From positions 1-36,900 of IMG/VR virus record IMGVR_UViG_3300044612_000246: 36,900 nucleotides of DNA; one strand, written 5' to 3'. The notes below the pieces were generated by a model. That model saw nothing but the letters and a program-made list of their open reading frames with translations. It searched no databases and had not been told where the DNA came from. Below, piece after piece: positions 1 to 36,900 of this stretch (positions are counted from its first letter, which is position 1; each line of letters opens with the position of its first letter). This DNA is from a virus. Made by a program: the position numbers and the translations under genes.

Positions 1-28
1 ATTATCAACGGGTTCTGATCGGAGTTCG

Positions 29-34
29 TATAAT
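29..34 (+). promoter_or_regulatory. Candidate promoter -10 element upstream of terL
   Basis: A perfect sigma70 -10 hexamer TATAAT lies at 29-34 in the terS-terL intergenic, about 180 bp ahead of terL. The best-placed -35 (CAACGG at 7-12, 16-bp spacer) is poor, so the promoter may need an activator or may not be used. It sits just before the DnaA boxes and upstream of the palindrome at 98-118, so transcription could be controlled by proteins bound there. Confidence 0.4.
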
Positions 35-50
35 ACCCATTATGTTAAAT

Positions 51-91
51 GGTGGATAACCTGTGGATAACACCGATCCTCCTGTTGATAA
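51..91 (-). promoter_or_regulatory. Cluster of three helically phased DnaA boxes
   Basis: Read on the minus strand, 62-70 is a perfect DnaA box TTATCCACA, 51-59 is TTATCCACC (one mismatch) and 83-91 is TTATCAACA (one mismatch). All three point the same way and start 11 and 21 bp apart, close to one and two helical turns. A weaker plus-strand copy TTATCAACG lies at 2-10. DnaA is the host replication initiator, so this may be an origin, a place for host DnaA to load helicase, or a DnaA-controlled promoter. The same boxes recur in the right terminal copy. Confidence 0.6.
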
Positions 92-97
92 CCGCGT

Positions 98-118
98 AAA
101 TGAGAACGATTCGCATTT
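98..118. promoter_or_regulatory. Fur-box-like palindrome, site 1
   Basis: This 21-bp imperfect palindrome has 8 of 10 arm positions paired. It matches a near-copy at 36673-36693 at 18 of 21 positions. Its core TGAGAACGATTCGCA resembles gammaproteobacterial Fur operators of the type TGAGAATGATTCTCA. On the circle the two sites bracket the whole promoter and DnaA-box region between terS and terL. It could instead bind a phage regulator or the terminase. Confidence 0.45.
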
Positions 119-217
119 ACCCCCCCCGGGGGTGGCAGGTGGCGGGGGCGGCGCTGGCGTACTACCCCACAGAGACCCCCCCATGGGGGCAGATAACACC
201 CTTCGGGGAGGTATGAC
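119..217. other. GC-homopolymer-rich leader upstream of terL
   Basis: No gene is seen here. The stretch holds C and G runs that form palindromes: eight C followed by five G at 120-132, and CCCCCATGGGGG at 178-189. A short CCC-TTCG-GGG hairpin lies at 199-208 beside the terL ribosome binding site GGGGAGGT (205-212). The UUCG-type hairpin overlaps that binding site and could damp translation of the terminase. No cos-like feature can be claimed. Confidence 0.5.
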
Positions 218-1615
218 TTGAAAAATCCCTTCTACGACTTCGTCTCGCGCTATTACAGGAACCCTGTGGCCTTCGTAAGGGAGGTGCTAGGGGTAGAGCC
301 TGACCCGTGGCAGGTGGAGCTCCTAGAGCTTCTGGCGGCCGGTGAGCGCAAGATCAGCGTCCGCTCCGGCCACGGCACCGGCAAGTCCACGGCAGCCTCA
401 TGGTCGATGCTGTGGTTCATGCTCACCCGCGCCCCGGTCAAGGTGGTGGTCACGGCACCGACCGCCTCGCAGCTCTTCGACGCTCTTTTCGGCGAATGCC
501 GCCGCTGGGCCAAGCTGCTACCCCCAGCCATAGCCGACCTAATCGAGATCAAGTCCGACCGTATTGAACTAAAAGCCAGCCCGGAAGAGGCCTTCATCTC
601 GGCCCGTACCAGCCGCGCCGAACAACCGGACGCGCTGCAGGGTATCCACGCCGAGTATGTGCTGCTGGTGGTGGACGAGGCGCCGGGTGTCTCCGAGGCG
701 GTCTTCGAGGCCGCCGGTGGCTCGATGTCAGGCCACAATGCGACGACCCTGCTGCTCGGCAACCCCACCCGCACGCAGGGGTATTTCTACGACACGTTCT
801 ACCGCCTAGCCGGCGACTGGAAAAACCTGCACGTCTCCTGCCTAGACTCGCCCAGAGTCTCGAGCGAGTACGTCTCGGAGATGGCAAGCCGCTACGGCGA
901 GGGGTCGAACGCCTACCGGGTGCGCGTGCTCGGCGAGTTCCCGCTGGCCGACGACGACACGCTAATCGGGTTGGAGCTGGCGCAATCGGCCATCGACCGC
1001 GATGTGGTGCAGAACCCCGGTGCACCGATCCTCTGGGGTCTGGACGTCGCGCGTTTTGGTGCTGACTCCTCGGCGCTGTGCAAGCGGCAGGCGAATGTGG
1101 TGCTCGAGCCGGTCAAGACATGGCGCAACCTAGACCTGATGAGCCTATCCGGTGCGGTGCTGCACGAATGGGAATCGACCGACCCCAAAGATCGCCCAGT
1201 CGAGATACTGGTCGATAGCATCGGCTTGGGCGCAGGTGTAGTCGATCGATTACGGGAGCTGAAGCTACCCTGCCGCGGCATCAACGTCGGTGAGTCGCCG
1301 GCCATCAAGGGGCAGTATGCGAACCTGCGCGCAGAGCTTTGGGGCAAGACCAAGGCATGGCTCGAGGCGCGCGATTGCAAACTGCCGCGTGACGAAAGGC
1401 TGGTCAATGAATTATCCTCACCGCGGTACTCGTTCATGAGCAACGGCAAGCTGAAGCTCGAGAGCAAGGACGACATGAAGCGCCGCGGGTTAGCATCGCC
1501 TGACGTGGCGGACGCATTTGTGCTGACCTTTGCGAGCGATGCGGCGACGATTGGCGGTGCGTATTCGCCGACGTGGACAAAATCGGTCAAGAGACAGATT
1601 CGAGGTGTGGTATGA
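218..1615 (+). CDS. terL: Terminase large subunit (packaging ATPase/nuclease)
   Basis: This is the motor that pumps DNA into the procapsid and cuts it. Walker A is at residues 51-58 (GHGTGKST) and Walker B with the catalytic Glu at 148-155 (VLLVVDEA). The C-terminal RNase H-like nuclease shows GLDVARFG, VDSIGLG and a late SPDVADAF acidic motif. At 465 aa it has normal family length. The start is TTG at 218 behind a strong GGGGAGGT site; the next in-frame Met is residue 64, past Walker A. A three-codon ATG ACT TGA at 213-221 overlaps the start in another frame. The partner terS precedes it across the contig junction. Confidence 0.95.
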   Translation: MKNPFYDFVSRYYRNPVAFVREVLGVEPDPWQVELLELLAAGERKISVRSGHGTGKSTAASWSMLWFMLTRAPVKVVVTAPTASQLFDALFGECRRWAKLLPPAIADLIEIKSDRIELKASPEEAFISARTSRAEQPDALQGIHAEYVLLVVDEAPGVSEAVFEAAGGSMSGHNATTLLLGNPTRTQGYFYDTFYRLAGDWKNLHVSCLDSPRVSSEYVSEMASRYGEGSNAYRVRVLGEFPLADDDTLIGLELAQSAIDRDVVQNPGAPILWGLDVARFGADSSALCKRQANVVLEPVKTWRNLDLMSLSGAVLHEWESTDPKDRPVEILVDSIGLGAGVVDRLRELKLPCRGINVGESPAIKGQYANLRAELWGKTKAWLEARDCKLPRDERLVNELSSPRYSFMSNGKLKLESKDDMKRRGLASPDVADAFVLTFASDAATIGGAYSPTWTKSVKRQIRGVV

Positions 1616-2172
1616 GCATTGATCATCTAGGCGGCTTTATCCCAGAGGGTGACCGCGCGACATGGATGCCTGACATTTGGGGCTACCTTGCACTGCACTA
1701 CGGCATCAAGTCGGTGATCGACATCGGCGCAGGCTACGGCCACAACATCAAGTGGTGGCATGACCTCGGATTTGACGCGGTGGGTGTGGAGGGGCACCCA
1801 GTCGCGCTTGCCGAGAGTCCGGCCAAGGATATTCTCATCTCGCACGACTACGAACGCGGCGCGTATGTGCCACAGCGCGAGTTTGACCTCGCCATCTGCA
1901 CCGAGTTTGTCGAGCACGTTGACCGCAAGTGCGAGCAGAACTGGTTCGCAACGATGCACAAGTGCAAGTATGTGCTGATGTGCCACGCCGTACCCGGTCA
2001 AGGTGGCCACCACCACGTCAATGAGCAGACGACCGATTATTGGATCGAGCGCTTTGGCGAAAATGGCTTCAAATGCGACTGGATCACCTCGCTCATGTTC
2101 CGCGAAACGGACAAGCGCCAAGGATCTTCTTGGGGCCGCCCAACATTGCTGTTCTTCATTCGTGATCTATGA
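1612..2172 (+). CDS. Class I SAM-dependent methyltransferase
   Basis: The 186-aa protein has a Rossmann-fold SAM-binding motif VIDIGAGYG at residues 35-43, an acidic residue ending the second strand (VGVEGH), and a DLAICTEFVEHV segment typical of class I methyltransferases. Its ATG overlaps the terL stop (ATGA), so the two are translationally coupled. The substrate is unknown. The next genes are a glycosyltransferase and a beta-propeller glycosidase-like protein, which suggests methylation of a sugar or of a virion glycan rather than DNA. No DNA methylase target motif such as DPPY is seen. Confidence 0.85.
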   Translation: MSIDHLGGFIPEGDRATWMPDIWGYLALHYGIKSVIDIGAGYGHNIKWWHDLGFDAVGVEGHPVALAESPAKDILISHDYERGAYVPQREFDLAICTEFVEHVDRKCEQNWFATMHKCKYVLMCHAVPGQGGHHHVNEQTTDYWIERFGENGFKCDWITSLMFRETDKRQGSSWGRPTLLFFIRDL

Positions 2173-2777
2173 AGTATTACTGCATCACGCTTTCTGAAAC
2201 ACCGGAGCGCACCGAGCACGCTCGAGCGCAGGCTGCGAAACATGGCATCGAGTTGGATTTTATATATGGCATCTTCGGCAAGACCATGCAGGTCAAGTCC
2301 GAGATCCCAATGCACAGCGACTATTTCGTTACGCGAGGCGCTACTTGCTTGGTTCTGTCATGGCACATCGCTTGGCAGATCGCGTGGCGCGAGGGTCACG
2401 AAGAGTTTGTGATCTTTGAGGATGACTTCATCCTGCCGGATAACTTCTCCGAACGCTGGCCGAAGGTGCGCGCGCAGATTCCAGAGTCCTGCGATTTGGT
2501 TTACCTCAATTCTTGCTGCGTAGACGGGAAGCCTGCACGCAAGGAGTACGAGGATCTGTGGGATATCAAATATCCGCTTTGCACTGCCGCGCTGTGGCAC
2601 CGCCGCCGCGCGATTCCGACGCTGCAGATGTACACCAAGCCGGCCAACACGCCGGTGGATATTTTGCTCGAGTGGTACGCGCTTCCGCATCTGCGCGTGC
2701 TGACTGTGGTGCCAGAGCTGGTATCGCAGGCCACGCAGCAGCGTGAGAATCCGATGCCATCGACCATCCACATGTGA
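2169..2777 (+). CDS. GT25-like glycosyltransferase (LPS biosynthesis type)
   Basis: The N-terminus (YCITLSETPERTEHARAQAA) and the later block GATCLVLSWHIAWQIAW followed by FVIFEDDF match the layout of glycosyltransferase family 25, whose members add galactose or glucose to lipopolysaccharide or collagen. The acidic EDD at residues 84-86 is the expected nucleotide-sugar/metal site. At 202 aa it is about the minimal catalytic domain. It overlaps the methyltransferase stop by 4 bp. A role in decorating virion proteins or changing the host surface is inferred from context only. Confidence 0.8.
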   Translation: MKYYCITLSETPERTEHARAQAAKHGIELDFIYGIFGKTMQVKSEIPMHSDYFVTRGATCLVLSWHIAWQIAWREGHEEFVIFEDDFILPDNFSERWPKVRAQIPESCDLVYLNSCCVDGKPARKEYEDLWDIKYPLCTAALWHRRRAIPTLQMYTKPANTPVDILLEWYALPHLRVLTVVPELVSQATQQRENPMPSTIHM

Positions 2778-2785
2778 GGAGACTG

Positions 2786-3796
2786 ATGAATGCTAAAGCC
2801 AAGCGACGTCGCACTATTCCAGAAGCGCCTCGACAAGAAAGCCCCGGCCAAGCCGGAGCCAAAGAAACCGCCGCAGCCGCCAAAGAAAACGCCACCGGAT
2901 TTGCCCCCGGCCGCGTAATACTCGCCGAGCATGGCGTGCGGATGTTGCGCCTAGAGATACCGGGCGAATATCCAGCGTGCAATCCGTCGATCGCCAAAGA
3001 TGGCGCGGGAAATCTCGCGTGCATTGTCCGCACGGTCAACTACCAGCTCGGCGTCGAGGGTGGTATCTCGTTTGGCAATAGCCCGAGGCCGGATACCGTC
3101 AACTGGTTCGTGCGCATCAACCCTGATTTGACGCAAGGCGAGACACGGCAGATTGACGAGGGCATCGCGCGCTCGCAGCGAGTGCCAGCGCGTGATGGCC
3201 TCGAGGATGCGCGTCTCTTTTGGTGGCGCGATGGTTGGTGGTACATGGCCTCGGCCTGTCACCACGGGCCGCGCTGCCGTAACACGATGGCGTTATGCCA
3301 GCTTCCGCATAACGAGCCGGTGCAAGAGCTAGAGTTCTTGGTCAGTCCGCACAATTTTGAGCGCGAAAAGAATTGGATGCCGTTTGTGGACGGTAGCCGT
3401 CTCGGATTTCTGTATTACGGATCACCCGCAGAATCGTATGAGCTGTGGCCGCAGAATCGACGCCTGAATCTGGGCGGCGACGATGGCCGCCTCAAGGGGT
3501 GGTCTGGCTCGTCGCAGTTGGTGCGATACGGAGAGTGGTGGCTCGGTGTGGTGCATCAGCGCCAGAAGCAGCGCGGCAAGCATGTGTATGCGCATCGCCT
3601 AGTGACGTTTAACGATCTGCTTATTCCGGTGCAGGTTGGGCGGGAGTTCTTCTTCCGTGACGAAACGGTGGAGTTCTGCGCCGGTCTGGTAGAACACCAA
3701 GGCCAATATCTGCTCTCGTTTGGCCTGATGGATCGTGAAGCGTGGATTTGTGCACTCGCGCCGGTTCAGGTTGAAAGTCTGCTCGGGGGACAATAG
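2786..3796 (+). CDS. Beta-propeller glycosidase/phosphorylase-like protein
   Basis: The body from about residue 50 onward has repeating sheet-like blocks with Trp/Tyr/Gly turns (GLEDARLFWWRDGWWYMAS; NWMPFVDGSRLGFLYYGSP; GWSGSSQLVRYGEWWLGVV). The EDAR motif recalls the EDPR-type motifs of five-bladed GH130/GH32/GH43-like folds. That suggests a sugar-processing or sugar-binding enzyme acting with the glycosyltransferase before it. Catalytic residues cannot be assigned with certainty. The start is doubtful: ATG 2786 gives a low-GC3 N-terminus, ATG 2942 lacks a ribosome site, and the preceding small frame may be fused by a frameshift. Confidence 0.7.
   Translation: MNAKAKRRRTIPEAPRQESPGQAGAKETAAAAKENATGFAPGRVILAEHGVRMLRLEIPGEYPACNPSIAKDGAGNLACIVRTVNYQLGVEGGISFGNSPRPDTVNWFVRINPDLTQGETRQIDEGIARSQRVPARDGLEDARLFWWRDGWWYMASACHHGPRCRNTMALCQLPHNEPVQELEFLVSPHNFEREKNWMPFVDGSRLGFLYYGSPAESYELWPQNRRLNLGGDDGRLKGWSGSSQLVRYGEWWLGVVHQRQKQRGKHVYAHRLVTFNDLLIPVQVGREFFFRDETVEFCAGLVEHQGQYLLSFGLMDREAWICALAPVQVESLLGGQ
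2790..2918 (+). CDS. Small Pro/Lys-rich peptide, possibly the true N-terminus of the next gene
   Basis: ATG at 2790 opens a 42-aa frame beginning MLKPSDVALFQKRLDKK and continuing as a Pro/Lys-rich tail to TAA at 2916-2918. The AGGAG at 2777-2781 is 8 nt upstream, better spaced for this start than for the ATG at 2786 in the neighbouring frame. Third-position GC here is about 74%, against about 48% for the same bases read in the beta-propeller frame, so this frame looks coding. A single extra C in the C5 run at 2904-2908, or a -1 ribosomal slip there, would join it in frame to the beta-propeller protein. Confidence 0.55.
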   Translation: MLKPSDVALFQKRLDKKAPAKPEPKKPPQPPKKTPPDLPPAA

Positions 3797-3824
3797 GAGA
3801 GGGATAATTTCGGCACGGGTGCCG
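3795..3824 (+). promoter_or_regulatory. Distant Shine-Dalgarno plus bridging hairpin ahead of portal
   Basis: A strong AGGAGAGGG lies at 3795-3803, 25 nt before the portal ATG, which is too far for normal initiation. Between them a CGGCA-CGGG-TGCCG hairpin (3811-3824) can form. Looping it out leaves about 11 nt between the ribosome site and ATG 3829. Bridging hairpins of this kind are known for phage T4 gene 38. This is inference from base pairing only. Confidence 0.4.
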
Positions 3825-3828
3825 GTCT

Positions 3829-6015
3829 ATGAACTATGCTGACGGATCGATGATCGAGAAGACCGAGGCTGCTCTAGGCCTTGGCCCTGAGCCTATGGAC
3901 GAAAGCGAGCTGCAGTCCGTAGTGCAGGCCGAGCTGGTCGATGCGGTATCGTTCATCGATAACGACCTCTCGCCGAACCGCGCTCGAGCGATTGAATACT
4001 ATCGCGGTGAGCCGTTTGGAAACGAGGAAGAAGGCCGCTCGCAGGTGGTGTCTACGGATGTCCGAGACACGATCAACGGCATCATGCCGTCTCTCATGCG
4101 CGTCTTCTTCGGCTCGTCCAAGGTGGTCGAGTTCGTACCGCGTGGCCCGGAAGATATCCAGACTGCCGAACAGGCGACCGATTACGTCAACTGGATTTTC
4201 ACCTCGGACAATAATGGCTTCTTGGTGCTGCACTCCGCATTCAAGGATGCGCTGCGCGGTGCGCTCGGTATCGTCAAGTTCTACTGGGAAGAGAAGATCA
4301 AGGTTAAGACCGAGCACTACACCGGTCTGGATGAAACCTCGCTGACGTTGCTGCTTGATGAGCCTGACGTGATTGGCTCGGCCATCAGCTCAGAGGATGA
4401 CCCGAGCTGGCAGGCTCCGGTTGACCCGATGACCGGGCAGCCGGTGATTGACCCCAACACGGGACTGCCTCCGCAGGCGCCGCAGATTTACGCTGTGGAG
4501 CTGAAGCGCGAGATCCGCGACGGTCGCGTGAAGGTGGAAGCTGTTCCGCCAGAAGAGTTCCTGATCGATCGCCGTGCTACCGGAATCATGGACGCCACCA
4601 TCGTTGCGCATCGTCGCATGATGACGGTGTCGGATCTGGTGGCGCTCGGCTACGACAAGGACGAGGTCGAGCAGCAGGCTGGCGTCTTTGAGCTAGACAC
4701 CAATGACGAGTATCTCGCTCGTAACCCGTATGCGCAGGCCTATGGCCCCGGCGGTACGCAGGACGACAAGCGCGTGCTCTACGTCGAGTCCTACATTCCG
4801 GTTGACTACGACCGCGATGGTATCGCAGAGCTTCGCAAGATCTGCACCATCGGCCACGGCTACAAGATCGTGATGAACGAGCCTTGCTCGCATCGTCCGT
4901 TCGCTTTGTTCTGCCCTGACCCGGAACCGCACGCACTGATCGGTCTGTCGATCTTTGACATGACTGCTGACCTGCAGCGCATCAAGTCCGCGGTCATGCG
5001 CAACATGCTCGATTCTTTGGCGCTCTCGATTCACCCACGGGTGGGTGTGGTCGAGGGTCAGGTCAATATGGACGACGTGCTGAACACAGAGGTCGGGGGC
5101 GTGATTAGACAGCGCGCTCCTGGCATGGTTCAACCGTTCTCCGTTCCGTTTGTTGGTCAGGCGGCATTCCCGATGCTCGGCTACTTAGACGAGGTGCGCG
5201 AGACGCGCACTGGCATGTCTAAGGCCGCGATGGGATTGGACGCCAATGCCCTACAGAGCACCACCCGTGCGGCGGTCGCCGCGACCGTCAGCGCCGCGCA
5301 GCAGCATCTTGAGCTGATCGCCCGAATCTTCGCCGAAACCGGGATGCGCGCCTTGTTCAAAGGCATTCTCAAGCTGGTTGTGGAGAATCAAGATCGCCCA
5401 CGGGTGGTGCGCCTTCGTAACCAGTGGGTGCCGATCGATCCACGCGGCTGGCAGGCTGAGATGGACGTTGAGATCAACGTCGCGCTCGGCGGTGGAACCG
5501 AAGAGCAGAAGGTGGCAACGCTCACGGCAATTGCGCAGAAGCAGGAGCAGATCCTGCAGACGCTCGGCCCACAGAATCCGCTCGTCACGCCGGTGCAGTA
5601 CTACAACACGCTGACCAAGCTGGTTGAGACGTCAGGCTTCAAGAATGCGGCCGACTTCTTCACCAATCCTGCGCTGGTGCAGCAGCCGCCTCCGCCTCCG
5701 CCTCCGCCAGATCCGGCGCAGATTTTGGCGCAGGTCGAGACGCAGAAGATTCAGGCGGACATCCAGAACAAGGCGGCAGCGCTCGAGCTGGATCGCCAGA
5801 AGATGTTGCTCGCCGATGATCGCGAGCGTGACAAGACCGAAGCGCAGTTGATGCTGCAGGCCTATGAGACGCAGTTGAAGTATGGCGTGCAGGTAGACAT
5901 GCAGCAGATCAATTCCATGATGAAGGCGCCTCGCGTGGCCACACCAAGTGAGCAGCGCCCGGTGATACCTGAGATTGCAATTCCGCCGGCGCCACCGGCT
6001 CAACCTTTGATCTAG
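3829..6015 (+). CDS. Portal (head-tail connector) protein
   Basis: Forms the dodecameric ring at one capsid vertex through which DNA enters and leaves. At 728 aa it is the size of P22-type podoviral portals. The order terL-portal-scaffold-capsid fits, as do the N-terminal helical region with RSQVVSTDVRDTINGIMPSL, a clip/wing region, and a helical barrel-like C-terminus. Odd points are a run of eight prolines near residue 625 followed by a long charged coiled coil. The start is taken at ATG 3829; ATG 3850 is an alternative with a weaker ribosome site. Confidence 0.9.
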   Translation: MNYADGSMIEKTEAALGLGPEPMDESELQSVVQAELVDAVSFIDNDLSPNRARAIEYYRGEPFGNEEEGRSQVVSTDVRDTINGIMPSLMRVFFGSSKVVEFVPRGPEDIQTAEQATDYVNWIFTSDNNGFLVLHSAFKDALRGALGIVKFYWEEKIKVKTEHYTGLDETSLTLLLDEPDVIGSAISSEDDPSWQAPVDPMTGQPVIDPNTGLPPQAPQIYAVELKREIRDGRVKVEAVPPEEFLIDRRATGIMDATIVAHRRMMTVSDLVALGYDKDEVEQQAGVFELDTNDEYLARNPYAQAYGPGGTQDDKRVLYVESYIPVDYDRDGIAELRKICTIGHGYKIVMNEPCSHRPFALFCPDPEPHALIGLSIFDMTADLQRIKSAVMRNMLDSLALSIHPRVGVVEGQVNMDDVLNTEVGGVIRQRAPGMVQPFSVPFVGQAAFPMLGYLDEVRETRTGMSKAAMGLDANALQSTTRAAVAATVSAAQQHLELIARIFAETGMRALFKGILKLVVENQDRPRVVRLRNQWVPIDPRGWQAEMDVEINVALGGGTEEQKVATLTAIAQKQEQILQTLGPQNPLVTPVQYYNTLTKLVETSGFKNAADFFTNPALVQQPPPPPPPPDPAQILAQVETQKIQADIQNKAAALELDRQKMLLADDRERDKTEAQLMLQAYETQLKYGVQVDMQQINSMMKAPRVATPSEQRPVIPEIAIPPAPPAQPLI

Positions 6016-6025
6016 TGAGGCGAAC

Positions 6026-6739
6026 ATGAGCACCGGTTCATCTTTCGGATATCAGCAGCCTTCCTACGGTGGCATGGGCGGAATGGGGGGGTATAACCCA
6101 TTCGGTGGCATGGGTTACGGCTCGTCGATGATGGGCGGCTATGGCCAGCCAATGGGCGGCGGCTACGGCTCCATGTACGGCAGCACCTACAGCAACCCGT
6201 ATGCGAGCAGCTACGGCAGCACCTATAACCCGTTTGGCTCATCGTCTTACGGCATGTCATACGATCCGTATATGTCGATGGGATTCGGCGGCGGATACCA
6301 GCAGCCGAGTTCTTATAACCCATTCTCTGGTGGCGGCTTCGGCACCACCTTCGGCAACATGGGCGGATATAACCAGATGGGCGGCTACGGTCAGGTTGGT
6401 CTAGGCTACCTGCCTCCTCCGCAGCCGACGATTAATGACACGGTCGCGAACCAGTTCATGCAGCAATACTATGGCGGTGCCTTTGGTCTTGGCGCGCAGC
6501 CGCAGCCGCGTCGCCAGCGCCCACGCAATCCATTCCGCCGTGAGCAGCCTTTTGTGCAGCCTGCGGTTATGGACATGTCATCGCAAAGCACTGCGCAGCC
6601 TGTCAGCAGTCCGGTCGGCGTCTCGCAGTCTGTTGTCAATCCGATCCAGTACGACACGGCTGCGCTGCCGACATCATTCTTCTCGCCGGGCGCGTTCGAC
6701 AGATCGCTCTTGGATGATCTGAATTACATGCGGTTCTAA
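6026..6739 (+). CDS. Gly/Tyr/Met-rich low-complexity virion-module protein
   Basis: The 237-aa protein has a first half almost entirely of Gly, Tyr, Ser, Met, Asn, Pro and Phe in short reiterated units such as YNPFGG, MGGYG and YGSTY. A basic PRRQRPRNPFRR patch follows, then a more ordinary tail ending LLDDLNYMRF. No enzyme motif is visible. The composition resembles prion-like, phase-separating domains. Placement directly after portal and a 1-bp overlap with the next gene suggest co-expression with head proteins. Function is unknown. Confidence 0.85.
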   Translation: MSTGSSFGYQQPSYGGMGGMGGYNPFGGMGYGSSMMGGYGQPMGGGYGSMYGSTYSNPYASSYGSTYNPFGSSSYGMSYDPYMSMGFGGGYQQPSSYNPFSGGGFGTTFGNMGGYNQMGGYGQVGLGYLPPPQPTINDTVANQFMQQYYGGAFGLGAQPQPRRQRPRNPFRREQPFVQPAVMDMSSQSTAQPVSSPVGVSQSVVNPIQYDTAALPTSFFSPGAFDRSLLDDLNYMRF

Positions 6740-7173
6740 TGGCTCTGGAGGTTCAACGTGTCCCTGAAGGCAGAATTCTTGAAGCTCTATCGTGCCTGCG
6801 CGGCTACCTGCACCAGTCTATGGAATGGGCTGAAGGCCGCGTGCAAGTCGATGACATCGCGGCTCTCGCGCTGGCTCCACAGTCGCAACTGTGGGTGGTG
6901 ATCGATAACAGCTTCGGCGTGCTGAACGGGTATCTGCTGACAGAGATTAAGCAGTACCCGAGAAAGAAGATGTTTGTTGTGCATTACTGCGTGATGGAAC
7001 CGCACATCAAGGAAAGCGTCGAAGAGCAGATGCACAAGACGATGGAGCAGTTTGCTCGAGACACCGGATGTTTTGGCGTGGAATTCTTCGGCCGGCCCGG
7101 CTGGAAGAAGCACGCCAAAAAGTTTGGATACAAAACGCAGACCGTAGTCTACGAGAAGCATTTCTATGGATGA
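6739..7173 (+). CDS. GNAT-fold-like GRPGW protein, copy A
   Basis: The 144-aa protein looks like a small alpha/beta acyltransferase-type fold, with the C-terminal block FFGRPGWKKHAKKFGY followed by a strand TVVYEKHF. Proteins with this motif recur beside phage structural genes. A homologue lies at 20794-21171 in this genome, sharing GRPGW, the preceding WAR/FAR helix and the closing VVxEK strand. Acetyltransferase activity is not shown because no clear acetyl-CoA loop (Q/RxxGxG/A) is visible. The ATG overlaps the previous stop (TAATG). Confidence 0.75.
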   Translation: MALEVQRVPEGRILEALSCLRGYLHQSMEWAEGRVQVDDIAALALAPQSQLWVVIDNSFGVLNGYLLTEIKQYPRKKMFVVHYCVMEPHIKESVEEQMHKTMEQFARDTGCFGVEFFGRPGWKKHAKKFGYKTQTVVYEKHFYG

Positions 7174-7351
7174 CATACGACAGTCAAAGGCGCCGAGTCC
7201 GAACAACGCACCGGTGCAGTATTCGCAGCAGTACCAGCATCTGCTGAACAACCAGTTGAAGCTGTACTTCAATCAAGTTGATAACAACAATCGTGAACTG
7301 ATCGCCTCTGTGCACAGTCTTAATGTGTTGTATTGGATAGGTGGGATTTAA
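7166..7351 (+). CDS. Small Gln/Asn-rich hypothetical protein
   Basis: The 61-aa protein overlaps the previous gene by 8 bp and ends in the TAATG of the next. It is rich in Asn and Gln with a hydrophobic C-terminus (LNVLYWIGGI). I do not recognise it. Tight coupling inside the head module suggests a minor virion or assembly role. Confidence 0.7.
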   Translation: MDDIRQSKAPSPNNAPVQYSQQYQHLLNNQLKLYFNQVDNNNRELIASVHSLNVLYWIGGI

Positions 7352-7692
7352 TGGGACAGTACCAAAACATAGTCGGCAAAAAATTAGGGAGCGCAATAGT
7401 AAGCGCGTCCTACGTCACTATTTACACCGCCCCGGCATTCACCCGCACTTACATTAAGGACATCAACATCTGCTCTGTCACGAATAACAACCATAATGTC
7501 TACGTCCACGTTGTTCCGTCTGGCGGAACCGCTGGAATCAGTAACGCGATTTTGTACAATTTTTTGATAAACGGTAACAGCGTTTACAACTGGAACGGAC
7601 TCGCCATCATGAACGAGGGCGATACAATTCAGGTCAAGGCGGACACAGCAGACAAAATCTGCGTTTACATCAGCGGAGCAGATGCAACATGA
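7351..7692 (+). CDS. Probable beta-sandwich virion decoration or fibre-like protein
   Basis: The 113-aa protein starts at ATG 7351 inside the upstream stop. Alternating hydrophobic strands and a GDTIQVKAD turn suggest a jelly-roll or beta-sandwich. Similar small proteins occur between portal and capsid genes of environmental phages. It contains no catalytic motif. A capsid surface or tail-attached role is inferred. Confidence 0.65.
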   Translation: MGQYQNIVGKKLGSAIVSASYVTIYTAPAFTRTYIKDINICSVTNNNHNVYVHVVPSGGTAGISNAILYNFLINGNSVYNWNGLAIMNEGDTIQVKADTADKICVYISGADAT

Positions 7693-7838
7693 AAACTGGT
7701 CTTTACAGCAATATCCATGCAAAACGTGAGCGCATTGCAGCCGGCAGCGGTGAGAAGATGCGCAAGCCGGGCGCCAAGGGCGCTCCGACTGCATCGGCAT
7801 TCAAGGCTTCTGCCAAGACGGCGAAGAAGCGCAAGTGA
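7689..7838 (+). CDS. Small basic virion-module protein (49 aa)
   Basis: ATG 7689 overlaps the stop of the gene before and TGA 7836-7838 overlaps the GTG of the next. The sequence (MKTGLYSNIHAKRERIAAGS, then KMRKPGAKGAPTASAF) is lysine/arginine rich and matches a short protein type recalled from many environmental podoviruses near the capsid genes. It may bind DNA or be a scaffold helper; no function is established. Confidence 0.75.
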   Translation: MKTGLYSNIHAKRERIAAGSGEKMRKPGAKGAPTASAFKASAKTAKKRK

Positions 7839-8164
7839 AGACGCCGGCGTGGCAACGCGCCGAGGGGCAGTCCAAGAAGGGCGGCCTCAACGCCAAAGGG
7901 CGCGCGTCTTACAAGGCAGAGACTGGCGGCACACTCAAGGCACCAGTCAAAGGTGCGCCTAAGACGCCAGAGCAGTTGCGCCGCAAGGGCAGCTTCTTGA
8001 CCCGCATGGGGTCAATGCCTGGCCTACTGACAGACGAGCAAGGGGATAAGACTCGGCTGAAGCTGAGTCTTGAGGCGTGGGGGCATTACGGGGATAAATC
8101 CAGCGCTGTCGCAAAGGGACGGCGGTTGCTCGAGCAATATAGGAACAAAAAGGATGGCAAGTAG
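7835..8164 (+). CDS. DUF6321-like basic protein
   Basis: The 109-aa protein starts at GTG 7835 (GTGA overlap). It carries the recognisable pattern TPAWQRxEGQ, KGGLNAKGRASY, LKAPV and SFLTRMGSMPG seen in a common environmental-phage family of unknown function. Its high Lys/Arg content fits nucleic-acid contact. Position between portal and scaffold suggests a packaging or head role. Confidence 0.8.
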   Translation: MKTPAWQRAEGQSKKGGLNAKGRASYKAETGGTLKAPVKGAPKTPEQLRRKGSFLTRMGSMPGLLTDEQGDKTRLKLSLEAWGHYGDKSSAVAKGRRLLEQYRNKKDGK

Positions 8165-9782
8165 AAAGCGAATCCCGCCGGGTCTTTTAGACCCAGAATC
8201 GCAAGCGATTGAAGAAGCAATCGCTGGATCTCCGGCCGTTGCTCAGTTTGGGCAGGGCGTCTATAACTTTGGACGCAATCTTGCTACCGGCGCCGCAGAT
8301 CTAGGCTCGAGATTTGTTCAAGACCCGCTCGGCACTGTGCGAGGTGGGATTCTTGGTGCATACGAAACAGGCAAGGCCTTTGCTCAGAATCCGCGCGAAA
8401 TGATGACGCAGATGGCGCAGGCAGAAATGCAGCGCGCGTCGCAAGCATTGCAAAGCCCGCAGGCTGCTGGCGAATACTTGCCTTCGTTTTTGAATCCGAT
8501 GCGCATGTTCCGCGGCCCCGGTGGCCAGATGGTTCGATTGACCGAGCAAGAGGCGGAGGCTTTGCGCCAATCAAACCCGCAGCTTTATGGAACGCTGCGC
8601 GAGTTCTTAACCGAAAAAGAATTCCAAGAGATTACGCCGAAGAGCGCCGAAAAAACTGGAGGCCTGCTCGAGACGTACAAGACCATGAACCCAGAGGATA
8701 CGGCAGCGATGGCTTATGCCGGTCGCGCCAAGCTGGGGTGGTACTCGACAAGCGGCGACGCAATCAAAACGGTATTCGGAGATGACGCGCCGCGGTTTAC
8801 TGCGCTGCTCTCTTCGCTTTCTCCGCAAACCAGTGTGGAGTCAAACCTGCAAAACGCACTGAGTGTATGGAAAAATTGGAACGCATCTGGCCGCCCGACT
8901 GATCGAGACTCAATTATCAAGATCATGGGCGACAGCGTACAGCAGTCTCCTCTTGCGGAAAGAAGCGCGTCTCAGCTGGAGTCGCTCGGAAGTAGACTTG
9001 GCATCAAGTCAAAGTCAAAGTCAGCGCTGCTGAAGCGAATTCAGGCATTCTCTGACGCATCTCCCGAGAACGCTGACTTGGTTCGACGTGTATCTGTTCT
9101 TGATGCATGGACAAACAACAGCGTCAGATCATTGGCCACAGCAGATCCAGAATCTTTGATTCTGTCCGGGCCAAAGGTTGACTCGTTCATGAGAAACCTG
9201 CTCGGAGACATGGCGGAAGTCACCAACGATACATGGATGGCAAACGCATACGGCATCATGCAGGATCTATTTGCTGGAGCTGCGAGAAAGGCCGCAAGCG
9301 GCGAAAAGCTCGGCATGAAGGGGCCGGGATATTATGCCGCCAACGTCAATGCTAGACAGGCGGCAAAGGTGCTTGAGGAGGCAACCGGAAGGAAGTGGAC
9401 TCCTGCAGAAGTGCAAGAAACAGTTTGGTCTTACGTTAAGCCAGCGGTTGAAGAGCGCCAGCGATTACTTAAAAGCGGCCAAGATGTCACCATCAGCGAT
9501 CTGGTCGCAAGCGGCGTCATTAACGAAGACAAGATTCGAGGCGTGGCCGACTTTGCAACGCTGCTGACAAAAGATCCGAAATATCGATCTTTGCTAGAGC
9601 AAGCTGGATATGGGCAAAGGCTAGCAGCTCTTGAGGCCAATCCGCCATCATTCGCTCCGGGCAATATTCGCAGAAGCGAAGCTCTGGAAAAACGATTGAC
9701 TGATATAGTAAACAAGAGACTTGACGTCACTGCCGCAACGCCGAAAAAGCAGCGCGGCAAGACCGGACTTTTAGAGGACTGA
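8154..9782 (+). CDS. Large virion-module protein with possible HhH-glycosylase-like segment
   Basis: The 542-aa protein starts at ATG 8154, 9 nt after AGGA. The N-terminal 110 residues are Gly/Ala-rich helices as in internal proteins. The middle segment ALLSSLSPQTSVESNLQNA, then SGPKVDSFMRNLLGD around residue 340 and VTNDTWMA around 358, recalls the spacing of HhH-GPD DNA glycosylases (LLSAQ..., GxGRKTAN, VDTH). This likeness is my inference and could be a phage-specific DUF7178-type domain. Codon use is AT-richer than in the flanking genes, suggesting separate ancestry. Confidence 0.7.
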   Translation: MASRKRIPPGLLDPESQAIEEAIAGSPAVAQFGQGVYNFGRNLATGAADLGSRFVQDPLGTVRGGILGAYETGKAFAQNPREMMTQMAQAEMQRASQALQSPQAAGEYLPSFLNPMRMFRGPGGQMVRLTEQEAEALRQSNPQLYGTLREFLTEKEFQEITPKSAEKTGGLLETYKTMNPEDTAAMAYAGRAKLGWYSTSGDAIKTVFGDDAPRFTALLSSLSPQTSVESNLQNALSVWKNWNASGRPTDRDSIIKIMGDSVQQSPLAERSASQLESLGSRLGIKSKSKSALLKRIQAFSDASPENADLVRRVSVLDAWTNNSVRSLATADPESLILSGPKVDSFMRNLLGDMAEVTNDTWMANAYGIMQDLFAGAARKAASGEKLGMKGPGYYAANVNARQAAKVLEEATGRKWTPAEVQETVWSYVKPAVEERQRLLKSGQDVTISDLVASGVINEDKIRGVADFATLLTKDPKYRSLLEQAGYGQRLAALEANPPSFAPGNIRRSEALEKRLTDIVNKRLDVTAATPKKQRGKTGLLED

Positions 9783-9784
9783 TT

Positions 9785-9964
9785 ATGCCTAGTAAATCCG
9801 CCAAACAAGCCCGTCTGATGGCCGCCGCCGCGCACTCCAAGGAGTTCGCCAAGAAGGTCGGCGTGCCGATGAAGGTGGCCAAGGAATTCAACCAAGAAGA
9901 CAAGGGCGGCAAGCTCTTGAAGAAGGCGATGAAGAGCAAGCCGAAGCGAGGGCTTCTGGCTTGA
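9785..9964 (+). CDS. Small basic conserved phage protein (59 aa)
   Basis: ATG 9785 follows the previous stop by 2 bp, and the stop overlaps the TTG of the next gene. The pattern MPSKSAKQARLMAAAAHSKE, FAKKVGVPMKVAKEF and QEDKGGK is one I recognise from many environmental phages, always near scaffold and capsid genes. It is highly basic. Function is unknown, perhaps head assembly or DNA binding. Confidence 0.75.
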   Translation: MPSKSAKQARLMAAAAHSKEFAKKVGVPMKVAKEFNQEDKGGKLLKKAMKSKPKRGLLA

Positions 9965-10230
9965 GCGATCGCAACCCGCACATTGACGTGCAGCGCGCCA
10001 TGCAGGCAGAGGAGCTGCTCAACAACCCGCTGCTGAACGAAACACTTGACTCGATGGAGCGGGAGTATCTCGCAGCGTGGCGCAGCAGCAAGCTGCCAGA
10101 CATTGAAGAGCGCGAGCGATTGTGGCTTGCGATGCAGGTTCTGGATCAGGTGCGCAACCACCTGCGAATCGTGCTCGAGAATGGCGTCGTCGCACGCCGA
10201 GAAATTGATCGGATAGCAGGGCGCAGATAG
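9961..10230 (+). CDS. Helical hypothetical protein upstream of scaffold
   Basis: The 89-aa protein starts at TTG 9961, overlapping the upstream TGA. It is all-helical and charged (MQAEELLNNPLLNETLDSME and later ERERLWLAMQVLDQVRNHL). I do not recognise a family. Position next to the scaffold suggests an assembly chaperone. Confidence 0.65.
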   Translation: MSDRNPHIDVQRAMQAEELLNNPLLNETLDSMEREYLAAWRSSKLPDIEERERLWLAMQVLDQVRNHLRIVLENGVVARREIDRIAGRR

Positions 10231-10254
10231 TCTTGTATCCCGCAAAATAGAGTT

Positions 10255-11229
10255 ATGAGTGAAACCGGCACGGGTACACCCCCCGGAACAATACAGTCCA
10301 CGCAGGATGTTTTCGAGCAGATGCTCGCCGCTGAAGAAGGCGAAAACGAGCAGCTTGAAACCGAAGCAACGGACGAGGGTGAGGAGGCAGTTGAAGCATC
10401 AGCCGATGAGGCTGACGTTGAGGCTGTCGAGGAACCAGAAGGCGATGAGGATGCCGATGAGGCTCCGACAGCAGCGCAGACATTCCGCGTCAAGGTTGAC
10501 GGGGAAGAAGTCGAAGTGCCGCTCGATGAGCTGCTAAAAGGCTACTCACGCACCGCAGATTACACGCGCAAAACGCAAGCCATCGCCGAGGCACGAAAGG
10601 TCGCCGAGGCAGAGGCAGCACAAGCGCGGGAAGAGCGGCAGCGATACGCACAGACATTGCAGGTGCTGGAGGCGCAGCTAAAGTCAGCCCAGCCGCCGGA
10701 GATTGATTGGGACAGGCTCTACCAAGAGAATCCCGTCGAATGGGTACGGCAGCGTGAGCTGGTGCGCACTCGGCAGGAGCAGCAGGCTTGGGTCGAAAAC
10801 CAACGCCGTGCTCTGGCCGAGAAGCAGGCACTAGAGGAGCAGCAGGTAGCGGAGCAGACTCTTGAGGTCGAACGCGCCAAGCTCCTCGAGCAGTTACCAG
10901 AATGGCGCGATGCCACTAAGGCGCGCGCAGAGAAGGCGAAGATCGTCAGCTATGCAACGGAGAAGCTCGGTTTCACGACCGATGAGATTTCCGATCTGTA
11001 CGACGCTCGAGCCGTTTTGGCTCTTCGCAAGGCGATGCTGTATGACGAGGTTATGAGTCGTCAGCAGAATCTCCGGCCGAAGATCCAGCAGAAGGCGAAG
11101 CCGATGAAGGCAGGCGTCTCTGTTCCGGTAACGACCAAGTCTGTGAAGTCTCGCGACGCTCTTTCCAAGTTACAACGGAGCGGCAGCACCAGAGATGCAG
11201 CCGCAGTGTTTGAACAATTTTTGGATTGA
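10255..11229 (+). CDS. Head scaffolding protein
   Basis: The 324-aa protein lies directly before the major capsid gene. The N-terminal 80 residues are strongly acidic (Glu/Asp/Ala). A short beta segment FRVKVDGEEVEVPLDELLKG follows, then long Gln/Arg/Glu coiled coil (about 100-210) and a basic C-terminus with KPKIQQKAKPMKAG-like character that would contact capsid protein. This layout is typical of phage scaffolds, which direct procapsid assembly and leave before DNA entry. Confidence 0.85.
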   Translation: MSETGTGTPPGTIQSTQDVFEQMLAAEEGENEQLETEATDEGEEAVEASADEADVEAVEEPEGDEDADEAPTAAQTFRVKVDGEEVEVPLDELLKGYSRTADYTRKTQAIAEARKVAEAEAAQAREERQRYAQTLQVLEAQLKSAQPPEIDWDRLYQENPVEWVRQRELVRTRQEQQAWVENQRRALAEKQALEEQQVAEQTLEVERAKLLEQLPEWRDATKARAEKAKIVSYATEKLGFTTDEISDLYDARAVLALRKAMLYDEVMSRQQNLRPKIQQKAKPMKAGVSVPVTTKSVKSRDALSKLQRSGSTRDAAAVFEQFLD

Positions 11230-11240
11230 GGTAAAGGACA

Positions 11241-12221
11241 ATGTCTCAGACTAGCAATACTTTTGATACCTTCAATGCGAAGGGTATCCGTGAGTCTCTC
11301 TCGAATGTGATCTACAACATCTCGCCGGAAGAGACCCCGTTCATGTCGAACATCGGCCGCGAGAGCGTCAAGAACACGTTCTTCGAGTGGCAGACGGATT
11401 CGCTCGCTGCTGCCTCCACGACCAACGCGCAGATCGAAGGTGACGACGTGTCGTCCTACGATTCGACTGCCGCCACGGTTCGCTTGGGCAACTACACGCA
11501 GGTCAGCCGCAAGACGCTCATCCTCTCGGGCACGCTCGAGTCGGTGGACAAGGCTGGCCGTCGCTCGGAGTTGGCCTACCAGCTCGCGAAGCGCTCGGCT
11601 GAGTTGAAGCGCGACATGGAGAGCATCATGCTCACCAACCAAGCTGCCTCGGGTGGCTCGGCTGGCGTCTCGACCGCTATCCGCAAGACCGGTTCGCTGC
11701 TCGCCTTCTTGAAGACGAACACGGACAAGGGTTCTGGCGGTGCTGATCCGACCTACACCACGCAGCCGAACGCGACCCGCACGGACTCGCTCGCCGCTGA
11801 CCAGCGCACCTTCACGGAGACGATCCTTAAGAGCGTCATCCAGAAGGTGTGGACGGCCGGCGGTACGCCGAAGGTGCTGATGGTTGGCCCGGTCAACAAG
11901 CAGCGCGTGTCGGCTTTTGCTGGTATCGCGGAGATCCGCAAGGAAGTGACCGGCAACCGTCCGGGCGTGATCATCGGTGCCGCTGATGTCTATGTCAGCG
12001 ACTTCGGTGCCGTCTCGGTGGTTCCGAACCGCTTCCAGCGTGAGCGTGACGCTTTCGTGCTCGATCCTGAGTACGCCAGCGTTTGCTACCTGCGTCCCTT
12101 CCAGACTGTCGAGCTTGCGAAGACCGGCGACGCCGAGAAGCGCATGATCGTTGTCGAGTGGGGCCTCAAGGTCAGCACCGAAGCTGCTCATGGTTTGGCT
12201 GCGGACTTGACCACGACCTAA
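11241..12221 (+). CDS. Major capsid protein (SU10/DUF5309-type, HK97 fold)
   Basis: The 326-aa protein contains the family pattern of SU10-like capsid proteins: ISPEETPFMSNIGRESV near the start, FEWQTDSL, then VLMVGPVNKQRVSAFAG, VYVSDFGAVSVVPNRF and DPEYASVCYLRPF toward the end. It has a good AAAGGA ribosome site. Codon use is strongly biased to C/G-ending codons, as expected for the most abundant virion protein. A perfect 14-bp hairpin follows the gene. Confidence 0.95.
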   Translation: MSQTSNTFDTFNAKGIRESLSNVIYNISPEETPFMSNIGRESVKNTFFEWQTDSLAAASTTNAQIEGDDVSSYDSTAATVRLGNYTQVSRKTLILSGTLESVDKAGRRSELAYQLAKRSAELKRDMESIMLTNQAASGGSAGVSTAIRKTGSLLAFLKTNTDKGSGGADPTYTTQPNATRTDSLAADQRTFTETILKSVIQKVWTAGGTPKVLMVGPVNKQRVSAFAGIAEIRKEVTGNRPGVIIGAADVYVSDFGAVSVVPNRFQRERDAFVLDPEYASVCYLRPFQTVELAKTGDAEKRMIVVEWGLKVSTEAAHGLAADLTTT

Positions 12222-12232
12222 TAATGGTCAAA

Positions 12233-12266
12233 ATAGTGGGCGGAGGGATATGCCTCCGCCCACTAT
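12233..12266 (+). terminator. 14-bp perfect hairpin after major capsid gene
   Basis: Arms 12233-12246 and 12253-12266 pair perfectly (14 bp, mostly GC) around a 6-nt loop GATATG. No U-run follows on the plus strand, so it is not a textbook intrinsic terminator. It may slow polymerase, protect the capsid mRNA 3' end or be an RNase III site. Its place just after the capsid gene is where phages often reduce read-through. Confidence 0.6.
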
Positions 12267-12278
12267 CCTCGAGGACGC

Positions 12279-12590
12279 ATGTCCAAGAAATTATTTGACT
12301 ATGACCCGTTAACCGGCACCACCAAATGGTGGCACTATGACGCCGACAAGGATGAAGCCAAGATCGAGACGGTCTTCGAAGTTGGCGACATTATTGAGCA
12401 GAACAAGCAGCAGTACAACTCGACTGACGAACGGGCGAGATGGGGTGAGTGGAGCAAGGTAGCATCGATCCCGATGGCCTTGTTCTACCGACTGAAGCAG
12501 CAGGGCATTGTTGACGACCCAGCAGCCATGAAGCGCTGGCTCAACGACCCAGACAACAAACTATTTAGAACTCGAGCGGGGCGCATATGA
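12279..12590 (+). CDS. Hypothetical protein after capsid
   Basis: The 103-aa protein starts behind GAGGA. It has an aromatic N-terminus (LFDYDPLTGTTKWWHYDAD) and a C-terminal AMKRWLNDPDNKLFRTR that resembles small proteins found after the capsid gene in environmental podoviruses. No catalytic motif is visible. Virion completion or capsid decoration is possible. Confidence 0.75.
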   Translation: MSKKLFDYDPLTGTTKWWHYDADKDEAKIETVFEVGDIIEQNKQQYNSTDERARWGEWSKVASIPMALFYRLKQQGIVDDPAAMKRWLNDPDNKLFRTRAGRI

Positions 12591-13237
12591 GTCGCTCCGT
12601 TGCCATTTTAGTCCCAGCACGGGACACGGTCATGACATCGTTCGCTTACGACTTAGCGCGTGCGATGTCTTTTCATACAGCGACAACAGACGACCGCGTG
12701 GTGCTCTTCACAAGCCACGGAACTCTGATCGCATCACAGAGAATGGAACTTGCGCGGCAGGCGCTAGAGGAGAAGGTTGACTTTCTCCTGTGGCTAGACT
12801 CCGACATGCGGTTCCCGAAGGAGACGATTGGCTACATGATGTCGCTTGATAAGGACATCGTCGCGGCGAACTACGCCACGCGACGGATGCCGGTCAAGCC
12901 GGTAGCCATGATGGATGGCGGAGATAAGGGCATCGGCCGGGTGTATACCGAGCCGGGGCAAGAGGGGCTGCAGCCGGTGGACTACGTCGGCATGGGCGTG
13001 ATGATGGTCAAGCGCGAGGTGTTCGAGAAGGTCGAACAACCTTGGTTTGCGATTCCATACAGCACGACCGGCGGCCACTATATTGGTGAGGATGTGTTCT
13101 TCTGTCGCAAGGCGCGCGAGGCTGGGTATGAAATCCTGGTCGATCACGCGCTCTCGCAAGAGGTGAAGCACATCGGCACCTTCGAGTATTCGCTTCAGGG
13201 TGCATGGGCAGTAAAGGACGAGCAGAATGGCGCTTGA
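12587..13237 (+). CDS. GT-A glycosyltransferase
   Basis: The 216-aa protein has an N-terminal nucleotide-sugar fold (SVAILVPARD), a DxD metal-binding motif at residues 71-73 (FLLWLDSDMRFP), and a downstream GEDVFFCRKAREAGYEILVD block typical of family 2-like GT-A enzymes. It overlaps both neighbours. This second glycosyltransferase in a head module points to glycosylation of a virion protein, although a host-surface role is possible. Confidence 0.85.
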   Translation: MSRSVAILVPARDTVMTSFAYDLARAMSFHTATTDDRVVLFTSHGTLIASQRMELARQALEEKVDFLLWLDSDMRFPKETIGYMMSLDKDIVAANYATRRMPVKPVAMMDGGDKGIGRVYTEPGQEGLQPVDYVGMGVMMVKREVFEKVEQPWFAIPYSTTGGHYIGEDVFFCRKAREAGYEILVDHALSQEVKHIGTFEYSLQGAWAVKDEQNGA

Positions 13238-13859
13238 TACCTATACCAATTTGAAGACGTCCATCGCCGACTGGCTGAACCGCGACGATTTGACCGCGGT
13301 GATTCCAGACTTCATCTCACTGGCAGAGGCGCAGATCGAGCGCCGCCTGCCGATTCAGAAGTTGGTCAAACGCGCGACTGCGACGGTGGACACGCCGTTC
13401 TTCGCAGTGCCGGCTGACTTTGTATCGGCCAAGTCTTTTATCCTGACCTCGACAGCACCGGTGCAGCAGTTGATCCAGCTCACGCAGGATGAGGTGGATG
13501 CGAAGAAAACGCTGTACACGACGACTGGCAAGCCGACCTACTTTGCGTTTGTCGGTGGTCAGATCGAGGTGCTACCTGCGCCAGACACCGGCTACACCGG
13601 AGAGCTGACGTATGTGGCCAAGCTCGAGAAGCTCTCAGGGTCTGTCGCATCCAACTGGCTGCTGACGCAATACCCTGACGTGTACTTGTATGGTTCGCTG
13701 CTGCAGGCGGCGCCTTATCTGCGAGACGATGAACGCATCGCAGTCTGGGGCGGTCTGTACGAGAAGGCGATTGAGGAGATGATCGTACAAGACCAGCGTG
13801 CGTCATTCAGTGGCGGACGCTTGGCAATGACCGTCAAGCCGACGAGGGTGATACCGTGA
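13227..13859 (+). CDS. Head-tail adaptor protein (DUF6682/gp11-like)
   Basis: The 210-aa protein begins with a helical LKTSIADWLNRDDLTAVIPDFISLAEAQIERRL-type segment common to podoviral adaptors that dock under the portal. A beta region (FFAVPADFVSAKSFILTS) and a C-terminal helical bundle ending in RASFSGGRLAMTVKP follow. It would extend the connector and hold the tail. It overlaps the glycosyltransferase by 11 bp. Confidence 0.85.
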   Translation: MALDTYTNLKTSIADWLNRDDLTAVIPDFISLAEAQIERRLPIQKLVKRATATVDTPFFAVPADFVSAKSFILTSTAPVQQLIQLTQDEVDAKKTLYTTTGKPTYFAFVGGQIEVLPAPDTGYTGELTYVAKLEKLSGSVASNWLLTQYPDVYLYGSLLQAAPYLRDDERIAVWGGLYEKAIEEMIVQDQRASFSGGRLAMTVKPTRVIP

Positions 13860-14239
13860 GTGCATTTTCAAACTATCTCGAGAACAAGGTTCTTGATCAC
13901 GTCTTTGGTGGCGTGCCCTATTCGGCGCCTGCCACGCTGTACCTTGCGCTGTACACCTCTGACCCCGGCGATGGCAACACCGGCACCGAGTGCTCTGGTA
14001 CTTCGTATGCGCGCCAGACTATCACCTTCACGGTGGTCAACGATACGGCGAGCAATAATGCTGCGGTCGAGTTCCCGGTGGCAGGGTCTTCTTGGGGCAC
14101 GATCACGCACGTCGGTATTTTGGACAACCTGACGAGCGGTAACCTGCTGGCGCATGGTGCGCTCACAGCATCGAAGGCGATCGCCTCTGGCGACGTCTTC
14201 CGCGTGGAGAATGGCGACCTCGACATCACTCTGGCCTAA
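13856..14239 (+). CDS. Gp80-like structural protein
   Basis: The 127-aa protein starts at GTG 13856 inside the previous stop. It carries the family pattern SNYLENKVLDHVFGG, PATLYLALYTSDP, YARQTITF, SSWGTITHVGILD and a closing VENGDLDITLA. Relatives (mycobacteriophage Gp80-type) are beta-rich proteins attached to capsid or tail fibres. It lies at the border between head and fibre modules. Confidence 0.85.
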   Translation: MSAFSNYLENKVLDHVFGGVPYSAPATLYLALYTSDPGDGNTGTECSGTSYARQTITFTVVNDTASNNAAVEFPVAGSSWGTITHVGILDNLTSGNLLAHGALTASKAIASGDVFRVENGDLDITLA

Positions 14240-14248
14240 GAGAACTGA

Positions 14249-16234
14249 ATGGCTACGATTGTCACCCGAGCTGGTAAAGGTTCGCCGCTAACCCATAACG
14301 AGGTTGACGCGAACTTTAACAACCTCAACAACGACAAGGTTGAGGAGAGCACAACGATCACGGCCGGAACCGGCCTGACCGGTGGCGGAGACTTGTCTAC
14401 CAACAGAACGATCTCGCTTGCCGATACGGCAGTCTCTGCTGGTAGCTACGGCAGCGCGTCTGCTGTTGGCACATTCACAGTGGACGCTCAAGGGCGATTG
14501 ACCGCAGCGTCCAATACCAACATCGCGATCGCCAACACCGCTGTCAGCGGCCTCGGCACGATGTCCACGCAAAACGCCAACAACGTCGCTATCACAGGCG
14601 GCAGCATCAACGGCACGACCGTTGGCGCATCGACGGCCAGCACAGGCGCGTTTACGACGCTCTCAGCCTCCAGCGGCGCGACAATCTCTGGCGGCAACCT
14701 TGCGTTTACGACGACCGCCCAGCGCATCACGGGCGACATGAGCAATGCGACGATTGCTAACCGTTTGGCGTTTCAAACGAGTACGGCGAACAGTAACACC
14801 ACAATTGGCGTTCTTCCAAACGGAACAGGGCAGACGGGGCAACTAAATCTGTATGGGAGTTCTGACCCCGCAAATACGTCCGTTTTTGCAATACTGTCAT
14901 CAACGTCTTTGAGTGAGGCTAGGCTTGCGTCAGTGCTAACCGGCACCGGCTCCTACCTCCCGATGACCTTCTACACCGGAGGCAGCGAGAGGGTCAGGAT
15001 AGATACGTCTGGGAATCTTGGGGTCGGAACAAGCACCGCATCATTCAAAATTACCAACAACTTTGACGCTCCCGCGACATGGGGCAACGACGCCGCCAAT
15101 TTCATTGAGATGTGGCAGAACAGCGGCACCAATGCTCTTGGTGTTGCAATGGGCGATAACTCCATTGCGTCGTTTACCACCAACAACGGATATAACCTTG
15201 TATTGGCGACAGACGGCGTTGAGCGTATGCGCGTTGCTACATCAACGGGCAACGTCGGAATCGGCGGGACGGCGGGGACAAAATTTCAAGTATTCGGCAA
15301 CAATGAAACCGTAAGGTTCACCCCTGCCTCTGGAACAACATCTACTACCGCAACTTTTGGAACATTTCGTAACAGCGGAAATGTTTTTTATTTTGGATTA
15401 GATAGTACAAACGGCGACGATTTCGGCATCGCAAACGCCGCTGTGCTATGGCATTCAAGTGCAAATCCAATTGTTTTTGCCACTAACAATACCCAGCGGA
15501 TGCGTATTGATGGATCGGGCAACGTCGGCATTGGGACATCTGGCCCCGTTTCAAAACTACAAGTTTTAGGGGCGCGTTACACCGCAAACGCTGGTTATCA
15601 AGGCGTAGGATATTTGTCCTCAAGTGATGCGTTTGGCGCTGATGTAGGCGCTGGCTTGATTCTTGGTGGCGGGTATACCTCAACTCTGACCACAGAATTC
15701 GCGCAAATTGCTGGTGTAAAGGAAAACTCTACAAGTGGCGATTACAGCGGCGCGATGCTGTTGTATACCCGCACCAACGGGTTAGGGCCGCTTTATGAGA
15801 GGATGAGAATAAACTCGGCCGGAAATATTGGTATTGGCGTAGCCGGAACAATAAACGGCGCAAGACTTTCCGTATCTGCGGGAACCGCAAACGCAACCAC
15901 TTACAAAGTTTTTGCAACAGAAGGCGGCTCAACTGTTCAATACCAGCAGCAAAAGACAACTTCCGTATCAACATCAGCAACAACAATCCTAACGCCGGGA
16001 GATGGCCCTTACGCCGGGCTAGCTCTTATTTTTGGGCATGATGGATCAGGAAATCGCTTTATTGACTTAGTAATGTTCAGCGTTGGAACTGGAACCCTCA
16101 ATGTTATTAGTTCATTAGGCGCGTCTGGATCGCCCGCTGCTCGAACGTACTCCCAAGGAAGCAGCACATATAAACTTGCGATGGCTTCTGGCACTTACAC
16201 GGTTGAAGTAATGATTATTGGAATGGGCAGCTAA
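14249..16234 (+). CDS. Tail fibre protein with GNVGIGT repeats
   Basis: The 661-aa protein has an N-terminal phage-fibre sequence (TAGTGLTGGGDLSTNRTISL) and then four spaced copies of a MRID-SGNVGIGT-type motif across residues about 250-540, as in trimeric beta-fibres. It probably contacts the host. Unlike most such fibres it lacks an S74 chaperone at the C-terminus, although that domain is present in another gene at 21168-23165. Bases of about 14.8-16.2 kb are clearly AT-richer than the flanks (about 35% GC at 15361-15420), a sign of recent exchange. Confidence 0.88.
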   Translation: MATIVTRAGKGSPLTHNEVDANFNNLNNDKVEESTTITAGTGLTGGGDLSTNRTISLADTAVSAGSYGSASAVGTFTVDAQGRLTAASNTNIAIANTAVSGLGTMSTQNANNVAITGGSINGTTVGASTASTGAFTTLSASSGATISGGNLAFTTTAQRITGDMSNATIANRLAFQTSTANSNTTIGVLPNGTGQTGQLNLYGSSDPANTSVFAILSSTSLSEARLASVLTGTGSYLPMTFYTGGSERVRIDTSGNLGVGTSTASFKITNNFDAPATWGNDAANFIEMWQNSGTNALGVAMGDNSIASFTTNNGYNLVLATDGVERMRVATSTGNVGIGGTAGTKFQVFGNNETVRFTPASGTTSTTATFGTFRNSGNVFYFGLDSTNGDDFGIANAAVLWHSSANPIVFATNNTQRMRIDGSGNVGIGTSGPVSKLQVLGARYTANAGYQGVGYLSSSDAFGADVGAGLILGGGYTSTLTTEFAQIAGVKENSTSGDYSGAMLLYTRTNGLGPLYERMRINSAGNIGIGVAGTINGARLSVSAGTANATTYKVFATEGGSTVQYQQQKTTSVSTSATTILTPGDGPYAGLALIFGHDGSGNRFIDLVMFSVGTGTLNVISSLGASGSPAARTYSQGSSTYKLAMASGTYTVEVMIIGMGS

Positions 16235-16238
16235 AATT

Positions 16239-16388
16239 ATGAAACTAACCATTGAATTAAGCATTGATGAAATCAACGCGATATTGCAATTGCTAGGACA
16301 GGCTCCAACGTCATCCGGTGTTTGGCCTCTTTTAGTCAACATTAAAGAGCAAGCGGAAAAGCAAATCAAAACGAGGGATGAGCAATGA
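16239..16388 (+). CDS. Small fibre-associated protein (49 aa)
   Basis: ATG 16239 follows the fibre stop by 4 bp; TGA overlaps the next ATG. MKLTIELSIDEINAILQLLG and the following charged helix match a short protein common in phage fibre modules. It may be a fibre assembly factor. Function is not known. Confidence 0.75.
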   Translation: MKLTIELSIDEINAILQLLGQAPTSSGVWPLLVNIKEQAEKQIKTRDEQ

Positions 16389-16705
16389 CAATTGAGTGGA
16401 CGATTAATCGTCTTGATTGCGTCCCAGCCGTGGATGGCAAGCAAGACTACGTTGTAACGGCCTATTGGCGCTGTAACGCCACGGATCAGGGGTTTTACGC
16501 AAGCCATTACGGCACTTGCGGGTTTACCGTTGCCGACGGCGACAGCTTTATTCCTTACGCCGACCTGACCCAAAATGACGTTTTGGGCTGGTGTTGGGCA
16601 AACGGTGTGGACAAGGACGTTACGGAAACAAACGTCCAAAAGGAATTAGATAGCAAGATCAACCCGCCGGTCGTCGCCAAGCCGCTGCCGTGGGCGTCTG
16701 CTTAA
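16385..16705 (+). CDS. DUF7936-like fibre-module protein
   Basis: The 106-aa protein begins MTIEWTINRLDCVPAVDGKQ, then shows VVTAYWRC and a C-terminal VQKELDSKINPPVVAKPLPW. Proteins of this form usually follow fibre genes in environmental phages. It is probably a small virion or fibre assembly protein. Start overlaps the previous stop (ATGA). Confidence 0.8.
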   Translation: MTIEWTINRLDCVPAVDGKQDYVVTAYWRCNATDQGFYASHYGTCGFTVADGDSFIPYADLTQNDVLGWCWANGVDKDVTETNVQKELDSKINPPVVAKPLPWASA

Positions 16706-16714
16706 AGGCAGTGA

Positions 16715-17317
16715 ATGAGCAACCTATACGTCGAGGGTGGTTATTGGATATTTGAGTACGCCGAGGGTGAATGGCGCGGAGAGGCCGCGCTTAACGCAGC
16801 GGCAAGTGTTACTGCATCTGGGCAAAGGATCGCGCTGGGCGCGGCTGACCTCAATGCAGCAGCCACACAGACGACGGTAGGAACGCGAGTCAGGCTCGGT
16901 ATCTCTGCGATGAACGCAGCCGCCACCATTACGGTGGAAGGCGTGCGAGTCAGAGATGCCGCCGCGCTGCTGCAAGCAGTGAGCACTCTGACGGCAAGCG
17001 CCGTCAAGATTGCAGTTGGCGCAGCGCAGCTCGATGCGATATCGACGCTGACCGCGACGGGAATACGGGTTCAGTTTGGAACCATGTCGGCATCTGCTCT
17101 GGCGACGATGGTGGTCGCAGGCAGAAAGAAGTGGGAGACGGAGAACGATACATCGGAGGTCTGGTCGGCCGTAGCGGATACGGCAGAGTCTTGGTCTCCG
17201 GTATCCGATACGGCAGAAGTGTGGAGTTCCGTATCTGATACTGCAGAGACGTGGACGCCGATTGCGAACACGACAGAGAGCTGGACGGTCAAGGTACACC
17301 CTGCAATTTTGCAGTGA
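16715..17317 (+). CDS. Repeat-built tail protein (six 20-aa then five 10-aa units)
   Basis: After a 24-residue aromatic head, residues 25-144 form six exact-length 20-aa units of the pattern xLNAAATxTxxGxRVxLGxx. Residues 145-194 form five 10-aa units of the pattern DTAExWSxVS. No indel breaks either period. The first block would suit a beta-solenoid or stacked strands. The second puts a Trp every ten residues, as in a fibre or a carbohydrate-facing array. I know of no named family for the whole. It sits between fibre genes, so a spike or fibre role is likely. Confidence 0.85.
   Translation: MSNLYVEGGYWIFEYAEGEWRGEAALNAAASVTASGQRIALGAADLNAAATQTTVGTRVRLGISAMNAAATITVEGVRVRDAAALLQAVSTLTASAVKIAVGAAQLDAISTLTATGIRVQFGTMSASALATMVVAGRKKWETENDTSEVWSAVADTAESWSPVSDTAEVWSSVSDTAETWTPIANTTESWTVKVHPAILQ
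16787..17146 (+). repeat. 60-bp coding repeat array (6 copies)
   Basis: Six consecutive 60-bp units encode the 20-aa repeats of the tail protein. They are diverged at the DNA level but keep exact length, so selection acts on the protein period. Confidence 0.8.
17147..17296 (+). repeat. 30-bp coding repeat array (5 copies)
   Basis: Five consecutive 30-bp units (starting 17147, 17177, 17207, 17237, 17267) encode 10-aa repeats DTAExWSxVS. The central three units are very close at the DNA level (gatacggcagag and similar), suggesting recent duplication and possible copy-number change. Confidence 0.85.
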
Positions 17318-17327
17318 GGGATAGAGA

Positions 17328-18161
17328 ATGGCAGATTCAACAACTACCAACTTGTCGCTGACTAAGCCAGAGGTTGGCGCCTCTGCGGATACTTGGGGCG
17401 GCAAGTTGAACACCAACTTTGACGTCATCGATGGCGTCTTCAAGGATGACGGCACTGGCACTTCTGTCGGCATTCAGGTCGGCAGCGGCAAGGTGCTGAA
17501 GATTGGCGGCACGCAGAACATGTCTGCGCTGACCGCCTCAACAGCGCTGGCGCTCGATTCCAGCAAGAACATCGTCAGCGTGACGAACACAGGCAGCGGC
17601 AACAACGTGCTCGCAACGAGTCCTGCGCTGACGACGCCAAACCTTGGCACGCCGTCTGCGGCCGTATTGACGAACGCTACCGGGTTGCCTCTATCAACTG
17701 GTGTCACCGGAACTCTGCCTGTTGCCAATGGTGGCACTGGGCAGACGAGCTACACCAACGGCCAGCTTTTGATCGGCAACACCACCGGCAACACGCTCGC
17801 CAAGGCGACACTGACTGCTGGCACCGGCATCAGTGTGACCAATGGCGCAGGCTCGATCACGATCGCGAACACGCTGCTTGGAACGCCGACACTGAGTGTG
17901 GTGACAGGCACTACACAGAGTGCTGCTGCGAACACGCATTATGTTTTGACCAACGCATCTGCAACCACGGTCACACTGCCAAGCTCACCTTCTGCTGGTG
18001 ATCTTATTTGGATCACGGTGGCGAATGAGTTGACAACTAACGTGGTTGCTCGCAACGGAAAGCCGATTCAAGCTATTGCCGAAGACATGACGCTGAATGC
18101 GAAATATGCCAGCGTGCAGCTTCGCTTTGTAAACGACACTGAAGGATGGGTGATTGTATGA
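17328..18161 (+). CDS. Tail fibre protein, phage-fibre repeat type
   Basis: The 277-aa protein has an N-terminus ([20 protein letters not shown]) that is a standard fibre attachment segment. The middle carries [20 protein letters not shown], a common trimeric fibre motif, and the C-terminus is a beta-rich domain ending [12 protein letters not shown]. It likely forms a second fibre or the shaft carrying the following polyglycine tip. Confidence 0.88.
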
Positions 18162-18904
18162 GCTTCTTTACTCAGTTTGGCGCAGGTTCTCCGGCCAAGG
18201 TCACGACGTATACCAGCGGCACTGGTACGTTTACACCGATCAGCACATCGCAATCATGGGCGCGCGTTACTGTTGTCGGCGGCGGTGGCGGCGGCGGTGG
18301 TGGATCTACTGGAACGCCGGGCCGAGGCGGCGGCGGTGGCGGCGGTGGAGCCACAAAAATTCTGTGGGTGAAGCTATCTAACGCATCTTATTCCTATGCT
18401 GTTGGCGCTGGTGGTACTGGCGGCGCAGCGGGTGCTGTTGGTACGTCAGGCAGTCGATCTTATTTTGGCTCTGTCGTTGCGACCGGCGCATCTGCAATGG
18501 TTCAAGCCTTCAACGGAGGCACAGGCGGCTCTGCGACCACCGGAAGCGGAACCATTGGCGAAGGCGGCGGCGGCGGTGGCGGCACTTTTGGCGGCGGACA
18601 ACAGCCCGGTGGAAGCGGTGGCGCTATCGGCCTTGCGGGTGCGAACGCTGGCAATGGAATAGCAACCGGCGGCGCTGGCCCGGACGTAAATTCAAACGGC
18701 GGCGGTGGCGGCGGTGACAGCGTTTACGGCGTTGGCGGCAACGGTGGCGCTGCGAGTGACGCAGGAACCGCAAGTGCTGGCTCTGCTGCAACCGGATACG
18801 GCGGCGGTGGTGGTGGCGGCGGCGGCACAAACTCTGGAACTGCGGGCGCTGGTGGCAATGGTACTGGCGGCTACATTTTGATTGAGGAGTTTATCCAAGC
18901 ATGA
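18158..18904 (+). CDS. Polyglycine-rich adhesin-like tail protein
   Basis: The 248-aa protein starts at ATG 18158 (ATGA with the shaft stop). A short beta N-terminus ([11 protein letters not shown]...) is followed by many Gly runs of 6-9 residues separated by short variable loops, ending [14 protein letters not shown]. The pattern fits Gly_rich tail proteins and recalls polyglycine-II adhesins at fibre tips of T-even phages, where loops between Gly helices contact the receptor. Receptor binding is inferred. Confidence 0.85.
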
Positions 18905-19077
18905 AACGCTGGGCGCTTATTGTAAATTCAGTTGTCAGCATGGTTGTGGAGCAAGATACGCAACCGCAGATTGCTGGCGTTTGGGTTGAATGTCCCGATT
19001 ACGTCGGCCCCGGTTGGGTTTACGCTGACGGACGGTTCTCACCTCCTCCGCCTCCAGAAGAGACCGCGGCTGAGTAA
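18901..19077 (+). CDS. Small fibre-end protein (58 aa)
   Basis: ATG 18901 overlaps the adhesin stop; TAA is at 19075-19077. [20 protein letters not shown], then GVWVECPDYVGPGWVYADG and a proline run match small proteins that usually follow fibre tips and contain a PGWxYxDG motif. A tail-tip or assembly role is likely. Confidence 0.75.
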   Translation: MKRWALIVNSVVSMVVEQDTQPQIAGVWVECPDYVGPGWVYADGRFSPPPPPEETAAE

Positions 19078-19082
19078 GGCCA

Positions 19083-19319
19083 ATGTCAGAGCAGGAACAC
19101 AACAACGCTCTGGAGCTGGCGCTACTGCGTAAGGATTTCGAGACGCTGCAGGCAGACATGTCAGAGATTAAGAGAGACATCAAGAAACTCTCAACGGCAT
19201 GGTCTACAGCAGAAAACCTCGTAGCCTTTATCAAGTGGCTCGCCGGCTTGGCCGCAGCCATCGCCCTGATCACTGGCATGGTGAAGGGCTGGTTCTCGAT
19301 GTCCGCTCCGAAGGAGTAG
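19083..19319 (+). CDS. Coiled-coil plus one-TM protein (XhlA/holin-like topology)
   Basis: The 78-aa protein has N-terminal heptads (about residues 8-38), then a hydrophobic segment around residues 48-68 (KWLAGLAAAIALITGMVKGW). This topology resembles haemolysin XhlA-type membrane proteins. It lies in the tail module, not with the lysis genes, so it may be a membrane-interacting virion part or a second holin. Confidence 0.75.
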   Translation: MSEQEHNNALELALLRKDFETLQADMSEIKRDIKKLSTAWSTAENLVAFIKWLAGLAAAIALITGMVKGWFSMSAPKE

Positions 19320-19321
19320 CA

Positions 19322-20797
19322 ATGCTTTTACCAATCAACCTGCCGCCGGGTGTTTACAAGAATGGCACCGACTATCAGGCCAAGGGTCGATGGTTTGACT
19401 CGTCTTTGGTGCGCTGGTACGAGGGCACGATTCGCCCTGTCGGCGGCTGGCGCAAGCGATCCAATAATACGATCAGCGGCTTGTGCCGTGGCGTACTATC
19501 GTGGCGCGATAACAGCAACGACCGCTGGATCGCGCTCGGTACGCACACTGGCCTTTATGTGATGACAGAGGGCGGCACGGTCGCCGATATCACTCCGGTA
19601 GGCTTCACCACCGGCCGCGCTGATGCCGACTATAACAACGGTTATGGCGGCGCCACCTACGGCAATTTCGCCTATGGTGTCGCGCGTCCTGACGCAGGCT
19701 CTATCGACCCGGCTACGACGTGGACGATGGACACATGGGGTCAGTACCTCATTGCCTGCTCCAACGACGACGGCAAGCTGCTCGAGTGGCAGCTCAACAC
19801 CGGCACCGATGCCGCGGCCCTTGCCAATGCGCCTATCGACAACAAGGCGGTCATGGTGACCGAGGAGCGATTCGTATTCGCCCTTGGTGCTGGCGGCGTC
19901 GGCAGAAAGGTGCAGTGGTGCGATCAGGAGGATAATACCCTCTGGACGCCGGCTATCACCAATCAGGCGGGTGACTTCGAGCTTGAGACGACCGGCACCC
20001 TGATGGCGGGTAAGCGCCTGCGTGGCGTCAACCTGCTGTTTACCGACGTGGACGTCCACACGGCCAACTACGTCGGGCCGCCGTTCGTCTACGGCTTTGA
20101 GCGTATTGCCTCCGGTTGCGGCCTGATTGGGCCACAGGCGGTCGCTGCCGTGGAGTCGGTCGCCTTCTGGATGTCTCCGGCCGGGTTCTTCATCTACGAC
20201 GGCTTTGTTAAGCCCATCAGTTGCGATGTGCTCGACTATGTCTATTCCAACCTGAACGATTCCCAGAAGTCCAAGGTCTATGCCGTGGCCAATAACCAGT
20301 ACGGCGAGGTCTGGTGGTTCTACCCGAGCGCGAGCAATCTGGAGATTGACTCGTATGTGTCCTACAATTATAGGGAGAACCACTGGGCAGTAGGGTCTTT
20401 GGCCAGAACCGCTGGCACCGACCGTGGCGTCTTCAGCTACCCGCTCATGGTATCGGCCGATGGCTACGTCTACGAGCATGAGGTTGGTCTGCAATACGAT
20501 GGTGCGAGTCCATACGCCGAAACAGGGCCATTCGAGATTGGCAACGGCGACCGCACGATGATGGCGAGGCAGCTCATCCCAGATGAGAAGTCTCTCGGAT
20601 CTGTCTCCGTACAATTCAAGACCAAACTGACGCCGGAAGGGTCAGAGTCCACCAAGAGCTACACGATCAACGGCGCGTATACCAACGTGCGCTTCTCCGG
20701 TCGCCAGGCCGCGATGCGCATCACGGGTGCGGCGCCTAATACCGATTGGCGCGTCGGCACGATGCGCCTTGATGTGGTGGAGAGCGGACGACGATGA
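19322..20797 (+). CDS. Tail / packaged-DNA stabilisation protein (P22 gp10-like)
   Basis: ATG 19322 follows AAGGAG by 5 nt and gives a 491-aa protein. LPINLPPGVYKNGTDYQAKG with RWFDSSLVRWYEGTIRPVGG is the standard opening of this podoviral family. Many repeated aromatic beta blades (WGQYLIACSNDDGKL; GEVWWFYPSAS) suggest a beta-propeller-like body. It plugs the connector after packaging and carries the tail needle or fibres. Confidence 0.88.
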   Translation: MLLPINLPPGVYKNGTDYQAKGRWFDSSLVRWYEGTIRPVGGWRKRSNNTISGLCRGVLSWRDNSNDRWIALGTHTGLYVMTEGGTVADITPVGFTTGRADADYNNGYGGATYGNFAYGVARPDAGSIDPATTWTMDTWGQYLIACSNDDGKLLEWQLNTGTDAAALANAPIDNKAVMVTEERFVFALGAGGVGRKVQWCDQEDNTLWTPAITNQAGDFELETTGTLMAGKRLRGVNLLFTDVDVHTANYVGPPFVYGFERIASGCGLIGPQAVAAVESVAFWMSPAGFFIYDGFVKPISCDVLDYVYSNLNDSQKSKVYAVANNQYGEVWWFYPSASNLEIDSYVSYNYRENHWAVGSLARTAGTDRGVFSYPLMVSADGYVYEHEVGLQYDGASPYAETGPFEIGNGDRTMMARQLIPDEKSLGSVSVQFKTKLTPEGSESTKSYTINGAYTNVRFSGRQAAMRITGAAPNTDWRVGTMRLDVVESGRR

Positions 20798-21171
20798 TGG
20801 ATGAGCAGCAGGAGCTGGCGGATCTGGTCTCGCCCTTTCGCGAGCTGATCGAGCGTGCGCTTCAAGAGAACTACGGGCAGCTCAACTATCACGACGTCTT
20901 AGAAGGTATTCAGGAAGGAGAGTATCAATTCTGGTCTGCGGCCAACTCTTGCGTGGTGACGACGATTGACGTCTTCCCGCGCATGAAGCAACTGACCGTG
21001 ATCATCGGCGCTGGCGATCTTCAAGAAATTGACGACGTCATTCGCCCTATCGTTGAGGAATGGGCGCGAAGCATTCAATGCGACGCGATGATCATCATGG
21101 GGCGCCCCGGCTGGCAGAAGGCGCTTGAGGGCTACAAACGCACCGCAGTGGTGCTCGAGAAAAGACTATGA
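20794..21171 (+). CDS. GNAT-fold-like GRPGW protein, copy B
   Basis: The 125-aa protein overlaps both neighbours. The C-terminal half (EEWARSIQCDAMIIMGRPGW then YKRTAVVLEKRL) aligns with copy A at 6739-7173. The N-terminal halves share an FW/LWxxxxNS strand. It lacks a visible acetyl-CoA loop. Two diverged paralogues in one small phage, one after the portal and one after the tail stabiliser, suggest two related structural or modifying partners. Confidence 0.75.
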   Translation: MMDEQQELADLVSPFRELIERALQENYGQLNYHDVLEGIQEGEYQFWSAANSCVVTTIDVFPRMKQLTVIIGAGDLQEIDDVIRPIVEEWARSIQCDAMIIMGRPGWQKALEGYKRTAVVLEKRL

Positions 21172-23165
21172 GCAATCTTTTTAAGTCCAAGACCAAGAAA
21201 ACAGAAGAGCAAAAGACTGAGATAGATCCGAGGATCTATCAGCAGGTCTTAGCGAATCTGGATCTGGCGCGACAGGTCGCGTCGATCCCGTACCAGCCGT
21301 ACACCGGCCTGATGGTGGCGCCGTTCACGCGCGACTACATGGCAGGCGAGGATGTGGTGCGCCGTATCGCTCAAGAGGGCGGATTCGTCCCTGAGCTTGA
21401 GATGGCCGCGCGTCAGGCTGCTGGTGACCTTGGGTTCCAGTCTGGCCAGATCACTGCGCCGACATACGACCCGCGCGTGATGGCCGAGCGTATCGGCGCA
21501 GAGCGCGTCGGTGCGTCTCTTGGTGGCGGCCCGATGATGATCGGAGCCGGTCAGGTGCAGACGCAGTTCCAAGCGCCGACGATTGGCGCCGAGCGCGTAG
21601 GGGCATCACTAGCCGGTGGCCCGCAGCAAGTGCGTGCTGGCCAGCTTGGCACCACCTTTGCGGCGCGTGATATCACTGCTCCGGGTGCTGCGCCACTGGC
21701 GCAGGGCGCGAGCGTGCTCGGCCGTGACATCCAGCAGTACATGTCACCGTACACGCAGAATGTGATCGAGGCGGGGCTTTCCGATATTGACCGCGCTGCC
21801 GCTCTGCGCCAGCAAGATATCGGCGCGCAGGCTACCCGTGCTCGCGCATTCGGTGGTTCACGTCAGGCAGTGCAGGAAGGTATCGCTGCAGGCGAGGCAG
21901 AGCGCGAGCGCAATCGGTTTATCGCTGAACAGCGCGCGCAGGCCTTCAATCAGGCCATGCAGGCTCGAGAGGCCGATGTTGGCCGCGAGCAGCAGGCAGG
22001 GCTTGCCAATCAGGCTGCCGTGCAGAACGTCATGGAAATGGCGCAGCGCGGTGAGATTAGCAACCAGCAGCGCGATATCGAGCTGCAGCGCCTTGGTGTC
22101 ACTGCCGGCACGCAGAACATCGAAGCCGGGCTGCGTGCAGATCTGGCCAATCAGCAGGCAGTGGAAAACTACATGCGACTTGGCCTTACGGCAGAGCAGG
22201 CCAACCAGCAAGCGATGCTCGATGCGCAACGCTCTAACCAAGCGGCCGTGCAAGAGGCGCAGCGCCTGTCGCTTACAGGCCAGACGACCAATGTGCAGAC
22301 CGGCCTTGAGGCTGCTCGCTCTAATCAGGCGGCGGTTGAGAACTATATGCGCATGGGACTGACCGCCGAGCAGGCGAACCAGCAGGCGATGCTGGATGCT
22401 GCACGCTCGAACCAGTCGGCAGGTCTACAGGCGCGTCAGGCAGAGCTTGGTGCGATGGGCGATCAGGCAAGCCGTATCCTCGAGGCGCAGCGCGCCAACG
22501 AGGCGGCGCGTCTTGGTGCTGCGAACTTCCGCCTTGGCGCAGGGCAGCAGCTCGCAGGCTTTGGGCAGACGGCGCTTCAGAACCGCTACGGCTCAGGGCA
22601 GCAGCTCATGGCGCTCGGCACCGGCCAGCAGGCGCTCGCGCAGCAGTATCTCGACGCGCAGCAGCAGGAGTTCATGCGCCGTCAGAACTACCCGCTGCAG
22701 CAGCTCTCGATCCTGCAGGGTGCCGTTGCTGCCAGCCCGTACAACCAGACGGTCACGGGCAGCACGACGGTCACGGGACGGCCGAGCTACTTTGACATCT
22801 TCCGGCAGGCTGTTGGTTCGTTCCCGACGTCCGGTGGCGGAAACACCGGCTCTGACATGGACATGAAGACCAAGGTCAAGAAGATCAAGAATCCTCTCGA
22901 CAAGGTCAACCGTCTCAAGGGTATCGAGTTTGAGTGGGAAGATGGATACGGCCGCGACGAAGATGATGACATGGGCGGCGAAGATGACATGAGCATCTCG
23001 GCACAAGATCTCGAGAAGGTCATGCCGAGCGCCGTATCTCGTCGAAAGGATGGGATGCGTCAGTACGACGTGCCGCAGATGGTTGGCCTATTAACCGAGG
23101 CCGTCAAGGAGCTAGACAAGAAGGTCAGCTCTGGCAAGAAGGCCGGGGGGAAGAAAAATGTTTGA
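21168..23165 (+). CDS. Coiled-coil repeat protein with C-terminal S74 chaperone domain
   Basis: The 665-aa protein has a mixed N-terminus with two GAERVGASLxGGP copies. Residues about 190-480 are Ala/Gln/Asn/Arg-rich helix with ~35-70-aa repeats such as LTAEQANQQAMLDAARSNQ. From Ser562 (SDMDMKTKVKKIKNPLDKV) to the end is a peptidase S74 intramolecular chaperone domain, which trimerises the upstream chain and cuts itself off before the Ser. The SD...K signature is kept. The long helical body is unusual for S74 carriers, which are mostly beta-fibres. Confidence 0.85.
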   Translation: MSNLFKSKTKKTEEQKTEIDPRIYQQVLANLDLARQVASIPYQPYTGLMVAPFTRDYMAGEDVVRRIAQEGGFVPELEMAARQAAGDLGFQSGQITAPTYDPRVMAERIGAERVGASLGGGPMMIGAGQVQTQFQAPTIGAERVGASLAGGPQQVRAGQLGTTFAARDITAPGAAPLAQGASVLGRDIQQYMSPYTQNVIEAGLSDIDRAAALRQQDIGAQATRARAFGGSRQAVQEGIAAGEAERERNRFIAEQRAQAFNQAMQAREADVGREQQAGLANQAAVQNVMEMAQRGEISNQQRDIELQRLGVTAGTQNIEAGLRADLANQQAVENYMRLGLTAEQANQQAMLDAQRSNQAAVQEAQRLSLTGQTTNVQTGLEAARSNQAAVENYMRMGLTAEQANQQAMLDAARSNQSAGLQARQAELGAMGDQASRILEAQRANEAARLGAANFRLGAGQQLAGFGQTALQNRYGSGQQLMALGTGQQALAQQYLDAQQQEFMRRQNYPLQQLSILQGAVAASPYNQTVTGSTTVTGRPSYFDIFRQAVGSFPTSGGGNTGSDMDMKTKVKKIKNPLDKVNRLKGIEFEWEDGYGRDEDDDMGGEDDMSISAQDLEKVMPSAVSRRKDGMRQYDVPQMVGLLTEAVKELDKKVSSGKKAGGKKNV

Positions 23166-23457
23166 GACTAACCCGCTGAAGAATCCCGGCGACATCTTTG
23201 GGCGCAAGAAGACTGCTGGCCAGAAGACGCTTGATCTCCTAAAGAAGCTCGGTGTGCAGTACGAGATACCAGAACCAGAAGACAGCATGAGCGTGCTCAG
23301 TGCTCTGGGGGAAGATCCGCTCGCGTCTTCGCTCTCGCTGCGACCCGGCAAGGCGATGGGCGATCTGTCGATGGATATCTACAACCCGCAAAACATTTAC
23401 GGGAACTTCTACAAAAAGATGGGCGGCCGAAAGGTGCGCGGCCTGTTAGGCGATTGA
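23158..23457 (+). CDS. Hypothetical protein in ejection-protein cluster
   Basis: The 99-aa protein overlaps the S74 gene by 8 bp. It contains LLKKLGVQYEIPEPEDSMSV and a Gly-rich end (KKMGGRKVRGLLGD). The ending RKVRGLLGD resembles the short RGLL-type tails of several other proteins here (GKTGLLED at 9782, KRGLLA at 9964). Function is unknown. Confidence 0.7.
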   Translation: MFETNPLKNPGDIFGRKKTAGQKTLDLLKKLGVQYEIPEPEDSMSVLSALGEDPLASSLSLRPGKAMGDLSMDIYNPQNIYGNFYKKMGGRKVRGLLGD

Positions 23458-23464
23458 GGTAGTT

Positions 23465-24598
23465 ATGGCAACCCCAATGGAAAAAACGAAAAAGCGACCC
23501 GGACTGCTTACGCGGTATGTCGGCGGTCTTCTTGGCGAAGACGTCGAGAACATGTCCGAGGAGGACTTGAGCAAGTTTAGGCAGGAGGCGCTCCTCAGTG
23601 CCATCAGCGGCCTAGGCGGTGGCGTCGGCTTGCTTGGTGGTCTTGGGCAGATGGCGCAGCGAAAGCAAGCCACGGAACAAAGACGTCAGCAAGAGATTGG
23701 AAGACAGGATATCCAGCAAGCGTCAGCTAATCTTGCGGCACGGCTCTCTGGCCGCGCGGGTGATGTTGGCGAGCAGACACAGCTTCAAGAAGTGCGGCCG
23801 ATGTCTGGCATGAGCACGCTCGGTATGGCGTCAACACCGGCAGGAATGGCTGCGCTACAGGCTAGTCCGTTGCTGGAAGAAACTGCCAAACAATCGATGA
23901 AGCCAACCGAGTACGTTTATCAAAACGTGCCGGGCGTGGGCCTTGTCGCAGTCAATCGCAACAATCCGCAAGACCAACGCGTTATTCAGCGCGAAGTGCG
24001 GCAGCCGAAGGAAGGCCCACAACCGACACTTAAGCAAGTGCGGCTGGCGAATGGCATGGTGCAGGATCAGTGGCTTGTTCCGGGGCAGGCGAAGGGCATT
24101 CCTGTTGGCGCTCCGTATGCTCCGAAGGGAGCAGAAGGTGCAGGCGATGGCCTCAACGAGCGGCAGCGCGCTGGCATCAACATGACGCGCGACGCGGCGC
24201 TGCAGTACGCCGCCAACCTCACAGGCCGGCCGGTCAGTGAACTAAGAAATATGTCGCCGGCAGAGATTGAGCAGGAGATCAAGAAGCGAGGCGGTCGCGT
24301 GCTGCAAGGCGGAACCGCGCGCATGGTCAGTGGCCTGCCTGTGGTTGGTGACTTTGCCAAGAGCATTGTGGAGTCCATGAATTCGGATCTCATCGCCCCG
24401 GCTACCACCGGCGGCTCTGGCATCGCGATGTACCAGAACCCGACTGGCCCTATCACTGGCGCAGACGTCACGGTCGGTGTCACGCAGTTCCCGAATCCGA
24501 TGTATCCGCTGCCGGTTCAGGCGCAGATGATCCGCTCGATTCTTGAGCGTGGGGGCAAGGTCGAAGAGTACGACGCAAACGGAAACAAGGTGCGCTGA
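23465..24598 (+). CDS. Probable internal virion (ejection) protein
   Basis: The 377-aa protein is behind GAGGT. The N-terminal region is Gly/Ala/Gln-rich helix and the C-terminal third contains PVSELRNMSPAEIEQEIKKRG and a conserved-looking QAQMIRSILERGGKVEEYDA. It lies in the row of large proteins after the tail stabiliser, where podoviruses encode proteins injected with DNA. No enzymatic motif is seen. Confidence 0.7.
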   Translation: MATPMEKTKKRPGLLTRYVGGLLGEDVENMSEEDLSKFRQEALLSAISGLGGGVGLLGGLGQMAQRKQATEQRRQQEIGRQDIQQASANLAARLSGRAGDVGEQTQLQEVRPMSGMSTLGMASTPAGMAALQASPLLEETAKQSMKPTEYVYQNVPGVGLVAVNRNNPQDQRVIQREVRQPKEGPQPTLKQVRLANGMVQDQWLVPGQAKGIPVGAPYAPKGAEGAGDGLNERQRAGINMTRDAALQYAANLTGRPVSELRNMSPAEIEQEIKKRGGRVLQGGTARMVSGLPVVGDFAKSIVESMNSDLIAPATTGGSGIAMYQNPTGPITGADVTVGVTQFPNPMYPLPVQAQMIRSILERGGKVEEYDANGNKVR

Positions 24599-26529
24599 TG
24601 CCTATTCAAGTTTCAATGCCAGACGGCACTACGGCGGTCTTTCCTGACAACACCAAGCCGGAGGTTATTGAGCGCGTCAAGCGCGAGAAGGCCGCGGCTA
24701 TGCAGCGTCGAGAGCAGCCGCAGGAGGCGCCGGGGATGCTGCAGACTGCCATCCGCGCCTTCGGGCAGGGTGTGACCTATGGCGGCTCAGACGAGGCCAC
24801 AGCAGGTATAGAGGCCGCTCTTGGCCGTATGCCGTACTCGCAGAGCCTAGAGGAGCAGCGTCGCGAGCAAGAGGCGATGCGGCGCGCCAATCCGTTGACG
24901 TATGCGGCCGCCGAGTTTGGCGGCGCGATGCTGTCACCGAATCCGCTCGGAAAGGCCGGTGCGGTCACCTCTACTGGCGCTCGACTGGCTCGAGAGGCTG
25001 GCATCAGCGGTGGCATTGGCGCAGTACAAGGCGCGCTCGAGGCCGAACCCGGCAACCGACTGCAGAATGCTGCGCAGATGGGCGCGATATCGTCTGTGGT
25101 CGGCCCCGCTGCCGGCGCTGCGATGGACTTTGCGCGTGGTGCGCGTGGTGTGATGGGGCGAGCCTTTCGCCCAGACGAGCCGCGCGTAGCCTCTCAGGAG
25201 GTGCTCGGCGCGATGCGCGAGGCTGGCGTCACTGGCGACCAACTGCGTCAGCAGATCCTCACCGGGCGACCTGACGAGATTCGCCCGTTCGGCATGATGA
25301 TGGGCCAATCTGGCCAGATGGCCGCGGAGCGCGCGGCGATTGGTGGCGGCAAGGCTGGCGATATCGCTCGAGAGACGTCTCAGAACATCCTGTCTGAGTC
25401 TGGCGCTCGCGTGATGAATGTTGTTAATGAGATGACCGGCGGCAATCGCCAGTTCACGCAAGACATTCTGAAAAAGTTTGAAGAAGCGCGAAACAAGAAT
25501 GCCACAGAACTGTATGGCAAAGCTCGCGCGGTTGGCATTGTGCAGGACGATGACATCGTCAACATCATCGCTGGCGATCCATTGCTGCGCAGCCTATACA
25601 AAAAGGCTCAGGTAAATGCACAGCGTCAGGAAGGCATGAGGCTGCCTGATATTGTCGATAAGGACGGCAACCTAATTCAGAACGCATACCCGTCAGTGGC
25701 TGCGCTTGACTATCTCTTGCGTGCAGTTCGTACCAAGAAAGATCAGGCATTCCGCAACGGCGACGTCAATGCTTCTGGCATCAAGGCTCTGTTCGACCAG
25801 CTCGATAGCAGGGTCAAAGACTTGGTGCCTGAGTATCGCACCGCTCGAGCAAGATTCACTGAGGACTTCGAGCTGATCAAGCTGTCAGAGCTGGGGCAGA
25901 AGTTCATCAATATGTCCGAGTCTGACCGCAAGGTTGCGCTTCGAGCATTAGATCCTGACAAGCTGGAAGTGGTACGAGGCACCGCGCGAGATGCGCTTTA
26001 TAACCGCCTTGCGACGATGGACGACGCCGGCATGGCCCGTATGCTGACCGGCAGCAAGCAAAACAGAGACCTGCTCGATTTCTTGGCTGTTTCTCCTGAA
26101 GCTGCCGCACAGGCTGCACTTCGAATTCGACAAGAGCGACAGCTCCAAGAGTTTGCTCGCAACATTAACCCGAACATCGGCTCGAGAACGGCGCGCACCA
26201 GCGCCGCTGCTGGCGCAGGTGTTGACCAGTTGGCGCGCACGGAGCAGGCCACTGAGTTCGTGATGGGCAATAATGCGTCACGCTTTATGACGCTGCTGAA
26301 CCTTGCAGGCGGTCGCTTGCGTGGCCTAACGCCAAACGTGCGCGAGGATATGGCTCGGATGCTGACGACCATTCCGCCGCAAGATCAGTTGCGCATCCTT
26401 GAGCGTCTTGACCTTGAAGACCAGCGTCTGCTGCGTGAGGCAGTGGAGCGATCCAACAAGAGAACGAAGAGCGTGCAACGTGGCGCGCGCATACCTGGCC
26501 TATTGTCTGCTGAGGAGCAGGAGCAATAA
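24598..26529 (+). CDS. Large internal/ejection protein
   Basis: The 643-aa protein overlaps the previous stop (TGATG). It opens with a short beta motif VSMPDGTTAVFPDNTKPE, then Gly/Ala-rich hydrophobic stretches (about 110-185) that could insert into membranes, and a long helical body with leucine heptads. The composition resembles podoviral injected proteins that build a channel through the envelope. No lytic transglycosylase motif could be found. Confidence 0.75.
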   Translation: MPIQVSMPDGTTAVFPDNTKPEVIERVKREKAAAMQRREQPQEAPGMLQTAIRAFGQGVTYGGSDEATAGIEAALGRMPYSQSLEEQRREQEAMRRANPLTYAAAEFGGAMLSPNPLGKAGAVTSTGARLAREAGISGGIGAVQGALEAEPGNRLQNAAQMGAISSVVGPAAGAAMDFARGARGVMGRAFRPDEPRVASQEVLGAMREAGVTGDQLRQQILTGRPDEIRPFGMMMGQSGQMAAERAAIGGGKAGDIARETSQNILSESGARVMNVVNEMTGGNRQFTQDILKKFEEARNKNATELYGKARAVGIVQDDDIVNIIAGDPLLRSLYKKAQVNAQRQEGMRLPDIVDKDGNLIQNAYPSVAALDYLLRAVRTKKDQAFRNGDVNASGIKALFDQLDSRVKDLVPEYRTARARFTEDFELIKLSELGQKFINMSESDRKVALRALDPDKLEVVRGTARDALYNRLATMDDAGMARMLTGSKQNRDLLDFLAVSPEAAAQAALRIRQERQLQEFARNINPNIGSRTARTSAAAGAGVDQLARTEQATEFVMGNNASRFMTLLNLAGGRLRGLTPNVREDMARMLTTIPPQDQLRILERLDLEDQRLLREAVERSNKRTKSVQRGARIPGLLSAEEQEQ

Positions 26530-26531
26530 CG

Positions 26532-26687
26532 ATGGACATCTTCGAGATCTTCACCCGTGCATGGCCGATCATCCTTGCGATCATCACGCTGATTATCGTG
26601 CTCTCGAAGCTCGACCTGCGCGTGGCGGTGCTTGAGGACAAGATCAAGACGATCTTTGACCTGATCAACAAGGGCAACAAGTCATGA
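26532..26687 (+). CDS. Small one-TM protein of lysis cassette (51 aa)
   Basis: ATG 26532 to TGA 26685-26687. MDIFEIFTRAWPIILAIITL opens with a membrane segment at about residues 10-25, followed by a charged helix (LDLRVAVLEDKIKTIFDLIN). The stop overlaps the holin start (ATGA). Position and topology suit an antiholin, pinholin or holin partner. Confidence 0.75.
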   Translation: MDIFEIFTRAWPIILAIITLIIVLSKLDLRVAVLEDKIKTIFDLINKGNKS

Positions 26688-27151
26688 TGGAAACCCTGCT
26701 CGGCGGTGTCTTTGGTGGCATCCTGCGCTTGGCGCCAGAGGCTCTCAAGTTCTTTGATTCCAAGAACGAACGCTCGCATGAGCTTCGGATGCTGGAAGCA
26801 GAGATGAAGTTTGCGCAGGTGCGTGGCGAGATTGCCATGCGCCAGACTGAGGCGCAGATGACGATGGCCGAGGTGGATGCGATCGGTGAGGCATTCAAGG
26901 AGCAGTCCGCCACGGCGCAATCCGCGGGTAAAGTCGTCGCCGGAATCTCTGCACTGGTGCGCCCATTTGTGACCTACCTCTTTGTGATCGCCTATGCCGC
27001 GGTCAAGGTGGCAGGCTTTGTGATCGCGCTCGAGCAGGGCGGTGACTGGAAGCAGGTGCTCACCACAATGTGGGGCGTCGATGACATGGCCGTGCTGAAT
27101 ATGATCCTCAGCTTCTGGTTCGTCGGGCGCGTCTATGAGCGAGTACGATAA
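26684..27151 (+). CDS. Holin, 3TM (GTA-type)
   Basis: The 155-aa protein has hydrophobic segments at about residues 5-24, 95-116 and 130-148, separated by a long charged amphipathic helix (residues 25-80). This is the layout of the GTA_holin_3TM family, which makes inner-membrane lesions and times lysis. It overlaps the endolysin by 17 bp. Confidence 0.85.
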   Translation: MMETLLGGVFGGILRLAPEALKFFDSKNERSHELRMLEAEMKFAQVRGEIAMRQTEAQMTMAEVDAIGEAFKEQSATAQSAGKVVAGISALVRPFVTYLFVIAYAAVKVAGFVIALEQGGDWKQVLTTMWGVDDMAVLNMILSFWFVGRVYERVR

Positions 27152-27593
27152 GGCGCTGGCGATCGCCGCCGACCTATGCCGACACTTTGAGGGGTTCCGC
27201 AGCAAGCCGTATATCTGCCCTGCAGGCTATCCCACGATAGGCTACGGCACGGTCTACAAGCCTGACGGCCACAAGGTCACGATGGATGACCCGCCCATCA
27301 GCAAAGAGTTGGCCAACGAGTGGTTATTGTCCGAGCTGCGGACAAACTACGGCGCCGGTGTGTTGAGAACCTCGCCCAACCTCATAAACCACCCGAACAC
27401 TTTGGCAGTGGCCATTGATTTTGCTTACAATCTCGGTGTCTCACGCTACAGGGCAAGTACATTGCGCAAGCGACTTGAGGCCGAAGATTGGGATGGAGCA
27501 AAGATTCAGCTCATGCGCTGGACAAAGGCTGGTGGCAAGGTGCTGCCGGGCTTAGTGCGACGTCGTCAAGCGGAGGCTCAGTTACTGCCATGA
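27135..27593 (+). CDS. Endolysin, GH24 lysozyme
   Basis: The 152-aa lysozyme cleaves the MurNAc-GlcNAc bond of peptidoglycan. The catalytic triad pattern E-8aa-D/C-5aa-T is present as Glu19, Cys28 and Thr34 in HFEGFRSKPYICPAGYPTIG, so it is the Cys variant. A C-terminal GLVRRRQAEAQL block is typical of the family. There is no signal peptide or SAR segment, so it needs the upstream holin to reach the wall. Confidence 0.95.
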   Translation: MSEYDKALAIAADLCRHFEGFRSKPYICPAGYPTIGYGTVYKPDGHKVTMDDPPISKELANEWLLSELRTNYGAGVLRTSPNLINHPNTLAVAIDFAYNLGVSRYRASTLRKRLEAEDWDGAKIQLMRWTKAGGKVLPGLVRRRQAEAQLLP

Positions 27594-27895
27594 AAAGTCC
27601 GCGTACAGATGGAGTCCCGTCCCAGTTCCAGCTTGCCGGCCACACCATCAAGGTGGTGGTCGTTCCACCGCGTAAGTGGAAGCACGGCAAGAATTGCGTC
27701 GGTATCTGGTTGCCGGGCGACTACCGCATCGAAATCGTATCAACCTGCAGAGGATCAAATCGTCAGCAAGTGTTTTGCCATGAGGCGATACACGCGCTGC
27801 TGGAGATCGCTGGTCTGGATGACCTCAATAGCGATGAGTCCAAGGTGGATCTCTTGGGCCACTTGCTCCAGCAGATGCTGACCACCATGGAATGA
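27590..27895 (+). CDS. Putative HExxH zinc metallopeptidase-like protein
   Basis: ATG 27590 overlaps the endolysin stop (101 aa). Residues 64-68 are HEAIH, in the context VFCHEAIHALLEIAGLDD, followed by a KVDLLGHLLQQML helix. This matches the zinc-binding helix of small metallopeptidases found in phages. A third ligand may be Asp/Glu in the SDESKVD segment. Its target is unknown. It could act on the wall or a host protein late in infection. Confidence 0.7.
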   Translation: MKSPRTDGVPSQFQLAGHTIKVVVVPPRKWKHGKNCVGIWLPGDYRIEIVSTCRGSNRQQVFCHEAIHALLEIAGLDDLNSDESKVDLLGHLLQQMLTTME

Positions 27896-28635
27896 AACGC
27901 CACCTCATTATCCCTGACGCACAGATCAAGCCCGGCTCACCGACTGACCACATCAAGTGGTGCGGGGAGGCGATCCTAGACTACAAGCCAGATGTCATCG
28001 TCTGTCTCGGGGATTGGTGGGATCTGCCCTCTCTCAATTCTCATGCGCCAGCCGGTAGCGAGGAGCTAGAGGGTCGCCGGTACCATGAAGATATAAAGGT
28101 TGGGAACGAATCCTTTAATAAGCTCAATTCTTATTTAAGGAAGTCACGCAGCAAGACGTGGCAGCCGCGCAAGGTGTTTCTTGAGGGCAACCATGAGAAC
28201 CGCGCGAACCGCATCGCCAAGAACGACCCAAAATGGAAGGGCATCATCGGCTCGCACAACTGCGAGACGCTCGACTGGGAGCGACATAAGTTTCTTAAAA
28301 TCTGCGAAATTGACGGGATCAAGTATTGTCACTACTTCCCGAACCCGTTCTCTGGCAAGCCCATCGGAGGCACCATCGTCAATCGCTTGAACTCGATTGG
28401 CGCGTCATTTGTGCAGGGCCACCAGCAGGGCTTCTTGTACGCCTCGAAGCAGTACCCTGACCACGTCAAGCATGGCCTAGTCGCCGGGCGCTTCTACCTC
28501 GAGCATGAGGGCTACCGGCCGGACGATGTGCAGACCAACGAGTGGTCAGGCATCGTGATCCTTAACGGCGTCAAGCGGGGTGACTATGACTTGATGCCCC
28601 TTCGCATGGACTACCTGCGACGCAAATACGGCTGA
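27892..28635 (+). CDS. Calcineurin-like metallophosphoesterase
   Basis: The 247-aa protein has the dimetal motifs in order: D9-A-Q11 (the phage-type variant of DxH), GDWWD at 40-44, GNHE at 99-102 and a late QGHQQG in place of GHxH. These suggest a phosphoesterase or nuclease with a modified metal site. It is the last gene of the rightward late block. Its 3' end overlaps the 3' end of the convergent minus-strand gene by 90 bp. Confidence 0.85.
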   Translation: MKRHLIIPDAQIKPGSPTDHIKWCGEAILDYKPDVIVCLGDWWDLPSLNSHAPAGSEELEGRRYHEDIKVGNESFNKLNSYLRKSRSKTWQPRKVFLEGNHENRANRIAKNDPKWKGIIGSHNCETLDWERHKFLKICEIDGIKYCHYFPNPFSGKPIGGTIVNRLNSIGASFVQGHQQGFLYASKQYPDHVKHGLVAGRFYLEHEGYRPDDVQTNEWSGIVILNGVKRGDYDLMPLRMDYLRRKYG

Positions 28636-28842
28636 CTTTAGGCGCTCAATCTCGGCGCGCAGCTTCATCTCGGTCTCGACCGCATCCGTCAATTTAATGA
28701 CGAGGTCTTTGGTGCGCTGCCGCTCCACCGATAGGCAGTGCTCCAGCTCGCTCACGATCTCTCGCAACTGACTGGTCGATAGCGATCGCGCCAGCATCTC
28801 ACGGCGCCAAGATCCGCCTTCGCTCTCTGTGTCAATGTTCAT
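28546..28842 (-). CDS. Coiled-coil early protein (last gene of leftward operon)
   Basis: ATG 28842 gives 98 aa; a TTG at 28935 could extend it. The middle is a strong coiled coil (LREIVSELEHCLSVERQRTK onward to AEIERLK). The last 30 residues are encoded antisense to the metallophosphoesterase. I do not recognise a family. The tail-to-tail overlap implies that both transcripts can meet here, with no terminator visible between them. Confidence 0.6.
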   Translation of the reverse strand: MNIDTESEGGSWRREMLARSLSTSQLREIVSELEHCLSVERQRTKDLVIKLTDAVETEMKLRAEIERLKSAVFASQVVHAKGHQVIVTPLDAVKDHDA

Positions 28843-28910
28843 AAGTATCCGGCTATCGCGTCGGGGCCGGCGCTCCGAGTAGCGTACACGCGCGATTCGT
28901 GCTCTAGGTT

Positions 28911-29366
28911 CTACTCCTCTTCTGACCTGCGCCAAGTGCCTTCATTGATCTGCCGCGCTACCTTCAGCGCGTCAGTGAAGAGCGCCTGATTCCAGATCGC
29001 GATCACCTGCTCTCTGGTTATCTCAGGCTTGGCACTATCAGTCTCGCCAAGATCAATAATATCTTCGCACACCTGCGCACCCTTGGTACAGAACCACGCG
29101 GCCTTGCGCAGATCTTGCTCTCGAGAGTTGCCGCCCTTGCGGCCAGCTCGCGAGAGGTACTTGATCGCAGAGCCGACGCAGTAGCTCACCGCACCATCAT
29201 CGCCGAGCACTGCCTGTATGTAGTCAATCGCCTCGATTGGCTCGCCGTTGGGCAGCGTGAGCTGGTAGTGCTGCGGATGGTTGACCACATCTTCGTCGGC
29301 ATCACCGCGCAGCATCGCATCGATGTCGTCTTGCGTCGCGTCGATCATGTCGCTGAGTCTGCTCAT
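28911..29366 (-). CDS. DUF3310 protein
   Basis: The 151-aa protein contains the full DUF3310 signature: VNHPQHY near residue 30, EAIDYIQAVL, then GSAIKYLSRAGRKGG and DLRKAAWF. The family is common in early regions of phages and is sometimes called a nucleotide kinase-like domain; function is not settled. It starts in a TAATG with the micro-protein upstream. Confidence 0.88.
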   Translation of the reverse strand: MSRLSDMIDATQDDIDAMLRGDADEDVVNHPQHYQLTLPNGEPIEAIDYIQAVLGDDGAVSYCVGSAIKYLSRAGRKGGNSREQDLRKAAWFCTKGAQVCEDIIDLGETDSAKPEITREQVIAIWNQALFTDALKVARQINEGTWRRSEEE

Positions 29367-29503
29367 TACAGCACCAGCATCGCGGTCTTGATCGCGACTC
29401 CTATGATTAGGCCGCCAATAGCAGCGCCAACGAGCGCCATGCCCATAACAAATAGCATGGCGCCAGCAATCAATAAAGTATCGTTCCAGTCGAACTTTTT
29501 CAT
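29366..29503 (-). CDS. Micro-protein with one or two TM segments (45 aa)
   Basis: ATG at 29503-29501 overlaps the nuclease stop (ATGA) and TAA overlaps the DUF3310 start. MKKFDWNDTLLIAGAMLFVM is followed by an Ala/Gly/Ile-rich segment to residue 38. It is an early membrane peptide of unknown function. Possible roles include superinfection exclusion or membrane anchoring. Confidence 0.7.
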   Translation of the reverse strand: MKKFDWNDTLLIAGAMLFVMGMALVGAAIGGLIIGVAIKTAMLVL

Positions 29504-30207
29504 GCCGCCCTCTTCTTGAGTTTCTCGTTCAGGTCATACAGCGAACGCAGGTTGATGAACGCCGGCCAGGCATCATCGTCGAGCGACGGGTAGAAGTGGT
29601 GGCCGAAGTCACCATTCTCTTTGCTGAAGCGCAGCAAGTGATAACCGCCATCGATCTTGGTGCCGGTGCACTCCTCATAAGCCTTCGCATAGGCCACCAA
29701 CTGGATCAGGTACTCAGGGTACACGCCGCCCGATGTCTTAAAGTCACCGAGCACGATCTTGCCGTTGAGCCTGCCGATGAAGTCCAGCGTGCCACCGTAG
29801 CGGTACGTCTCCGACAGCACCGGCACCTCGCAGTCTATGATCTCGAGCTGCGTGCCCTTGCACCAGAACTCAAAGGCAGAGTAGGCGCTGACCACCTGCG
29901 CGCGAAACGCAGCCGGGTCTCGCGTCTCTGCCTTCTCCATCGTCTTCTCGAGGTGCTGGTGCGGATCACCGCCCTTGACGAATACCTCGCACATCTCATG
30001 CACGCAGGTGCCAATCGCAAGCGCATCGTTGGCATCGTACAAACCGGCCGGGGCTTCCATGCCCTGCCCCTCCAGCACGCCGTGTGCGCGGCCAGTCTTA
30101 TACGCCCAGTTGATCAATGCACCGGGGTCTTTGATCTTTAGGATTGTGGTGACAGACGGCACTTTCGTGCCGTCCGCCAGTTTATAACCGCCCTTCTGAG
30201 TAGCCAT
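29500..30207 (-). CDS. RecB/Cas4-like PD-(D/E)XK exonuclease
   Basis: The 235-aa protein has His70 in GTCVHEM, Asp142 in GGTLDFIG, Asp155-Phe-Lys157 in VLGDFKTSG and Gln169...Tyr173 (QLVAY). This is the set of residues in RecB/AddB/Cas4-type nucleases. It likely degrades one strand of linear DNA for recombination or host DNA turnover. The SSB-like protein next to it is the natural partner. ATG 30207 overlaps the SSB-like stop. Confidence 0.88.
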   Translation of the reverse strand: MATQKGGYKLADGTKVPSVTTILKIKDPGALINWAYKTGRAHGVLEGQGMEAPAGLYDANDALAIGTCVHEMCEVFVKGGDPHQHLEKTMEKAETRDPAAFRAQVVSAYSAFEFWCKGTQLEIIDCEVPVLSETYRYGGTLDFIGRLNGKIVLGDFKTSGGVYPEYLIQLVAYAKAYEECTGTKIDGGYHLLRFSKENGDFGHHFYPSLDDDAWPAFINLRSLYDLNEKLKKRAA

Positions 30208-30857
30208 TAAAACGCGATCTCATCGTCGGTGAACTCCTGATTGACAGGAGCCGCGGCAGGCTTTGCTGCAGCAGGCGCTGCCTTCGGCAACACCGGCGCA
30301 TCTACCACACGATTGGCGATCTTGTCCTGCACCCATGCCGGCAATTTGTCAAACGCCACCGGATCTGGCTCGTCGATGCTGTAGGTCAGCGCCTCGCCCT
30401 CCAGCGTCGGCGCCGGCATACCCTTCGGCAGCGGCATGATGCTGGTGAGGTTGGCGTAAGTCTTATCACCCTTAACGCTGTGCGTTACGTTGATGAACGC
30501 AGGCTTGCCGAGCACGTTGACCAGATCGAACTTCTTCAGCTCTTCTGGGGTAAAGGCACGACCGCGCCACGATTGCAGCAACTGCCGCAGCGTCGCCTTC
30601 TCATTGAGGCTCAGGCCAACCGTGCGGCTGATGACCGCCGGCAGGCTCTTAGCCTCGCCATCCTTGGTGATCTCGACGCGCTCGCTCGGGATCTGGAAGC
30701 GCAGCATGAGCGTGCGCTTCGGGGCGTATTGACCGCCCGGTGAGGCCTGCACGCCAAGGTCTACGACCATGTCGCACACGGCTGCATAGGCGCCTGCCTC
30801 GAGCGGCTTGCGCTCGGGGTAGTTGCCACCACTTGATGCTGATACATAAATTGCCAT
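30207..30857 (-). CDS. SSB-like single-stranded DNA-binding protein
   Basis: The 216-aa protein has an N-terminal beta-rich domain (about 20-150) consistent with an OB fold, an Ala/Pro linker (about 185-205), and an acidic-aromatic tip FTDDEIAF at 209-216. The tip mimics the DDDIPF end of bacterial SSB that recruits partner proteins. Upstream AAGGAG is well placed. Pairing with the exonuclease suggests replication or recombination work. Confidence 0.8.
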   Translation of the reverse strand: MAIYVSASSGGNYPERKPLEAGAYAAVCDMVVDLGVQASPGGQYAPKRTLMLRFQIPSERVEITKDGEAKSLPAVISRTVGLSLNEKATLRQLLQSWRGRAFTPEELKKFDLVNVLGKPAFINVTHSVKGDKTYANLTSIMPLPKGMPAPTLEGEALTYSIDEPDPVAFDKLPAWVQDKIANRVVDAPVLPKAAPAAAKPAAAPVNQEFTDDEIAF

Positions 30858-30882
30858 TGTCTTAAACTCCTTCAGTTACGGT

Positions 30883-30996
30883 TCACCAGTAATCGACGCC
30901 GCTCCTTTTGCTGCGCCAGTTTGGCGGGGGAACCTGCCGCCATTCCAATTGTGCATCTCGGCGCAGTTTGCGCACAAGATCAAATATCCATTTCAC
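30883..30996 (-). CDS. Micro-protein, basic (37 aa)
   Basis: GTG at 30996-30994 overlaps the upstream TGA (GTGA), giving VKWIFDLVRKLRRDAQLEWR, then QVPPPNWRSKRSGVDYW and TGA at 30885-30883. It fills the gap before the SSB-like gene and continues the coupled-start pattern of the operon. Function is unknown, and it could be a chance frame. Confidence 0.5.
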   Translation of the reverse strand: MKWIFDLVRKLRRDAQLEWRQVPPPNWRSKRSGVDYW

Positions 30997-31556
30997 GACT
31001 GCAGCTCATCCTCTGCCGAGAACCACGTTGATTGGCGGCGCAGGAATGTCGGCCAGCTCGCATCCTTGTTGCAGAACGAACGATCTTCGATCAGCACATG
31101 GTTGGTCGGCTGCGCCGTGAATCGATCATTCTCCAACTGCAACACATAGAACTCTTTGCTTTGCTCCGGCTCCGCGCTGAACGCATCACCGATAGGCGCA
31201 ATCGTGAAGAGGTACATGCCGCGGTGCTCGGCGCGACTCTGTAGCCGCACCCGCGCATTCATGCTGGCAAGGAATGGATACTCGAGCACGCTGAACTGGT
31301 AGCCGTAGCAATCCCATGTCTGCGCGTCTGCCGGCGTCCACGGCTCGTCTGCCTCTTTGCTGGCCGCGAGCTGGTGCAGGCCGACGTTGCGGTACACCGC
31401 GCCAGATTCCAGCATGACGTGACAGCCGAGCGCGCGGCCGGGGAATGACGTGAGGCCGAACCACACGGCGCGCAGCCAATCGTGTTCGCCGCAGGCATTG
31501 GGTTGCACCCAGACATATTTGTGGGCCGGCAACGGGCCAGAGTGTGTGTACATCAT
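30993..31556 (-). CDS. Early hypothetical protein
   Basis: ATG 31556 (ATGA with the upstream micro-protein stop) gives 187 aa. The N-terminus (YTHSGPLPAHKYVWVQPNAC) and middle are rich in Trp, His and Tyr and predicted mixed alpha/beta. No family is recognised and no catalytic motif is evident. It lies between micro-proteins in the early operon, so host takeover is a possible role. Confidence 0.75.
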   Translation of the reverse strand: MMYTHSGPLPAHKYVWVQPNACGEHDWLRAVWFGLTSFPGRALGCHVMLESGAVYRNVGLHQLAASKEADEPWTPADAQTWDCYGYQFSVLEYPFLASMNARVRLQSRAEHRGMYLFTIAPIGDAFSAEPEQSKEFYVLQLENDRFTAQPTNHVLIEDRSFCNKDASWPTFLRRQSTWFSAEDELQS

Positions 31557-31663
31557 CGCTCGAAGATCGCCACGGCAATCGCGAGCACTGCGAACACGAT
31601 GCAGACCTTGATGAGCGTGATCGCGTGCGGCATCTCTGCCGGGGTCAGCGTAAGGATGTCCAT
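31553..31663 (-). CDS. Micro-protein with one TM (36 aa)
   Basis: ATG 31663 to TGA 31553. MDILTLTPAEMPHAITLIKV is followed by a hydrophobic CIVFAVLAIAVAIF and a final ER. Both ends overlap neighbours (TAATG and ATGA). It is a single-pass membrane peptide of the early operon with unknown role. Confidence 0.65.
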   Translation of the reverse strand: MDILTLTPAEMPHAITLIKVCIVFAVLAIAVAIFER

Positions 31664-31863
31664 TAAACCTCCACCTTCTGGCGATATTGTTTGTACAGCG
31701 CCTCAGCTTCATCGCGCAGGCCGATGTTGCCGAGCTGGTTGATCATCATGCGAATCTGTAGCGCGCTGTCCCAGCCGGCCTTCCAAGCGCGGTAATCGTC
31801 GCTATATTCGCTGTGCCAGTCATGGGTCTTGAGCTTCTGCTCGAGGTCTTGCAGGGTGGTCAT
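31663..31863 (-). CDS. Small early protein (66 aa)
   Basis: ATG 31863 follows GGAG by about 9 nt. ATG 31878 is an alternative with no ribosome site. It has a helical charged sequence with an aromatic centre (WHSEYSDDYRAWKAGWDSAL). I do not recognise it. It ends inside the next start (TAATG). Confidence 0.65.
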   Translation of the reverse strand: MTTLQDLEQKLKTHDWHSEYSDDYRAWKAGWDSALQIRMMINQLGNIGLRDEAEALYKQYRQKVEV

Positions 31864-31888
31864 GGCTGTCTGCTCCATGAGGGGCGGC

Positions 31889-32176
31889 TTACGCCGCCAC
31901 CTCGTAAATGCCGATGACTTCGGTTTTGCTGTCATAAGCGTATTGTTGCTTTGCAGCATTACGAGCAGCGCGCTCTGAGGTGTGATATGTCACAGCAAAT
32001 CCGCGATCTTTAATCCAACGAGCGTCAACGCCCGAACCGCTTTTCTCGCCAGATGATGAGAATTTGTCGTACACCGACTTTGCTCTGTCGGACTTACGCA
32101 CGACAGCGTGGGTGTAATCGCTTTTCGTGGTGCGGGTAAACTCACCAAACGGGGTCGCTACCTTAATCGTTTTCAT
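31889..32176 (-). CDS. First gene of leftward early operon
   Basis: The 95-aa protein starts at ATG 32176 behind a strong AAGGAG. It contains beta-prone FGEFTRTTKSDYTHAVVRKS and a helical SERAARNAAKQQYAY. I know no family. As the first product of the leftward promoter it probably acts very early, for example on host functions. Confidence 0.75.
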   Translation of the reverse strand: MKTIKVATPFGEFTRTTKSDYTHAVVRKSDRAKSVYDKFSSSGEKSGSGVDARWIKDRGFAVTYHTSERAARNAAKQQYAYDSKTEVIGIYEVAA

Positions 32177-32226
32177 GTCAGCTCCTTCTATCGCTTCTGG
32201 CCAAGCACCGCGCCGGCCATGTGTGA

Positions 32227-32255
32227 ATCCTAGACAGTCTGAAAAAACAATACAA
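32227..32255 (-). promoter_or_regulatory. Candidate leftward early promoter
   Basis: On the minus strand TTGTAT (32255-32250) and TAGGAT (32232-32227) are 17 bp apart, with the start of transcription expected about 45 bp before ATG 32176. The hexamers are only moderate matches to sigma70 (3/6 and 4/6). Operator 1 overlaps the -35, so a bound regulator would block it. Confidence 0.5.
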
Positions 32256-32267
32256 GCACTTTTTGTG
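32251..32267. promoter_or_regulatory. Operator 1 (TACAA-N7-TTGTG)
   Basis: The 17-bp site TACAAGCACTTTTTGTG contains ACAA-N7-TTGT inverted arms. Identical outer bases occur in operator 2 at 32296-32312, 45 bp away. It overlaps the -35 of the leftward promoter and is a likely binding site of the adjacent Cro-like regulator. Confidence 0.55.
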
Positions 32268-32279
32268 TAAATAATCCGC

Positions 32280-32308
32280 TTGACGGCATATTGACTACAA
32301 ACTAGGCT
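32280..32308 (+). promoter_or_regulatory. Candidate rightward early promoter
   Basis: TTGACG (32280-32285) is a 5/6 -35, with a 17-bp spacer to TAGGCT (32303-32308). The -10 is covered by operator 2. Initiation would fall at or just before the regulator start codon at 32317, giving a leaderless or very short leader, which fits the lack of a ribosome site there. Confidence 0.5.
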
Positions 32309-32312
32309 TGTG
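32296..32312. promoter_or_regulatory. Operator 2 (TACAA-N7-TTGTG)
   Basis: The 17-bp site TACAAACTAGGCTTGTG has the same TACAA and TTGTG ends and the same 7-bp spacing as operator 1. It overlaps the rightward -10 and ends 5 bp before the regulator ATG, as expected for autorepression. Confidence 0.55.
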
Positions 32313-32316
32313 GGTT

Positions 32317-32526
32317 ATGAAAAAGCAACCACCGGAAACTATCGCCCTGCTCCACGCCGTGGACATACTGGGCGGACAAACGGCCACCGCAAAGAGGCTT
32401 GGCGTAAGCCAGCAGGCGGTGCAGTATTGGATCAGACGTGGCAGGGTGCCTGCCCTGAAGGCTATTCCGCTCGAAGCCGCAAGCGGAGTCTCTAGGAATA
32501 AACTGCGGCCGGACTTGTACCCATGA
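32317..32526 (+). CDS. Cro/YdaS-like helix-turn-helix regulator
   Basis: The 69-aa protein has a helix-turn-helix at about residues 20-42 (GQTATAKRLGVSQQAVQYWI) followed by RRGRVPALKA and an ending NKLRPDLYP, the standard pattern of YdaS/Cro-type phage repressors. It sits at the head of the rightward operon, divergent from the leftward early operon, with two matching palindromes between. With no integrase present it more likely times early expression than maintains lysogeny. Confidence 0.88.
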   Translation: MKKQPPETIALLHAVDILGGQTATAKRLGVSQQAVQYWIRRGRVPALKAIPLEAASGVSRNKLRPDLYP

Positions 32527-34574
32527 AACCAGAACTGACCGCGATCGTGCCGGTCGAGAAGATCCTCGATCTGGCCAAGAAATACCCCGTATTCCCATGC
32601 AGGAGGAACGATGAAAAAGACGCAGAAGGGCGAACGCTCAAAGCCAAAAGCCCACTTACCAAAAACGGATTCAAAGACGCCACGCAAGACGAAGCCCAGA
32701 TTCGTCGATTCTGGGCCAGTCACCCTGACGCACTCGTTGGGGTTCCAACCGGCAGCCGCACCAGTCTCGCCGTCATCGACTTCGATACTCGGTCGGCTGA
32801 CGCAATGGCTCAAGAGTGGCTGGCAGAGAATCAAGCCGCTCTAACTGGTACGCGAGTCCACCAGACCGGCGGCGGTAGCGGCGGCCGGCACTACATCTTC
32901 AGCCTGCCGCACGGTGTCAAGATCCGCGGCGGCGTGTCCGTCACGCTCGGTAAGGTTAAGCGGCAAGGCCTGGACATCCGCGCCGAGGGCGGATACATCA
33001 TCTGGTGGCCGCTGCACTACGGCCAAGGCGGGCCGCTGAATGACATCCGCTCGCTACCCGCGGGGTTGATCGACGAGCGGCGCATGGATCTCGAGCTGCC
33101 GGCAGAGGTGGCGGCCAAAATGCCAGCGAAGCCCGGCACCAGTCAGGACTTCCAGCGAGAGCTGCCGCGCATTACTGAGGCGCTGGCCTACATCGACCCT
33201 AGCCCGTACGACGCGTGGCTCATGGTCGGCATGGCGCTGCACCATGCCAGCGGCGGCGCTGACGATGGCCTTGAGCTGTGGGATGCGTGGGCGAGCGGCG
33301 GCATCACCGGCAGCCTGCCGGATAATTACGCCGGGCGCGCCGATATCGAGTACCGCTGGCAGAGCTTCCATCTGGATCGCGGCAAGGGCGTGACGCTCGG
33401 CAGTCTGTTCAATGCGGCCAAGGGCGGCGGTTGGGTGTCGGTGCCAGAGGCGGTGCGCTTAGGGCCGCCGAAGCGCGAGGAACCGCAGGTGTCCTACGAC
33501 GATGTGCCCGAGGCGCAAGGCATGATGCGGGTGTTAGAGCCTGAAGTACCTGCGCTAAACGTAACAAACGAAACAGCGTCGCCCGTTCGACGCCGTCTCA
33601 CGCTGAGGCCCATCGGCGAGATCGTGAGCGAGCGGCGCGAGGCGACGTGGTTGATCCATAACGTCATCGAGGCCAATGTGCTGGCCGTGCTTGCAGGGCC
33701 GCGCGCCAGCTTTAAGTCGTTCATCGCACTCGACTGGGCCATGAAGATCGCCTGCGCAGGGAACGCGGTGGTGGTGCTGTCTGGCGAAGGCGCTGGCCTA
33801 GGCCGTCGCGCCGAGGCGTGGATGCAGCAGCACGGCCAAGGCCAAGAGCTGGAGGATCTGCAACTGCTGGCGCTTGAGTCGGTGGCCAACCTGAACGCTG
33901 AGGAGGAGATGGCAGGGCTTCAACAGGCCATTGAGGAGGCCGGCATTCGCCCGGCGCTGGTGATCGTCGATACCTTCAGCAAGTTCTCGGCAGGGCTTGA
34001 TGAGAACAGCAACCAAGAGGTGGCCGAGTATCTCTCCAAGCTCACGGTCGGTATCCGCGAGCGGTACTGCTCCACGGTGCTGCTGGTGGCGCACAGCGGC
34101 CACGGCGATGCCAAGCGGCCGAGAGGCGCCAGCGCGCTCATGGCCAACCCGGATGCCGAGTACATCGTCGAGCGGCCGGATGCGCAGGCGATGGTGGTGA
34201 CGGTCACCCGCGAGCGGTTCAAGGATACGGCCAGTATGCAGCCGCTTGCCTTCGAGGCGGTCGAGGTTGACCTTGGCCGGGTGGACAAGTACGGCGAGGC
34301 GGTCAAGTCGCTGGTGATGCGGGAGACGAATGCTCCGACCAAGGCGGCCGCGGTTCACTCGCCCCAAGGCAAGGCGCAGCGGACGATCCTGTTTGCGCTC
34401 AGGGAGCGCCAGAAGAAGTCCGAGACGCCGCTCGTTTGGACGGTCGAGGAGATCCGCCAGATCGGTCGCGAGTGTGGGGTGCCGCGGCAGTCTGTCCACG
34501 ATGCGGTCGAAAAGTTGATGCTGTCACCCTTCCTGAGGGCCACTGTAGGTGGCTCTATGCTGGGTGAACCGTGA
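32523..34574 (+). CDS. Primase-polymerase / RepA-like helicase
   Basis: The 683-aa protein has an N-terminal bifunctional primase-polymerase domain with D86-x-D88 (AVIDFDT), the GGRHYIF histidine motif and EGGYIIWWP. A PriCT-like helical domain follows (about 215-290). A RecA-fold ATPase has a Walker A-like AGPRASFKSF near residue 390 and Walker B LVIVDTFSKF near 480. The C-terminus looks like a winged helix. It would prime DNA and unwind it with host polymerase III, as no phage polymerase is present. The ATG overlaps the regulator stop. Confidence 0.92.
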   Translation: MKPELTAIVPVEKILDLAKKYPVFPCRRNDEKDAEGRTLKAKSPLTKNGFKDATQDEAQIRRFWASHPDALVGVPTGSRTSLAVIDFDTRSADAMAQEWLAENQAALTGTRVHQTGGGSGGRHYIFSLPHGVKIRGGVSVTLGKVKRQGLDIRAEGGYIIWWPLHYGQGGPLNDIRSLPAGLIDERRMDLELPAEVAAKMPAKPGTSQDFQRELPRITEALAYIDPSPYDAWLMVGMALHHASGGADDGLELWDAWASGGITGSLPDNYAGRADIEYRWQSFHLDRGKGVTLGSLFNAAKGGGWVSVPEAVRLGPPKREEPQVSYDDVPEAQGMMRVLEPEVPALNVTNETASPVRRRLTLRPIGEIVSERREATWLIHNVIEANVLAVLAGPRASFKSFIALDWAMKIACAGNAVVVLSGEGAGLGRRAEAWMQQHGQGQELEDLQLLALESVANLNAEEEMAGLQQAIEEAGIRPALVIVDTFSKFSAGLDENSNQEVAEYLSKLTVGIRERYCSTVLLVAHSGHGDAKRPRGASALMANPDAEYIVERPDAQAMVVTVTRERFKDTASMQPLAFEAVEVDLGRVDKYGEAVKSLVMRETNAPTKAAAVHSPQGKAQRTILFALRERQKKSETPLVWTVEEIRQIGRECGVPRQSVHDAVEKLMLSPFLRATVGGSMLGEP

Positions 34575-34686
34575 TGTCCGAAAATGTCCGAAAACGTCCG
34601 AACCGGACATTTTCGGCGGGTCATTTATGTCCGAAAATGTCCGAGAGTCCTTTAGGACTCGGACATTCGGACATGACCTTCGGACA
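34574..34686. repeat. Iteron-like inverted array of TGTCCGA (candidate origin)
   Basis: Nine copies of the 7-mer TGTCCGA (seven perfect) occur within 112 bp. Plus-orientation copies start at 34575, 34585, 34595 (C first), 34628 and 34638; minus-orientation copies start at 34603 (one mismatch), 34659, 34667 and 34680. The first three are spaced exactly 10 bp. Two strong hairpins arise from the inversions: 34588-34600 with 34604-34616 (12 of 13 pairs, 3-nt loop), and 34638-34650 with 34655-34665 (11 pairs, 2-nt bulge, TTTA loop). Position right after the primase-helicase gene suits a replication origin. Confidence 0.75.
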
Positions 34687-34708
34687 GAGAGACAGACATG
34701 AGGTTGGT

Positions 34709-34912
34709 ATGAAGTACAAGACGGACAAAGGGCAGGGTGTTGCTTTGGTGCAACATGTTGCAGATACGCCAATGGCCAAGCGAATGGTCGAGGGAATGGG
34801 CGAGGAGGGGTTGGCGCTGATGCGTACCTTCCAGCAGCACTTCGGTGCGAAGCTCGTCCACTACCAAGACGAGGCTGGTGCGGTTGGTAAGCGGCCGGGG
34901 TGGGCGGAATGA
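34709..34912 (+). CDS. Small early protein (67 aa)
   Basis: ATG 34709 behind GAGGT is preferred. The frame stays open upstream to 34571, but that part would just translate the iteron array. The sequence is helical (KRMVEGMGEEGLALMRTFQQ) with a basic start. No family is recognised. Its place beside the candidate origin allows an accessory replication role. Confidence 0.65.
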   Translation: MKYKTDKGQGVALVQHVADTPMAKRMVEGMGEEGLALMRTFQQHFGAKLVHYQDEAGAVGKRPGWAE

Positions 34913-35175
34913 AACAGGACGCCATGAAGTTGCTCGGGCCGCTTGAGTGGGAGGACTCCGAGTTCTGGGGTAAGACGTCCAAGTGCCGCCGATTCTCCAT
35001 CCGCACCCAGACGATCAACGGCAAGACCGGTCACACGGTCTGGAGGCGGGGTCGAGATGGGGCGGTCATACCGATCGGCCTAGGTACGTTCGACACCTTC
35101 GAGGAGGCCGTAGCGGCTGCCGAAGAGGCTAAGTACGACACGCCGAAACGACGACGGGAGCAATTCGAGTGGTAG
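34909..35175 (+). CDS. Small early protein (88 aa), AP2/Arc-like strand-rich
   Basis: ATG 34909 overlaps the previous stop (ATGA); GTG 34900 is an alternative. The segment RRFSIRTQTINGKTGHTVW, then IPIGLGTFDTFEEAVAAAEE resembles a three-stranded sheet plus helix as in AP2-type DNA-binding modules (the GTF-x-T-x-EEA ending is typical). Confidence in that fold is moderate. Confidence 0.65.
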   Translation: MKQDAMKLLGPLEWEDSEFWGKTSKCRRFSIRTQTINGKTGHTVWRRGRDGAVIPIGLGTFDTFEEAVAAAEEAKYDTPKRRREQFEW

Positions 35176-35537
35176 GCCGAAAGAATTGTCCGATCTGCGG
35201 GGTCGAGAACACGGGCGGTCAGCCGCATCGCTGGCACAAGGAAGCGCACCGAAAGAAGGGGCACTCGGTCGCTGACATCACCGAGATGGTGGCCAAGACC
35301 AGCGAGTTCCGTAAGACGGTCGAGCTGATCTGTCATGCGGTGGATCTGGCAAGGCAGCCTGATGGTTGGCGGTCTAACCCTAAACGGACTGCGTACCATC
35401 AGGCCTACTATTGGCGAAACGTAGAGAAGCGCCGGGTTCAACGAAAGGTGAGTAAATCTCTGCGTCGCAGGGTGCGGCCCTTGATTGCTGATCTATGCCG
35501 TGCTGTAGACTTGGCCAGAATATCCGCGAGGTGGTGA
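35169..35537 (+). CDS. Zinc-finger-like early protein with internal duplication
   Basis: The 122-aa protein starts at GTG 35169, overlapping the previous stop by 7 bp. A C7-P-I-C10 knuckle is followed by clustered histidines (20, 23, 27, 32), suggesting a Cys2His2-type zinc site. The rest is basic and contains two related helices: VELICHAVDLARQPDGW and IADLCRAVDLARISARW. It probably binds nucleic acid. No family is assigned. Confidence 0.7.
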   Translation: MVGRKNCPICGVENTGGQPHRWHKEAHRKKGHSVADITEMVAKTSEFRKTVELICHAVDLARQPDGWRSNPKRTAYHQAYYWRNVEKRRVQRKVSKSLRRRVRPLIADLCRAVDLARISARW

Positions 35538-35538
35538 G

Positions 35539-35862
35539 ATGGGAGCAAGACAAAGACAACGTGGCGCCGAGACTGAGCGCGAGGTCTGCAAGGTCATATC
35601 CGAGTCAACAGGATGGCAGACTTCCAGAATCTTAGGTCAGGCTCGAGATGGTGGCGCAGATGTGCGGCTGGCTCAGTTTCTGATCGAGGTTAAGCGCCGC
35701 AAGTCTATCGCGGTCTACGAGTGGCTCGAGCAGTGCCAAAGGGCTTGCAAGCCAACTGACAAGCCGGTGGTGATCGCAAGAGGTGATCACAAGGGATTCG
35801 TCGTCATCCAGCCGCTGGAAGATTGGCTCGAGATGGCCAAACGTGAGTTACCCGAAAGATGA
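35539..35862 (+). CDS. Hjc-like PD-(D/E)XK resolvase/endonuclease
   Basis: The 107-aa protein has GAETEREVCKVI, then Asp41 in RDGGADVRL and Glu50-Val-Lys52 in FLIEVKRRK, the catalytic D...ExK set of the Holliday junction resolvase-like PD-(D/E)XK fold. At this size it is likely a homodimeric junction or branch endonuclease that clears DNA before packaging. It sits two genes before the small terminase. Confidence 0.8.
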   Translation: MGARQRQRGAETEREVCKVISESTGWQTSRILGQARDGGADVRLAQFLIEVKRRKSIAVYEWLEQCQRACKPTDKPVVIARGDHKGFVVIQPLEDWLEMAKRELPER

Positions 35863-36158
35863 AGTGCGCAAAGTGTGGGAAGGCGACCGAGGTTGTGAAG
35901 GTCTATCAGTTCCCAACAGAGGCGAGACGAAGGCGAGAGTGCCTGACCTGCGGGTTTAGATTCACAACGGCTGAGAGAGTCTGGCGTAAGGTTTATGCCG
36001 ACGAGATCCGAGCGGCCAAAGAGAAACCGGCAAAGAAGGTCAAGCCTGAGCCAATACCGAGGCGAAGAGCCTGGTCTAATTTCGACGTGGTGTCGGCTGA
36101 CGATTACCAGATGGATTGGGAAGACGTCAGCACCTATGTGCATGTGAGGGATGATTGA
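35859..36158 (+). CDS. NrdR-type zinc ribbon protein lacking the ATP-cone
   Basis: The 99-aa protein has C3/C6 (MKCAKCGK) and C28/C31 in RRRRECLTCGFRFTTAERV, an almost exact NrdR zinc-ribbon signature. NrdR represses ribonucleotide reductase genes through this ribbon. The ATP-cone that follows in NrdR is replaced here by a basic KEKPAKKVKPEP linker and an acidic C-terminus. It may bind host NrdR boxes without nucleotide control, or serve in phage transcription. Confidence 0.75.
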   Translation: MKCAKCGKATEVVKVYQFPTEARRRRECLTCGFRFTTAERVWRKVYADEIRAAKEKPAKKVKPEPIPRRRAWSNFDVVSADDYQMDWEDVSTYVHVRDD

Positions 36159-36700
36159 TGGCAGGTTCTCCGATCAAGAAGGAACGACGAGAGCGAGCAA
36201 TCGCATTGATGGCGAAGGATACCTTCATGCCTGAGCTGTGCGAGTACATCAGCAACGGTGGCAGTCTGGTTCAGTTTGCACTGACTGCTCAGATACCTTA
36301 TGGCCGGATGCATCAGTTCCTGATGGCCGATGAAGAACGCAAGCAGCAGATCGAGATTGCCAAGCGTGCTCGAGCGATGTGGCATGTCGATCGCATTGAG
36401 CGGCTGGCTGACTCAGTGGAGCAGGAGCAGATCGATCCTCATGCCGCGAAGGTGGCAAGCGATATCAGGCGCTGGGTTGCGTCCAGACTGGACATGCAAC
36501 AGTGGGGCGACAAGGTGCAGCAGAAGATCGAGATCACCGACACGACGCAGCTTCACCTCGAGGCAGTGCGCAACTTGATGAAGACGGTCAACGTCGTCCA
36601 GTCCGAAAAGCTGACTCAAGACACAGCGACGCGCAGCGAAACGGACGCGCGCGACACATCAGAAGCGAATGAGAATGAGAATCATTCGCATTTAGACTGA
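36158..36700 (+). CDS. terS: Terminase small subunit (Sf6-like)
   Basis: ATG 36158 overlaps the previous stop (TGATG), giving 180 aa. The N-terminal helix-turn-helix (ELCEYISNGGSLVQFALTA then GRMHQFLMADEERK), the central coiled region and RRWVASRLDMQQWGDK follow the Sf6-type small terminase pattern. It recognises the packaging site and feeds TerL. Across the junction terL follows after about 290 bp. Its last codons (NENENHSHLD) coincide with the Fur-like palindrome. Confidence 0.88.
   Translation: MAGSPIKKERRERAIALMAKDTFMPELCEYISNGGSLVQFALTAQIPYGRMHQFLMADEERKQQIEIAKRARAMWHVDRIERLADSVEQEQIDPHAAKVASDIRRWVASRLDMQQWGDKVQQKIEITDTTQLHLEAVRNLMKTVNVVQSEKLTQDTATRSETDARDTSEANENENHSHLD
36665..36693. 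promoter_or_regulatory. Fur-box-like palindrome, site 2, with 8-bp stem
   Basis: Bases 36671-36689 match the E. coli Fur consensus GATAATGATAATCATTATC at 15 of 19 positions. Bases 36673-36693 match the site at 98-118 at 18 of 21. GCGAATGA (36665-36672) and TCATTCGC (36682-36689) also form a perfect 8-bp stem. The site lies in the last codons of terS, so it could be an operator, a transcript hairpin or a packaging-site element. Confidence 0.5.
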
Positions 36701-36773
36701 GGTTTTATGCACGCTCATGCGCATAATCGACTGCTCGGCGCGCAGCGCGAAACACAGCGCGCGCAAGTCATTG
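36701..36773. other. Start of terS-terL intergenic region
   Basis: No gene is seen. An imperfect inverted repeat (36705-36712 with 36719-36726, 7 of 8 pairs) lies just after terS but lacks a following T run. A GC-rich segment of GCGC repeats follows, leading into the DnaA-box region of the junction repeat. Confidence 0.45.
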
Positions 36774-36900
36774 ATTATCAACGGGTTCTGATCGGAGTTC
36801 GTATAATACCCATTATGTTAAATGGTGGATAACCTGTGGATAACACCGATCCTCCTGTTGATAACCGCGTAAATGAGAACGATTCGCATTTACCCCCCCC
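36774..36900. repeat. Terminal direct repeat, right copy
   Basis: Exact second copy of bases 1-127. On the circle the DnaA boxes, TATAAT and palindrome it contains lie about 75-190 bp downstream of the small terminase stop codon and upstream of the large terminase. It should be counted once. Confidence 0.95.
36871..36891. promoter_or_regulatory. Fur-box-like palindrome, junction copy of site 1
   Basis: Same site as 98-118, seen again because of the terminal overlap. Measured from here, sites 1 and 2 are 198 bp apart on the circle. Confidence 0.45.

Follow-up and report, generated by a model that had tools for sequence, protein, structure and literature searches.

Lambda Cro turns down early genes. 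In phage 434, repressor and Cro each carry two adjacent Gln residues in the recognition helix and use the half-site ACAA, within 14-bp operators of the form ACAA-N6-TTGT. Cro proteins are well known, as are rules linking helix and half-site (PMC4488713) and the diversification of repressors and their sites in temperate phages (PMC6550527), to the extent covered by the available text of these sources. Hall, LeFevre and Cordes (2005, as cited in PMC4488713) correlated Cro helix residues with half-site bases, and in Cluster A mycobacteriophages repressor and DNA sites have diversified into immunity types (available text of PMC6550527). Swapping of repressor/operator specificity is usually explained by immunity between temperate phages. 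YdaS has been re-interpreted as a Cro from its genetic context (PMC5917428), and the YdaS of CP-933P was described as a Cro analogue whose footprints span a divergent promoter pair, one of them its own (available part of PMC8630535).

Here we describe a related arrangement in the window, the whole 36,900-nucleotide stretch that was analysed. Its 69-aa regulator shares the 434 combination of an adjacent Gln pair and an ACAA half-site, whereas its operators are ACAA-N7-TTGT, 15 bp and odd-centred. Profile, all-helical fold and size are common to Xfaso 1 Cro (3bd1), P22 Cro, N15 Cro and YdaS, whose genes likewise come first in the rightward early operon. In related named phages a larger repressor gene lies opposite the Cro gene (Ab31), or the regulator starts where an S24-like gene stops (Mae-JY29), whereas a leftward early operon occupies that place here.

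Like CP-933P YdaS, the regulator is of the Cro type and is associated, here by site position, with its own and a divergent promoter (PMC8630535, available part). In CP-933P, YdaS and PaaR2 compete for overlapping sites, which gives bistability, and it is paaR2 whose mRNA lacks a leader; the present locus has one regulator and two separate dyads, and the mRNA predicted to be leaderless is the Cro gene's own. The rules of Hall et al. were drawn across lambdoid phages (as reported in PMC4488713), whereas we find repeated swaps within one phage group in which no lysogeny genes could be detected. Cluster A phages are temperate with dispersed stoperators (as described in PMC6550527); the present locus has a Cro and two operators. 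No earlier example of a single Cro whose specificity is swapped among phages with no detectable lysogeny genes came up in a literature search that covered few subscription journals. The locus is, with good confidence, read as a CI-less Cro feedback module on both early promoters, carried as a swappable specificity cassette.

The regulator, its twin operators and the early promoters

The features of the locus are as follows.

29500-30207, minus strand: exonuclease of the leftward early operon, PHROG 298
31889-32176, minus strand: opening gene of the leftward early operon; its 95-aa product matches no Pfam or PHROG family; swapped in several pairs of relatives
32179-32225, minus strand: conserved leader of the leftward transcript, with a hairpin (32219-32198) at the predicted 5' end, followed by AGAAGCGATAGAAGGAG
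32227-32232, minus strand: -10 of the leftward promoter PL, TAGGAT, 17 bp from TTGTAT; predicted transcription start near 32220
32250-32255, minus strand: -35 of PL, TTGTAT, assigned from sequence; 17 bp to a -10 in 20/21 same-class loci
32251-32267, no strand: left operator OL, TACAAGCACTTTTTGTG; conserved core 32252-32266, outer arm also the leftward -35
32280-32285, plus strand: -35 of the rightward promoter PR, TTGACG, 17 bp before TAGGCT
32296-32312, no strand: right operator OR, TACAAACTAGGCTTGTG; core 32297-32311, rightward -10 inside
32303-32308, plus strand: -10 of PR, TAGGCT, within OR; regulator ATG 8 nt downstream
32317-32526, plus strand: Cro/YdaS-type regulator, 69 aa; HTH at residues 21-41, recognition helix at residues 32-41
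32523-34574, plus strand: primase-helicase (Prim-Pol, PriCT_2, AAA_25), with a 4-nt overlap with the regulator stop

The regulator matches PF15943 (YdaS_toxin, 'Bacterial toxin YdaS') at 58.2 bits (cut-off 30, 7.2e-16) and PF14549 (P22_Cro) at 33.4 bits (cut-off 30.2, 3.9e-8), and falls into PHROG 35, transcriptional repressor. A phmmer search matched it to 3bd1 (Xfaso1 Cro, 4.3e-7) and 2a63 ('Regulatory protein cro', 6.6e-4). The AlphaFold model is all-helical, with five helices and a pLDDT of 92.9; its best PDB match is again Xfaso1 Cro, 3bd1 (TM 0.81-0.84, rmsd 0.8-0.9 Å), and the fold also matches the phage 434 structures 2r63 and 2cro. The recognition-helix stretch SQQAVQYW corresponds to S31-Q32-Q33-A34-V35-Q36-Y37-W38. 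In an alignment of 19 sequences the helix residues vary and the flanks are largely conserved. Profile, all-helical fold and the position of the conserved sites, at the regulator's own early promoter and the facing one, all place the protein with Cro/YdaS.

Two operators were identified between the leftward gene and the regulator. The exact pattern TACAA-N7-TTGTG occurs only at OL and OR, in the window and in the whole record, 45 bp apart start-to-start; the reversed control pattern gave 0 matches. A pattern allowing up to two mismatches gave 21 matches in the window against 17.3 expected by chance, and was dropped in favour of the exact sites alone because its count was at chance level. In relatives the constant core is the 15-bp ACAA-N7-TTGT, with the outer T and G variable. 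When 2048 gapped dyads (256 arms × 8 gaps) were scanned without supervision, ACAA-N7-TTGT ranked first in same-helix relatives, with two sites in each of 20/20 loci, and no other top-ranked dyad occurred twice in any of these loci. There is thus one dyad per promoter and two in all, as against the several operators per promoter of a lambda-type switch. The distance between operators is 44-45 bp in relatives with the QQ helix and ranges from 34 to 62 in those with KPQ, which argues against a fixed cooperative arrangement; helical phasing of OL and OR was rejected on the same grounds.

A generic consensus promoter/terminator scan returned 0 promoter sites and no sigma-70 match, missing both PL and PR, and the two promoters are therefore supported by the conservation of their spacing in relatives. 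Among 21 distinct upstream sequences of the same class, the rightward promoter fits in 21/21 and the leftward in 20/21; in the background, a -10-like hexamer lies at the PL distance from CAA triplets in 114/2325 cases (4.9%). Over all classes the leftward promoter fits in 65/86 loci, a locus without a matched operator being counted as a miss; its form fails in 13/28 KPQ loci, and the strict form of the rightward promoter is present in just 9/29 RPQ and 3/7 APA loci. In the relatives, the left operator's outer CAA, read on the other strand, supplies the TTG of the PL -35, so one sequence does both jobs. The distance from the PR -10 to the regulator ATG is 8 nt in 19/21 same-class loci and 6 nt in 2/21, from which a leaderless or nearly leaderless regulator mRNA is predicted. 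The sequence-only reading had claimed twin TACAA-N7-TTGTG sites, one over a leftward -35 and the other over a rightward -10, beside a Cro/YdaS-like regulator. The sites are real, exact and unique in the window, their placing is supported by position and by conserved promoter spacing, and the regulator by profiles above cut-off and an all-helical Cro fold.

The 47-nt leader, at the predicted 5' end of the leftward early mRNA, is conserved. Over 31 distinct sequences, 93.4% of hairpin cells pair, 17 cells change on both sides, and 2 of the 7 pairs covary. Rfam gave no match near the locus, the leader included, at E up to 1; no second strong copy of the leader is present in the window, and a tRNA search found none.

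Primase follows the regulator directly, touching or overlapping, in 134/145 loci. The other 11/145, some of which are the same contig (L123/L078, L170/L171/L060/L062, L058, L046, L110/L055, L054), carry an extra gene between the two, named by eye as PAPS-reductase-type (~255-260 aa) or nuclease-like (150-170 aa). The leftward operon also encodes DUF3310 and, at 30996-31556 (minus strand), a PHROG 3704 protein (labelled ferredoxin). Elsewhere, two acetyltransferase-like look-alikes of ~125-145 aa (by eye) lie in the virion gene block at 6739-7173 and 20794-21171.

Recognition helix and operator arms change together

Relatives were fetched with both the regulator and the primase as queries, and fall into four helix classes: [ST]QQ, KPQ, RPQ and APA. 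Among 60 distinct regulators, the classes are best separated by two positions at the recognition helix, residues 31 and 37. The ACAA pattern is a clean test of covariation because it was fixed beforehand, in the sequence-only reading. In the first set, which may hold slightly overlapping loci, two ACAA-N7-TTGT sites are present in 21/21 [ST]QQ loci versus 0/48 others, and the pattern occurs 0 times in 421,954 bp beyond the intergenic stretch (again with slight overlap possible). In the enlarged and re-collapsed set, 20/20 distinct [ST]QQ loci have two sites and 0/65 others have any. Arms that were not conserved with the regulator had been named beforehand as an outcome that would refute the early reading, and this result goes in favour of that reading. 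At the level of whole records, two sites are found in 7/8 QQ records and three in 1/8, with none in the 16 other records (0/16).

The remaining classes show their own arms: KPQ pairs with (T)CAAG-N5-CTTG(A), RPQ with ACAACC-type arms and APA with AAC-N5-GTTAA. These three patterns were written after the first set had been seen, and their counts there are therefore partly circular. In 20 new loci used as a check, KPQ regulators have at least one site in 10/10 cases (two in 7), APA two sites in 4/4 and RPQ at least one in 5/6. The blind 2048-dyad scan made as its first choice ACAA-N7 for QQ (20/20), CAAG-N5 for KPQ (27/27), TACA-N9 for RPQ (21/26) and TAAC-N5 for APA (5/6). In the RPQ class the right site makes a poor dyad, and the pattern is missing in 4/23 loci; only one clear operator site is present in four loci (L045, L046, L048 and L058). 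In all four classes the dyad has a single base pair at its centre, as one would predict if the dimer geometry were constant and just its fingertips differed.

In independent pairs on the primase tree, the arms follow the helix in 9/9 QQ, 17/17 KPQ and 15/15 RPQ comparisons; L054, L062 and L088, with short upstream sequence, were left out, and the RPQ pattern had been widened by GCAACC-N3-AGTTGT after L058-type loci were seen. Natural recombinants separate the helix from the C-terminal part of the protein: L071 and L073 carry the QQ helix and ACAA operators, and their C-terminal part is like that of other classes, with a mean identity of 0.78-0.83 to these versus 0.60-0.68 to QQ.

Exchange of a specificity cassette between close relatives

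The regulator, both operators and both promoter cores are swapped as a unit of ~320 bp between near-identical genomes.

32197-32520, no strand: exchangeable specificity cassette, approximate limits, from ~-120 to ~+200 of the regulator ATG (L064/L071, L096/L098)

On a primase tree of 73 loci, in which L145, L147 and L165 sit on a long branch and are still counted, helix class changes at least 28 times, against a least possible 3 and 34.9 for shuffled labels. An earlier tree (26 changes of 61) was not used: six rows filled only 36% of columns, with a very long branch, as from a wrong frame or an extra gene picked up. Forty-five pairs that differ in helix class have at least 95% primase identity, and 14 have at least 98%.

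DNA identity was profiled for ten pairs plus the window with L037 and with L038. In L064/L071 and L096/L098, identity is 86-100% in the near left flank up to ~-120, 33-73% across the cassette, and 85-100% again from ~+180; these are the two profiled pairs in which identity resumes immediately next to the cassette to the left and to the right. In L082/L084 identity is 91-93% along the 180 bp that precede the cassette and recovers beyond it, with unaligned sequence further left. In most other profiled pairs the first leftward gene is swapped too, with identity returning beyond it in several. L065/L075 are without a left flank, L066/L078 have an inserted gene on the right, and window/L038 is divergent throughout the left side. 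Assembly may have attached an allele to the wrong flank, yet both alleles between the same flanks would exist all the same. In one metagenome, 3300044641, QQ (L019), RPQ (L059) and KPQ (L091) were found together (by eye, one example).

The first gene of the leftward operon forms a second variable slot, swapped in the near-identical L017/L040, L067/L077 and L091/L092. The leftward leader stays in place between the two exchanged regions.

Regulator and sites thus move as one between related genomes, in the manner of an immunity cassette. Since the arms must match the helix, exchange would work just for the whole unit.

A probable feedback module without detectable lysogeny genes

The record ends in an exact 127-bp direct repeat (1-127 and 36774-36900), and a 127-bp terminal repeat is also present in 4/10 other long records tested, so that five records look like complete circular assemblies. 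Profile searches in which controls matched, and which detect known families such that a repressor or integrase of a new type could escape, found Phage_integrase PF00589, Resolvase PF00239, ParA-type AAA_31 PF13614 and the S24 repressor domain PF00717 (Peptidase_S24) each in 0/24 records. HTH_3 matches at one place each in 18/24 records, and in the window this is the regulator itself. A primase scan of 84,980 prokaryotic genomes revealed no close prophage and five distant matches only, the best at 46% identity over about half the primase; that match was considered as a hidden prophage (L196) and rejected, inspection by eye showing no YdaS-like frame upstream of its primase. Among named phages, no primase match covered 80% of the query. 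The early statement that the phage shows no integrase is thus in agreement with the profiles, whereas its term 'switch' was too strong. The hallmarks of a lambda-type switch, a CI-type (S24) repressor and an integrase or other means of maintenance, had no profile match, and with one regulator and no detectable opposing repressor, two-promoter negative feedback fits better than a two-state switch.

On this reading of the locus, which draws on the sites, promoter geometry, Cro fold, helix-arm covariation, cassette exchange and lack of integrase, S24 and ParA profiles, the regulator probably binds both sites and represses both promoters. As the first gene product of the rightward (replication) operon, it would probably be translated from a leaderless mRNA. 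Its accumulating dimer would bind OR, holding the -10 of its own PR, and also OL, over the -35 of PL, the leftward (recombination) promoter. Both early operons would be turned down as regulator accumulates, limiting early expression, as YdaS of CP-933P is described to do at two promoters (PMC8630535, available part). The helix would set the arms, with [ST]QQ reading ACAA, KPQ TCAAG, RPQ ACAACC and APA (C/T)AAC, and relatives trade the cassette through recombination, as lambdoid phages do with their immunity regions.

The joint movement of regulator and operators suggests more than timing, namely diversification of the heteroimmunity kind. We tentatively suggest, as a plausible though not the probable outcome, heteroimmunity without lysogeny: a Cro-only immunity cassette of ~320 bp, in which co-infection drives the exchange and diversification of specificity as an escape from silencing. 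Selection for new specificities would arise because the regulator of a co-infecting or resident phage would otherwise silence the newcomer's early promoters, and we infer that escape from another phage's regulator in the same cell is the simplest reason for many specificities.

A pure early timer, a use that the sequence-only reading had put forward in place of lysogeny, is a serious possibility, if one we would put somewhat short of even: the loop would just shut off early genes, as lambda Cro does, and cassette exchange would reflect the neutral linkage of inseparable neighbours. In the window the operators lie at these two promoters only, and likewise in the other QQ records with one extra match in one of them. 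Neighbouring slots are likewise mosaic, so the cassette is not alone in being exchanged and neutral mosaicism is possible. Neutrality, however, leaves unexplained the four coexisting classes with altered DNA-contacting residues, as in metagenome 3300044641.

It is unlikely that an integrase-less phage, maintained in a plasmid-like state or by a host recombinase, relies on this regulator as its only lysogeny-type repressor, with OL and OR silencing a prophage and ordinary heteroimmunity behind the swapping. Single-repressor control with diversifying specificity is typical of temperate phages (Cluster A, in the available text of PMC6550527), the operator positions are compatible, and relatives of the regulator occur in temperate phages. 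Against this, integrase, resolvase and ParA profiles are missing from 24/24 records, five of them complete, the genome scan found no close relative, and the protein is of the small Cro type that lies opposite a larger repressor in Ab31 and beside the S24-like gene in Mae-JY29.

Quite improbable is a rightward-to-leftward relay in which the regulator represses PR but activates PL. The centre of OL lies near -39 of PL, from where an activator might act too, much like known activators that overlap the -35; yet OL covers nearly all of the -35 hexamer, which is where a repressor would be expected to sit, and this placing is common in the other classes. Finally, a YdaS toxin or toxin-antitoxin component with autoregulatory operators, as the Pfam name of its stronger profile would have it, is very improbable, given that no partner gene is present, that primase is directly next in nearly all loci, and that YdaS was re-read as Cro from genetic context (PMC5917428) and later footprinting (PMC8630535), as far as the available text of both goes.

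For the feedback module with its swappable cassette, the number of changes in helix class around a lone Cro (at least 28 over 73 loci) suggests that early repressors matter in within-cell phage competition, even without prophages. With four classes of operator and naturally recombined helices on a single scaffold, the Cro recognition code becomes directly testable. If heteroimmunity without lysogeny holds true, this phage group would be a natural library of the Cro helix-to-DNA code.

Follow-up and report, generated by a model that had tools for sequence, protein, structure and literature searches.

Organization of the locus

In the window, by which we mean the whole 36,900-nt stretch of viral DNA analysed here, the gene for a 683-amino-acid primase-polymerase/helicase is followed by a dense array of short repeats (units), and then by a small open reading frame (ORF). 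The features of this region are listed below.

32523 to 34574, plus strand: gene for the 683-aa primase-polymerase/helicase (Pfam; PHROGs primase/polymerase families), with Pfam domains Prim-Pol (residues 18-170), PriCT-2 (217-299) and AAA_25 RepA-like ATPase (363-529)
34356 to 34571, plus strand: predicted C-terminal winged-helix domain, residues about 612-683 (AF2 of the domain, Foldseek)
34485 to 34520, plus strand: predicted recognition helix, residues 655-666, with the putative type-determining residues R655, Q656 and D660 (column association with repeat type)
34575 to 34581, plus strand: unit 1, TGTCCGA, beginning at the base after the TGA stop codon (34572-34574)
34585 to 34591, plus strand: unit 2, TGTCCGA, exact
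34595 to 34601, plus strand: unit 3, CGTCCGA, one mismatch
34603 to 34609, minus strand: unit 4, CCGGACA (TGTCCGG on the minus strand), one mismatch
34613 to 34619, minus strand: decayed tenth unit, TCGGCGG, where many relatives have TCGGACG
34619 to 34678: long hairpin with base GGTC/GACC, arms formed by units 5-8, and 2-nt bulges
34628 to 34634, plus strand: unit 5, TGTCCGA, left arm of the long hairpin
34638 to 34644, plus strand: unit 6, TGTCCGA, left arm, 10-bp step
34645 to 34660: tip of the long hairpin, GAGTCC-TTTA-GGACTC
34659 to 34665, minus strand: unit 7, TCGGACA, right arm
34667 to 34673, minus strand: unit 8, TCGGACA, right arm, 8-bp step
34680 to 34686, minus strand: unit 9, TCGGACA, immediately outside the long hairpin
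34709 to 34912, plus strand: 67-aa ORF, the first gene past the array, with no family match and no indicated role at an origin

The window starts and ends with an exact 127-bp repeat (1-127 and 36774-36900), and three related contigs (L005, L010 and L076) are continuous over the corresponding junction; on these two grounds we treat the genome as a closed circular map of 36,773 bp. The repeat may itself be a mere artefact of assembly, 127 being a frequent assembly k-mer length, and requires no biological explanation. Genes for the small and large terminase subunits (terS and terL), portal, scaffold and tail proteins and an endolysin are present; the proteins scanned, a subset of the ORFs, included neither an integrase nor a DNA polymerase. 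A search of genome collections returned distant relatives only (26-46% identity in the best segments) and no host. Elsewhere in the window, a minus-strand gene at 30993-31712, near an exonuclease gene on the same strand, encodes a protein matching PHROG 3704 (annotated ferredoxin, moron/auxiliary category, E 3e-24), and GGCGGCGGTGG repeats at 18277-18837, downstream of a probable tail-fibre gene, are probably glycine-rich coding sequence.

A dense array of inverted units

A preliminary description of this DNA had reported nine TGTCCGA units, seven of them perfect, within 112 bp, with the initial three plus-strand units at 10-bp steps. Exact and one-mismatch counts bear this out: the units span 34575-34686, the first three start at 34575, 34585 and 34595, and exact copies start at 34575, 34585, 34628 and 34638 on the plus strand and at 34659, 34667 and 34680 on the minus strand. 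When any 7-mer was counted over a 120-bp span in 150 dinucleotide shuffles of the genome, the maximum was three copies (138 shuffles) or four (12 shuffles), compared with the seven observed here; the next-best 7-mer cluster in the genome itself holds four. The array is about 50% GC, with no clear A+T-rich unwinding element, and the whole genome about 58%.

The inversions had been said to fold into two strong hairpins, and both were recovered, the first with perfect 13/13-nt arms (34578-34590/34604-34616) and the second being the long, bulged hairpin listed above. Folding of the whole array as single-stranded DNA gave z = -6.2, and the RNA fold of the hairpin is strong too (z = -4.1). No clean GC-skew switch of the kind anticipated at about 34.6 kb was seen: the detrended skew has its minimum at 33.25 kb and its maximum at 27.2 kb, and since these extremes follow gene orientation, GC skew is uninformative on the origin.

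The C-terminus of the primase-helicase is a predicted winged helix

Pfam recognizes only the Prim-Pol, PriCT-2 and AAA_25 domains in the 683-aa protein, with no TOPRIM primase or SF3 helicase, and no sequence relative was found in the PDB. An AF2 model of the isolated C-terminal domain (the last ~70 residues; pLDDT 82) has the H-H-H-E-E order of a winged helix, and the best Foldseek matches to this domain are winged helices, with probabilities of up to 0.99 and none at E < 0.001. The full-length model, which we used for the C-terminus alone (mean pLDDT 49, confident only there and in parts of the ATPase region), places helices at residues 617-632, 641-650 and 655-666 and strands at 671-674 and 677-680.

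The array keeps its place while its unit is replaced

Scanning viral contigs for relatives yielded 80 loci (69-99% identity in the best segment). In nearly all that are long enough, an array with the same layout lies behind the gene, with the unit replaced wholesale: TGTCCGA, TGTCCGG, TGTTGGA (one locus), GGTCAAA or GTACGAAA. Alignment with related phages, which the preliminary description had put forward as a check, thus finds spacing and inversion kept while sequence drifts. Type-matched clusters number 77 in the 80 loci (641 kb), all of them at the stop codon of this gene (-77 to +200) and none elsewhere; where a cluster is missing at the stop codon itself, the contig ends less than 30 bases from it (two contigs) or the cluster starts 51-77 bases earlier (two loci).

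On its own, the motif TGTCCGAAAATGTCCGA is not diagnostic of such arrays: across all viral contigs it has many matches outside the primase-helicase family, and these are unrelated by context. Most of them come from an element with some three units that is shared within a single apparent prophage group. In a set of prophage contigs that appear unrelated (L088, L100, L086, L101 and others), GTCCGA occurs two or three times in steps of 10-11 bp after a conserved 'aggaatcgtattcggtct' stretch, some 0.6 kb from the end of the contig.

More distant relatives have other units. In L183 (CCCGAAA; 33% identity), L187/L273 and L274 a hairpin is again present, its tip consisting of a C-run, an A/T-rich loop and a G-run, and L185 has GGCGACA units with ACACCCCTTAAGGGGTGT spanning the stop codon. 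A scan with L183 found no loci, and one with L187 found two of similar arrangement. Among the distant matches, arrays lie behind L183, L184, L185, L187, Alteromonas phage PB15 and a Klebsiella element and are absent in Pseudoalteromonas C7, Vibrio H188, Pseudomonas DDSR119, Caulobacter GB2A, Shewanella p1 and Ochrobactrum; a 3' array is therefore not universal for PrimPol elements. In Alteromonas phage PB15 (L269, 4038-4240) and Klebsiella plasmid pKp_Goe_795-4 (L270, 5092-5290), dense iterons (TGAACC and TGCGGCA, respectively) directly follow the gene of a RepA-like ATPase, with no obvious hairpin, which suggests a wider class of 3' origins behind RepA-like helicases.

The long hairpin covaries

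In arrays of the GGTCAAA type, 99.4% of the cells for paired positions of the long hairpin do pair, with compensatory changes in 7 of 22 pairs; among the other types the figures are 93% and 13 of 24; the structure was defined from these same sequences, which favours the measure of cells paired, and several of the compensated pairs lie outside the repeat units. None of 500 shuffles matched the observed values, and sliding the partners abolished both measures. The unequal spacing of the units, 10 bp in the left arm and 8 bp in the right, recurs in many relatives, and the hairpin tip is kept where the units change. Base-pairing of the long hairpin is thus supported by covariation.

Unit type follows the predicted recognition helix

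As binder of the array, the preliminary description had suggested either the upstream protein or its small neighbours. Covariation between unit and C-terminus favours the upstream protein, presumably acting through its winged helix: the unit tracks only the last ~80 residues. In two relatives with GGTCAAA units (L009 and L010), most of residues 1-550 match the window protein at 96-100% identity, but stretches of residues 600-683 at only 25-75%; conversely, proteins with diverged bodies (L057-L074) keep much of residues 620-660 at 75-85% where the unit is TGTCCGA. Trees of 69 distinct proteins require 12 changes of unit type when built on residues 1-550, against four, the minimum, when built on residues 600-683. 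Normalised mutual information with the unit exceeds 0.7 at 14 columns, all of them after residue 600 with none before 601; the highest value falls at residue 660, inside the recognition helix, followed by 642, 613 and 624.

Residues 655/656/660 read R-Q-D in all 34 proteins with TGTCCGA units, R-S-E with TGTCCGG, R-H-D with TGTTGGA, K-Q-K/R with GGTCAAA and K-T-A/T with GTACGAAA; they agree with the unit in every one of the 69 proteins, without a mismatch in the three larger types. All independent contrasts agree (9/9 for TGTCCGA, 5/5 for GGTCAAA and 2/2 for GTACGAAA), TGTCCGA being the sole type to reach significance in a sign test (p 0.004). A scan by hairpin tip returned 49 contigs, which overlap heavily with those of the first scan, and the helix matched in all 47 that include the C-terminus. 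Even small changes of unit (TGTCCGA to TGTCCGG or TGTTGGA) accompany changes at 656 and/or 660. To judge from these sequence correlations, residues 655, 656 and 660 probably set unit specificity.

Exchange of wing and array

Three independent pairs of near-identical genomes (window/L009, L048/L221 and L068/L077) differ mainly around the stop codon. The flanks on both sides are mostly 90-99% identical in DNA sequence (80% in places), and identity falls to 36-82% from about -400 (about -200 in L068/L077) to +200 of the stop codon; some pairs are 98-99% identical elsewhere yet have exchanged this cassette. The confinement of the drop to the stop-codon region in all three pairs indicates that wing and array move as a single block.

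Co-transfer alone is no proof of function, as the recognition helix and the first unit are only about 55 bp apart, and the correlation could reflect mere linkage within recombination tracts of about 400-600 bp, some other protein binding the array. We consider this improbable. The tracts stop before the next downstream genes, which are themselves mostly 80-97% identical; the helix residues are constant for each unit across protein bodies that are 66-100% identical; and, as noted above, small unit changes coincide with changes at 656 and/or 660. A functional match is favoured over linkage because the helix residues are fixed, all units of an array change together and there are no mismatches.

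A candidate replication origin

Taken with the predicted fold and the analogies discussed below, these comparisons lead us to conclude that the array is most probably the replication origin of the phage, placed in cis behind its initiator gene and bound by the C-terminal wing of the primase-helicase.

The most concrete of the rival explanations makes the array minor or accessory, with replication beginning through host DnaA at a cluster of DnaA boxes between terS and terL. This gap (1-127 and 36774-36900, the same segment) has four DnaA-box-like sites in 90 bp, two of them exact (TTATCCACA and TTATCAACA) and two with one deviation; GC content is low there (39 of 100 at 36765), and two to four exact boxes recur in this gap, about 2.0-2.3 kb behind the array, in most relatives that reach that far. 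However, in many relatives the array is kept but no such cluster was found (e.g. L013, L020-L024, L026-L030, L055 and L060), whereas the array occurs in every relative with enough sequence, and a phage primase-helicase with its own predicted DNA-binding wing would not need DnaA. We therefore give a DnaA-dependent start little weight, though the cluster, about 2.2 kb from the array, may be a rival or auxiliary start site.

Slightly less probable still is an operator, at which the winged helix or another protein would regulate downstream transcription with no start of replication. The array does lie between two co-directional genes, where a bound oligomer would influence read-through, but nine or ten units with a covarying hairpin would be a great deal for an operator, no sigma-70-like promoter was found near the array, no matching cluster occurs upstream of the gene or elsewhere in the 641 kb, and the protein that covaries is a primase-helicase. 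That the array works as RNA, as a structured 3' end or terminator of the primase mRNA, is very improbable: the covarying hairpin and strong RNA fold would suit it, but no T-run follows the hairpin, which is not among the terminator-like sites, Rfam has no match in the array (its single weak match, M23, below gathering, falls within the primase gene), and both the match between unit and DNA-binding helix and the direct units outside the hairpin would go unexplained.

If the array is indeed the origin, initiation might proceed as follows. The winged helix would bind the TGTCCGA units, helix 655-666 reading the unit, as covariation and the predicted fold suggest. Units at 10-bp steps on one face, together with the inverted units, could then load two oppositely oriented oligomers of the AAA_25 RepA-like ATPase, by analogy with SaPI Rep and P4 alpha, after which the long inverted repeat with its A+T-rich tip might extrude or melt, as pRN1 would lead one to expect, and offer a single-stranded entry for helicase and primase. 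The Prim-Pol domain would presumably prime, and a host polymerase would extend, given that no phage DNA polymerase was seen among the proteins scanned. Across the wider group, joint recombination of wing and array would change origin specificity and leave the enzyme unchanged.

A bolder reading, to our mind slightly less likely than not, is that this is a family of tailed phages whose origins are interchangeable specificity cassettes (wing, array and hairpin), repeatedly swapped between near-identical genomes, perhaps against cross-talk with co-infecting relatives or origin-stealing satellites, and that residues 655/656/660 form a readable recognition code. Sequence comparison alone here points to an origin, its reading domain and three probable specificity residues, and the natural swaps are ready-made controls for origin recognition in PrimPol/RepA-like phages. 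They also provide an apparently orthogonal set of initiator/origin pairs, and pose the question of why these phages keep changing them.

Comparison with known systems

To our knowledge, few origins have been located in PrimPol-encoding tailed phages, where initiation is mostly inferred. A literature search, with most subscription journals outside its scope, found no description of the present combination or of natural specificity swaps.

In phage-inducible chromosomal islands (PICIs), the DNA just 3' of the initiator gene serves as the origin, and a plasmid can replicate from rep-ori (PMC6092414). The C-terminal domain of SaPI/PICI Rep recognises iterons, the initiator-helicase sometimes being fused to a primase (PMC6092414, PMC7581432), and that of SCCmec Cch2 binds direct repeats downstream of its own gene (PMC7581432). 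The phage locus is like SaPI/PICI rep-ori in that its iterons lie directly 3' of an initiator-helicase gene, from the base after the stop codon and at the same place in related loci. Strong covariation suggests that its C-terminal domain may set iteron specificity. The phage locus is unlike SaPI/PICI rep-ori in its Prim-Pol and RepA-like AAA_25 ATPase, in having iterons as the arms of a covarying hairpin, and in the absence of an A+T-rich melting region between its two iteron sets, which only about 18 bp separate; nor is the phage a satellite dependent on the virion proteins of a helper, as it encodes TerL, portal, scaffold, tail and endolysin.

The alpha protein of satellite phage P4 has a C-terminal winged helix like the one predicted for the 683-aa protein, a likeness at the level of fold only (AF2 and Foldseek). 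The helicase of P4 alpha belongs to SF3. Its primase is of the TOPRIM type (PMC4234260), whereas in the phage the primase is a PrimPol and the ATPase is RecA-type. Replication of the Sulfolobus plasmid pRN1 needs a stem-loop that lies downstream of its PrimPol gene, orf904, and is conserved in structure but not in sequence; bacteriophage BIP-1 has been noted as pRN1-like (PMC4234260). A PrimPol-helicase-winged-helix protein with such a stem-loop behind its gene is thus common to pRN1 and the phage. The helicase of pRN1, however, is SF3 and its origin lacks iterons, while the phage has AAA_25 and nine iterons that form most of the stem, and its units can be paired with a putative reading domain.

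RSF1010 has comparable parts in RepA, RepB' and RepC (a RepA-type ring ATPase, a primase and an iteron-binder), and an oriV with iterons and ssi priming hairpins. Its work is shared by three separate proteins (PMC4234260), whereas in the phage all functions are proposed to reside in one polypeptide. Replicon segments recombine in ColE2-related plasmids, according to Hiraga et al. 1994 as cited in PMC5304414, and chimeric Pseudomonas replicons exchange segments by recombination as modules without mutual specificity (PMC5304414). Parts of the phage replicon likewise recombine, but, unlike those of Pseudomonas, the phage cassette carries both partners, wing and array. As some defining features of each class are absent, we do not assign the phage origin to the PICI, P4 alpha or pRN1 class; the candidate origin appears instead to resemble a mixture of the three systems.
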